DNA of 38,451 nt from Candidatus Fermentibacteraceae bacterium (GTDB lineage Bacteria; Fermentibacterota; Fermentibacteria; Fermentibacterales; JCC-6): positions 1 through 38,451 of the forward strand of contig JAMOUX010000017.1 in the NCBI GenBank assembly GCA_027067855.1, written 5' to 3'. Of this stretch, positions 1 through 38,451 are shown one piece after another. Both the position numbers and the translations under genes were made by a program. The notes under the pieces are model-generated. The model saw only the letters and a program-made list of their open reading frames with translations, did no database searches and had not been told where the DNA came from. The first letter of the stretch is position 1. Each line of letters begins with the position of its first letter.

Positions 1-807
1 GTCATAGGACTGGTGGCCGGTATACTCGTACTTACCGCGTTGAGGCTCGCCGGGGTTTCCCGGGATGCCGGAAATGTCACTCCCCTCGTAATGATTCCTT
101 TCGCCCTCTCTTACGTATTTGCCCACGTGGCTTACATAAAGGGGAAGAAGACCGGGCTTCTCAAGGTACGTGAAGAAACGGAAACGGTCTCCGCCATGCC
201 GATGGTGGTGGATATTTCCGCCATGATAGACGGCAGGATAGCGGACCTGGTCTTGGCCGGCCTGGTGAGGGGTCCGTTCATAGTCGCTTCGAACATGAAG
301 ACCCGCCTGACGGAAATGATCGAGTCCGGTGATATCATCGAAAGGGGAAGAGGCAAGCGCGGTCTTGAGACCCTGGAGAGGTTGGAGGAAGCGGCCGGCG
401 ATTCGGGGGGAATCGAATTCAGGGATTTCGGCAAGGCCGACAGGGAACGTTTCAGAATACTGGAGTTCCTCAGGAAAGAGAAAGCGTCCCTCATAAGCAA
501 TGACGCGGAACTGGTGGACGTGGCGATGAAAGAGGGCGGCCACGTGATAAATCTCGCGGAAGTAGGTCCCGCCGCCAGGCCGGTGATACTTCCCGGAGAG
601 GTTATCTCTCTGAAGCTGCTTCGCAGGGGCAGGAATCCCAGGCAGGCCGTTGGATTCACGGAAGACGGCACCATGGTCGTGGTGGAGGATGCCGAGGATT
701 TCGTAGGTGATATGGTAACCGTGGAGGCCCATACCACTTTCAGATCTTCAGGCGGTACCATGGTTTTCGCCAGGCTCAAGAAGGAGAATGAAGGGACGAA
801 AGGCTGA
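1..807 (+). CDS. YacL-like PIN-TRAM membrane protein (5' partial)
   Basis: The reading frame is open from the first base, so the true start lies upstream. Residues here are numbered from the GTG at base 13. Two hydrophobic segments at the N-terminus are the end of a membrane domain. A PIN domain follows (about residues 64-185; motif DISAMIDGR at 67-75, SND at 162-164), then a TRAM RNA-binding domain (about 190-255). This order matches Bacillus YacL, and the next genes downstream are ispD and ispF, the same order as in Bacillus (yacL-ispD-ispF). PIN domains are usually metal-dependent RNases with four acidic residues. Here D67 and D164 are kept, but the LEEL glutamate position reads KTRL (96-99) and the VDxKL aspartate position reads ERFRI (145-149), so the domain may not cut RNA. 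The family call is secure; activity is uncertain. Confidence 0.88.
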   Translation, partial: VIGLVAGILVLTALRLAGVSRDAGNVTPLVMIPFALSYVFAHVAYIKGKKTGLLKVREETETVSAMPMVVDISAMIDGRIADLVLAGLVRGPFIVASNMKTRLTEMIESGDIIERGRGKRGLETLERLEEAAGDSGGIEFRDFGKADRERFRILEFLRKEKASLISNDAELVDVAMKEGGHVINLAEVGPAARPVILPGEVISLKLLRRGRNPRQAVGFTEDGTMVVVEDAEDFVGDMVTVEAHTTFRSSGGTMVFARLKKENEGTKG

Positions 808-809
808 GA

Positions 810-1973
810 ATGGCCGGTGGTTGGACCGCGGTCATAGTGGCAGCCGGCTCCGGAAAAAGGTTCGGTTCGGCAGTACCCAAGCAGTTCGTCGAGCTTGCAG
901 GCAGGAAAGTGATCGACTGGTCGGTGGACGCCTTCAGGGCGATACCCGCCGTGGACCGGATCGTGGTAGTGACCCCTCCGTACGGCGGCGATGCTCCGGC
1001 ATATTTCTGGACACCTCCCTCAGGAGTGGTGGTCGTCCCGGGCGGAGCCAGGAGGCAGGACTCGGTGTTCTCCGGTGTTATCGCCGCGGAAGGTTCCGAG
1101 TTCGTCCTGGTTCATGACGCCGCCAGGCCCATGGTCAGCGGAGGACTCATAGAAAGGGTTATGCAAGGAACCGTAGCCGTAGGTGCCGCAATCCCGGTAA
1201 TTCCGGTGCGAGATACGATCAAGACGGTTTCGGGAAGATCGGTTATCGAGGAGACCGTTCCCAGAGAATGGCTGAGACTGAGCCAGACCCCCCAGGGTTT
1301 CAGGCGGAAAGAACTTATCGCGGTGTTGGAAAGCGCGGGTGACGTTACCGACGAAAGCATGGCCATGGAGGAGGCGGGCAGGGAAGTGCTGGCCGTCCCG
1401 GGAGATCCCCTCAACATCAAGATCACGTCCCCGGGGGATCACCTGATCCTGGAAAGTCTGGCGGCGTCTCGTACGGAATCCAGGAGCGGTCTCGGTCTGG
1501 ATTTTCATCCCTTCGACGACGACGTTCCGCTGGTGCTCGGGGGTTGCAGGATACGTTCCGAACGTGGACTCGCGGGGCATTCCGACGGTGATGCGGTTCT
1601 TCACGCCGTGATCGACGCCCTGTTGTCGGCGTCGAGACTCGGTGACGTGGGCGTGCATTTTCCCCCCGGCGGGATACGATGGAAAGATGCGGACAGCTCG
1701 GTCTTACTGGAGCATGTGGCGGACATGGTCGGGAATGATGGATGGTGGGTGCGCCAGCTCGATGTGACCGTGGTGGCTGATGAACCCAGGATCTCCCCGA
1801 TGAGGAACGAGGTTATCCGTAGAATGGCCGAAATTCTCAGGATACCCCCGGACAGGATATGGGTGAAGGGTACCACCACGAATTCCCTGGGCGACATAGG
1901 CAGGGGGAAGGGATTGGGATGCATCGCTTATGTCGAACTCCGGAGATCGAAACCGGGATGCGCGGAGACCTGA
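810..1973 (+). CDS. ispDF: Bifunctional IspD/IspF isoprenoid enzyme (MEP pathway)
   Basis: This is a fusion of 2-C-methyl-D-erythritol 4-phosphate cytidylyltransferase (IspD, about residues 5-217) and 2-C-methyl-D-erythritol 2,4-cyclodiphosphate synthase (IspF, about 226-382). They catalyse the third and fifth steps of the MEP route to isopentenyl diphosphate in the cytoplasm. IspD motifs are AAGSGKRFG (11-19), PKQF (23-26) and VHDAARP (101-107). IspF metal ligands are present as D231, H233 and H257 (in GHSDGD), with the later KGTTT segment. At 387 residues it has the usual length for an IspDF fusion. The ATG lies two bases after the upstream stop, so it is co-transcribed and probably coupled. 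A small oddity is the IspF loop after FP, which reads PGG where many family members have DTD. Confidence 0.95.
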   Translation: MAGGWTAVIVAAGSGKRFGSAVPKQFVELAGRKVIDWSVDAFRAIPAVDRIVVVTPPYGGDAPAYFWTPPSGVVVVPGGARRQDSVFSGVIAAEGSEFVLVHDAARPMVSGGLIERVMQGTVAVGAAIPVIPVRDTIKTVSGRSVIEETVPREWLRLSQTPQGFRRKELIAVLESAGDVTDESMAMEEAGREVLAVPGDPLNIKITSPGDHLILESLAASRTESRSGLGLDFHPFDDDVPLVLGGCRIRSERGLAGHSDGDAVLHAVIDALLSASRLGDVGVHFPPGGIRWKDADSSVLLEHVADMVGNDGWWVRQLDVTVVADEPRISPMRNEVIRRMAEILRIPPDRIWVKGTTTNSLGDIGRGKGLGCIAYVELRRSKPGCAET

Positions 1974-2040
1974 AGTCGGAAATTCCGGGACATTCGGGTT
2001 TCCCGGAGAGGACCGTCACCGGAAGAGAGAAAAAGTCGTA

Positions 2041-3459
2041 ATGAAGATATTTTTCGCCGCATCCGAGGCGTATCCTTTCGCAGCCACCGGAGGTCTTGCC
2101 GATGTCATCGGGTCCCTGCCGACGGCCTTGGCGGGGAGGGGGCACGAGGTATCTCTCGTGATGCCGTTTTATGGTTGTATAGAGGTGCCCGGTAGCCTGG
2201 AGTGGCTGGATGGTGATTTCAGGACCATGGCCGGAGAGAACTTCGGAGTGGCCGGAACGACTCATCCGGTAGGCGGCTACCCGGTTTACTTCGTGGCCAG
2301 CGACGAGTACTTCACCGGCCGAGGCATCTACGGACCCGATCCGGCGTCGGCGTATGACGACAATGCGGCCAGGTTCGCTTTTTTCGCCAGAGCCGTAGCG
2401 GCCATGTCGGGATTTACCGGGTTCGATTTCGACATCATGCACTGCCATGACTGGCAGACCGGGCTGGTACCGGTTTATCTCAGGAACAACCGGAAACCGG
2501 CCTCGGTGTTTACTGTCCATAACCTCCATTTCAAGGGTGTGTTTCCCAGGGATGACTACGCAGCCACCTTTCTTCCGTGGGACCTGTACACCATGGAAGC
2601 CCTGGAATTTCACGGAGATTTCAGTTTCATCAAGGGAGGCTTGGTTTTCTCCCGCAGGGTTACCACGGTAAGTCCCACCTACGCAAGGGAAATGGAGACC
2701 GTGGAGTTCGGTGAGGGCCTGGAAGGTGTGATAGGCAGGATTTCCGGGAAGCTTACGGGCATATTGAACGGTATCGACTATGTCGTATGGGATCCTTCTT
2801 CGGATCCCGAGATCGCCGCCCGTTTCTCCGCCGGATCGATTTCAGGCAGGAAAAAGTGCGGCAAGGCTCTGCGGGAAGCCGCCGGGCTCGACGTTGAAGG
2901 TCCGGTCCTGGGCGTGGTTTCCAGGCTTACATTTCAGAAGGGTATCGACCTTCTTTTCCCCCTGGTGGATCATGTGGTGGATGAGGGGGCCGGTTTGGTG
3001 GTATTGGGAACCGGCGACCCGGATATGGAAGAGCGGTTGACGGCTCTGGCCGAAAAGTTCCCGGGAAAGGTGTCGGTGATGCTGAGATTCGACGAATCGA
3101 TGGCCAGGAGGATTTTCGCCGGGTGTGACATTCTCGTGATGCCCAGCAGGTTCGAACCCTGCGGCCTCGCCCAGATGATTGGTATGAGGTACGGATCGGT
3201 GCCGCTGGTGAGGAGAACCGGGGGATTGGCCGATACTGTGACGGACGTATCCGACGGCGGATGGGGATTCGTATTCGAAACTCCGGATGTCGATTCGTTG
3301 TCCGTTGCCCTGGACAGGGCGATAAACGCTTTCCGCAACCGGAAGAGATGGCCCCGGCTCGTAAATATGTGTATGACGGTGGACAACTCCTGGGAAAACA
3401 GGGTGCCGGCTTACGAGGAGGTTTATCGTCGGGCGATCGCTGAGAGGAGCGGAAATTGA
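2041..3459 (+). CDS. glgA: Glycogen (starch) synthase, ADP-glucose type
   Basis: A 472-residue GT5 glycosyltransferase that transfers glucose from ADP-glucose to the non-reducing end of an alpha-1,4-glucan. The start at the MKIFFAASEAYPF segment is chosen because this is the standard family N-terminus; the frame stays open 37 codons further upstream, but that stretch is not GlgA-like. Motifs visible are TGGLADVIGSLP at 16-27, the HDWQTGL motif, HNLHFKG, SRLTFQKGID, and the C-terminal PSRFEPCGL and VRRTGGLADTV. The lysine of the canonical KTGGL motif (Lys15 in E. coli, which contacts ADP-glucose) is alanine here (A15). The family call is secure. No other glycogen gene is adjacent; the neighbour downstream overlaps it by four bases. 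Confidence 0.93.
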   Translation: MKIFFAASEAYPFAATGGLADVIGSLPTALAGRGHEVSLVMPFYGCIEVPGSLEWLDGDFRTMAGENFGVAGTTHPVGGYPVYFVASDEYFTGRGIYGPDPASAYDDNAARFAFFARAVAAMSGFTGFDFDIMHCHDWQTGLVPVYLRNNRKPASVFTVHNLHFKGVFPRDDYAATFLPWDLYTMEALEFHGDFSFIKGGLVFSRRVTTVSPTYAREMETVEFGEGLEGVIGRISGKLTGILNGIDYVVWDPSSDPEIAARFSAGSISGRKKCGKALREAAGLDVEGPVLGVVSRLTFQKGIDLLFPLVDHVVDEGAGLVVLGTGDPDMEERLTALAEKFPGKVSVMLRFDESMARRIFAGCDILVMPSRFEPCGLAQMIGMRYGSVPLVRRTGGLADTVTDVSDGGWGFVFETPDVDSLSVALDRAINAFRNRKRWPRLVNMCMTVDNSWENRVPAYEEVYRRAIAERSGN

Positions 3460-4196
3460 CCGGGAAGACGCTTGTTTCCGTCCTTGCCGTTTTTACCCAG
3501 TTCCGGAGACCTGCGGAGGCTTACAGGCTTCTTCCGGATTCAGACTGGGCGACGGTAATGCTGCCTGCTCTTCTCGTTGTGGCGATCTGCAGCTATATCC
3601 CGGGGCTGCTGGTGGATTGGCGCGAAGTTGAAAATGTCTTGAGGAAGGAACGCTTGGAGTGGTTGACGTCGGAAGGCATGAATGCCGCCGAAGCCAACAG
3701 CCTGGTATCGGTGGAATTGAACGGGCTGAAGAGGATCGCCGAAAGTCTGCCCGTGGCCAGGTTGGTGGATCGGGTTATGGTGGGTGTGACAGCCGGTCTG
3801 GCCGCTTTCGGGGTGGCTTACGCCGTGGAAGGTAAAAAGGTGGGAGAACTGCGATGGTACCTTTCGTCATCATTTCTCGCCCAGGCTTCCTACATGTTGT
3901 CCGCGACCGCCGTGATCCTTTTGCTTAAGATGGTGGGAGCGCCTCCGGGAATACGACCGAACCTTTCCGTTCTTGTTCCAGTGGGTACTGCGGAACCCGG
4001 GATGTTTCGTATTTTTATTTATAGATTACTGGAAAACATAGACATCCCATCAGTGGTGTCCCTGTCTCTCTGGGGTACCGGGCTTTCCGCCATGATGGGC
4101 AGGAATAGAGGATGGGGAACGAGATTGGTATTCTCCATCTATCTGGCGGGAATACTTGTTGTTTCGATGCCGGCGCTTATGACTGCCGGTACGTAA
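3456..4196 (+). CDS. Yip1-family-like integral membrane protein
   Basis: A 246-residue polytopic membrane protein with about five hydrophobic segments. The N-terminus (FTQFRRPAEAYRLLPDSDW followed by a long hydrophobic helix) resembles the opening of bacterial Yip1-domain proteins, where a proline-containing motif precedes the first helix. A charged amphipathic stretch at about residues 50-95 lies between the first and second helices. The start is a TTG that overlaps the glgA stop (TTGA), with GAGGAG eight bases or so upstream, so translation is coupled to glgA. Function is unknown. It precedes the TolC-like gene by 19 bases and may assist an envelope process, but nothing in the sequence shows which one. 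Confidence 0.6.
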   Translation: MTGKTLVSVLAVFTQFRRPAEAYRLLPDSDWATVMLPALLVVAICSYIPGLLVDWREVENVLRKERLEWLTSEGMNAAEANSLVSVELNGLKRIAESLPVARLVDRVMVGVTAGLAAFGVAYAVEGKKVGELRWYLSSSFLAQASYMLSATAVILLLKMVGAPPGIRPNLSVLVPVGTAEPGMFRIFIYRLLENIDIPSVVSLSLWGTGLSAMMGRNRGWGTRLVFSIYLAGILVVSMPALMTAGT

Positions 4197-4215
4197 GTGA
4201 TTCGAAGGAGCTGAC

Positions 4216-5511
4216 ATGGGTAGTGTACTCCTGTTTATGGTCGCCACGTCCGTCGTTTCGTCATCCGTGGAAGACACCGTTTTCGTCGATTTGTCGGGCT
4301 GGGTGATTCTGGCCATGGAAAATTCACCCCGTGTTGATCTTGCCGACGCCGATCTCATGACTTCCAAGGCCTCGCTTCTTTCGTCGGAATCCTTCCTGTG
4401 GCCGACCCTGACCTTGAGATCGACGGCGGGTCACGACTGGGGTTCCGTCCCGGATATGACCGGGGGGTACACCGATACGGATAATTCCAACTGGTCCCTC
4501 TCGGCGAATGTTTCCCAGGAGATACTTGCCACGGGTGGAAGCAGCTGGCTTCGCATGCATGGCAGCCGCAGATCTTACGAAGCGGCCCTTTACGACAGGG
4601 AACAGGTTCTCCGGGACCTGACCCTGGAGATCGTGGAAGCATATTACGGAGTGATCGAGGCGGTGGACCTGCTGAAGTCGGCGAGGAGAGCCCTGGCCAG
4701 GAGCGGTAAACAACTGTCCAGGATCAGTACGCTCTACGATATGGGAGGTGCCACGGGATTGGAACTCGTGCAGGCCAGGGTCCAGGCCGGTTCCGACAGT
4801 CTCGAGGTACTGAGAAGGTTTCAGGCCGTGTCCGGCGCCTATTCGGAACTCTACAGGGCGGCCGGCGTCACCGGTTCCAGGTACGGGGTCGATACCCGGG
4901 CGGTCCTCATGCCGGTTTCCCTGGAGACCGCTATGGAATTCGAAGCGGATCCGTACGGAAACAAGTCTCTCGCGGCTTCCGAAAAGCGCCTGGAGGCGGC
5001 GCGTTGTTTCCTGGATGCCGCGGAGAGAAGTTACCTGCCCTCGCTGAACGCCTCGGGAAGCTGGAGATGGAGCAATGACGAACCGGATTTCCGTGATTTT
5101 TCCGACAAGGATTCCTGGCACGTCTCCCTTTCCTTGCAATGGATACTGTTTGACGGATTCAACAGGGAAAGTATCATTCAGTCCGCCAGAGCGTCGGTTC
5201 TGAGGCGGGAGGCTGCCCGCCGGCAGTTGCTGGACTCCATGGAGAGTTCGCTGGACACGGCCCGGCAACGGCTCGTGGCATCCATAAAGCGATGGGAACA
5301 GTCACGCCTGGTCCTGGAACAGGCGGAGGAGCGGTTGAGACTTTCCGCCATGAGTTATGATCTCGGCGGTTTGTCGCTCTTGGATCTCCTGGATGCCCAG
5401 GCCGCGGTGGCTTCGGCCGAGGCGTCGGTCACCTCTGCGAAAGTGGCGTGCCTGGTGGACGAGGCGAGGCTCCTGGTCCTGGCCGGGCAGCGGCCCAGGC
5501 TGGGTGAATGA
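4216..5511 (+). CDS. TolC-like outer membrane efflux protein
   Basis: A 431-residue outer membrane channel of the OEP family. A short signal-like hydrophobic stretch opens the protein, then come two repeats, each of a beta-strand segment and long helices. The pattern AMENSPRVDLADADL near the start and SYDLGGLSLLDLLDAQ near the end is typical of OEP repeats. Alanine- and leucine-rich coiled-coil helices fill the rest. These proteins form trimeric tunnels for type I secretion or drug efflux. No membrane fusion protein or inner membrane pump is adjacent, so its partner is encoded elsewhere. A strong ribosome binding site (AAGGAG) lies seven bases or so upstream of the ATG. Confidence 0.85.
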   Translation: MGSVLLFMVATSVVSSSVEDTVFVDLSGWVILAMENSPRVDLADADLMTSKASLLSSESFLWPTLTLRSTAGHDWGSVPDMTGGYTDTDNSNWSLSANVSQEILATGGSSWLRMHGSRRSYEAALYDREQVLRDLTLEIVEAYYGVIEAVDLLKSARRALARSGKQLSRISTLYDMGGATGLELVQARVQAGSDSLEVLRRFQAVSGAYSELYRAAGVTGSRYGVDTRAVLMPVSLETAMEFEADPYGNKSLAASEKRLEAARCFLDAAERSYLPSLNASGSWRWSNDEPDFRDFSDKDSWHVSLSLQWILFDGFNRESIIQSARASVLRREAARRQLLDSMESSLDTARQRLVASIKRWEQSRLVLEQAEERLRLSAMSYDLGGLSLLDLLDAQAAVASAEASVTSAKVACLVDEARLLVLAGQRPRLGE

Positions 5512-5590
5512 GGTGTTATGCGGGGTTGCGTTGGTTTCGAACGTTTTTTTAGGATTTCTTGAATTGTTACCCCCCACCTAGGAGGATACG

Positions 5591-6520
5591 ATGGGAAGGC
5601 TGGCATTTCTTTTCCCCGGGCAGGCATCGCAGAGTGTTGGTATGGACGGGTTCCTGTGGGATTATCCCGACGCAGTGGATTTTCTCGAGAGAATCGATGA
5701 AATGACGGGAGTACACAAGCTGAGCCGGATTATCGCTGAAGGACCCCCGGAACTTCTCACCAGGACCGACAATGTTCAGCCGGCGATAACCATGGTCAGC
5801 TTGGCGACCATGAACGTGTTGGTAGCCGCCGGCGTGAAACCGGAAGGTACTGCCGGGCACAGTCTGGGGGAATACTCCGCCCTGGTGACCGCCGGGGTGT
5901 TGCTTCCCGAGATAGCCGCCAAGTTGACCCGTATCAGGGGTGAATTGATGCAGGAATGCGCCAACCGTCATCCCGGGGGGATGCTGGCCATAATCGGAAT
6001 GGATATGGAAGCCGTGGGAAAATGCGTGGAGGAAGCTTCCGCCAAGGGTCCCGTCGGGGTGGCGAACGTGAATTCCCCGGGCCAGGTCGTCATATCGGGA
6101 GCCAAAAGCGCCCTGGAAAAGGCCGGTGAGTTGTGCAAGAAGATGGGCGCGAGACGCGTGATCCCATTGGATGTGTCCGGAGCTTGGCATTCCATGCTCA
6201 TGAAGGATGCGGCCAACGGTCTGGAAAGCGCTCTGGACGATGCCGGGTTCTACGAGCCCGAAATACCGGTGGTTTCCAACGTTACCGCTGATCTCATAAG
6301 AAGCGGAGACGAGGCGAAACGGCTCCTCAAGGAACAGGTGACTTCTCCGGTTCTGTGGGCGGCATCCATCGGGAAACTCCTGGACAGCGGTTTTGATACT
6401 TTCGTCGAGGTGGGGCCGGGCCGGGTGCTCCAGGGACTTATGAAACGCGAGCGTGATGTCAGGGTTTACGGCACCCATGACAAGGAGGCCCTGGAGAAGA
6501 CGTTGGAGGATCTGGCTTAG
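5591..6520 (+). CDS. fabD: Malonyl-CoA:ACP transacylase
   Basis: A 309-residue FabD that moves malonyl groups from CoA to acyl carrier protein for fatty acid elongation. The family motifs are all visible: FPGQASQ at 8-14, the nucleophile elbow GHSLGEYSA with Ser91, the substrate-binding Arg116 in TRIRGELMQ, the catalytic His200 in GAWHSM, and the C-terminal VEVGPGRVLQGLMKR. A strong ribosome binding site (AGGAGG, six bases before ATG) supports the start. The 79-base gap after the TolC-like gene could hold a promoter, but I see no convincing boxes. Other fab genes are not in the window. Its stop overlaps the stop of the converging thiD-NUDIX gene. Confidence 0.95.
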   Translation: MGRLAFLFPGQASQSVGMDGFLWDYPDAVDFLERIDEMTGVHKLSRIIAEGPPELLTRTDNVQPAITMVSLATMNVLVAAGVKPEGTAGHSLGEYSALVTAGVLLPEIAAKLTRIRGELMQECANRHPGGMLAIIGMDMEAVGKCVEEASAKGPVGVANVNSPGQVVISGAKSALEKAGELCKKMGARRVIPLDVSGAWHSMLMKDAANGLESALDDAGFYEPEIPVVSNVTADLIRSGDEAKRLLKEQVTSPVLWAASIGKLLDSGFDTFVEVGPGRVLQGLMKRERDVRVYGTHDKEALEKTLEDLA

Positions 6521-7863
6521 GATAGCCTTCCGAGTTTTTCCGCCAGGCGTTCATGAGCCTTGAACGCCAGTCCGTCGATTTCATCCGGAGCGACGAACAG
6601 GACCTCCGATGCATCATCACCGGGCGCCGGTGTTCCTTTCCATTCATACACCTCCAAGACTATCAACAGTATACCACCGTATGGCGTAGAATCGATCTCA
6701 ATATCGAACAATCCGTACCTTTCCGCCGTGAGCCCGGTTTCCTCTTCCAGTTCTCTCTTACCGCATTCCAACGGGGTCTCGCCCGTTTCCATGAATCCCC
6801 CGGGGAAGCACAGTTCTCCCTTGGCGGGGGGGTCGGCTCGCCGCACCAGGAGAACTTCGTCGTTTCTTCGGACGATCAGGGTGACGGCTGGAAGAGGATT
6901 CCTGTAATGCACGAAACCGCAGTTTGTACAAAACAGGCGTGCACCGGGGCCGGTTCCGGTGGCGGTCATGGGATTGCCGCATGAAGAACAGTAGGCGGGA
7001 GGCAGGTAGAATGCCGCGGGATTCGAATTCGATGGCAGGGGACCTATGTCGGGACCGTGCCCGGGCAGGAATCCGTTCTTTCTTTTGAATCGTCTGGAAA
7101 TTACTCGTTCCGTCAATATCTTAGCGCCCTTCACGGCATCTTCCAGGGAGAAACCCAGCGCCAACATAGAGGCGCATGCACTGGCCAGGGTGCAGCCGGT
7201 ACCGTGAACGGCGTCCCCGGTGATTCGACCGCCCCGGAATATTTCAACACCGTCGGGGGTGACAAGAATATCGCAGGGATCTCCCGACAGGTGTCCGCCT
7301 TTCACCAGGACGGCGCCTGCTCCCATGCCAAGGATGATTCTTCCCGCTTTCTCCATGGAGTCCGGGTCGTTCACCGGTCTCACTCCCGAAATGGATTCCG
7401 CTTCGTGAATGTTGGGAGTAACCAGGGCGGCCAGGGGGAACAGCCTGCGTATCATCGTGTCCAGGGCGTTCCCTTCCAGTAACGGGGTGCCGGAACCCGA
7501 TGCGGCCACCGGATCCAGGACATACGGGGGCGAATAGTCCGTGCTCTCCAGAAGGTGGGCCAGAACGGAACAGTTTTCGGAACTGCCCAGCATGCCGGAT
7601 TTCACTGCGGAAACGGGTCCGTCGTCAAGTACGGCCGCGACCTGATCTTCAAGGAGTCTGCCGTTCAGGGCGGTCCAGGAAGATACCCGGCCGCTGTCCT
7701 GGATGGTTACAGCGCAGACCACCGGGCATGCGTGGACTCCCAGGATGAAAGCGGTCTTGATGTCCGCAGGCAACCCGGCGCCCCCGCTCGGGTCGGTTCC
7801 CCCCACGGCCAGGAGTGTCTTTTTCGTGATTCGCGTCCTTTCATGGTTGCGGTACGATAGCAA
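6517..7863 (-). CDS. thiD: ThiD (HMP/HMP-P kinase) fused to zinc-ribbon NUDIX hydrolase
   Basis: The N-terminal part (residues 16-275) is hydroxymethylpyrimidine (phosphate) kinase of thiamine synthesis: GGTDPSGGAG at 21-30, and GTGC at 221-224 with the catalytic-loop Cys224. A linker leads to a zinc ribbon (C292, C295, C312, C315) of the kind found in NADH-pyrophosphatase-like NUDIX enzymes, then a NUDIX domain with a perfect box (356-378, ending REL-EEETGL). The total of 448 residues is much longer than ThiD alone (about 270). Some NUDIX enzymes hydrolyse HMP-PP, so a thiamine-related role for the second domain is plausible but inferred. The annotated TTG at 7863 has only a weak GGAG. AAAGGA at 7836-7841 would instead serve an ATC at 7828-7830, giving a normal ThiD N-terminus. 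Confidence 0.9.
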   Translation of the reverse strand: MLSYRNHERTRITKKTLLAVGGTDPSGGAGLPADIKTAFILGVHACPVVCAVTIQDSGRVSSWTALNGRLLEDQVAAVLDDGPVSAVKSGMLGSSENCSVLAHLLESTDYSPPYVLDPVAASGSGTPLLEGNALDTMIRRLFPLAALVTPNIHEAESISGVRPVNDPDSMEKAGRIILGMGAGAVLVKGGHLSGDPCDILVTPDGVEIFRGGRITGDAVHGTGCTLASACASMLALGFSLEDAVKGAKILTERVISRRFKRKNGFLPGHGPDIGPLPSNSNPAAFYLPPAYCSSCGNPMTATGTGPGARLFCTNCGFVHYRNPLPAVTLIVRRNDEVLLVRRADPPAKGELCFPGGFMETGETPLECGKRELEEETGLTAERYGLFDIEIDSTPYGGILLIVLEVYEWKGTPAPGDDASEVLFVAPDEIDGLAFKAHERLAEKLGRLS

Positions 7864-7869
7864 CTATAC

Positions 7870-7895
7870 ATACTCCGTCGTATATTTTCGAGTAT
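7870..7895. repeat. Inverted repeat ATACTC / GAGTAT in a divergent promoter region
   Basis: ATACTC (7870-7875) and GAGTAT (7890-7895) flank 14 AT-rich bases between the divergent thiD-NUDIX and bamA genes. TATATT at 7881-7886 could be a -10 box for bamA and TATAGT on the minus strand (7863-7868) one for thiD. If the latter is right, transcription would begin downstream of the TTG start of thiD. Confidence 0.3.
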
Positions 7896-7934
7896 CCGTA
7901 TGGCGGGTGTGCTCACCCGGGGACAGTTCACCTG

Positions 7935-7949
7935 AAAGGAAACGGCATA
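7935..7949 (+). promoter_or_regulatory. Ribosome binding site pointing to an ATA start for bamA
   Basis: AAAGGA at 7935-7940 is followed after six bases by an in-frame ATA (7947-7949). The nearest normal start, TTG at 7956, is 15 bases away, too far for efficient initiation. Both starts give an intact signal peptide. Confidence 0.35.
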
Positions 7950-7955
7950 GTTCGG

Positions 7956-9746
7956 TTGATTCGATATTTCCCCGTGTTTTCTCCATTCCTGGTTCTCCTT
8001 GCGGCAACGACCGGTTCGTTGGCGGAGATGCTGGAACCCGAAGTGGATTCCATCCACGTATCCGGCTCCATTCTCATTCCGGTCGATGAACTCCTGGATG
8101 GAACAGGGCTTGAACCCGGGGCTTCACTCCTGTCGATAACTCCGATCCAGGTCAGGGACGGGATACTTGCGAATATGAGGGCGAGGGGCTACCTGGACGC
8201 GGAAGTCGATGTCCAGTGGCCCCTGTGGACCGACGAGATCAACGTTGTGAGAATAAAGGTTGAACCCGGTGACAAGAGTTTGTTGTCGGGCTTGGTGTTT
8301 GACGGAGTGACCGTTTTCGATGCGGATACGCTGGCCTCCCTGTACCCGGGTGCTCCCGGTGAACCGATTACTCCCGGAGACACCGCCGCTTTTAAGAATG
8401 CGGTGATCCGACTATACGGCGAGGCCGGGTACATCTACGCCGATGTTGCTGTGAAACTGGGCGAACTCGATTCCCGGGGAGACGGTACCGGGTTTCGGGC
8501 GGTGGTATGCAGTGTCAGAGAGAACGTACGGGCCTTCCTTGGTTCACTGGACGTGGAAGGCCTGCAAACCGTGAGACGCAAAGTGGTAACAAGGGAGCTG
8601 CTGGTGCAGCCCGGTGATGTGATGAACATGGAACTCCTGAGACGTTCCATTTCCAACGTTTACGGACTGGGTCTGTTTCGTGACGTCAGATTCGAATACA
8701 GCCCCCGGCCGGGGGACAGTACCGTGGTGGACCTTAAAATGTTTGTTTCCGAAAAAAGCTACAGACGGGTGGATTTCGTTTCCGGATACATGTCTCCGTC
8801 GGCGGTTTTCGGAAGCGTCACCTGGATGCATCCGAACATAATGGGAAACAACCAGAGGCTCTCCATAGGGTTGTACGCCATGGAGTACGTGGGTTCCCGG
8901 GAAGGCCGTCAGTTCGAACCGCAGGTGGTATACGAAGAACCGTGGTTGTTTTCCTCCAGATGGAAGTGGCAGCTGAAACTGGGATACCTGTTCTTCCGGA
9001 CTCCGGGGGTCAGACAAAAGAGTTATTCCCTTACCTCCACTTTCGCCAGGGATCTGTCGGAGAAGCTGCATTTCTCTACCGGTTACAGCCTGGAGTATGA
9101 AAAGTACAACGAGTGGACCGGCAGCGGTTTCACATCGTTCGACTGGCGCACTACTTCGAGCGTTGTCGCGTCCATGGTTCACGATACCCGCGGACCTCTC
9201 CTGGATCCCGAATCGGGTCACTGGCTTATGGGAAGTGTCAAGTTGTCCGGAGGAATACTGGGCGGTAACGATTATTACAGGTTGAGAGCGGAATCCAGGT
9301 TGTTCTTTTCTCCCGGGGACGGATTGGTCTTGGCGGGACGTATCGGGTGTGGCGGTGCTTTTCCTTACGGTGATGACATAGCGGTTCCGCCAGACGACAG
9401 GTTTTTCCTCGGTGGCGGAACATCGGTGAGGGGATACCCTTTCAACTCGCTGGGACCGGAGGACGACGAGGGAAATCCCATAGGGGGAAGGGTACAGGTT
9501 CTCGGAAATTTTGAGATCAGGACCAGGATAGTCGGGAATTTCGGAGTAGTGCTTTTCACGGATGCGGGCGGAGTTTGGAAATATCTGGACGAAGTAGACC
9601 TGGATTCCGCCGGTTTCGGCACGGGGGTAGGCCTGCGTTACCATACGGTTTTCGGCCCGTTCAGACTGGATTACGGTTTTGCTCCCACCTGGAGGAATTC
9701 CCTCAGGAGGGGCAGGATTTACGTGGGACTGGGACATGTCTTCTAG
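7956..9746 (+). CDS. bamA: BamA/Omp85 outer membrane assembly protein
   Basis: An approximately 596-residue Omp85 protein that inserts beta-barrel proteins into the outer membrane. A signal peptide (cleavage likely after TGSLA, about residue 23) is followed by POTRA domains (about 28-275, probably three; five is usual in proteobacterial BamA) and a C-terminal barrel. The barrel carries the GG-SVRGY lid-lock motif (about 485-493), the GGRVQ segment after it, and a terminal phenylalanine as in beta-signals. TamB-like proteins also pair with the shorter TamA, so this could be a TamA-type member; no other Omp85 gene is in the window. The TTG start at 7956 is 15 bases from AAAGGA (7935-7940); an in-frame ATA at 7947 is spaced better. 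Confidence 0.85.
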   Translation: MIRYFPVFSPFLVLLAATTGSLAEMLEPEVDSIHVSGSILIPVDELLDGTGLEPGASLLSITPIQVRDGILANMRARGYLDAEVDVQWPLWTDEINVVRIKVEPGDKSLLSGLVFDGVTVFDADTLASLYPGAPGEPITPGDTAAFKNAVIRLYGEAGYIYADVAVKLGELDSRGDGTGFRAVVCSVRENVRAFLGSLDVEGLQTVRRKVVTRELLVQPGDVMNMELLRRSISNVYGLGLFRDVRFEYSPRPGDSTVVDLKMFVSEKSYRRVDFVSGYMSPSAVFGSVTWMHPNIMGNNQRLSIGLYAMEYVGSREGRQFEPQVVYEEPWLFSSRWKWQLKLGYLFFRTPGVRQKSYSLTSTFARDLSEKLHFSTGYSLEYEKYNEWTGSGFTSFDWRTTSSVVASMVHDTRGPLLDPESGHWLMGSVKLSGGILGGNDYYRLRAESRLFFSPGDGLVLAGRIGCGGAFPYGDDIAVPPDDRFFLGGGTSVRGYPFNSLGPEDDEGNPIGGRVQVLGNFEIRTRIVGNFGVVLFTDAGGVWKYLDEVDLDSAGFGTGVGLRYHTVFGPFRLDYGFAPTWRNSLRRGRIYVGLGHVF

Positions 9747-12700
9747 GGCCGGGAGAATGCGCAGAGCTGCGGGAGTGGTCGTCCTGGGCCTGGCCGTAAT
9801 GTTGCTCACCTTCTATGTGCTTCTTGCGGCCGGATTGCTGGGTGACATTCCCGGAAAGATCTTGTCGGCCGTGATTTCCGACGAACTCACCACCGTTAGG
9901 TTCGCGGGGCTCAGGACCGATCTATTCAGAATGACGAAAGTGGACACCGTCCTGGTGACCGATGCCTACGGGCTGGTGGTCAGGATCACCGGGGCGGAGA
10001 TCAGGGGAGGAGTGCCCGGGTACCTTCTGAAAGGGCACGTGGACGAAGTGGCGGTGGAAGAACTCTTCATCGGGATTCCGCCACGGGATTCCACCGACGG
10101 CGGGCCCGTACCACTGGCGGAAATCCTTGATGACATCGACGGGGGAATAGTGGTTTCGACGGACAGGCTTTTGCTGGAGTACGGCAGGATAGTGGACGGC
10201 GTCGAGATTCTGGGTTCCATGTACCTCGACTGTTCCGTGCACAGGAACGGCGGCGTGGAGCTGAAAGTGGACTCCGCAGCCGTTTTCCTTCCGGATTTTG
10301 GAACCGTTTCGGGTTGCGGGCACCTGGAGATGGAACGGGGCGTGGTTTCCAGCCGGGGTTTCACCGCATCGACCCGGAACGGCGGATGTACCCTGGCGGG
10401 TACCCTGGATGGAGACGACGAATTCCTGGATGTTTTTCTGGAGGGAGAAGGGAATTACTTCGATTCCGCAGTGCCGCTATCCGTTTCCGGCGGCTTTCGG
10501 GGAAGGGTGTACGGGAAACTGCCGGATATCAGGTTGTCGATTGCCGCATCCGGAGGAGAGATCGACATGGCCGGGTACCGGGCGTCGTTCGAAGCCGATT
10601 CGTTGATCGCCGGATTTGACGGGATCTCGGTTCGCAATCTCCTGGTGGCCGTTCCGGGCGCCTCGGTGAACGTTAACGGGGACGTATCGTTTCCTGAAAC
10701 GGATTGGAGGGTGTCTGCGCGGGTTACGATGCAGGAATTGAACGTATCCCGTTTTGCTACCGGAATGGACCCCGTGGTATTGCACGGAGGGATGCAACTG
10801 GATCTTAAAGGATCGGAAACCGATATCGCGGAGGGTCGGGCCGTCCTGGAACTTTCGGGAATGGAAACCCGCGGCCTTGACCTGGGAGAATCCAGGTTTA
10901 CGGCGGTGCTCCGCGGGAAGAAAGTTCACCTGGAGGGATCGGCGGAGATTGGAGCCGGCCACCTCGGGATCGCAGCCGATTGCATGCTTGGAGAGAGTAT
11001 GGTTCCCGAATCGTGGAAACTGGCCATGAATGGAACCGTTGACGGAAGCGTGCTCGCCGTCCTGGGAGATGACATAGGCCTTCCTGAATTTTCGTCGGTG
11101 GATTTCGAGGTGAACGGTACGGGAGGACCGTACCGGATGAATGCCGGTGGAACGGTGGTGGCCCGGAATCTGCGGGAAGGGGCCCTGTCCCTGGACAGGG
11201 TTTCACTTGAAGGAGAGTTCGAATTGACCGCCGATGGTCCGGAGGGCAGCCGGCCGGAAGTATTGAGTTTCCGTGGAACCACCGCGGCGACGTGTGTGAC
11301 CCTGGGGGAAATGTTCGTGGATTCCGCTTTTGCCGCGATAAATCTCTCAGGTTCATGGTCGGGAGGAATGACAGCGGAAGTCGAACTCTTTCTCGACAGC
11401 CTGAGAACCGCTTCCATGGCCTTTTCGTCATATTCCAGGGCCAGGTTCGAACGAGGTGGACTGTTCGTGGACGAACTCGTGTTTAAAGGTCCCGGCGGAA
11501 AGTCGTACTCCGCAGTCGGAAACGTACGCTTCGGGGATACTACGATTGTCGAGGTGAGTGATCTCGACTTTGTGCATTCCAAGCTCAAACTGGTGAACGA
11601 TGGTTTCGTAAGGGTACGGACCACCGAAGGACTGGTGATCCTGGATACTCTCTGGATCGATCCGCCCGTGGGGGTCGTGAGTGTGTCGGGAATGATGGAC
11701 GGTGACGATTTTTCCTGCACGGCCCACGTGGGAAAACTCGACCTTGCGTCGATGAGAGCGGTTCTGGGTTTGTCCGCAGAGATGTCCGGCGTGGGTGACT
11801 TCACACTTTCCTTTTCCGGTAAGGGAGGGAAGGTGGAGGGAGTGCTGCAAGGCGATATCGTTTCGCCGACATACGGCAGGTTCTCCATGGACAGTCTGAC
11901 CGTGGGTGTTTCTTCCACCGAAAACCTGTTGTTCATAGACGGAATTTACGTATGGCACGACGGCATGAGGTCCGGACTCCGGATGAAGATCAGGGATGTA
12001 TGGACTGCGGGCGGACTTGCGGAACTTCGTGACCGGGTGGAATGGCTGGAACTGGAAATCAATGACATAGGAGACTGGCTCTTCTACCTGCTTCCGTTAC
12101 CGATGCGTACCATAGGAGCCAGTGTTTCCGCAAGAGCCGAGTACGACAGGTCCGCCGCCGATCCGTTCCAGATCCAGGCATCGGCGAGAATAGCAAGACT
12201 GTACGTGACGATCCTGGGAATAGAACTCCCCAACATCAACTTTTACCTGAACTATCCGGATTCTTCAACGAATAAGTACAACACGAGGTTCACTCTAGGG
12301 GCCGGGAGCGTGGATACGGGAAACTTCTCCTGTGACTGGAGAGCCCGGGTGAGAGGCTTGATGCCCATGGAAGTGGGTGACTACAGGATACGTATGACCA
12401 TGAACGACATGAAAATGGCGATACCCGGCATCGGGGTGGTGGTGTGTTCCGGGAATCTCCGTTCCGAGGGGTGCGGGTTCGAAGACCGCCCGCTTCTCTC
12501 GGGCAAGCTGGTGCTGCACGAGGGAGTGGTGGGTATTCCCCAGCCTGTCTCGGCCCCGGGGGAGGGCGGTTCCGGCGAGATGCCGTTCGATTTGTCGATA
12601 GACGTGGTGGGAACCGGGGACATGTGGTTCAGAACGAATTTCGCCGACATAGAGATGGCGATGAAGCTCAGGATATTCACCCTGGAACGGAAACCCACGG

Positions 12701-13341
12701 TTAACGGTACCGTGTCGGTGGTTAGGGGGAGTATAACCCTGCTGCAGAGGGATTTCCGGATAACCAGGGGAACCGTGCACGTGATACAGGGGGATCCTCC
12801 GTCGATGCAATTGGACGTGGAAGCCTCGACCCGCATCAGGAGCGCCATGACCCACCAGGAGTATACCATAGTCGTGTACATACGAGGTGACGCCAAGAAT
12901 CCGGAGATAACTCTTGAAGGTTCCGGACCCGACGGCTCGATAGCCCAGGAAGACGTGTTCACACTGCTGGCCACCGGGTTGACTTACGGAGAGATGCAGC
13001 AAATGAACTCATCGGCTATAAGATCCGAAGTGGGTAACGTGGCGCAGACGATGCTCGGCGGCCTTCTGGCCAGAAACATCAGGCACGAGGTGGGCCTGGA
13101 TACCTTCGAAATTGACCCCGAGTTTCTTTCCGACACCACCAGCCTGGTGCTCAACGTGGGGAAGTATGTAATGCCGAATCTTTACGTATCATACAAGGAC
13201 GATGTGTTCTCCGGAGATCCGGGCACAGTGAGTGCGCAGTATCTTTTCGGATCGGATTTCTATGTGGCTGGTTCTTCGAGAACCGCTATCCACGGCAATC
13301 TGGAACCGACCATTGAGTTGCACTACACGATCAGGTACTGA
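9736..13341 (+). CDS. tamB: TamB/AsmA-like translocation and assembly module protein
   Basis: A 1201-residue protein with one N-terminal membrane anchor (about residues 10-35) and a long beta-rich body that would span the periplasm. The C-terminal 350 residues match the TamB (DUF490) pattern: VVRGSITLLQRDFRITRG, a following VIQGDPPSMQLDVEA segment, VYIRGDAKNPEITLEGS and TLLATGLTYGEM. TamB works with an Omp85 protein in outer membrane protein assembly, and related AsmA-like proteins move phospholipids between membranes. The start overlaps the bamA stop by 11 bases; an ATG at 9757 is an alternative. The frame stays open further upstream inside bamA but that part has no family resemblance. Confidence 0.88.
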   Translation: MSSRAGRMRRAAGVVVLGLAVMLLTFYVLLAAGLLGDIPGKILSAVISDELTTVRFAGLRTDLFRMTKVDTVLVTDAYGLVVRITGAEIRGGVPGYLLKGHVDEVAVEELFIGIPPRDSTDGGPVPLAEILDDIDGGIVVSTDRLLLEYGRIVDGVEILGSMYLDCSVHRNGGVELKVDSAAVFLPDFGTVSGCGHLEMERGVVSSRGFTASTRNGGCTLAGTLDGDDEFLDVFLEGEGNYFDSAVPLSVSGGFRGRVYGKLPDIRLSIAASGGEIDMAGYRASFEADSLIAGFDGISVRNLLVAVPGASVNVNGDVSFPETDWRVSARVTMQELNVSRFATGMDPVVLHGGMQLDLKGSETDIAEGRAVLELSGMETRGLDLGESRFTAVLRGKKVHLEGSAEIGAGHLGIAADCMLGESMVPESWKLAMNGTVDGSVLAVLGDDIGLPEFSSVDFEVNGTGGPYRMNAGGTVVARNLREGALSLDRVSLEGEFELTADGPEGSRPEVLSFRGTTAATCVTLGEMFVDSAFAAINLSGSWSGGMTAEVELFLDSLRTASMAFSSYSRARFERGGLFVDELVFKGPGGKSYSAVGNVRFGDTTIVEVSDLDFVHSKLKLVNDGFVRVRTTEGLVILDTLWIDPPVGVVSVSGMMDGDDFSCTAHVGKLDLASMRAVLGLSAEMSGVGDFTLSFSGKGGKVEGVLQGDIVSPTYGRFSMDSLTVGVSSTENLLFIDGIYVWHDGMRSGLRMKIRDVWTAGGLAELRDRVEWLELEINDIGDWLFYLLPLPMRTIGASVSARAEYDRSAADPFQIQASARIARLYVTILGIELPNINFYLNYPDSSTNKYNTRFTLGAGSVDTGNFSCDWRARVRGLMPMEVGDYRIRMTMNDMKMAIPGIGVVVCSGNLRSEGCGFEDRPLLSGKLVLHEGVVGIPQPVSAPGEGGSGEMPFDLSIDVVGTGDMWFRTNFADIEMAMKLRIFTLERKPTVNGTVSVVRGSITLLQRDFRITRGTVHVIQGDPPSMQLDVEASTRIRSAMTHQEYTIVVYIRGDAKNPEITLEGSGPDGSIAQEDVFTLLATGLTYGEMQQMNSSAIRSEVGNVAQTMLGGLLARNIRHEVGLDTFEIDPEFLSDTTSLVLNVGKYVMPNLYVSYKDDVFSGDPGTVSAQYLFGSDFYVAGSSRTAIHGNLEPTIELHYTIRY

Positions 13342-13350
13342 CCGGCAGGA

Positions 13351-13728
13351 TCAAACCGGGTAGGTTCTCCTTTCCGGAATCACTCCCCTGATGCCTCCCC
13401 TGGGATCATCCACGTCCCTTTCGAACCTGGGTATGAGGTGTACGTGCACGTGAGGTATCGTCTGTCCGGCGGCGGTACCGTCATTGACACCGATATTGTA
13501 ACCGTCGGCGGCAAGCGATCGTTCGAGCTGCAGCTTCCGGAATCGCAGGGCCGCGGTTATGGATTCCAATTCTTCGCGCGTGGCGGCGAAGATACTGGCG
13601 AAATGCCTGAACGGTATAACGAGTGTATGCGACGGGGATGCCGGATATATATCCCTTATGACGTAGACGTTGTCGTCCTTCCAGAGGATCTTGTCCTCAT
13701 CTGGATTGCAGAAAGGGCAGTCTTTCAT
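13351..13728 (-). CDS. HIT-family nucleotide hydrolase/transferase
   Basis: A 125-residue histidine triad protein. The active-site motif is HVHVHLIPR near residues 101-109, preceded by the conserved GQTIPH stretch. A CPFC pair near the N-terminus and a downstream histidine could bind zinc, as in many HIT proteins. HIT enzymes hydrolyse or transfer AMP from nucleoside 5'-phosphoramidates or dinucleoside polyphosphates; the substrate here cannot be read from sequence. The start is set at MKDCPFC because AAAGGAAAGAG lies directly before it. The frame is open 36 codons upstream but that segment lacks a family match. It converges on tamB with only nine bases between the stops. Confidence 0.92.
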   Translation of the reverse strand: MKDCPFCNPDEDKILWKDDNVYVIRDIYPASPSHTLVIPFRHFASIFAATREELESITAALRFRKLQLERSLAADGYNIGVNDGTAAGQTIPHVHVHLIPRFERDVDDPRGGIRGVIPERRTYPV

Positions 13729-13799
13729 CTCTTTCCTTTCCAAAAGTGCCACTTGATTCCGGATCCCGGATAATTTACGATAAACGCCGTGATTCAAAC

Positions 13800-13814
13800 A
13801 GGAGGTGCATACTG
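13800..13814 (+). promoter_or_regulatory. Ribosome binding site pointing to a CTG start for the glycosylase
   Basis: AGGAGG (13800-13805) is the strongest ribosome binding site in the area. It is six bases from CTG (13812-13814) and three bases from ATA (13809-13811), and 18 bases from the nearest normal start, GTG 13824. Confidence 0.45.
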
Positions 13815-14417
13815 GAAGGATTCGTGATTCCGCCACGTAACTTTTTCCTCAGGCATGCGACGGAAGTGGCTCCCGATCTCGTTGGATGCCTGCTGGTGCG
13901 AAAGACCCCCCAAGGGGTCCTGTCGGGGATGGTAGTGGAGACCGAGGCGTATGCCGAGGGTGATCCGGCCAGCCATTCGTTCCGGGGGAAAACGGACAGG
14001 AACCGTCCCATGTTCCGGGAAGGGGGGAGGGCCTACGTTTACGTGATTTACGGTATCCATCACTGTTTCAACGTGACCACCGGTGCCGCCGGCGACGGCC
14101 AGGCCGTCCTGATCAGGGCTTTGCAACCGATCAGTGGAATCGGGCTGATGATGGAGCACCGGGGAACGGACAGGGTGGAACTCCTTTGCAAGGGGCCCGG
14201 CAGGTTATGCAGCGCCATGGGCATAGACAAAAGCTTCAACGGTATGTCATTACTGGATGGCAACCTGCGCATAATGGTGCCTCGGGAGCGGAAAGATACC
14301 GGGATTTCCGTATCTTCCAGAACGGGGATAACCAAGGGAGTGGAGTTGAAGTGGAGGTATTTTCTTGAAGGGTCGCCCTGGGTATCGACTTCCCGGAGAG
14401 TCAGCGACTCGCGTTGA
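13812..14417 (+). CDS. 3-methyladenine DNA glycosylase (AAG/MPG family)
   Basis: A DNA repair enzyme of about 201 residues that removes alkylated purines. The family segments are visible: VVETEAYAEGDPASHS with the catalytic glutamate, RNRPMF, YVYVIYGIHHCFNV, and near the end ISVSSRTGITKGVELKWRYF. The start is unusual. AGGAGG at 13800-13805 is spaced six bases from a CTG at 13812, which I chose. GTG at 13824 is an alternative with a GGAAGG four bases before it, and a GTG at 13746 has no ribosome binding site. The C-terminus extends about ten residues past the usual end and overlaps the converging membrane protein gene by 17 bases. Confidence 0.88.
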   Translation: MEGFVIPPRNFFLRHATEVAPDLVGCLLVRKTPQGVLSGMVVETEAYAEGDPASHSFRGKTDRNRPMFREGGRAYVYVIYGIHHCFNVTTGAAGDGQAVLIRALQPISGIGLMMEHRGTDRVELLCKGPGRLCSAMGIDKSFNGMSLLDGNLRIMVPRERKDTGISVSSRTGITKGVELKWRYFLEGSPWVSTSRRVSDSR

Positions 14418-15081
14418 GTATCTTGGCGGCGAGTACGGTCAGGCCTACGCCTGCGATGACGGAAAAGAAGGCATAGAAGTCGCCGTGTAAAGCGGTCGCC
14501 CTTCCCCGGCTCCATTCCAGGGTCCAGAGGGTGTAACCCTGTGGAACCGGCAACTGGAATATCCACGATTCCGCCCATGACGAACGGGATGCCTGGGCCA
14601 TGAAACCCATGAGGTTCAACAGGTATCCGCCGGTCCCCAGATGACGTTCCAACAGCAGGGAGGCCGAAACGGCGGTTAGGGAGGAGGAGAATATCACTGT
14701 CCATAGCTGCCAGGGTATGCCTCCGGAGGGAGGCGACGAAAGTATCATGGAGATGGCGGGTACGGATCCCGCCGCCAGGGGAAACAATATCTCGGGTATA
14801 TGCATGGACTTGGAATCCGCCCGGGTTCCGCGGATAATCAGGGCTATTCTTTCTCTCTCGGCTGATTCCAGCCATCCGGATACCAGGGCCGTCGGTATGC
14901 ACCACGTAAAAGCGGATGCAAGGAAGGAATGGATAGGAATTTCCATTCTTCCCACCAGTATCCAGGCGGTCAATGGGGCCGCCAGGAGAATCCACGGCAG
15001 AAAGGGATTCCTGGCCGAGTGTCGAAGCATGGCCGCCGACACGGCCGCAGCTACCCTGAAGTATCCAGGTCTTCTTCGCAA
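14401..15081 (-). CDS. Membrane protein partnered with an ABC-like protein
   Basis: A 226-residue protein with about six hydrophobic segments, the size and layout of a small ABC-2-type permease, though I recognise no permease signature motif. Its gene overlaps the end of the ABC-like gene by 31 bases, so the two are surely co-translated. The TTG at 15081 has a GAGG about ten bases before it. Alternatives inside the overlap or just after it (GTG at residue 14, ATG at residue 18) are possible. An inner membrane partner of the degenerate ATPase is the natural inference. The cargo, if any, is unknown. Confidence 0.65.
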   Translation of the reverse strand: MRRRPGYFRVAAAVSAAMLRHSARNPFLPWILLAAPLTAWILVGRMEIPIHSFLASAFTWCIPTALVSGWLESAERERIALIIRGTRADSKSMHIPEILFPLAAGSVPAISMILSSPPSGGIPWQLWTVIFSSSLTAVSASLLLERHLGTGGYLLNLMGFMAQASRSSWAESWIFQLPVPQGYTLWTLEWSRGRATALHGDFYAFFSVIAGVGLTVLAAKILNASR

Positions 15082-16022
15082 AACAGGTTCGCCTCTCCAG
15101 TATCTTCTTTCCCGGTTAAATATTCCAGGAGTTCGGCATTGGTTGGAGGTCTGACTTCCAGTGAGACTATGCTCCTGGAGTTGGCACGCGCCAGGTTGAC
15201 CAGGTTGGTTACCGTGGGGCTCAGACTTGCGTAGAGAAACTCGTAGCCTTTCTCGACCGCTATGATGTTCCTGATCCCCGTAAGGCTTTCCATAACTTCC
15301 CTGGGCAGCGCGGGCAGGAAACCCACCCGCAACCTCGTGAGCGCCGACGATGCTTCGGCCAGCTCCTCGAACCTTAAAATTTTCCTGACATCACTTCCGT
15401 CACAAACGGCAACCCTGTCGGTACCCCTGGGAATGTGTTCGATGCCGGGCACGCATACCACCACCGCGCTTCCGTACTCACAGAGGTCTTCAAGGAGTTC
15501 ATGTACTTCCGTGGGGCAGGGTCCCTGGAGGACCAGTACCTTCGGGACGGATATACAGGTCGTCGCGAACGATACCAGGTATTGCTTCTCCCGGGGCAGG
15601 CCCGTCACGCTCCGCTCGCCGGAATCTTCCAGTGAACACCATTCGAGCATGCCGTTCACCGCCTCCGTGGTTTTCCTTACGGGATATCCGGCGGCGGCGG
15701 CCGCCAGTTCCAGGTGTGCACGAACGCTGATTCTCTTCGGCCAGCGGGTTTCCCCGGGTACGTAACCCACGGTCATTCCAGGGTCGGCTTTCTCCTTTAT
15801 AGTACTCACGTCACCCGGGAGTATCCTGCCCGAAACGGGCCCGGACCTTCCCGCGAGAATTCTTCCAAGTTCCGGCGCTACCGTGGTTTCATCGCCGAGG
15901 GCCGCCAGCATGGAGCCGGAAAGGAGGGCAAGATCCAGGGGTTTCCTAGAGTCTTTCCTTATTACCAGTTCGGAGGTACTCAGCAGGACCGCTGAATTCA
16001 TCCGGTTTCCCGATTCAGACAT
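15051..16022 (-). CDS. Degenerate ABC-2-type ATPase (likely pseudo-ATPase)
   Basis: A 323-residue protein that aligns end to end with ATP-binding subunits of ABC-2 exporters (GldA/CcmA-like). The framework is intact: a beta-hairpin and turn before Walker A, RILAG-SGPVSGRILPG after it, the GYVPGE Q-loop region, the KVLVL strand, and the C-terminal regulatory domain ending PPTNAELLEYLTG. The catalytic residues are gone. Walker A (normally GPNGAGKTT) reads LGDETTVAP at 42-50. The signature (normally LSGGMRQR) reads VTGLPREKQ. Walker B (normally LLLDEPT) reads VLVLQGPCP at 162-170. It cannot bind and hydrolyse ATP in the usual way. The ORF is long and clean, so this is not a decaying gene. The start at ATG 16022 has a weak ribosome binding site; ATG at residue 8 is an alternative. 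Confidence 0.8.
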   Translation of the reverse strand: MSESGNRMNSAVLLSTSELVIRKDSRKPLDLALLSGSMLAALGDETTVAPELGRILAGRSGPVSGRILPGDVSTIKEKADPGMTVGYVPGETRWPKRISVRAHLELAAAAAGYPVRKTTEAVNGMLEWCSLEDSGERSVTGLPREKQYLVSFATTCISVPKVLVLQGPCPTEVHELLEDLCEYGSAVVVCVPGIEHIPRGTDRVAVCDGSDVRKILRFEELAEASSALTRLRVGFLPALPREVMESLTGIRNIIAVEKGYEFLYASLSPTVTNLVNLARANSRSIVSLEVRPPTNAELLEYLTGKEDTGEANLFCEEDLDTSG

Positions 16023-16403
16023 TATTTTTCCACATACTGTTTTCGACTCTCGACCGCTTTGAGTGAGTGGATCGCCGCCGGTCCTTCCTCACCGGAAGAT
16101 ACGAGGTTTTCCCCTTCTCCATGGCGACCGGGGATTCCGCCGGTTACTTCCGCTTTTTCCTTTCCGGTGCATGGTTGAATAAACCACCGGAATACGACTG
16201 CGAGATACTACAAAACGGGCTTGAAAAGGTAAAGCGGGGGGAGGTCCGGGCGGCCCATACCGTGGGCCTGCGGGGAGGGTTTTCCCGGGTTGCGTTTCGT
16301 AACATGTTGAATATGTACGTATCGGTTTTTCGGTTGTTCCCTTTCCATCCGTTGAACCCTGCAGTATATATGCATGCTTACCCGGAAGGAGAAAGTAGGA
16401 GAT
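16023..16403. other. 381-base gap before clpB with several short inverted repeats
   Basis: No supported gene lies here. On the plus strand, CCGGT-8-ACCGG occurs near 16078-16095, a similar ACCGG-8-CCGGT near 16128-16145, an imperfect CCGGTG...CACCGG near 16165-16191, and a perfect GGCCCA-5-TGGGCC near 16252-16268. A region near 16275-16290 can also fold. Together they could form a structured leader for clpB or lie between divergent promoters for clpB and the ABC-like gene. I see no CIRCE element and no convincing sigma-70 or sigma-32 boxes. Confidence 0.4.
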
Positions 16404-18998
16404 ATGAATTTCGAAAAATTTACGATAAAATCAAGAGAAGCCGTCCAGGAAGCAAGCAGGATGGCTATGACGGTGGGTAATCCGGAAATAACCACGGCAC
16501 ACCTTGCCGCGGTGCTTCTCGACGACCCGGAAAGCGTGGTGTCGGGGGTGCTCGACAGTCTCGAGGTGGACAGGCAGAGTCTCAGGAACGACATATCCGG
16601 TATTCTCTCGACCCTTCCTAAAGTCAGCGGTGGTTCAGATCCCAGGCTTTCCCAGGGCCTTGCAAAAGTATTGAATCTCGCCCTGGAGAAGGCTACGGTG
16701 ATGAAGGACGAGTACGTGGCCAGAGAACACCTGTTCCTGGGGTTGCTGGAAGCCGGCGACAGGGTTTCTGATGCGATGCGGGTCAGGGGTGTGACCCCCG
16801 ACGGATTCCTCAGGGCGCTGGCTACGGTGCGTGGATCTTCAAGGACCACGAGCGAATCGTCGGAGTCTACCTACAAGGCGCTTGAGAAATTTACCAGGGA
16901 CCTGACCGCATTGGCCCGGATGCAAAAGCTGGACCCGGTGATAGGCAGGGATGACGAAATCCGTAGGGTTATGCAGGTCCTGGGGCGCAGGCGAAAGAAC
17001 AACCCGGTTCTCATCGGTGAACCCGGTGTCGGGAAGACGGCCATAGTGGAAGGGCTTGCCATAAGGATAGCCGAGGGGGACGTGCCGGAAACCCTGAAGA
17101 ATAAGAGTGTGCTGGCATTGGACATGGGGGCCCTGGTGGCCGGGGCCAAGTTCAGGGGTGAATTCGAGGAGAGACTGAAGGCCGTACTCAAGGAGATAGC
17201 CGATGCGGAGGGGAGGATCATCCTCTTCATAGACGAGATGCATACCCTTGTGGGTGCCGGCGCCGCGGAAGGTGCGGTGGATGCGGCGAACATGCTTAAG
17301 CCGGCTCTTGCCAGGGGTGAATTGCATTGTATCGGCGCCACCACCCTTGACGAATACAGGAAATACATAGAAAAGGACGCTGCGCTGGAGCGCAGGTTCC
17401 AGCCGGTGATGGTTGAGCCCCCTTCGGTGGAGGATACGATAAGTATTCTCAGGGGATTGCGCGAGAGGTATGAGAGTCATCACGGGATAACGATACAGGA
17501 TGCCGCTCTCATAGCGGCGGCGACCCTTTCGGACAGGTACATTACGGACAGGTTCCTGCCCGACAAGGCTATCGACCTGATCGACGAGGCGGCTAGCAGG
17601 TTGCGTATCGAGATAGACAGTATGCCCGAAGTCATCGATGAAATAAGGCGCAGGATAATGAGGCTGGAGATAGAGCGGGAGGGTCTCCGCCGTGAAGGTG
17701 AGAACGGTTCGGGGGAGGCACTGAAACGAATAGAGAAGGAACTCGCCGAACTCAACGAACGAAGGAAAGCCCTGGAGATCAAGTGGAGGAACGAGAAAGA
17801 GCTGATAGACAGGATAAGAGATATATCGAGGCAGATAGAGGAACTCAAGGGTCAGGCCAAGATAGCCGAAAGGGAGGGTGACCTCGGTAAGGTCGCGGAG
17901 ATAAAGTACGGCAAGATAAGAGAGCTGGAAAACGAAGCTTCGATACTGAAGGAGAAACTGGCTGAATTACAGAAGGATGGAGCGCTCTTATCGGAGGAGG
18001 TGACCCCCGAGGATATCGCCGAGGTGGTGTCCCGGTGGACAGGCATACCGGTTTCCAGGCTCATGGAGAGCGAGAGACAGAGACTGATGTCGCTGGAGGA
18101 TGAGCTTCACAAGCGGGTGGTGGGGCAGGACGAGGCGGTCAGGGCGGTGGCCGAGGCCGTGAGACGCGCCAGGGCCAACGTACAGGATCCCAACAGGCCC
18201 TTGGGCAGCTTCATTTTCATGGGTCCTACCGGCGTTGGTAAGACCGAACTTGCGAGATCCCTGGCCGATTTCCTTTTCGATGATGAGAAAGCTCTGATAC
18301 GTATCGATATGAGTGAGTTCATGGAGAAACACTCGGTATCGAGACTTATAGGTGCTCCTCCCGGTTACGTGGGTTACGACGAAGGTGGATATCTTACGGA
18401 AGCGGTGAGGCGAAGACCGTATTCCGTGGTACTATTCGACGAGATCGAAAAGGCGCATCCCCAGGTATTCAATGTCTTTCTCCAGATTCTCGACGAGGGT
18501 AGGCTCACGGACGGCCAGGGCAGGACCGTTGATTTTAAAAACACGGTCATTATAATGACTAGTAATCTGGGCAGCGACTGGATAGCTGAGATGGCCGGTA
18601 AGCTTTCGCAGGAAGAACTCTCCGAGAGGGCCAAGAGGGAATTGTCTTCCAGGTTCAGACCTGAATTCCTCAACAGGGTCGACGATATAATAGTTTTCCG
18701 GCCTCTGGGCAGAGACGAACTGCGGAAAATCGTCGAGATACAGATAGACAGACTGAACAAGCTGCTCAAGGAGCAGAACATAATCCTGGAGCCTACCGAA
18801 GCGGCGCTGGACCTCCTGGCCGAAATGGGATACGATCCGGCCTATGGTGCGAGACCCCTCAAACGGGTTATACAGAAGAACGTGCAGAACAAATTGGCGG
18901 AGATGATCATAGAGGGCACCGTCAAAAACGGAGACAGGGTCGAACTGGATGCGGAGAATGGAAAGCTCGTCGTAAGAACCGTTGCATCGGGGACGTAA
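16404..18998 (+). CDS. clpB: ClpB disaggregase (Hsp100)
   Basis: An 864-residue AAA+ chaperone that, with DnaK, extracts proteins from aggregates. Layout: N-terminal Clp repeat domain (1-150), first AAA+ module with Walker [10 protein letters not shown] (about 205) and Walker B ILFIDEMH, a coiled-coil middle domain (about 400-520; rich in E, K and R), and second AAA+ module with GPTGVGKTE (about 605) and LFDEIEKAH. The length and the middle domain identify ClpB and not ClpC or ClpA. The start is placed at [13 protein letters not shown] because TAGGAG precedes it and this is the family N-terminus; an in-frame ATG lies ten codons upstream. Confidence 0.97.
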
Positions 18999-19232
18999 TA
19001 CCGGGTTTCGCCGGGTGAGTCCTCCACGGTGGCATCGGTATTGAAGAGAGTTCCGTCACATGGTCGAATGATATTGCCGCTGGTGGACGTATCCATTGTC
19101 GTGAGTCGGTTTTTCGGGGTCCATGAAGTCTTTTCTGCCCGCCATGGTTCATGATTCCTGGAGCATGTCGTTTTCCCGTGGTATCGGCGGTTCTACATTT
19201 GCGGAGTCTGTTCCAGGCGCTGAAAAACCGGA

Positions 19233-19262
19233 AGAGGGGAGGGGTTTCGCCTCCTCCCCTCT
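19233..19262. terminator. Strong hairpin without a U-tract
   Basis: AGAGGGGAGG (19233-19242) pairs perfectly with CCTCCCCTCT (19253-19262). A G-U and a G-C pair extend the stem inward, leaving a loop of about six bases. No run of T follows in either direction. It sits 234 bases after the clpB stop, so it may terminate a long 3' tail or mark the end of an unrecognised transcript. Confidence 0.45.
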
Positions 19263-19486
19263 GGAAACGGCGTGATCCCCGCCGCAATGTCCGGGTCGTG
19301 AGCCGGTAACGACATCGTTCCCTTTGAATTCCCGTACGTTTCCCGGATTGTTTCAGCATGTGTGTGAAAAAGATACGAGGTGATGCCGGAACCGGGCAAC
19401 CACTGCGGAATTCCCGCCGACCGGCTGAAAATCTTTCGATGATACGTGTTTCGTCGTTGACTGGAGAGGCGTATTCAGTAATCTTT

Positions 19487-19495
19487 TGATACACT
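19487..19495 (+). promoter_or_regulatory. Possible extended -10 element for the vor operon
   Basis: The sequence TGATACACT fits the extended -10 pattern (TGN then TANNNT), about 50 bases before the GTG start of the first vor gene. A TTGACT lies at 19457-19462, too far away to be its -35 box. The surrounding bases are noticeably richer in A and T than the genes. Confidence 0.3.
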
Positions 19496-19545
19496 TTAAC
19501 CCGACGGGTAGTTACCCTGTTGTTTCTTGAACCGGGAGGTCTGCA

Positions 19546-19794
19546 GTGAACAAGCAGTGGGAGTACCCTTATCCCGAGATAGACCCGGACATATGCAAGG
19601 GCTGCAAGCTCTGTGTGGCGGCGTGCCCGAAGAATGTGCTGGTCATCTCTTCGAAATTGAACTCCAAGGGGTTCCATTATTCGGAGTACGTGGGTGAGGG
19701 ATGTATAGGGTGCGGGAATTGTTTCTACGTATGTCCTGAACCCAGCGCAGTAACGGTTTACCTCAGGAACTACGTGGAAGGGGAGGTGAGCTGA
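19546..19794 (+). CDS. 2-oxoacid:ferredoxin oxidoreductase delta subunit (ferredoxin)
   Basis: An 82-residue dicluster ferredoxin. CKGCKLCVAACP and CIGCGNCFYVCP each supply a full set of cysteines for a [4Fe-4S] cluster. It is the first gene of a delta-alpha-beta/gamma operon, the place and size expected for the electron-transfer subunit of a VOR/KOR-type enzyme. The GTG start follows GGGAGGT at a good distance. It would pass electrons from the catalytic subunits to soluble ferredoxin. The stop directly abuts the ATG of the alpha gene. Confidence 0.93.
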   Translation: MNKQWEYPYPEIDPDICKGCKLCVAACPKNVLVISSKLNSKGFHYSEYVGEGCIGCGNCFYVCPEPSAVTVYLRNYVEGEVS

Positions 19795-20847
19795 ATGCCG
19801 AAGATGCTCATGAAGGGAAACCATGCAGCGGTGTACGGTGCCGCTTTGGCCGGTTGCGAGGCTTATTACGGTTATCCCATAACTCCCGCAAGCGAGATAG
19901 CGGAAGCCGCATCGGCCATCTTCCCCAAGCTTGGAAGGACTTTCCTGCAGGCGGAGAGCGAAGTTGCCGCAATAAACATGGTCTATGGCGCGGCCGGGGC
20001 CGGCAAAAGGGTCATGACGGGAAGCTCGGGGCCGGGAATAAGTCTGAAACAGGAAGGTATCTCCTACTGCGCGGGCTCGGAACTTCCGTGTGTGATCGTG
20101 GACATAATGAGGGGGGGGCCCGGGCTCGGGAACATCGGTCCCGAACAGGGAGACTATTACCAGGTGGTCAAGGGAGGAGGACACGGCAACTACCGAAATA
20201 TCGTTCTCGCACCCAACTCGGCGCAGGAAATGTGTGACCTGACCATGCTGGCTTTCGAACTGGCGGACAAATACCGTAATCCGGTTTTCGTTCTGACCGA
20301 CGGTGTGATCGGACAGATGATGGAAGCCGTGGAACTGCCGGAACCCGTGGAGAAGCTTCCCGATAAGAGTTCCTGGGCGGTAATGGGAAACGCCGAAACT
20401 AAAAACCTGATCAATTCCATCTACCTCGGTCACGATGATCTTGAGGCGTGGAACAGGTATCTTGGCGAGAAGTATGCCACCATAGAAAAGAACGAAGTGA
20501 GGTTCGAAGAGTACATGATGGAGGACGCCGAGATAGTCGCCATAGGGTACGGAAGTACGAGTCGCGTATTACAGTCGGCGGTGGATATTGTCAGGGGAAA
20601 GGGTGTGAAGATGGGTATGCTCAGACTCATAACGCTTTTCCCGTTCCCGAAGGAGCGCATAAATGTTCTGCCCGACCGGAATGTGAGGGGCATCCTTACC
20701 GTGGAGATGTCCAACGGGCAGCTCGTCGACGATGTGAATCTTGCTTTGCGAGGCAAGATGATTTCCGATCTTTACAACAGAATGGGTGGTAACGTTCCTT
20801 CCGCCCTGGAGATTGTCGAGAAGGTCTCCGAACTGTATGGGGTGTGA
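19795..20847 (+). CDS. vorB: 2-oxoacid:ferredoxin oxidoreductase alpha subunit (VorB-like)
   Basis: A 350-residue alpha subunit with the pyrimidine-binding and transketolase C-terminal-like domains. Typical segments are [12 protein letters not shown] (near 21-32), the acidic [18 protein letters not shown], and the [14 protein letters not shown] loop. The length and neighbours match 3-methyl-2-oxobutanoate (branched-chain 2-oxoacid) dehydrogenase subunit VorB, but related 2-oxoglutarate enzymes look alike, so the substrate is inferred. It works with the delta subunit before it and the fused beta-gamma subunit after it, oxidising a 2-oxoacid to acyl-CoA and CO2 while reducing ferredoxin. Confidence 0.9.
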
Positions 20848-20849
20848 TT

Positions 20850-22286
20850 ATGGCGCAGAAGACTGTACTGAGAAAACCCAAGGGATTCATGGATGTCTAC
20901 AAGCACAAGCCCGGTACGGAGAAGGACAGGACCCACTATTGTCCCGGCTGCGGACATGGTATCCTGCATAAGCTGATAGCGGAAGCTCTGGAAGATTTCG
21001 CAGTGATTGACAAGACCATACTGATAAGCCCTGTGGGGTGCAGCGTGTTCGCTTACTACTATTTCGATACCGGGAACTTTCAGGCGGCTCATGGAAGGGC
21101 GCCGGCAGTGGGTACCGCCGTTTCCAGGGCCAACCCGGACTCGATAGTGATAAGCTACCAGGGCGACGGCGACCTGGCCGCCATAGGCGGCAACAATATT
21201 CTCCAGGCCGCAAACAGGGGCGAGAATATGGTTGTATTCTTCGTGAACAACGCGATATATGGAATGACCGGCGGACAGATGGCCCCGACCACCCTGGAAG
21301 GGCAGAAAACCACTACTACGCCGTATGGTCGTAATCCTTTGAGTGATGGTTATCCGATGCAGATGTGCGAGTTGTTGAACCAACTCACCGCCCCGGTCTA
21401 CATCACCAGGACGTCACTCCATGACATGGCTAATATTCGCAAGACCAGGCAAGCCGTACGTAAAGCCATACGATATGCCTCGGAGAAAAAGGGTTTCTCA
21501 TTCGTGGAAGTGTTGAGCATGTGTCCCAGCGGATGGAAGATGGATGCGGTCCGGGCACAGCAATGGATCAAGGAAAAAATGATACCCAGGTTTCCCTTGA
21601 TGGTCTTGAGGGATAATGCCGAGAACACCGGTCCCATAGAGAGACCGGTTCCCGTCCTTGATCCGGAGGAAGTGAAGAAGGTCTTGGGTTATGACACTTT
21701 CGAAACTACCGGTTTTAAGAAAAGACCGGGAACGATGTTCCGGAAAGTGGCTCTGAGGGTGGCCGGTTTCGGCGGACAGGGTATTATGTCTACGGGAATC
21801 GCCCTTGCTAACGTCGGCATGAAATACGGCTATAACGTGAGTTGGTTGCCTTCCTACGGTCCGGAGATGAGAGGTGGAACCGCTAACTGTTCCGTAAAGA
21901 TACAGGAGGATTCCATCGGGGCCGCCGAGTGCACGGAACCCAACATGGTTATTGCGATGAATCAGCCCAGCCTGGAAAAATTCGAAAAGCTCCTCGTGCC
22001 GGACGGAATACTGATATACAACAGTACGCTGATCGACGTAGAGCCCTCCCGGAAAGACATCCGGGTATGCCCGGTACCCATAACGGGGATAGCGGATGAG
22101 CTGGGTGATACCAGGGTTCAGAGCATGGTAAGCGTCGGAGCATTCGCTGCCGTGACCGGAATGTTCGATCCGGAAGAGATCAAGAGTCTGATGCCCACTC
22201 TATTCGCAGGCAAGTCGGAAAAGGTCCGGAAACTGAACGAGGAAGCGGTGCAGAAAGGGTACGATCACGTCAAACGGAATTTCTGA
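20850..22286 (+). CDS. 2-oxoacid:ferredoxin oxidoreductase, fused beta and gamma subunits
   Basis: A 478-residue fusion. Residues 1-290 are the thiamine diphosphate-binding beta subunit, with cluster cysteines C31, C34, C64 and C225, GDG at 105-107 and the NN pair at 133-134 followed by YGMTGGQ. Residues 298-478 are the gamma subunit, opening with VAGFGGQGI and containing SYGPEMRGG. In most VOR/KOR enzymes these are separate genes. ATG at 20850 is preferred, with GGGGTG upstream; a GTG two codons earlier overlaps the alpha stop. A GC-rich hairpin follows the stop. The product completes an alpha-beta-gamma-delta enzyme with the two preceding genes. Confidence 0.92.
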   Translation: MAQKTVLRKPKGFMDVYKHKPGTEKDRTHYCPGCGHGILHKLIAEALEDFAVIDKTILISPVGCSVFAYYYFDTGNFQAAHGRAPAVGTAVSRANPDSIVISYQGDGDLAAIGGNNILQAANRGENMVVFFVNNAIYGMTGGQMAPTTLEGQKTTTTPYGRNPLSDGYPMQMCELLNQLTAPVYITRTSLHDMANIRKTRQAVRKAIRYASEKKGFSFVEVLSMCPSGWKMDAVRAQQWIKEKMIPRFPLMVLRDNAENTGPIERPVPVLDPEEVKKVLGYDTFETTGFKKRPGTMFRKVALRVAGFGGQGIMSTGIALANVGMKYGYNVSWLPSYGPEMRGGTANCSVKIQEDSIGAAECTEPNMVIAMNQPSLEKFEKLLVPDGILIYNSTLIDVEPSRKDIRVCPVPITGIADELGDTRVQSMVSVGAFAAVTGMFDPEEIKSLMPTLFAGKSEKVRKLNEEAVQKGYDHVKRNF

Positions 22287-22296
22287 CGAAGAGGAA

Positions 22297-22317
22297 GGCC
22301 CCGTCTCGTGCGGGGCC
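22297..22317. terminator. Hairpin terminator between vor operon and ndk
   Basis: GGCCCCG and CGGGGCC form a perfect seven-base-pair stem with a seven-base loop, ten bases after the stop of the beta-gamma gene. In the plus direction it is followed by GCCCTTTCT, a weak T-rich run. It lies between two converging genes and could serve both. Confidence 0.7.
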
Positions 22318-22328
22318 GCCCTTTCTCC

Positions 22329-22772
22329 TCAAAGCCAGGGTCTTACGGCCAAGGTGTATTCCTGTATTTCCTCGGGTTTAAAGAACAGATCAATTTCTTC
22401 ACGGGCTGCTTCCGGTGAGTCTGAGGCATGAATCATGTTGTGTCCCGGGCTTGTCGCGAAGTCACCCCTGATGGAACCCGGGTGTGCGTCGGCGGGGTCG
22501 GTGGCTCCCACCATGTACCTGACGATTCTCACGGCGTCGTGAGATTCCAGTACCATCAAAACCGACGGACCGCTGGTGATGAAATCGATGAGATCGACAT
22601 AGAAATCCTTCCCGCGGTGCTCCCGGTAATGGGTTTCGGCGATCTCCCGGGGAATCATGATCATCTTCATGGCGATTATCTTGATGCCTCTGCGTTCGAA
22701 CCTGGCGATGATCTCGCCCACGAGTTCCCTTTGGACCGCATTGGGTTTCAAAATCACGAAGGTACGTTCCAT
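22329..22772 (-). CDS. ndk: Nucleoside diphosphate kinase
   Basis: A 147-residue Ndk, the usual family length, which equalises nucleoside di- and triphosphates through a phosphohistidine. Visible motifs are ERTFVILKPNAVQR at the start, HPGSIRGDF, and HNMIHASDSPE with the active-site histidine (family consensus NxxHGSDS). AAAGGAG directly before the ATG at 22772 decides the start; the frame continues 30 codons upstream without family match. ATAATA on the plus strand at 22794-22799 (TATTAT on the minus strand) could be a -10 box. Confidence 0.95.
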   Translation of the reverse strand: MERTFVILKPNAVQRELVGEIIARFERRGIKIIAMKMIMIPREIAETHYREHRGKDFYVDLIDFITSGPSVLMVLESHDAVRIVRYMVGATDPADAHPGSIRGDFATSPGHNMIHASDSPEAAREEIDLFFKPEEIQEYTLAVRPWL

Positions 22773-23018
22773 GATCTCCTTTCCCGCCCGACGATAATAT
22801 GCCTGGGGAAAAGGTTCAGGCGCAATATTGATTTTGGAGCCCGGCGCCTGTATCATTTCCAATACTCTTGATATCTGGAAGGATATGAAATGCTTTCCTT
22901 CGGTCGGCCGAGACCGGGTTCATCCGGGGTAATTTCAATGATTTTGAGCCATCGATACTACGGAAATTTTCCCCGGAGATCATTACCGGAAGACAATGCC
23001 GGGTTCTGAGTCAAGACC

Positions 23019-26000
23019 ATGAATAAGATAACAAGCGGGCATTCTTCTCCGTATAGGTGGCTCAGGATGAGGTGGCATCCTGAGAAGGGTATCACGAGAG
23101 TAGCCGGGGACTGCGAGGGTCTGCTCGGTGTCGACGGAAAGAAGTTGACCAGATCCTCCGAACCTTTGGGACTGCTGCCTCCGGAATTGACTTCCGTACT
23201 TGCCGCCGGTCTTCCCGATGTTCCGGTTTTCATAGCCATGCCTTCGATGACCGGTAGTGCATTCACGATGGAAGATTCCGTAGAGGTGGTTCTGTTCGGA
23301 GTTCCGGGTCACGGCGCCGGAAGCGGGGTGATGCTGGATGAACTGGGAGCCGGTATCGTGGGCGTGGACAGGAACGGGACGATCACCATCTGGAACACGG
23401 CCATGTCGTCCATGTTCAGGGTATCACGGCAGTACGCAATGGGTAAACATATACAGGACGTTCTCGTGTCTCCCATTCTTTATTCCTGGGAAAACGTGAT
23501 CAGGATGGTCCTGGAGGGAAAACAGGTCAAGGTGGTATGCCAACCCGATCCCCAGCGAAGGATCGAGGGAACATTCACCCTGGGCGGTAGCGGAGTGATG
23601 GGAACCTGTTTCGATACCACGGAGAATTTTCAGGCGGAGAACAGGCTCAGAATCAGCAGAAAGATGAATCAGGCTTATTTTCATTCCGTAAGCACCGGCC
23701 TGGTTCTCTTCGACAGGGATTACAGGATACTCGTTGCAAACAGGGCCTTCGGCAAAATTTTCGGGTTGGTGGAGAACCTGCTCGGCATACACCTGTACGA
23801 GATACTTCCCGGTGAGAGTTACGGTATCCTGGAGGATCTGGCCAGGCCGCTGTTTGACGGAAGCACCACGGAACAAGGCGAAGGAAGAACGGCTCATTTC
23901 CGGCTGCCGGGAAGAGGAGATCGTATCGTTCACCAGAGCGTGCAGCCCATAGTGGAAGATTCCGGGGAAGTTTTCTACGCGGTGGGAATATTCGAGGATG
24001 TCTCCGAAATCGATTGGTTGAGGCAGAGTTACGGTGGATACGTGGAAGCGGTGAGAAGATTCAATGTTCTTTCTTCGTTCTTACTCGGAAAAAGAACGAC
24101 CGGAGGAGGAGACGTATTGGCGAACAGGGTGAAAGACTGCCTGTCGGCAACGGCGGTGGCCCTGTACCTGGTGGATCCGGGACTGGAAATCAGGCTTTCC
24201 GGTCGATCCGACGGATGGCCGGATGAAGTGCCGGCGAAGTTCTCCGAGTTGCGCTTGCCGGTGACCGTTGACAGTGAGACGGGTTGTAGGCTGGTCGGAG
24301 AGGATCGTGGAATATTGTCGGATCACTTCTCCAGTTGCCTGGTTTTCCACCTGGCCGCCGAAGGGAAGAGTTACGGTTACATGATGGTGGGTTACGGAGA
24401 AGCCGAACCGGAAGCTGATATTTTCCCCCTTGCGCTCCTGGCGTCATCCATGGTCGTGTTCGGTTTTATGAGGGGCGAACTTGAAGCTGAGGCCGAATAC
24501 CTGGATCTGCTGGGTCTCAGGCAGAACGAGCTGATGTCCAGGTTTGTGGAAATGCTCGATGTTCCCGTGGCGATGTTCAGGATGGACTGGTCCGTGATAT
24601 TCTGGAATCCGGCCATGGAGGAACTTACCGGCATAAGAGAGAATCTTGCCACGGAGAGCCCCGAACTGGTATCGGAAATTCTATTCGGGGGAATCGGCGG
24701 TACTGACAGGATAAGAAAACTCCTGAGGAGTGATGCGTCGACGGTCAAGGATTCATGGGAGGTGACCGGCTCCGGTGGGAAGACCAGGAGATGTATCTGG
24801 AGCATGCTCAGAACTGAATGGGTGGAAGGAAGAAACCTGGAACCGGTGATCGTGATCGCCGGGGTCGAGTCCGGGGACGAGTATAGCATCAAGGCGGCCG
24901 GGAAGGCCCTGGAAACATACTTGTTGATCAGCAGAGGCTTGGTGGGGATTTTATCCGTTACGAATCCCGCTAAGGTGGCTGAGATAGCCGCATCTACCAT
25001 GCTTGAGATTTCGGGTGCATCCAGGGTGTCCGTCGAGATAAGGGGTATTCAGCAGGTGACCAGAACCACCACCGGGGAACCCGGATCCGGAGGAGGCAGG
25101 TCTCAGTGGTCGATCCCGTTCGTTACCGATACGGATACTTTGGGTGAGTGTTCGTTCGAAGGAGGGGAGGAAAAACCTATCCTGAGGGATTTCGCCAGGG
25201 TCGTGGCGAGGACTTGCGTCGACCTCGAGAAATCCGAAATAGGCAGGCGTTTCGCGTTCCTGGCGGAGAGGAATTCAGGCAAGTTTTTCATCACCAGTCC
25301 TGCCGGTCGCGTGCTTCTCTCCACGTGGCGGGACGCCCAGGCGGGCATAGTTTCCCGAAGGACCGTATACGGAATGTTTCCCGGAACTCCACGTTCCAAG
25401 ATGGATGACGTGATTTCGTTGGTCAGGAAAAAGGGACGCTTGGATACGTTTCTGCGTACCAGATCCGGCAAGGACGTGGAGATAGCCGTAACCGCCCTGG
25501 ACGGCAACAGTAGCGGTACTCTTCTACTCTGGTGGCCCGTTGACGATCCGGCGTACCGCATGCGCCGGTTCCTGGTAAGAAAAGGCGAGGGCTTGAAGAG
25601 GATAATGAGTGAATCGCTTGATGGACTCCTTGTTTCGATAGACCGCAGTTTTTCCAGGTTGAAAGAGGTGTTGAGTCCGGAACATCCCGCGGTTTCGATT
25701 CTCAATACTTCCGCGTACGCATTCCGTGGCATGCGTAAGGATTGTGAATACATAGGACTGCTCCATAGTGTAATGAACTTGGTGCCGTCGAGATTGGATG
25801 CGGAGAGAATGCTGGACGGCGTGGCCGCCGTTTTCATTGAAGAAGGACGGGAACCGCCGGAAACGGGTATTTCGGGAAGAGTTTGCGACCTCATGGGAAA
25901 CGGTGATTTCTTGGTGAGAATAGTTTCCAGGCTCTGCATGGTCATGTGCGGAGAATCCGTACCCGGATTAGGCGTATCGCTGGTATTGCGTGATGAACCG

Positions 26001-26249
26001 GAGCTTCCCGATGATGTTCTCGAAGGAACCGAGCACTTCGTCAGGATAAGAATAAGGAGGATAGACGGCAGGAAGCTTCACGGTATCGTTTCCGATATCT
26101 GTAACGCCGATTTGGCCGACAAGTTGAAAGGCGGAATCGACCAGGAGGCGGAAGTGGGCCTGTTATGTCTTTTACTTAGGATGTTGGGCGGATACCTCCT
26201 GCCCCGGGGAGAGAATACCGCGGATTTGTTCCTGCCCTGCGCGGATTGA
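23019..26249 (+). CDS. Large PAS/GAF sensor protein with degenerate kinase-like C-terminus
   Basis: A 1076-residue protein with no transmembrane segment. I see PAS-like domains at about 105-205 (GIVGVDRNGTITIWN), 218-335 (GLVLFDRDYRILVANRAF), 505-615 (VPVAMFRMDWSVIFWNPAM) and 750-850, and GAF-like regions at about 345-485 and 625-745. The last 220 residues have the outline of a histidine kinase core: a helical pair (about 860-950), then strands and helices ending GGYLLPRGENTADLFLP. The phosphoacceptor H-box (normally SHELR) is absent, the N-box asparagines are missing, and no GLGL glycine box is visible. It probably senses signals and binds a partner, without phosphorylating anything. The ATG start has no clear ribosome binding site; ATG at 23067 is an alternative. 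Confidence 0.75.
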   Translation: MNKITSGHSSPYRWLRMRWHPEKGITRVAGDCEGLLGVDGKKLTRSSEPLGLLPPELTSVLAAGLPDVPVFIAMPSMTGSAFTMEDSVEVVLFGVPGHGAGSGVMLDELGAGIVGVDRNGTITIWNTAMSSMFRVSRQYAMGKHIQDVLVSPILYSWENVIRMVLEGKQVKVVCQPDPQRRIEGTFTLGGSGVMGTCFDTTENFQAENRLRISRKMNQAYFHSVSTGLVLFDRDYRILVANRAFGKIFGLVENLLGIHLYEILPGESYGILEDLARPLFDGSTTEQGEGRTAHFRLPGRGDRIVHQSVQPIVEDSGEVFYAVGIFEDVSEIDWLRQSYGGYVEAVRRFNVLSSFLLGKRTTGGGDVLANRVKDCLSATAVALYLVDPGLEIRLSGRSDGWPDEVPAKFSELRLPVTVDSETGCRLVGEDRGILSDHFSSCLVFHLAAEGKSYGYMMVGYGEAEPEADIFPLALLASSMVVFGFMRGELEAEAEYLDLLGLRQNELMSRFVEMLDVPVAMFRMDWSVIFWNPAMEELTGIRENLATESPELVSEILFGGIGGTDRIRKLLRSDASTVKDSWEVTGSGGKTRRCIWSMLRTEWVEGRNLEPVIVIAGVESGDEYSIKAAGKALETYLLISRGLVGILSVTNPAKVAEIAASTMLEISGASRVSVEIRGIQQVTRTTTGEPGSGGGRSQWSIPFVTDTDTLGECSFEGGEEKPILRDFARVVARTCVDLEKSEIGRRFAFLAERNSGKFFITSPAGRVLLSTWRDAQAGIVSRRTVYGMFPGTPRSKMDDVISLVRKKGRLDTFLRTRSGKDVEIAVTALDGNSSGTLLLWWPVDDPAYRMRRFLVRKGEGLKRIMSESLDGLLVSIDRSFSRLKEVLSPEHPAVSILNTSAYAFRGMRKDCEYIGLLHSVMNLVPSRLDAERMLDGVAAVFIEEGREPPETGISGRVCDLMGNGDFLVRIVSRLCMVMCGESVPGLGVSLVLRDEPELPDDVLEGTEHFVRIRIRRIDGRKLHGIVSDICNADLADKLKGGIDQEAEVGLLCLLLRMLGGYLLPRGENTADLFLPCAD

Positions 26250-26320
26250 CGATGTTCCAATCGTTTCTTCAACTTTACCCGTTAGGCGTTTCTGCACATA
26301 CTACCACTCTGCGTAAATTT

Positions 26321-26326
26321 TATAAC
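26321..26326 (+). promoter_or_regulatory. Possible -10 box for leuS
   Basis: TATAAC lies in an AT-rich stretch 18 bases before the leuS start. No good -35 sequence sits 17 bases upstream, so the evidence is only the match to TATAAT and the local base composition in a GC-rich window. If real, the leader would be only about ten bases long. Confidence 0.25.
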
Positions 26327-26343
26327 GTACCGGGAGGGCAGTC

Positions 26344-28803
26344 TTGGAGAATTACGATTTCAGGAAACTCGAAGAAAGATGGCGCCCCGTTTGGGAGTCA
26401 TTGAAACTTTATAGAACAGGAACCGATAAGAGTAAAAAATCCTTCTATTGCCTGGATTACTTTCCGTATCCTTCCGGCTCGGGGCTTTCCGTGGGCCACT
26501 GCAAGAACTACATCCCCACCGACGTCATCAGTCGAAAGAAGAGGATGGAAAACTACAACGTACTTCATCCCATGGGGTGGGATGCTTTCGGCCAGCCCGC
26601 CGAGGAGTACGCGATAAAGACCGGCGTACATCCTTCCGTGGTTACCCGCGTGAACACCGATAACTACAGGCGGCAAATGAAGCTGATAGAGGCCAGTTAC
26701 GACTGGGAAAGAGAGATAAATTCAAGCCATCCGGATTATTACAAGTGGACGCAGTTTTTCTTTATCCTGCTGTACGATATGGGTCTGGCATACCAGCGTG
26801 AGAATGAACAAATGTGGTGCCCGCACTGCAGGATAGTTCTTTCCAACGAGGAGGCGGCGGGAGGATTATGCTGGCGCTGCGGAAACGATGTTACAAGGAA
26901 GAAGCTTAAACAGTGGTTCTTCAAAATAACCGAGTACGCCGACAGGTTGCTGGAAGACCTTGACGGACTGGACTGGCCCGAAGGAATCAAGGCGATGCAA
27001 AGGAACTGGATAGGCAGATCGACGGGCGCCGAGGTCGATTTTACCGTGGTCAACCCTGAAACGGGACGTAAGATACCCCTTACGATATACACCACTCGCC
27101 TCGATACCATATATGGTGCGACGTTCTGCGTCCTGGCTCCGGAGCACCCGGACCTGCAGGAGATGGTTACCTCCGACAATCGGCAAGAGGTCATGGATTA
27201 CGTGGAAAGGGCGAAATCCCGCAGCGATGTGGAAAGAACTGCCGCGGCGGAGAAGGAGAAGACCGGGGTGTTCACCGGTTGCCATACGATAAATCCCTTC
27301 AACGGAGCCGAGATACCTTTATATGTCGCAGATTACGTTTTAGCTGGCTATGGTACGGCGGCGATAATGGCCGTCCCGGCTCATGACGAAAGGGATCACG
27401 CATTTGCCTTGAAATTCGGTATTCCGATAGTGGAGGTGGTGGCTCCCGGCGGGATTCCACGGGGCGTGACGGAATCGGCCACGGTTGCCGACGGCAGGCT
27501 GGTGAACAGCGGTGTTTTCAACGGCCTCGATTCGGCGGAGGCCAGAGAAAAGATGGCTGAATACGCTGTACGTAAGGGATTCGGCCGGCCTGTCACCAGG
27601 TACAAGATAAGAGATTGGCTGGTTTCCAGGCAGCGGTACTGGGGCGCTCCCATTCCGATGGTGCATTGCAGGGAGTGCGGCGTAGTACCCGACAGGAACC
27701 TTCCCGTAATACTTCCCGATATCGAGAATTTCGAACCGGACGATTCCGGCAGATCGCCCCTGGCCAAGGCCGGTGAGTGGGTGAAAACCACGTGTCCCAA
27801 GTGTGGCGGACCCGCATCCAGGGACACCGATACCATGGCCGGATTTGCCTGTTCGTCGTGGTACTTCTTAAGGTTCGCCTCGCCCCGCGAACAAGACAGG
27901 CCGTTTGATCCCGAAGCCGTGAAGTACTGGCTTCCGGTGGATCTGTACGTAGGTGGTGCCGAGCATGCGGTCATGCATCTGATATATGCCAGGTTCTGGA
28001 CGAAAGTGATGTATGATGCAGGGATGATAGACTTTCAGGAACCGTTCAAAGTACTCAAGAACCAGGGAATGATACTGGGTGCCGATGGTCAGAAGATGTC
28101 CAAATCCAAGGGAAACGTGGTCACCCCGGACCAGATGGTGGAGAAGTACGGTGTTGACGCCCTGAGACTGTATATACTTTTCATGGGGCCCTTCGAGGCT
28201 GAGTTGGAATGGAGCGAAGACGGAATCGCGGGTACCTACAGATTCCTTAAAAGGGTATGGAAGGTGGTATCCGAGACTGCCGATGTCGTTCCGGTGGAAG
28301 AAAACCCGGAATTCACGGACAAGCTGCGGTACGAAACTGCGAGAGTAACGAAAAAGGTGTCGCTGGATATTGACGGTTTCGACTTTAATACGGCTGTCGC
28401 CGCTTTGATGGAGTTCGTGAATTTTCTCTCCTCGAACAGGAACGAGGCTGCTCGCGCCGGAGCCGTGTGGCGTGAATCGATAAGGAAACTGCTGGTGCTC
28501 ATGGCACCCATGACACCTTTCATCGCGGAGGAGCTTTGGCACAGGATGGGTTTCGGGGGAGAGACTGTGTTTCATCAGGAGTGGCCGGACTGGAACGAGG
28601 AGGATTTGGTAAGAGATACCGTAGAGGTCGTAGTGCAGGTGAAGGGAAAGATAAGGGGGAAAATGACGGTATCTCCCGATATTCCTGAGGAAGATATGAG
28701 GGAAAAAGCCCTGGAACTTCCCAGGATAGCGGATATCCTGGGGAATAAGGAACCTCGCAGGGTGATAGTGGTGCCCGGGAAACTGGTGAACATAATTCCG
28801 TAA
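26344..28803 (+). CDS. leuS: Leucyl-tRNA synthetase
   Basis: An 819-residue class I synthetase. Motifs: FPYPSGSGLSVGHCKNY (HIGH region), HPMGWDAFGQPAEEYA, a zinc cluster (CPHC and CWRC), the CP1 editing domain with TTRLDT and HDERDHAFAL, WYFLRF, the KMSKS loop as QKMSKSKGNVV, and the C-terminal tRNA-binding part. The first histidine of HIGH is serine, and the editing TTRPDT motif has leucine for proline; both may be clade variants. TTG is the start codon, preceded by GGGAGGG at a good distance. It is followed closely by the OsmC-like and cupin genes, which may share its transcript. Confidence 0.96.
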   Translation: MENYDFRKLEERWRPVWESLKLYRTGTDKSKKSFYCLDYFPYPSGSGLSVGHCKNYIPTDVISRKKRMENYNVLHPMGWDAFGQPAEEYAIKTGVHPSVVTRVNTDNYRRQMKLIEASYDWEREINSSHPDYYKWTQFFFILLYDMGLAYQRENEQMWCPHCRIVLSNEEAAGGLCWRCGNDVTRKKLKQWFFKITEYADRLLEDLDGLDWPEGIKAMQRNWIGRSTGAEVDFTVVNPETGRKIPLTIYTTRLDTIYGATFCVLAPEHPDLQEMVTSDNRQEVMDYVERAKSRSDVERTAAAEKEKTGVFTGCHTINPFNGAEIPLYVADYVLAGYGTAAIMAVPAHDERDHAFALKFGIPIVEVVAPGGIPRGVTESATVADGRLVNSGVFNGLDSAEAREKMAEYAVRKGFGRPVTRYKIRDWLVSRQRYWGAPIPMVHCRECGVVPDRNLPVILPDIENFEPDDSGRSPLAKAGEWVKTTCPKCGGPASRDTDTMAGFACSSWYFLRFASPREQDRPFDPEAVKYWLPVDLYVGGAEHAVMHLIYARFWTKVMYDAGMIDFQEPFKVLKNQGMILGADGQKMSKSKGNVVTPDQMVEKYGVDALRLYILFMGPFEAELEWSEDGIAGTYRFLKRVWKVVSETADVVPVEENPEFTDKLRYETARVTKKVSLDIDGFDFNTAVAALMEFVNFLSSNRNEAARAGAVWRESIRKLLVLMAPMTPFIAEELWHRMGFGGETVFHQEWPDWNEEDLVRDTVEVVVQVKGKIRGKMTVSPDIPEEDMREKALELPRIADILGNKEPRRVIVVPGKLVNIIP

Positions 28804-28824
28804 AACAAGGTGGGGTGTGGCATC

Positions 28825-29247
28825 ATGGAGATGGAGATAGTTTTCAGCGGAGGAAAAAAGGTGGACGCACTCTTCGGAGGCTTCACCGTCAGGACTGATC
28901 AGTCGGTGGCGGGAGGCGGCGAAGGCTCGGCTCCCGAGCCGTTTCAACTGTTCCTGGCTTCTATGGGGACATGCGCCGGTATATATGTGCTGAGCTTCTG
29001 CAGGAATCGCGGTCTTCCCTGGGAAGGCATCAGGTTGATTCAGAGATCTGTCTTCAACAAGGAAACGGGTTTCGTGGAAAAAGTGATCATTGATATCGAG
29101 GTCCCTGAAAGTTTTCCCGAAAAGTATCGAGGGGCGCTGGTGAGATCGGCGTTGCAATGCGCGGTGAAAAGGCATATAGCTGCAGGCCTGCCCAAGTTTG
29201 AGGTTTCCGTGGTTCCATGCCGGGAGGAGGAAGACCAATGCGTGTGA
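28825..29247 (+). CDS. OsmC-like protein
   Basis: A 140-residue member of the OsmC/Ohr family, which includes thiol peroxidases for organic hydroperoxides and many uncharacterised proteins. The pattern GGEGSAPEPFQLFLASMGTC, with a first cysteine, and ALQCAVKRHI, with a second, matches the two redox-active cysteines of the family. The exact start is unclear: ATG at 28825 has a GGTG-rich stretch before it; ATG at 28831 and GTG at 28810 are possible. It is 21 bases after leuS and its stop overlaps the next gene by ten bases, so it belongs to that unit. Confidence 0.82.
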   Translation: MEMEIVFSGGKKVDALFGGFTVRTDQSVAGGGEGSAPEPFQLFLASMGTCAGIYVLSFCRNRGLPWEGIRLIQRSVFNKETGFVEKVIIDIEVPESFPEKYRGALVRSALQCAVKRHIAAGLPKFEVSVVPCREEEDQCV

Positions 29248-29591
29248 AAAGATTCGATGACGTTCCGGAGAGGGAAGTAGAAGTCGAAGGGGCCAGAGGC
29301 GTGAGAATCAGGGTCCTCATATCCCCCGGGGACGGCGCACCTAATTTCGTGATGCGGATGTTCACGATTCAACCCGGTGGATGCACTCCTTATCACACCC
29401 ACTCGTGGGAACACGAGGTTTTCGTTCTTTCCGGCAGTGGAGAGGCCAGGCAAGGGGAGAAGACCTATCCGCTGGAGAAGGGCTCGGTGGTATTGGTATT
29501 ACCGTGGGAGGAGCATAATTTCAGGAATACCGGTGACGAGCCCCTGGTTTTTCTCTGTTCCATTCCAATAGTCGAAGACGGGTCCGGCTGA
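29238..29591 (+). CDS. Small cupin-domain protein
   Basis: A 117-residue single-domain cupin. Motif 1 is PGGCTPYHTHSWEHEVFVL with the metal-binding His-His-Glu, and motif 2 is LPWEEHNFRNTG with the last histidine. Such proteins bind a metal and serve as small oxygenases, isomerases or sensors; the role here is unknown. The start at 29238 is set by GGAGGAGG just upstream and by the family's N-terminus; the gene starts inside the end of the OsmC-like gene. Co-occurrence with OsmC suggests a stress or redox link, which is inference. Confidence 0.85.
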   Translation: MRVKRFDDVPEREVEVEGARGVRIRVLISPGDGAPNFVMRMFTIQPGGCTPYHTHSWEHEVFVLSGSGEARQGEKTYPLEKGSVVLVLPWEEHNFRNTGDEPLVFLCSIPIVEDGSG

Positions 29592-29610
29592 CCGGGAGCG
29601 TGGTGCCATC

Positions 29611-29637
29611 GTGACGCAGATCCCACTGCCGCGTCAC
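29611..29637. repeat. Inverted repeat GTGACGC / GCGTCAC
   Basis: Two perfect seven-base arms enclose 13 bases, 20 bases after the cupin stop. It could be a terminator stem for the leuS unit, without a T-run, or a binding site for an activator of the sigma-54-like promoter that starts 53 bases downstream. The dyad with a long spacer fits either use. Confidence 0.4.
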
Positions 29638-29689
29638 GTGAATTAACCCTAACACCATGTGCATCAAACAGATTTGTTTCATCACAAAA

Positions 29690-29705
29690 TGGCATGGATT
29701 TTGCC
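29690..29705 (+). promoter_or_regulatory. Sigma-54 (RpoN)-type -24/-12 promoter
   Basis: TGGCATG, four bases, then TTGCC: the invariant GG (29691-29692) and GC (29703-29704) are separated by exactly ten bases, as in the consensus TGGCACG-N4-TTGCA. The expected transcription start is near 29716, leaving a short leader with GGGAG before the ferredoxin ATG at 29733. The bases upstream are AT-rich and contain AAACA-4-TGTTT near 29667-29680, which could be an activator site. A search for rpoN and an enhancer-binding protein in the genome would test this. Confidence 0.6.
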
Positions 29706-29732
29706 TCTCTTCCAGGGAAATGGGAGTAAAAT

Positions 29733-30026
29733 ATGGGAATCCTGGACAGGATCCTCCCCTGGAGGAGAAACATGGCGGAAGGATACCCGGGACGTGGGTT
29801 CCGTGGCAGGCCGATGCCGTTGCGGATGGCCGTGGTTGATGGAAATCTCTGCAGGGGATCCGGAGAATGTGTGAAGGTATGCCGTTTCGGTGCCGTCAGG
29901 ATCGGTGAGGAAGGAAAGGCCGAGATTCTTAAGAGAAGATGCAGGGGATGCGGCGTATGCGCCGCCGTGTGTCCCGAGGGCGCCGTAAAAATGGAGTATA
30001 CCGGTTCCCGGAGGGAAACGACCTGA
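29733..30026 (+). CDS. Dicluster ferredoxin with a serine-substituted first cluster
   Basis: A 97-residue protein with a basic N-terminal extension of about 30 residues, then two ferredoxin motifs. The second is complete (C70, C73, C76, C80). The first reads C40-x2-S43-x2-C46-x3-C50, so the second cysteine is serine. In known ferredoxins this position, when not cysteine, is often aspartate and gives a [3Fe-4S] or labile [4Fe-4S] cluster. The protein may therefore carry a 3Fe cluster or a serine-ligated 4Fe cluster, with an altered potential. ATG at 29733 has GGGAG six bases upstream. It is next to, but not in line with, the second oxidoreductase operon, which has no delta subunit of its own. 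Confidence 0.88.
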
Positions 30027-30057
30027 TTTCCGGGATTCCGGAGAGGATGGAACCAAG

Positions 30058-30291
30058 ATGCCTACTTATGTTTACAGGTGTACGAAATGCGGTCATCGGT
30101 TTGAGAAATTTCAAAGCATGGCCGCTGAACCCGTGAAGACCTGCCCGGAATGCGGAGCCCCGGTGGAACGGCTGATAGGCTCCGGTGCCGGATTGATATT
30201 CAAGGGGCCCGGTTTCTATGCAACCGATTATGCCGGGAAGAAGAATACGGGCGACAAGTCCGACTCGGGAGGGTCATCGGACGGGGAGTAG
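30058..30291 (+). CDS. FmdB-family zinc ribbon protein
   Basis: A 77-residue protein with the family opening [20 protein letters not shown], a second CPECG pair, and [22 protein letters not shown]. The four cysteines should bind one zinc. The tail is acidic and glycine/serine-rich. FmdB proteins are widespread small putative regulators with no firm function. It follows the ferredoxin gene by 31 bases and probably shares its transcript. GAGAGGATGG lies upstream of the ATG. Confidence 0.93.
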
Positions 30292-30314
30292 AGTAGGGCG
30301 AGGTGCTCCTACTC
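30291..30314. terminator. Hairpin overlapping converging gene ends
   Basis: GAGTAGG (30291-30297) pairs with CCTACTC (30308-30314), with one more G-U pair inside and an eight-base loop. It overlaps the stop of the FmdB gene and the stop of the converging oxidoreductase gene. No T-run follows on either side. It is placed correctly for a bidirectional terminator. Confidence 0.5.
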
Positions 30315-31589
30315 CGTTCCATCCAATGACGACAGCATTGCTCTGAAATCCACCTTTCCCGCTATCCGGCTTTTCTCCAGCGTATCCATGAAAGCTTCCA
30401 TGGGGATCACGGGGTTCCTTTTGAGGTAATACATAAGGGAGAGTATGGCGGCATTCCTGGTTCCCGCTTTTTTCGTAAAATCCAAGGTTATCAGATCAGA
30501 GTTAGTAGGAGGGGGTGTCAACCCGGAATCGGCTATGATTAGCCCTTCTCTCATGGAATCGAAGAAATGGGCGCTATACCGCAAACCATCCTCCGTCACC
30601 ACGATAAGAACGTCCGGTTCGCTCACCTCGTTGAACAGTATCTTGTGGGGAGACATTATTACCGTGGCGCTGGAGAAACCCGTTCCCACCGTAACGGGGT
30701 AGTTGCCCTTCTTAGTAACGTGAAGGCCCGATGCCATGGCGGCCCTTGCCAGGAGTTCGGCGGCCAGTTGCACTCCACCTCCGGCGGACCCGCTCAGAAC
30801 AATAGATATCGGTTCGGTCAGGGTGGATTCGAAGCACGCTTCCACATCGGGTACTTCCTCGAAAAGAGACTTTATGATGGTCGAAGGTTTGACCGAGAAA
30901 CATTTTCTCTCGGGGTTCTTGTGAAAGTCCAGGGAAAGACCGGCCTCTTTCACTATTCCGGCCAGTTTTCTTCCGGGGTTGTATTTGACTCCGTAACTCG
31001 GACATATCTCCATGGCCTCGACCAGTGCGAAGCCTTCCCAGTCTATGGCCTCGGCCAGGTGGGAGGAGAAATCGCCCATGCATATGATTCGTCTGACGTA
31101 AGAGGCTCCGGCACTGCCCACGATCCTGCAGAGATCATATCCTGAGTATGATTTGCCATCCGGGGATGTGGTGGTCTTGAAACCGCAGGGCGTCAACCCG
31201 CTGGACTGCCCGCCGGTCATTCCGTAGAGCATGTTGTTGTGAACTATCACGGTGATATCGACGTTCCTGTGGGCCGCTTCGATCACGTGCTGAAGACCTA
31301 TCGTGGCCCCACCATCTCCTATGAAGACGATCACCTTCTTGGATCGATCGTCCAGACCTAGAGTGATTCCCGTGGCCAGCGCCACGGATCTTCCGTGCAG
31401 ACCATGTACCGTATGCGTATGAAACTTTCTGTCTATTATTCCGTTACATCCGATGTCGGTCACTATGACCACGTTCATGGGATCCAGGTCAAGGGATTCC
31501 AGGGCCTTGCCGGTATTCCTGGCGATGAGGTGATGACCGCAGCCCTTGCAGAAAGGAAGTCCGGAAGTTGCAAGAAACCTATTTTCCAT
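30309..31589 (-). CDS. Second 2-oxoacid:ferredoxin oxidoreductase, fused beta and gamma subunits
   Basis: A 426-residue fusion. The beta part (1-250) has cluster cysteines C14, C17, C48 and C196, the thiamine diphosphate site GDG at 91-93, and NN at 118-119 followed by LYGMTGGQ. The gamma part (about 258-426) opens with LSGSAGGGVQLAAELL in place of the usual GxGGQG. Both oxidoreductases in this window thus have the same beta-gamma fusion, but their sequences differ strongly. The start at 31589 is set by GGGAGGTGG; it lies inside the end of the alpha gene (11-base overlap). No delta ferredoxin gene is present in this operon. The substrate cannot be read from the sequence. Confidence 0.88.
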   Translation of the reverse strand: MENRFLATSGLPFCKGCGHHLIARNTGKALESLDLDPMNVVIVTDIGCNGIIDRKFHTHTVHGLHGRSVALATGITLGLDDRSKKVIVFIGDGGATIGLQHVIEAAHRNVDITVIVHNNMLYGMTGGQSSGLTPCGFKTTTSPDGKSYSGYDLCRIVGSAGASYVRRIICMGDFSSHLAEAIDWEGFALVEAMEICPSYGVKYNPGRKLAGIVKEAGLSLDFHKNPERKCFSVKPSTIIKSLFEEVPDVEACFESTLTEPISIVLSGSAGGGVQLAAELLARAAMASGLHVTKKGNYPVTVGTGFSSATVIMSPHKILFNEVSEPDVLIVVTEDGLRYSAHFFDSMREGLIIADSGLTPPPTNSDLITLDFTKKAGTRNAAILSLMYYLKRNPVIPMEAFMDTLEKSRIAGKVDFRAMLSSLDGTE

Positions 31590-32685
31590 GATTTGCCACC
31601 TCCCGTAATATTTCATCAGGAGTGACCATCCTGCCTATTGCGTTGACCCCCGTCACGTTTTCCCGATCAGATGCCCCGAACAGTATTCTGCGGTATTGTC
31701 CGTCAAGGTTTTCTTCCGCCACGATGATCCTTTCGTACCCGGAGAGCACGTCGAAATAGCGGGGAGGTACCGGGAGAAGAGTTTTCGCTATCAGCAGCGA
31801 AACCTTGCGCCCGCTCGACCTGAGTTTTCCAACCGCTTCCCTGGCTGCGTTCGCCGTAATCCCGAAGGAGAGTACCAGGGTGTCCGAACCATCTTCTTCG
31901 TCCAGCTCGTAGTACGTGAATTCGTCCAGGTTCGCCGTCATCTTGTCATGAAGCCGATGCGTATTCGCCATGGCCTCCTTGGTGGAATGACGCAGCAAGC
32001 CTTCGGAATCGTGAGTGGATGCCGTGACCCTGGTCTGTATGGAATCGTTCCCGGTGGGCAGGAAATCCGGAACCAGGTTATTTTCCGGCAGATACGGGAG
32101 GTAATTCGATTGCCCTGCGTGCATCGGGTAAGAGACTCTTTCCACTTCCGGTAACGACGAGACGTCCATGTCCGAGAGAGGCATGACGGATTCCTTGGAG
32201 GTCAGCACGAAAACGGGGGTGCGAAGTTCCACCGCGCATTTCGCAGCGGCAGCCGGGATGCTCCAGCAGTCTTCCATGGAAGATATGCACATGGTGGGTA
32301 CGCCGTATCCGCCGGAGATGACACCATTCAGGAACAACAGGTCCCCTTGGGCGCCGCAGGTGGCCGTTCCAGTCGATGGGCCCAGGCGTTGAACCAGTAT
32401 CACGATCATCGGGAGTTCCATCATGAAGGCCATGTTTATGGATTCCACCATTAGAGCGAAACCCGGGAAAGATGTAGCCGTGACCGGGAGCCTGCCGGTG
32501 GCGGAGAATCCCGCCATCCACTGCAGGGTGGTTATTTCATCCGGTGCCGCCAGCCACATGGGAAATCTCATGGTCCCGTATCGGTAGAGGGCATTGGCCG
32601 GGGTTATTGGGTAACCGATGAATATCTCGCCCCCGGCTCTCGCGAGGGACTCGATGATCAGCATCGATCCGTTGGTCAGTATCAA
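31579..32685 (-). CDS. Second 2-oxoacid:ferredoxin oxidoreductase, alpha subunit
   Basis: A 368-residue alpha subunit. IGYPITPANALYRY near the start, VTATSFPGFALM, and QRLGPSTGTATCGAQGDL match the family. The start is TTG at 32685 with AAGGGG seven bases before it, 12 bases after the CoA-transferase stop. The region from about 205 to 255 is longer and more variable than in VorB-like proteins. With the beta-gamma gene it should form a catalytic core that converts a 2-oxoacid and CoA to acyl-CoA, CO2 and reduced ferredoxin, or the reverse. Confidence 0.88.
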   Translation of the reverse strand: MILTNGSMLIIESLARAGGEIFIGYPITPANALYRYGTMRFPMWLAAPDEITTLQWMAGFSATGRLPVTATSFPGFALMVESINMAFMMELPMIVILVQRLGPSTGTATCGAQGDLLFLNGVISGGYGVPTMCISSMEDCWSIPAAAAKCAVELRTPVFVLTSKESVMPLSDMDVSSLPEVERVSYPMHAGQSNYLPYLPENNLVPDFLPTGNDSIQTRVTASTHDSEGLLRHSTKEAMANTHRLHDKMTANLDEFTYYELDEEDGSDTLVLSFGITANAAREAVGKLRSSGRKVSLLIAKTLLPVPPRYFDVLSGYERIIVAEENLDGQYRRILFGASDRENVTGVNAIGRMVTPDEILREVANHGK

Positions 32686-32697
32686 GTTTTTTCCCCT

Positions 32698-33903
32698 TCA
32701 GTCGATAGCGCCTTTTAGGTAAAGATCCTCTATTTTCGAATCGTCCAACCCCAGGAGGTTCTTCAGCACCGGCCTGGTGTGTTCGCCGTAATGGGGTGGA
32801 GGTTTCATTCCGTCCGCCATGTTTCCCGGCACGAAAACGGCGGAGCGGACCCCCTTCAGAAGTTTTCCCGAAGGAAACTCGTGTTCCAGCAAAAGTTCTA
32901 TGGCTTCCGGTCGTTGAAATACTTCTTTCATATTGTAGACCCCGCCCGCCGGTACATTCTTCTCGTTCAGCTTTTCCAGAAGTTCGTCCCGGGAGAAACG
33001 GGCTATGTATTCCTGCAGGATCGGTTTCAATTCTTCCCTGTGCCGCACCCTCGCCTGGTTCGTGACAAATCTTTCATCCGAAGCGACTTCCGGTATTCCG
33101 AGGATGTCGCACAGTTCCGAGAACTGCCTGTCCGTGCCGACACCCAGGACGATCTCCCTACCGTCGGATGTGTGGAATATGGTGCCGTAGGGTACTATGT
33201 TGGGGTGATCGGAGCCCATCCTGCCGGGGATCTTTCCTCCCACCAGCCAGTTGGTGGCCTGGTTGACCAATGAAGCGATACCGGCTTGCATCAGGGATAC
33301 GCTCACGTAGTCGCCCCGCCCGGTGGTTTGTCGTCTGAGAAGCGCGAGAAGGATTCCTTCCTTTATCTGGTGCGCTGCGAGAACATCCATGAGCGCCACC
33401 GGCATCTTTACCGGTCCTCCGTCCGGTTCGCCGTTCATGTAGGTGAAACCGCTTTCCGCCTGGATTATGGCGTCGTAACCGGGACGATCCACCTTGGGAC
33501 CGTACCCGGTTACGTGCGCGTAGATGAGTTCGGGATTCAGTTTGGAAAGGGTTTCATAATCTACGCCCAGCTTTTCCGCGTCTCCCGGCTTGTAACTGGC
33601 GAGGACGATATCGCTTTTCCCGACGAGACCATGTACGATGTCCAGTCCCCCGGGGTTGGTCAGGTCGACTCCTATGGAGAGTTTGCCCCAGTTGACGCAG
33701 GAGAAGTAGGCCGAGATATCGGTGTCCGCAGGTTCAGTGGGGAGCTTCCACCTCCGGGTGACGTCCCCCCGGGTTCTCAGATTCTCGACCTTGACGACGG
33801 TGGCTCCCAATTCGGCGAAAAACATTCCCACACTGGGGCCTGCCAGCACGCTGGCCAGTTCCAGCACCCTCAGGTTCGAACACGTGTCCTTTTGTAACAT
33901 CAT
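32698..33903 (-). CDS. CaiB/Frc-family (class III) CoA-transferase
   Basis: A 401-residue family III CoA-transferase, the usual length. It begins with RVLELASVLAGPSVGMFFAELGATVVKVE, continues with the CVNWGKLSIGVDL segment and GPKVDRPGYDAIIQAESG, and has a conserved aspartate D173 in LMDVLAAHQI that corresponds to the catalytic Asp of formyl-CoA transferase. These enzymes move CoA between carboxylic acids (formate/oxalate, carnitine, aryl and dicarboxylic acids). The ATG overlaps the symporter stop (ATGA), so the pair is translationally coupled. The operon suggests that the imported acid is activated here. Confidence 0.93.
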   Translation of the reverse strand: MMLQKDTCSNLRVLELASVLAGPSVGMFFAELGATVVKVENLRTRGDVTRRWKLPTEPADTDISAYFSCVNWGKLSIGVDLTNPGGLDIVHGLVGKSDIVLASYKPGDAEKLGVDYETLSKLNPELIYAHVTGYGPKVDRPGYDAIIQAESGFTYMNGEPDGGPVKMPVALMDVLAAHQIKEGILLALLRRQTTGRGDYVSVSLMQAGIASLVNQATNWLVGGKIPGRMGSDHPNIVPYGTIFHTSDGREIVLGVGTDRQFSELCDILGIPEVASDERFVTNQARVRHREELKPILQEYIARFSRDELLEKLNEKNVPAGGVYNMKEVFQRPEAIELLLEHEFPSGKLLKGVRSAVFVPGNMADGMKPPPHYGEHTRPVLKNLLGLDDSKIEDLYLKGAID

Positions 33904-35312
33904 TTCTCTTTTAACCTTGTGATGGCGTTACCCACCATTATGAACACAATAGCCGAGATCACCGCACCGTAGGTCTTGTCTACGTGGAACCATCCGAGTT
34001 TACCGGCGATTATGCAGCTGAAAATGGTAATGGTTCCTCCTATGAAAGCCAGCTTCGCTCCCAGGCTGGTAATCCATCCGTTGGCGTATATTCCCAACAC
34101 GATGACTATGGCCCCTATGGCTCTTATCGCGTAGGAAACGTACGCCGCATCCAGGATGGCTCCCTTTATAAAAATCGCCAGGGGTATCGTCACGACGTTG
34201 ACCATCAGGACAAGTCTCTTGGCCGTTCCGAGTATCTTCTTGTCGTCGGCGGATTTGTTCATCAGGCCGTGATATATGTCTTTCGTAGCTATGGTCACTA
34301 CGGCGAAGTTGACCGGTCCCACCGTGGAGAGTATCGCAGCGAGAATCCCGGCCAGCGCCAGGCCTCCTAGTACCGGATGTATGAACCCTGGGGAGGTGAG
34401 CAGGGTGGGCAGGGCCATCTTGGGGTTTATTCCGGGATCTATGAACAGGCCTGTTTTTGCGATGAGTCCGAGTATGCCCACCATTACCCCGAACGGTGCT
34501 ATTATCAGACTGGACATGATGGCCGCACGTTTAGCCGTTTTCGGATCCTTGGCGGCAAAGATGGGTTGTATGCTGGCCTGCCCCGCCATCCCACCGAGAA
34601 TACCGCCGAGGAGCAGGCTGAATGCATAACCGAGATCAGCGCTGAACGGATTGTAGAGATTGTGCGGGGCGCCGGTTTCCACCAGCATTCTCCAAAGGGT
34701 ATCGAATCCGCCTACCTTGCTAAGACCCAGCACCATGGCGATACCGATACCGGTAAACATCGTGATCACGTGAATTAATCCGGTGATCGCCAGGGCATGC
34801 ATGCCACCCATGTAAGTATACAGGGTTATTATAGCGGAGGATATGAGTACCGCCGCTATCCAGTCTATTCCGAACAGGGAGGCTATGACACTGGAACACG
34901 TCTGGAGTTGGACGTAGGCGAGGGTCACGTACGCCACGAGAAATGAAACCGCAGAAACCGTCCTGGCCCTGGAACCGAAGAGGGTTTCCAGCATTTCACT
35001 GACGGTGTGGACGTTCTGTCTCCTGTAATGGGATGCCACGGTGAAGCCGATTATCACCATTCCCAGGGCGGTGGAAAAATTGTACAATATGGGCTGGAGA
35101 GTTCCGGTAGTGAAAGCCTTTTCGCTGACCCCTATGGTGCTCATGCCCCCCAGCCATTCCGCCGCGACCACGACGGCGCAGACTATCACCCCGAGGTTTC
35201 TGCCGGCTATGAGGAAATCGGAGGCGGAACGGCTGGCGAACCGCCTGGTAAACGTGGAGACCAATACCACGAAGCCGAAATACCCCATGATGACTGCTAT
35301 GTAAGTATTCAT
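33900..35312 (-). CDS. Sodium:solute symporter (SSS family)
   Basis: A 470-residue transporter with about 13 hydrophobic segments. Features of the family are SDFLIAGRNLG after the first helix, EWLGGMSTIG in the next, YTYMGGMHALAITGLIH, and GLALAGILAAILSTVGP with the sodium-site helix. SSS transporters import sugars, amino acids or organic acids with sodium. Sequence alone does not give the substrate, but coupling to a CoA-transferase and an oxidoreductase favours a carboxylic acid. GGAG lies nine bases before the ATG. It is 37 bases downstream of purC. Confidence 0.92.
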   Translation of the reverse strand: MNTYIAVIMGYFGFVVLVSTFTRRFASRSASDFLIAGRNLGVIVCAVVVAAEWLGGMSTIGVSEKAFTTGTLQPILYNFSTALGMVIIGFTVASHYRRQNVHTVSEMLETLFGSRARTVSAVSFLVAYVTLAYVQLQTCSSVIASLFGIDWIAAVLISSAIITLYTYMGGMHALAITGLIHVITMFTGIGIAMVLGLSKVGGFDTLWRMLVETGAPHNLYNPFSADLGYAFSLLLGGILGGMAGQASIQPIFAAKDPKTAKRAAIMSSLIIAPFGVMVGILGLIAKTGLFIDPGINPKMALPTLLTSPGFIHPVLGGLALAGILAAILSTVGPVNFAVVTIATKDIYHGLMNKSADDKKILGTAKRLVLMVNVVTIPLAIFIKGAILDAAYVSYAIRAIGAIVIVLGIYANGWITSLGAKLAFIGGTITIFSCIIAGKLGWFHVDKTYGAVISAIVFIMVGNAITRLKEK

Positions 35313-35349
35313 TACCTCTTGCTCCGTTACCTTTATAAACGAGTGATTC

Positions 35350-36378
35350 TCAGGGGGTCAGGAACCCCTTTATCTCCTTCATAGTTTCGTTCAGCGGTGG
35401 TACTCCTCCGAACCATTCCCTTCCCGTTATTTCATTGGTGCAGGAAAGGTACACCCTGGATATGAGTTCCTTCAGGCGTGGGGGCAGGGGGTCCGGAGTC
35501 GTTTCACATATTTCCTTCCAGTTCTTCCTGTTCCGTTTTTTCGCATCGTTGACCGACCGGAACCACGGGGTCTTCCGGTAATGAATGCGTGCTATTTCCT
35601 TGCTGACCGGGAGTCCGTGCAGGGTGAAGCGGCACTCGTCCAATGTCCCCAGGACGTCCACCAGCATGATCCTCCGCTCGTTGTCGAAACCCGTTTCCAC
35701 CTTGCCGTCTTCGTTAACGAGGCCGATCCCGGCATAATCCTTCGTTATCAGGTCGTTCACCCTGAGGGTCAGGTCTTTGAGTGTCTTCAATTCTCTCCGG
35801 TCAAGCCCCGAGATTTTGCCTGCTTCTTCCCACGTTATGTACCTGTCGGTTATTTCCAGTTTTGTGGATACGTCCAGGATCGGAGGATCCAGTCTGCTGC
35901 CCGGTGCCGGCATGGAATCCAGGCCCAGATCTTCGGGTGTTATACTTTTCTCCTCGAGTCTCCTGAACACACTGCTTCCCGGGGGTAAGCTGTTCCTGTA
36001 GATTATTTCCAGAGGGATGAGGAAGGTGGTTCTCTCGGACAGGTACGCCGAGTAATCGTATCCGTCGTCTTTTTGTCCGGGATGTATGACCCTCAAAAGT
36101 TCTATTTCCATGGTATCGGATGGTTCGTCGAGTTGGTCGAGCCTTTTCGGGATTCCATTCTCAACCAGTCCCAGGTAATGCGTGGGAATACCCATTTCCT
36201 GAAGTCTTTCGAAGAAGTATGCCCCCAGAATGGCTGTTGCCGCTCCTTTGCCTGAAATGGTGTCCGGCATTTCTCCCCAATCGAAGACGGAATATCTGTC
36301 GGAGAAGATGAACCTGCCCTTTCCCATTTTTTCGGTTGAGGGCTTCTCCAGAATCTTCAGATCCTTGACGCTGCCCAT
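35350..36378 (-). CDS. purC: SAICAR synthetase, long archaeal-like form
   Basis: A 342-residue phosphoribosylaminoimidazole-succinocarboxamide synthase, which joins aspartate to CAIR in purine synthesis. It carries FSDRYSVFDWGEMPD, SGKGAATAILGAYFFERL, GIPTHYLG, and the later VDVLGTLDE segment. Common bacterial PurC is about 240 residues; this longer form resembles haloarchaeal proteins as I recall them. AAAGGATG precedes the ATG. No other purine gene is near, and it is the first gene of a run that continues with the symporter; the link may be only shared transcription. Confidence 0.9.
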   Translation of the reverse strand: MGSVKDLKILEKPSTEKMGKGRFIFSDRYSVFDWGEMPDTISGKGAATAILGAYFFERLQEMGIPTHYLGLVENGIPKRLDQLDEPSDTMEIELLRVIHPGQKDDGYDYSAYLSERTTFLIPLEIIYRNSLPPGSSVFRRLEEKSITPEDLGLDSMPAPGSRLDPPILDVSTKLEITDRYITWEEAGKISGLDRRELKTLKDLTLRVNDLITKDYAGIGLVNEDGKVETGFDNERRIMLVDVLGTLDECRFTLHGLPVSKEIARIHYRKTPWFRSVNDAKKRNRKNWKEICETTPDPLPPRLKELISRVYLSCTNEITGREWFGGVPPLNETMKEIKGFLTP

Positions 36379-36574
36379 GCGATCATCCTTTCGGTTGGCA
36401 TGAGATGGAATCCCAGAACGTGGTTACCGTGTGTAAACCCGAGAAAACCGAATATACCCATGATTTTTTCCCCGGAGAAGGCTGTACCGGTTCCACCCCT
36501 TCCCGCGGAGAACGGGTTGTTCCTGCCGGAGTGGCGCCTGTATGTTCCGGCATAACCGGAGAATGGAGGAAAAC

Positions 36575-37546
36575 ATGGATCTCTCTACGACTTACATGAA
36601 ACTCGAACTGAGGAACCCGGTCTTGGTCGGAAGCTGCGGGCTTACCGGGACTAAGGAAGGAGTCAAAGCCTGTGCGGATAACGGTGCCGGAGCCGTAGTA
36701 CTCAAGTCCATTTTCGAAGAGCAGATAGAGGCGGAATTGGGAGCGGTTGCGAGGGAAGGAGCCGCTTATCCCGAAGCCGCCGATTACATAAACAGGTACG
36801 GCATGCGAAACGCCGTGTCCCGGTACCTGGAACTCCTGGAGGAATCCAACAGGGAAGTGGACATACCGGTCATTCCCAGCATTCATTGCTTCGGCGTGGG
36901 TGATTGGACGGGATTTGCAAGGAGGTTGGAAGATGCCGGCGCACCGGCCATAGAACTTAACGCTTTCGTTTTTCCCTCCGATCCATCGAAGAACGGCAGG
37001 GAGTACGAGAAGGTGATCCTGGATCTGGTCACCGCCGTCAAGGAGCGGGTGAGCATCCCGGTGGCGGTCAAGATAGGATCTTACTTTTCCGCACCGGCCC
37101 ACTTCATAAAGGAACTCGATTCCAGGGGCGTCGACGCCCTCGTACTCTTCAACCGGTTCGTCAGGATAGACTTCGATATCGAGAAGTTGAAGATTACGAA
37201 TGGGACCATGTTATCCACGCCCGATGAGACCCAGGAGGTCCTTCGCTGGGTAGGCATCGTTACACCTTTTCTGAAATGCGACGTATCCTCGACTACGGGA
37301 ATCCATGATGGTGCGAGCGTTGTGAAGCACCTTCTGGCCGGAGCTTCCACCGTTCAGGTTTCGTCGGTTCTGTACAGGGAGGGACTCGGAACCCTTTCCG
37401 GCATGTTGGGTTTCGTGGTCCGGTGGATGAAGAAACACGGTTTCGAAAAGACGAATGATTTCAAGGGGATGCTGAACCGCTCCGGAATCGATGATCCCGG
37501 CGGTTTCGAGAGAGTCCAGTTCATGAAGGCATCGACCGGTACCTGA
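36575..37546 (+). CDS. Dihydroorotate dehydrogenase-like flavoprotein
   Basis: A 323-residue TIM-barrel protein of the dihydroorotate dehydrogenase-like group. It opens with MDLSTTYMKLELRNPVLVGS and shows GAGAVVLKSIFEEQI, VIPSIHCFG, AIELNAF, VAVKIG, and the C-terminal flavin phosphate-binding region GASTVQVSSVLYREG. It lacks the full set of residues I would expect in true PyrD, so a pyrimidine role is not assured. GGAGGA six bases before ATG 36575 decides the start. The 196-base gap before it is shared with the divergent purC gene; I see no clear promoter boxes. Confidence 0.85.
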   Translation: MDLSTTYMKLELRNPVLVGSCGLTGTKEGVKACADNGAGAVVLKSIFEEQIEAELGAVAREGAAYPEAADYINRYGMRNAVSRYLELLEESNREVDIPVIPSIHCFGVGDWTGFARRLEDAGAPAIELNAFVFPSDPSKNGREYEKVILDLVTAVKERVSIPVAVKIGSYFSAPAHFIKELDSRGVDALVLFNRFVRIDFDIEKLKITNGTMLSTPDETQEVLRWVGIVTPFLKCDVSSTTGIHDGASVVKHLLAGASTVQVSSVLYREGLGTLSGMLGFVVRWMKKHGFEKTNDFKGMLNRSGIDDPGGFERVQFMKASTGT

Positions 37547-37569
37547 TAACGTGTGCCGGGAGCAAAGGG

Positions 37570-37598
37570 GGGAGGAGGCGGGGAAACCGCCTCCTCCC
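37570..37598. terminator. GC-rich perfect hairpin between converging genes
   Basis: Twelve bases (37570-37581, GGGAGGAGGCGG) pair perfectly with 37587-37598 across a five-base loop. It lies 23 bases after the dihydroorotate dehydrogenase-like stop and 15 bases from the converging peptidase stop. No T-run follows in the plus direction and only a short TTT in the minus direction. Confidence 0.7.
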
Positions 37599-37612
37599 AT
37601 TGTGATACCGGG

Positions 37613-38451
37613 TTACCGTATGACTACGAGACTGGTGGAATCCGTCCAGTCACCGCTGGTGACCCTTACGTGGTACATTCCGGAAGGTACGGGGGCGCCG
37701 GCGGTGTCCTTCAGGTTCCACTCGATAGCGTGTCGTCCCGCGGCCATCTCGCCTGAGTCCAGTGTCGTAACGATTCTGCCGGTTACGTCGTAGATGTCTA
37801 TCGAAACGTTACCGGAGCGGGCGACGCTGAAAGGAATGGTCACGGAAGCTTTGGCCGGGCTGGGATAGGCCGCGCCCAGGGAATTGACGAGGAACCCCGG
37901 AACGTCGCCTTCCATGCCTACGCTAGTCACATTGATGGTGCCGAGGTACGAGATATGATCCCTGGCCCAGGCCACTATCGACATGGAACCGGTAGTTGAC
38001 GGATCGGCGTAGAGCGTGACCTTGCCGCTGCTGTTGGTAGTATCCACGTCGTAAACTTCGCCTGTCTGCCAATGTCCCTTCTTTATGCATACCCTGGCTC
38101 CTTCAACGGGGGAACCTCCGGAAGTAACGGTAACATCGATGTTACCGGAGCCGCTTATGCTGCTGGGATGGGATGCTTCGAGAGAATCGGCTTCAAGGAA
38201 CCACATGGGAAGTTCGGGGTCACCGAAGAGGTTGTATTCCTTGATGCACCAGTCAGCCAATTCGCTGGGAGGCACCATTGCGTCGGAAGCCATCAGGTGC
38301 GCCACTCCGAGGTTGTACAGGGTATCGTTCCACATCACGTCGTAGAAATGCCTGCAGAGTATCTCGCTTTCCCCGTAACCGGGATTGCTGGGTGTTCCCC
38401 AACCGTACCTGGCGTTGAAACAACCGAAACCCCCGCCCTTTGGAGAATTGT
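37613..38451 (-). CDS. Secreted C25 (gingipain-like) peptidase, C-terminal part (5' partial)
   Basis: The frame runs open to the right edge of the window, so the N-terminus and catalytic residues are outside. The visible part starts with a segment containing FNARYGWGTPSNPG, which with NLFGDPELPMWFL is typical of the end of C25 peptidase domains. An Ig-like or carboxypeptidase-regulatory-like domain follows (VTSGGSPVEGARVCI). The protein ends with a FlgD-like/type-A sorting-like domain: LGAAYPSPAKASVTIPFSV, IDIYDVTGRIV, and PSGMYHVRV. In Bacteroidetes such ends direct export by the type IX system; whether that system exists here is unknown. It is probably an extracellular protease. Confidence 0.85.
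   Translation of the reverse strand, partial: NSPKGGGFGCFNARYGWGTPSNPGYGESEILCRHFYDVMWNDTLYNLGVAHLMASDAMVPPSELADWCIKEYNLFGDPELPMWFLEADSLEASHPSSISGSGNIDVTVTSGGSPVEGARVCIKKGHWQTGEVYDVDTTNSSGKVTLYADPSTTGSMSIVAWARDHISYLGTINVTSVGMEGDVPGFLVNSLGAAYPSPAKASVTIPFSVARSGNVSIDIYDVTGRIVTTLDSGEMAAGRHAIEWNLKDTAGAPVPSGMYHVRVTSGDWTDSTSLVVIR

Follow-up and report, generated by a model that had tools for sequence, protein, structure and literature searches.

What do four tightly packed genes on the minus strand of a Candidatus Fermentibacteraceae contig do together? They lie at 30309-35312 of the window, by which we mean the whole 38,451-nucleotide stretch analysed here, and encode an SSS symporter, a CaiB/Frc CoA-transferase, and the alpha and fused beta-gamma subunits of a 2-oxoacid:ferredoxin oxidoreductase (OFOR). 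The initial annotation described them as four coupled genes, and an ORF check found all of them where it had placed them: the symporter and CoA-transferase genes overlap by 4 bases, 12 bases separate the CoA-transferase gene from alpha, and alpha and beta-gamma overlap by 11 bases (Table 1). All Pfam scores of the four proteins are above gathering. The mechanical ORF finder started beta-gamma at 31616; we place the start at an ATG preceded by the ribosome-binding sequence GGAGGTGG, and an equivalent start with matching overlap is present in the relative L125.

Table 1. Genes of the operon and its flanks, with window coordinates
Feature	Position	Strand	Evidence
SSS-family symporter, 470 aa	33900..35312	(-)	Pfam SSF 135 bits; TIGR00813 151 bits
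CaiB/Frc (class III) CoA-transferase, 401 aa	32698..33903	(-)	Pfam CoA_transf_3 339 bits
OFOR alpha, 368 aa, TTG start	31579..32685	(-)	POR_N 99 bits
OFOR beta-gamma fusion, 426 aa, ATG start	30309..31589	(-)	TPP_enzyme_C 98, POR 46 bits
SAICAR synthase purC	35350..36378	(-)	Pfam SAICAR_synt; NCBIfam 287 bits
Small 2x[4Fe-4S] ferredoxin	29733..30026	(+)	Pfam Fer4_7 47 bits

Because purC lies on the same strand only 37 bases upstream of the symporter gene, the transcript may begin farther upstream, possibly with purC as its first gene, which is not thought to be part of the pathway. The ferredoxin gene is convergent and lies 282 bases past the 3' end of the operon; its product could conceivably accept electrons from the OFOR, and no homologue was found among the related loci at E 1e-20. 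A scan for promoters and terminators gave a result not above chance.

The order symporter, CoA-transferase, alpha, beta-gamma is kept in at least 21 further loci, mostly from Bacteroidales, plus two close relatives, and is therefore not a chance arrangement; that the genes might be neighbours in no relative is thus ruled out. In L125 the 4- and 11-base overlaps recur, and each protein is 62-79% identical to its counterpart in the window. Symporter orthologues (61-79% identical) stand directly upstream in 31 related loci. A cultured relative, Perlabentimonas gracilis (L091), has the four-gene order too. The oxidoreductase branch itself occurs in Bacteroidota, Ignavibacteria, Fermentibacterota, WOR-3, Chloroflexota, Bipolaricaulota, and at least one archaeal MAG, and a scan of viral contigs found no relative.

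The oxidoreductase belongs to the OFOR superfamily by its Pfam scores, invariant motifs and cluster cysteines, and fold. Alpha has intact YPITP and QRLGPSTG motifs, a VTASTH pocket signature, and no gamma domain of its own; its best solved relatives are 1yd7, 6n2n, and 8ys5. In the beta-gamma protein a TPP/[4Fe-4S] beta domain (residues ~1-220; invariant Cys14, Cys17, Cys48, and Cys196) is followed by a gamma domain (~260-426), and the AlphaFold model (pLDDT 86.8) matches two OFOR chains, beta 8ys5_C (E 5e-18) and gamma 8ys5_B (E 1e-10). The fold, both of these domains, and the YPITP and R-x-G-P-[SA]-T motifs are common to KorAB/OorDABC (6n2n, 8ys5) and Sulfolobus StOFOR (5b46-5b48), but identity to them is only ~27-41%, gamma is joined here to the beta C-terminus, and the operon's OFOR belongs to a distinct clade, which is remote from the known 2-oxoglutarate enzymes and groups with no known enzyme. 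Scores for the KorAB equivalogs stay well under their cut-offs (alpha, 206 vs 411 bits for NF006412 and 165 vs 579 for NF007206; beta, 126 vs 364). The pocket signature is identical in 77 of the 77 clade members compared. As the mark of a KorAB pocket we took Arg/Lys at StOFOR beta-49 and Leu or Asp at alpha-468; the KorAB-type outgroup carries Arg and Leu at these positions, whereas the clade has Ile (Met/Leu in two members) in place of Lys49 and Ser in place of Asp468. In StOFOR, the K49I exchange abolishes 2-oxoglutarate activity (PMC5020499).

The CoA-transferase is a class III enzyme by its Pfam score and its catalytic Asp, which lies in an LMD motif and is invariant in an alignment of 18 homologues. 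Its top NCBIfam model is succinate-glutarate CoA-transferase (NF052585) with 309 bits, compared with 201 for mesaconate and 175-195 for the oxalate models; as the cut-off is 750 bits, we claim only that it may work like these enzymes. It is predicted to be a glutaryl-CoA:carboxylate CoA-transferase. Succinyl-CoA:glutarate CoA-transferases (human SUGCT, 9br6; Agrobacterium CaiB; Pseudomonas GcdG) have in common with it the class III fold family, the catalytic Asp, and the top-scoring model; unlike them, it scores far below the cut-off and is operon-linked to a symporter and a ferredoxin-linked oxidoreductase. Succinate-glutarate CoA-transferase activity is reversible in a class III enzyme that also takes acetyl-CoA (PMC7645780).

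The symporter is an SSF family member (gathering score 22.8), scores under the TIGR00813 cut-off of 184 bits, and reaches the cut-off of no NCBIfam model for a characterised SSS subfamily. Its gene remains with the OFOR genes in loci that lack the CoA-transferase, and we infer its cargo, predicting an importer of a C6 dicarboxylate or a precursor.

Partner genes in the related loci point to the substrate. Glutaryl-CoA dehydrogenase (GCDH) adjoins the OFOR genes or lies at most two genes away in 18 loci and in three arrangements: in 15 of them it is divergent, in L088 and L090 it lies upstream in the same direction, and in L051 (Bacteroidales) it sits within the operon, where genes for a thiolase, an acyl-CoA dehydrogenase, GCDH, the symporter, the CoA-transferase, alpha, and beta-gamma follow one another on one strand. 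These GCDHs are 70-100% identical to that of L031, which matches the solved GCDH 3eom with 452 bits, and GCDH-linked and symporter-linked members interleave in the OFOR clade. Butyrate kinase and phosphate butyryltransferase homologues (Buk-Ptb) precede symporter, alpha, and beta-gamma in loci without the CoA-transferase (L032, L039, L042, L045, L092, L129, and the broken L127); in L073 they are present as a convergent pair. This suggests that Ptb-Buk, which convert an acyl-CoA to acid and ATP, replace CoA transfer, even inside the window's own family. Piperideine-6-carboxylate dehydrogenase, which leads lysine to 2-aminoadipate, was found in 14 of the 27 GCDH genomes tested. GCDH is lacking in 31 of the 34 symporter-bearing genomes tested; the apparent complementarity of GCDH and symporter (3/34 vs 24/38; Fisher p 2e-6) is not significant when phylogeny is allowed for (at most five independent pairs) and is suggestive only.

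The window's genome (98.9% complete) contains neither GCDH, its best acyl-CoA dehydrogenase (36%) being acryloyl-CoA-reductase-like, nor piperideine-6-carboxylate dehydrogenase. It thus falls outside the lysine-glutarate-GCDH pathway, and the substrate is probably imported. Since GCDH is missing from both the operon's neighbourhood and the genome, the substrate assignment is carried over from relatives that are 50-60% identical. The genome does encode lysine 6-aminotransferase, which we discarded as a link to lysine catabolism: in a control with 99 relatives nearly all members of the order had it, whether they carried the module or not.

We regard the operon as a probable, though by no means certain, glutaryl-CoA module that interconverts 2-oxoadipate and glutaryl-CoA and then yields glutarate. 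This reading draws on GCDH near the OFOR genes, including the L051 operon, on Buk-Ptb standing in for the CoA-transferase, on the top model of the latter, on a single OFOR clade with a uniform pocket signature and the K49I effect in StOFOR, and on piperideine-6-carboxylate dehydrogenase in the GCDH genomes. From GCDH linkage and pocket residues, we infer that alpha and beta-gamma would act as a 2-oxoadipate:ferredoxin oxidoreductase (2-oxoadipate + CoA + oxidised ferredoxin <-> glutaryl-CoA + CO2 + reduced ferredoxin). The CoA-transferase would then pass CoA to acetate or succinate, so that glutarate is released and the energy of the thioester is conserved, and the symporter would take up, by ion symport, either 2-oxoadipate itself or a compound that leads to it, for example 2-hydroxyadipate or 2-aminoadipate; 2-oxoadipate is, to our knowledge, not a common free nutrient. 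In sum, the window's organism would ferment a C6 2-oxodicarboxylate to glutarate, reduced ferredoxin, and ATP via acetyl- or succinyl-CoA, while relatives would oxidise glutaryl-CoA by GCDH or pay it out via Ptb-Buk. Conservation and interchangeable partner genes thus bear out the initial view that import, CoA transfer, and ferredoxin-linked 2-oxoacid chemistry form one unit, but not its order, in which the acid was activated first: the CoA-transferase more likely follows the OFOR, releasing the acid and saving the thioester.

The proposed reaction and product are those of lysine catabolism through 2-oxoadipate dehydrogenase (DHTKD1/E2/E3) and GCDH, which would be the next step in GCDH-bearing relatives; a ferredoxin-dependent OFOR would here replace the NAD-linked complex, and the window's organism lacks GCDH. 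Fermentative amino-acid routes (OFOR, then archaeal ADP-forming synthetases or Ptb-Buk) likewise convert a 2-oxoacid to acyl-CoA and reduced ferredoxin, and then to acid and ATP, but in the proposed route the substrate would be a dicarboxylate, a class III CoA-transferase or Ptb-Buk would take the second step, and the SSS importer would be a dedicated one. We know of 2-oxoadipate conversion to glutaryl-CoA only from NAD-linked dehydrogenase complexes, and the open-access papers searched contained no description of a 2-oxoadipate:ferredoxin oxidoreductase. If correct, the reading would mean that 2-oxoadipate and glutaryl-CoA are also linked by a ferredoxin-dependent route, present in several bacterial phyla and at least one archaeal MAG. 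It would further point to glutarate as a product of fermentation, and to uncultured bacteria of sediments and digesters as conserving energy from C6 dicarboxylates. A family auto-annotated '2-oxoacid ferredoxin oxidoreductase' would gain a substrate that can be tested and a brief signature by which to recognise it.

An unlikely alternative is that the OFOR uses 2-oxoglutarate (or both C5 and C6 2-oxodicarboxylates), with the symporter importing 2-oxoglutarate or D-2-hydroxyglutarate and the CoA-transferase converting succinyl-CoA to succinate. The closest solved relatives are indeed 2-oxoglutarate enzymes, and six loci have, immediately before the symporter gene, a YdiJ-like D-2-hydroxyglutarate dehydrogenase gene (635 bits against a cut-off of 1350) that would fit 2-oxoglutarate equally well; however, those loci form one clade, and we gave this gene low weight as a pointer to the substrate, as it is common among Bacteroidota and the window's genome lacks it. 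The recurrent neighbour is GCDH rather than TCA enzymes, the pocket departs from the KorAB-type outgroup as described above, and the genome already has a KorAB-type OFOR (L002). We think it distinctly unlikely that the operon runs in reverse, importing glutarate, activating it by the CoA-transferase, and reductively carboxylating glutaryl-CoA to 2-oxoadipate for biosynthesis, even though both OFORs and class III CoA-transferases can work in either direction, SSS proteins are importers, and glutarate is the better-known extracellular metabolite. Aminoadipate lysine biosynthesis was rejected as a sink: LysX is absent from the window's genome and relatives, and DapB is present in nearly all relatives tested, so that no such pathway is seen to use the product; Ptb-Buk operons and adjacent GCDH also favour the catabolic direction. 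Just as doubtful is a CO2-fixing module, in which glutarate would be imported, activated by CoA transfer or Ptb-Buk, and converted to 2-oxoadipate by carboxylation at the expense of reduced ferredoxin. Reductive carboxylation of this kind, on a C5 dicarboxylate, would be undescribed and would parallel 2-oxoglutarate synthase in the reductive TCA cycle.

It is highly improbable that symporter and CoA-transferase serve glutarate uptake and activation separately from the OFOR, grouped only because both meet glutaryl-CoA. L051, with GCDH and all four genes, could degrade imported glutarate without the OFOR, but in the symporter-bearing genomes without GCDH the only outlet seen for activated glutarate is the OFOR, and the symporter stays with it where the CoA-transferase is absent. 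The oxalate-like, branched-chain, or aromatic 2-oxoacid routes raised by the initial annotation are the least credible, resembling the operon at family level only: both the GCDH neighbours and the top model of the CoA-transferase favour a C6/C5 dicarboxylate, alpha has an invariant YPITP rather than the YPIRP of oxalate oxidoreductase, beta scores just 40 bits for that enzyme (OxalOxredbeta, cut-off 590) and 46 for the phenylglyoxylate model (cut-off 700), and a separate VorB-like branched-chain OFOR is encoded in the same window. An oxalate/formate-antiporter-like MFS gene does lie 36 bases downstream in G017 (L125), but its product scores best to L-lactate transporters.

The initial annotation had described an operon of four minus-strand genes at 30309-35312, and its coordinates, overlaps and gap all proved exact.

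Genes of the four-gene operon in the window
Gene	Coordinates	Strand	Start and spacing	Pfam domain
SSS symporter	35312..33900	minus		above gathering score
CaiB/Frc CoA-transferase (CoAT)	33903..32698	minus	4-base overlap with SSS gene	above gathering score
2-oxoacid:ferredoxin oxidoreductase (OFOR) alpha	32685..31579	minus	TTG start; 12-base gap after CoAT	above gathering score
OFOR beta-gamma (BG)	31589..30309	minus	ATG start, preceded by GGAGGTGG; 11-base overlap with alpha	above gathering score

The structure model of BG (pLDDT 86.8) matched Helicobacter pylori OorDABC in two separate parts, one at its beta chain and the other at its gamma chain, so the beta-gamma fusion is real. The window is contig C17 of a genome that measures 1.86 Mb and is 98.9% complete. 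It also encodes a second OFOR with alpha and fused beta-gamma subunits (19795-22286, plus strand), so the four-gene operon is not alone in having such a fusion. The alpha subunit of this second enzyme is VorB-like (522 bits; cut-off 399), and most relatives have similar genes.

We scanned genome contigs with the BG protein and mapped the four genes and their recurrent neighbours on the resulting 80 loci. The order SSS-CoAT-alpha-BG, whose conservation the initial annotation had proposed to check, is kept in 21 loci, nearly all of which carry a Bacteroidales label. The close relative G017 also has it, with identical overlaps, as does genome G019 at a contig end (L126). A Bipolaricaulota locus (L024) has CoAT-alpha-BG. 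The matches in L092 (labelled Hyd24-12) and L045 (Candidatus Fermentibacteria) are identical to those in two genomes of the window's family, and the window is placed in Fermentibacterota on this ground.

In a phylogeny built from the joined alpha and BG sequences, the OFOR stands apart from KorAB-type enzymes: a very long stem divides them from one clade holding all members of the module (this OFOR with its partner genes). Members linked to glutaryl-CoA dehydrogenase (GCDH) or to SSS interleave within the clade (at least 4 changes of GCDH state), and their substrate-site columns are alike. YPITP and R-x-G-P-[SA]-T are conserved across module OFORs. The position of Lys49 in Sulfolobus StOFOR is Ile (Met or Leu in two; Arg in the KorAB-type outgroup), and that of Asp468 is Ser (Leu in the outgroup); in StOFOR1, K49I and D468A abolish 2-oxoglutarate activity (PMC5020499). 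These residues support a substrate that would be common to the family and other than 2-oxoglutarate. From the GCDH linkage we infer that it would be 2-oxoadipate, converted to glutaryl-CoA. None of the open-access papers that were searched described a 2-oxoadipate:ferredoxin oxidoreductase; the OFOR superfamily, CoA-transferase class and transporter family are already known.

GCDH genes adjoin the OFOR or lie at most two genes away in 18 loci, with a TetR-like gene between them in L065. The L031 GCDH scored 452 bits against the solved GCDH 3eom, and the remaining ones are 71-88% identical to this reference. Orientation relative to the OFOR is divergent in 15 and co-directional in L088 and L090. 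L051 combines thiolase, a second acyl-CoA dehydrogenase, GCDH, SSS, CoAT, alpha and BG in one run. Six loci without CoAT (L032, L039, L042, L045, L092, L129) have butyrate kinase (buk) and phosphate butyryltransferase (ptb) genes directly before SSS-alpha-BG, as annotated on the L092 pair and by mapped positions elsewhere. With GCDH, CoAT or Ptb-Buk as partner, the acyl-CoA would thus be oxidised, exchanged, or turned into acid and ATP, which fits an OFOR making glutaryl-CoA. In L026 and L059 the OFOR adjoins a gene for an isocitrate/homoisocitrate-type dehydrogenase, which scores best against the AksF model (272 bits) without reaching its cut-off; a true homoisocitrate dehydrogenase would yield 2-oxoadipate. 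Near the OFOR, L048, L053 and L054 have thiolase with a DUF35/HMG-CoA-synthase-like gene, and L025, an archaeal MAG, has SDR and DUF35 genes, suggesting another use for the acyl-CoA.

The best NCBIfam model for the CoAT is succinate-glutarate CoA-transferase, whose mode of working we predict for it by likeness and without claiming membership (309 bits, below the cut-off of 750); the mesaconate and oxalate models gave 201 and 195 bits. Its catalytic Asp is invariant among aligned homologues. Agrobacterium CaiB, which belongs to class III and acts on glutarate, is reversible and also accepts acetyl-CoA (PMC7645780). The direction favoured by the Ptb-Buk operons and by the neighbouring GCDH genes is the oxidative one, starting from 2-oxoadipate. 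Chemically, glutaryl-CoA could also be carboxylated reductively, but the aminoadipate lysine pathway, as a sink for the product, was not found in the window's genome or relatives.

The 2-oxoadipate could be made from lysine or imported. L-piperidine-6-carboxylate dehydrogenase occurs in 14 of 27 GCDH genomes versus 3 of ~40 others (counts weakened by MAG incompleteness and shared ancestry), as expected if GCDH genomes make 2-oxoadipate internally from lysine. In the window's genome we found neither this enzyme nor LysX, no YdiJ homologue at E 1e-60, and no complete lysine-to-2-oxoadipate route, so uptake by the predicted SSS importer is the simplest source. DapB was not found there either (TIGR00036 search) and is present in 4/4 family members tested; the organism is possibly a lysine auxotroph with a reduced genome. 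The sole acyl-CoA dehydrogenase match in this genome resembles acryloyl-CoA reductase and shares 36% identity with GCDH. Lysine 6-aminotransferase was rejected as a sign of a lysine route, being near-universal in the order; in the window's genome (L131; G000:C26, 185000-202000) its gene adjoins a rhamnulose-phosphate-aldolase-like gene, close to ptb, buk and the methylmalonyl-CoA mutase large subunit, an arrangement seen again in G017 and partly in G021.

In locus L127 of another relative (G035:C9, 38000-52000), the order is buk-ptb-SSS-alpha-BG, with SSS, alpha and BG each broken up over two or three frames; these are pseudogenes or assembly errors. The closest relative, G017, carries 36 bases after BG an oxalate/formate-antiporter-family MFS gene that is absent from the window (L125:8071-9276; best model L-lactate transporter, 265 bits), possibly encoding a product exporter.
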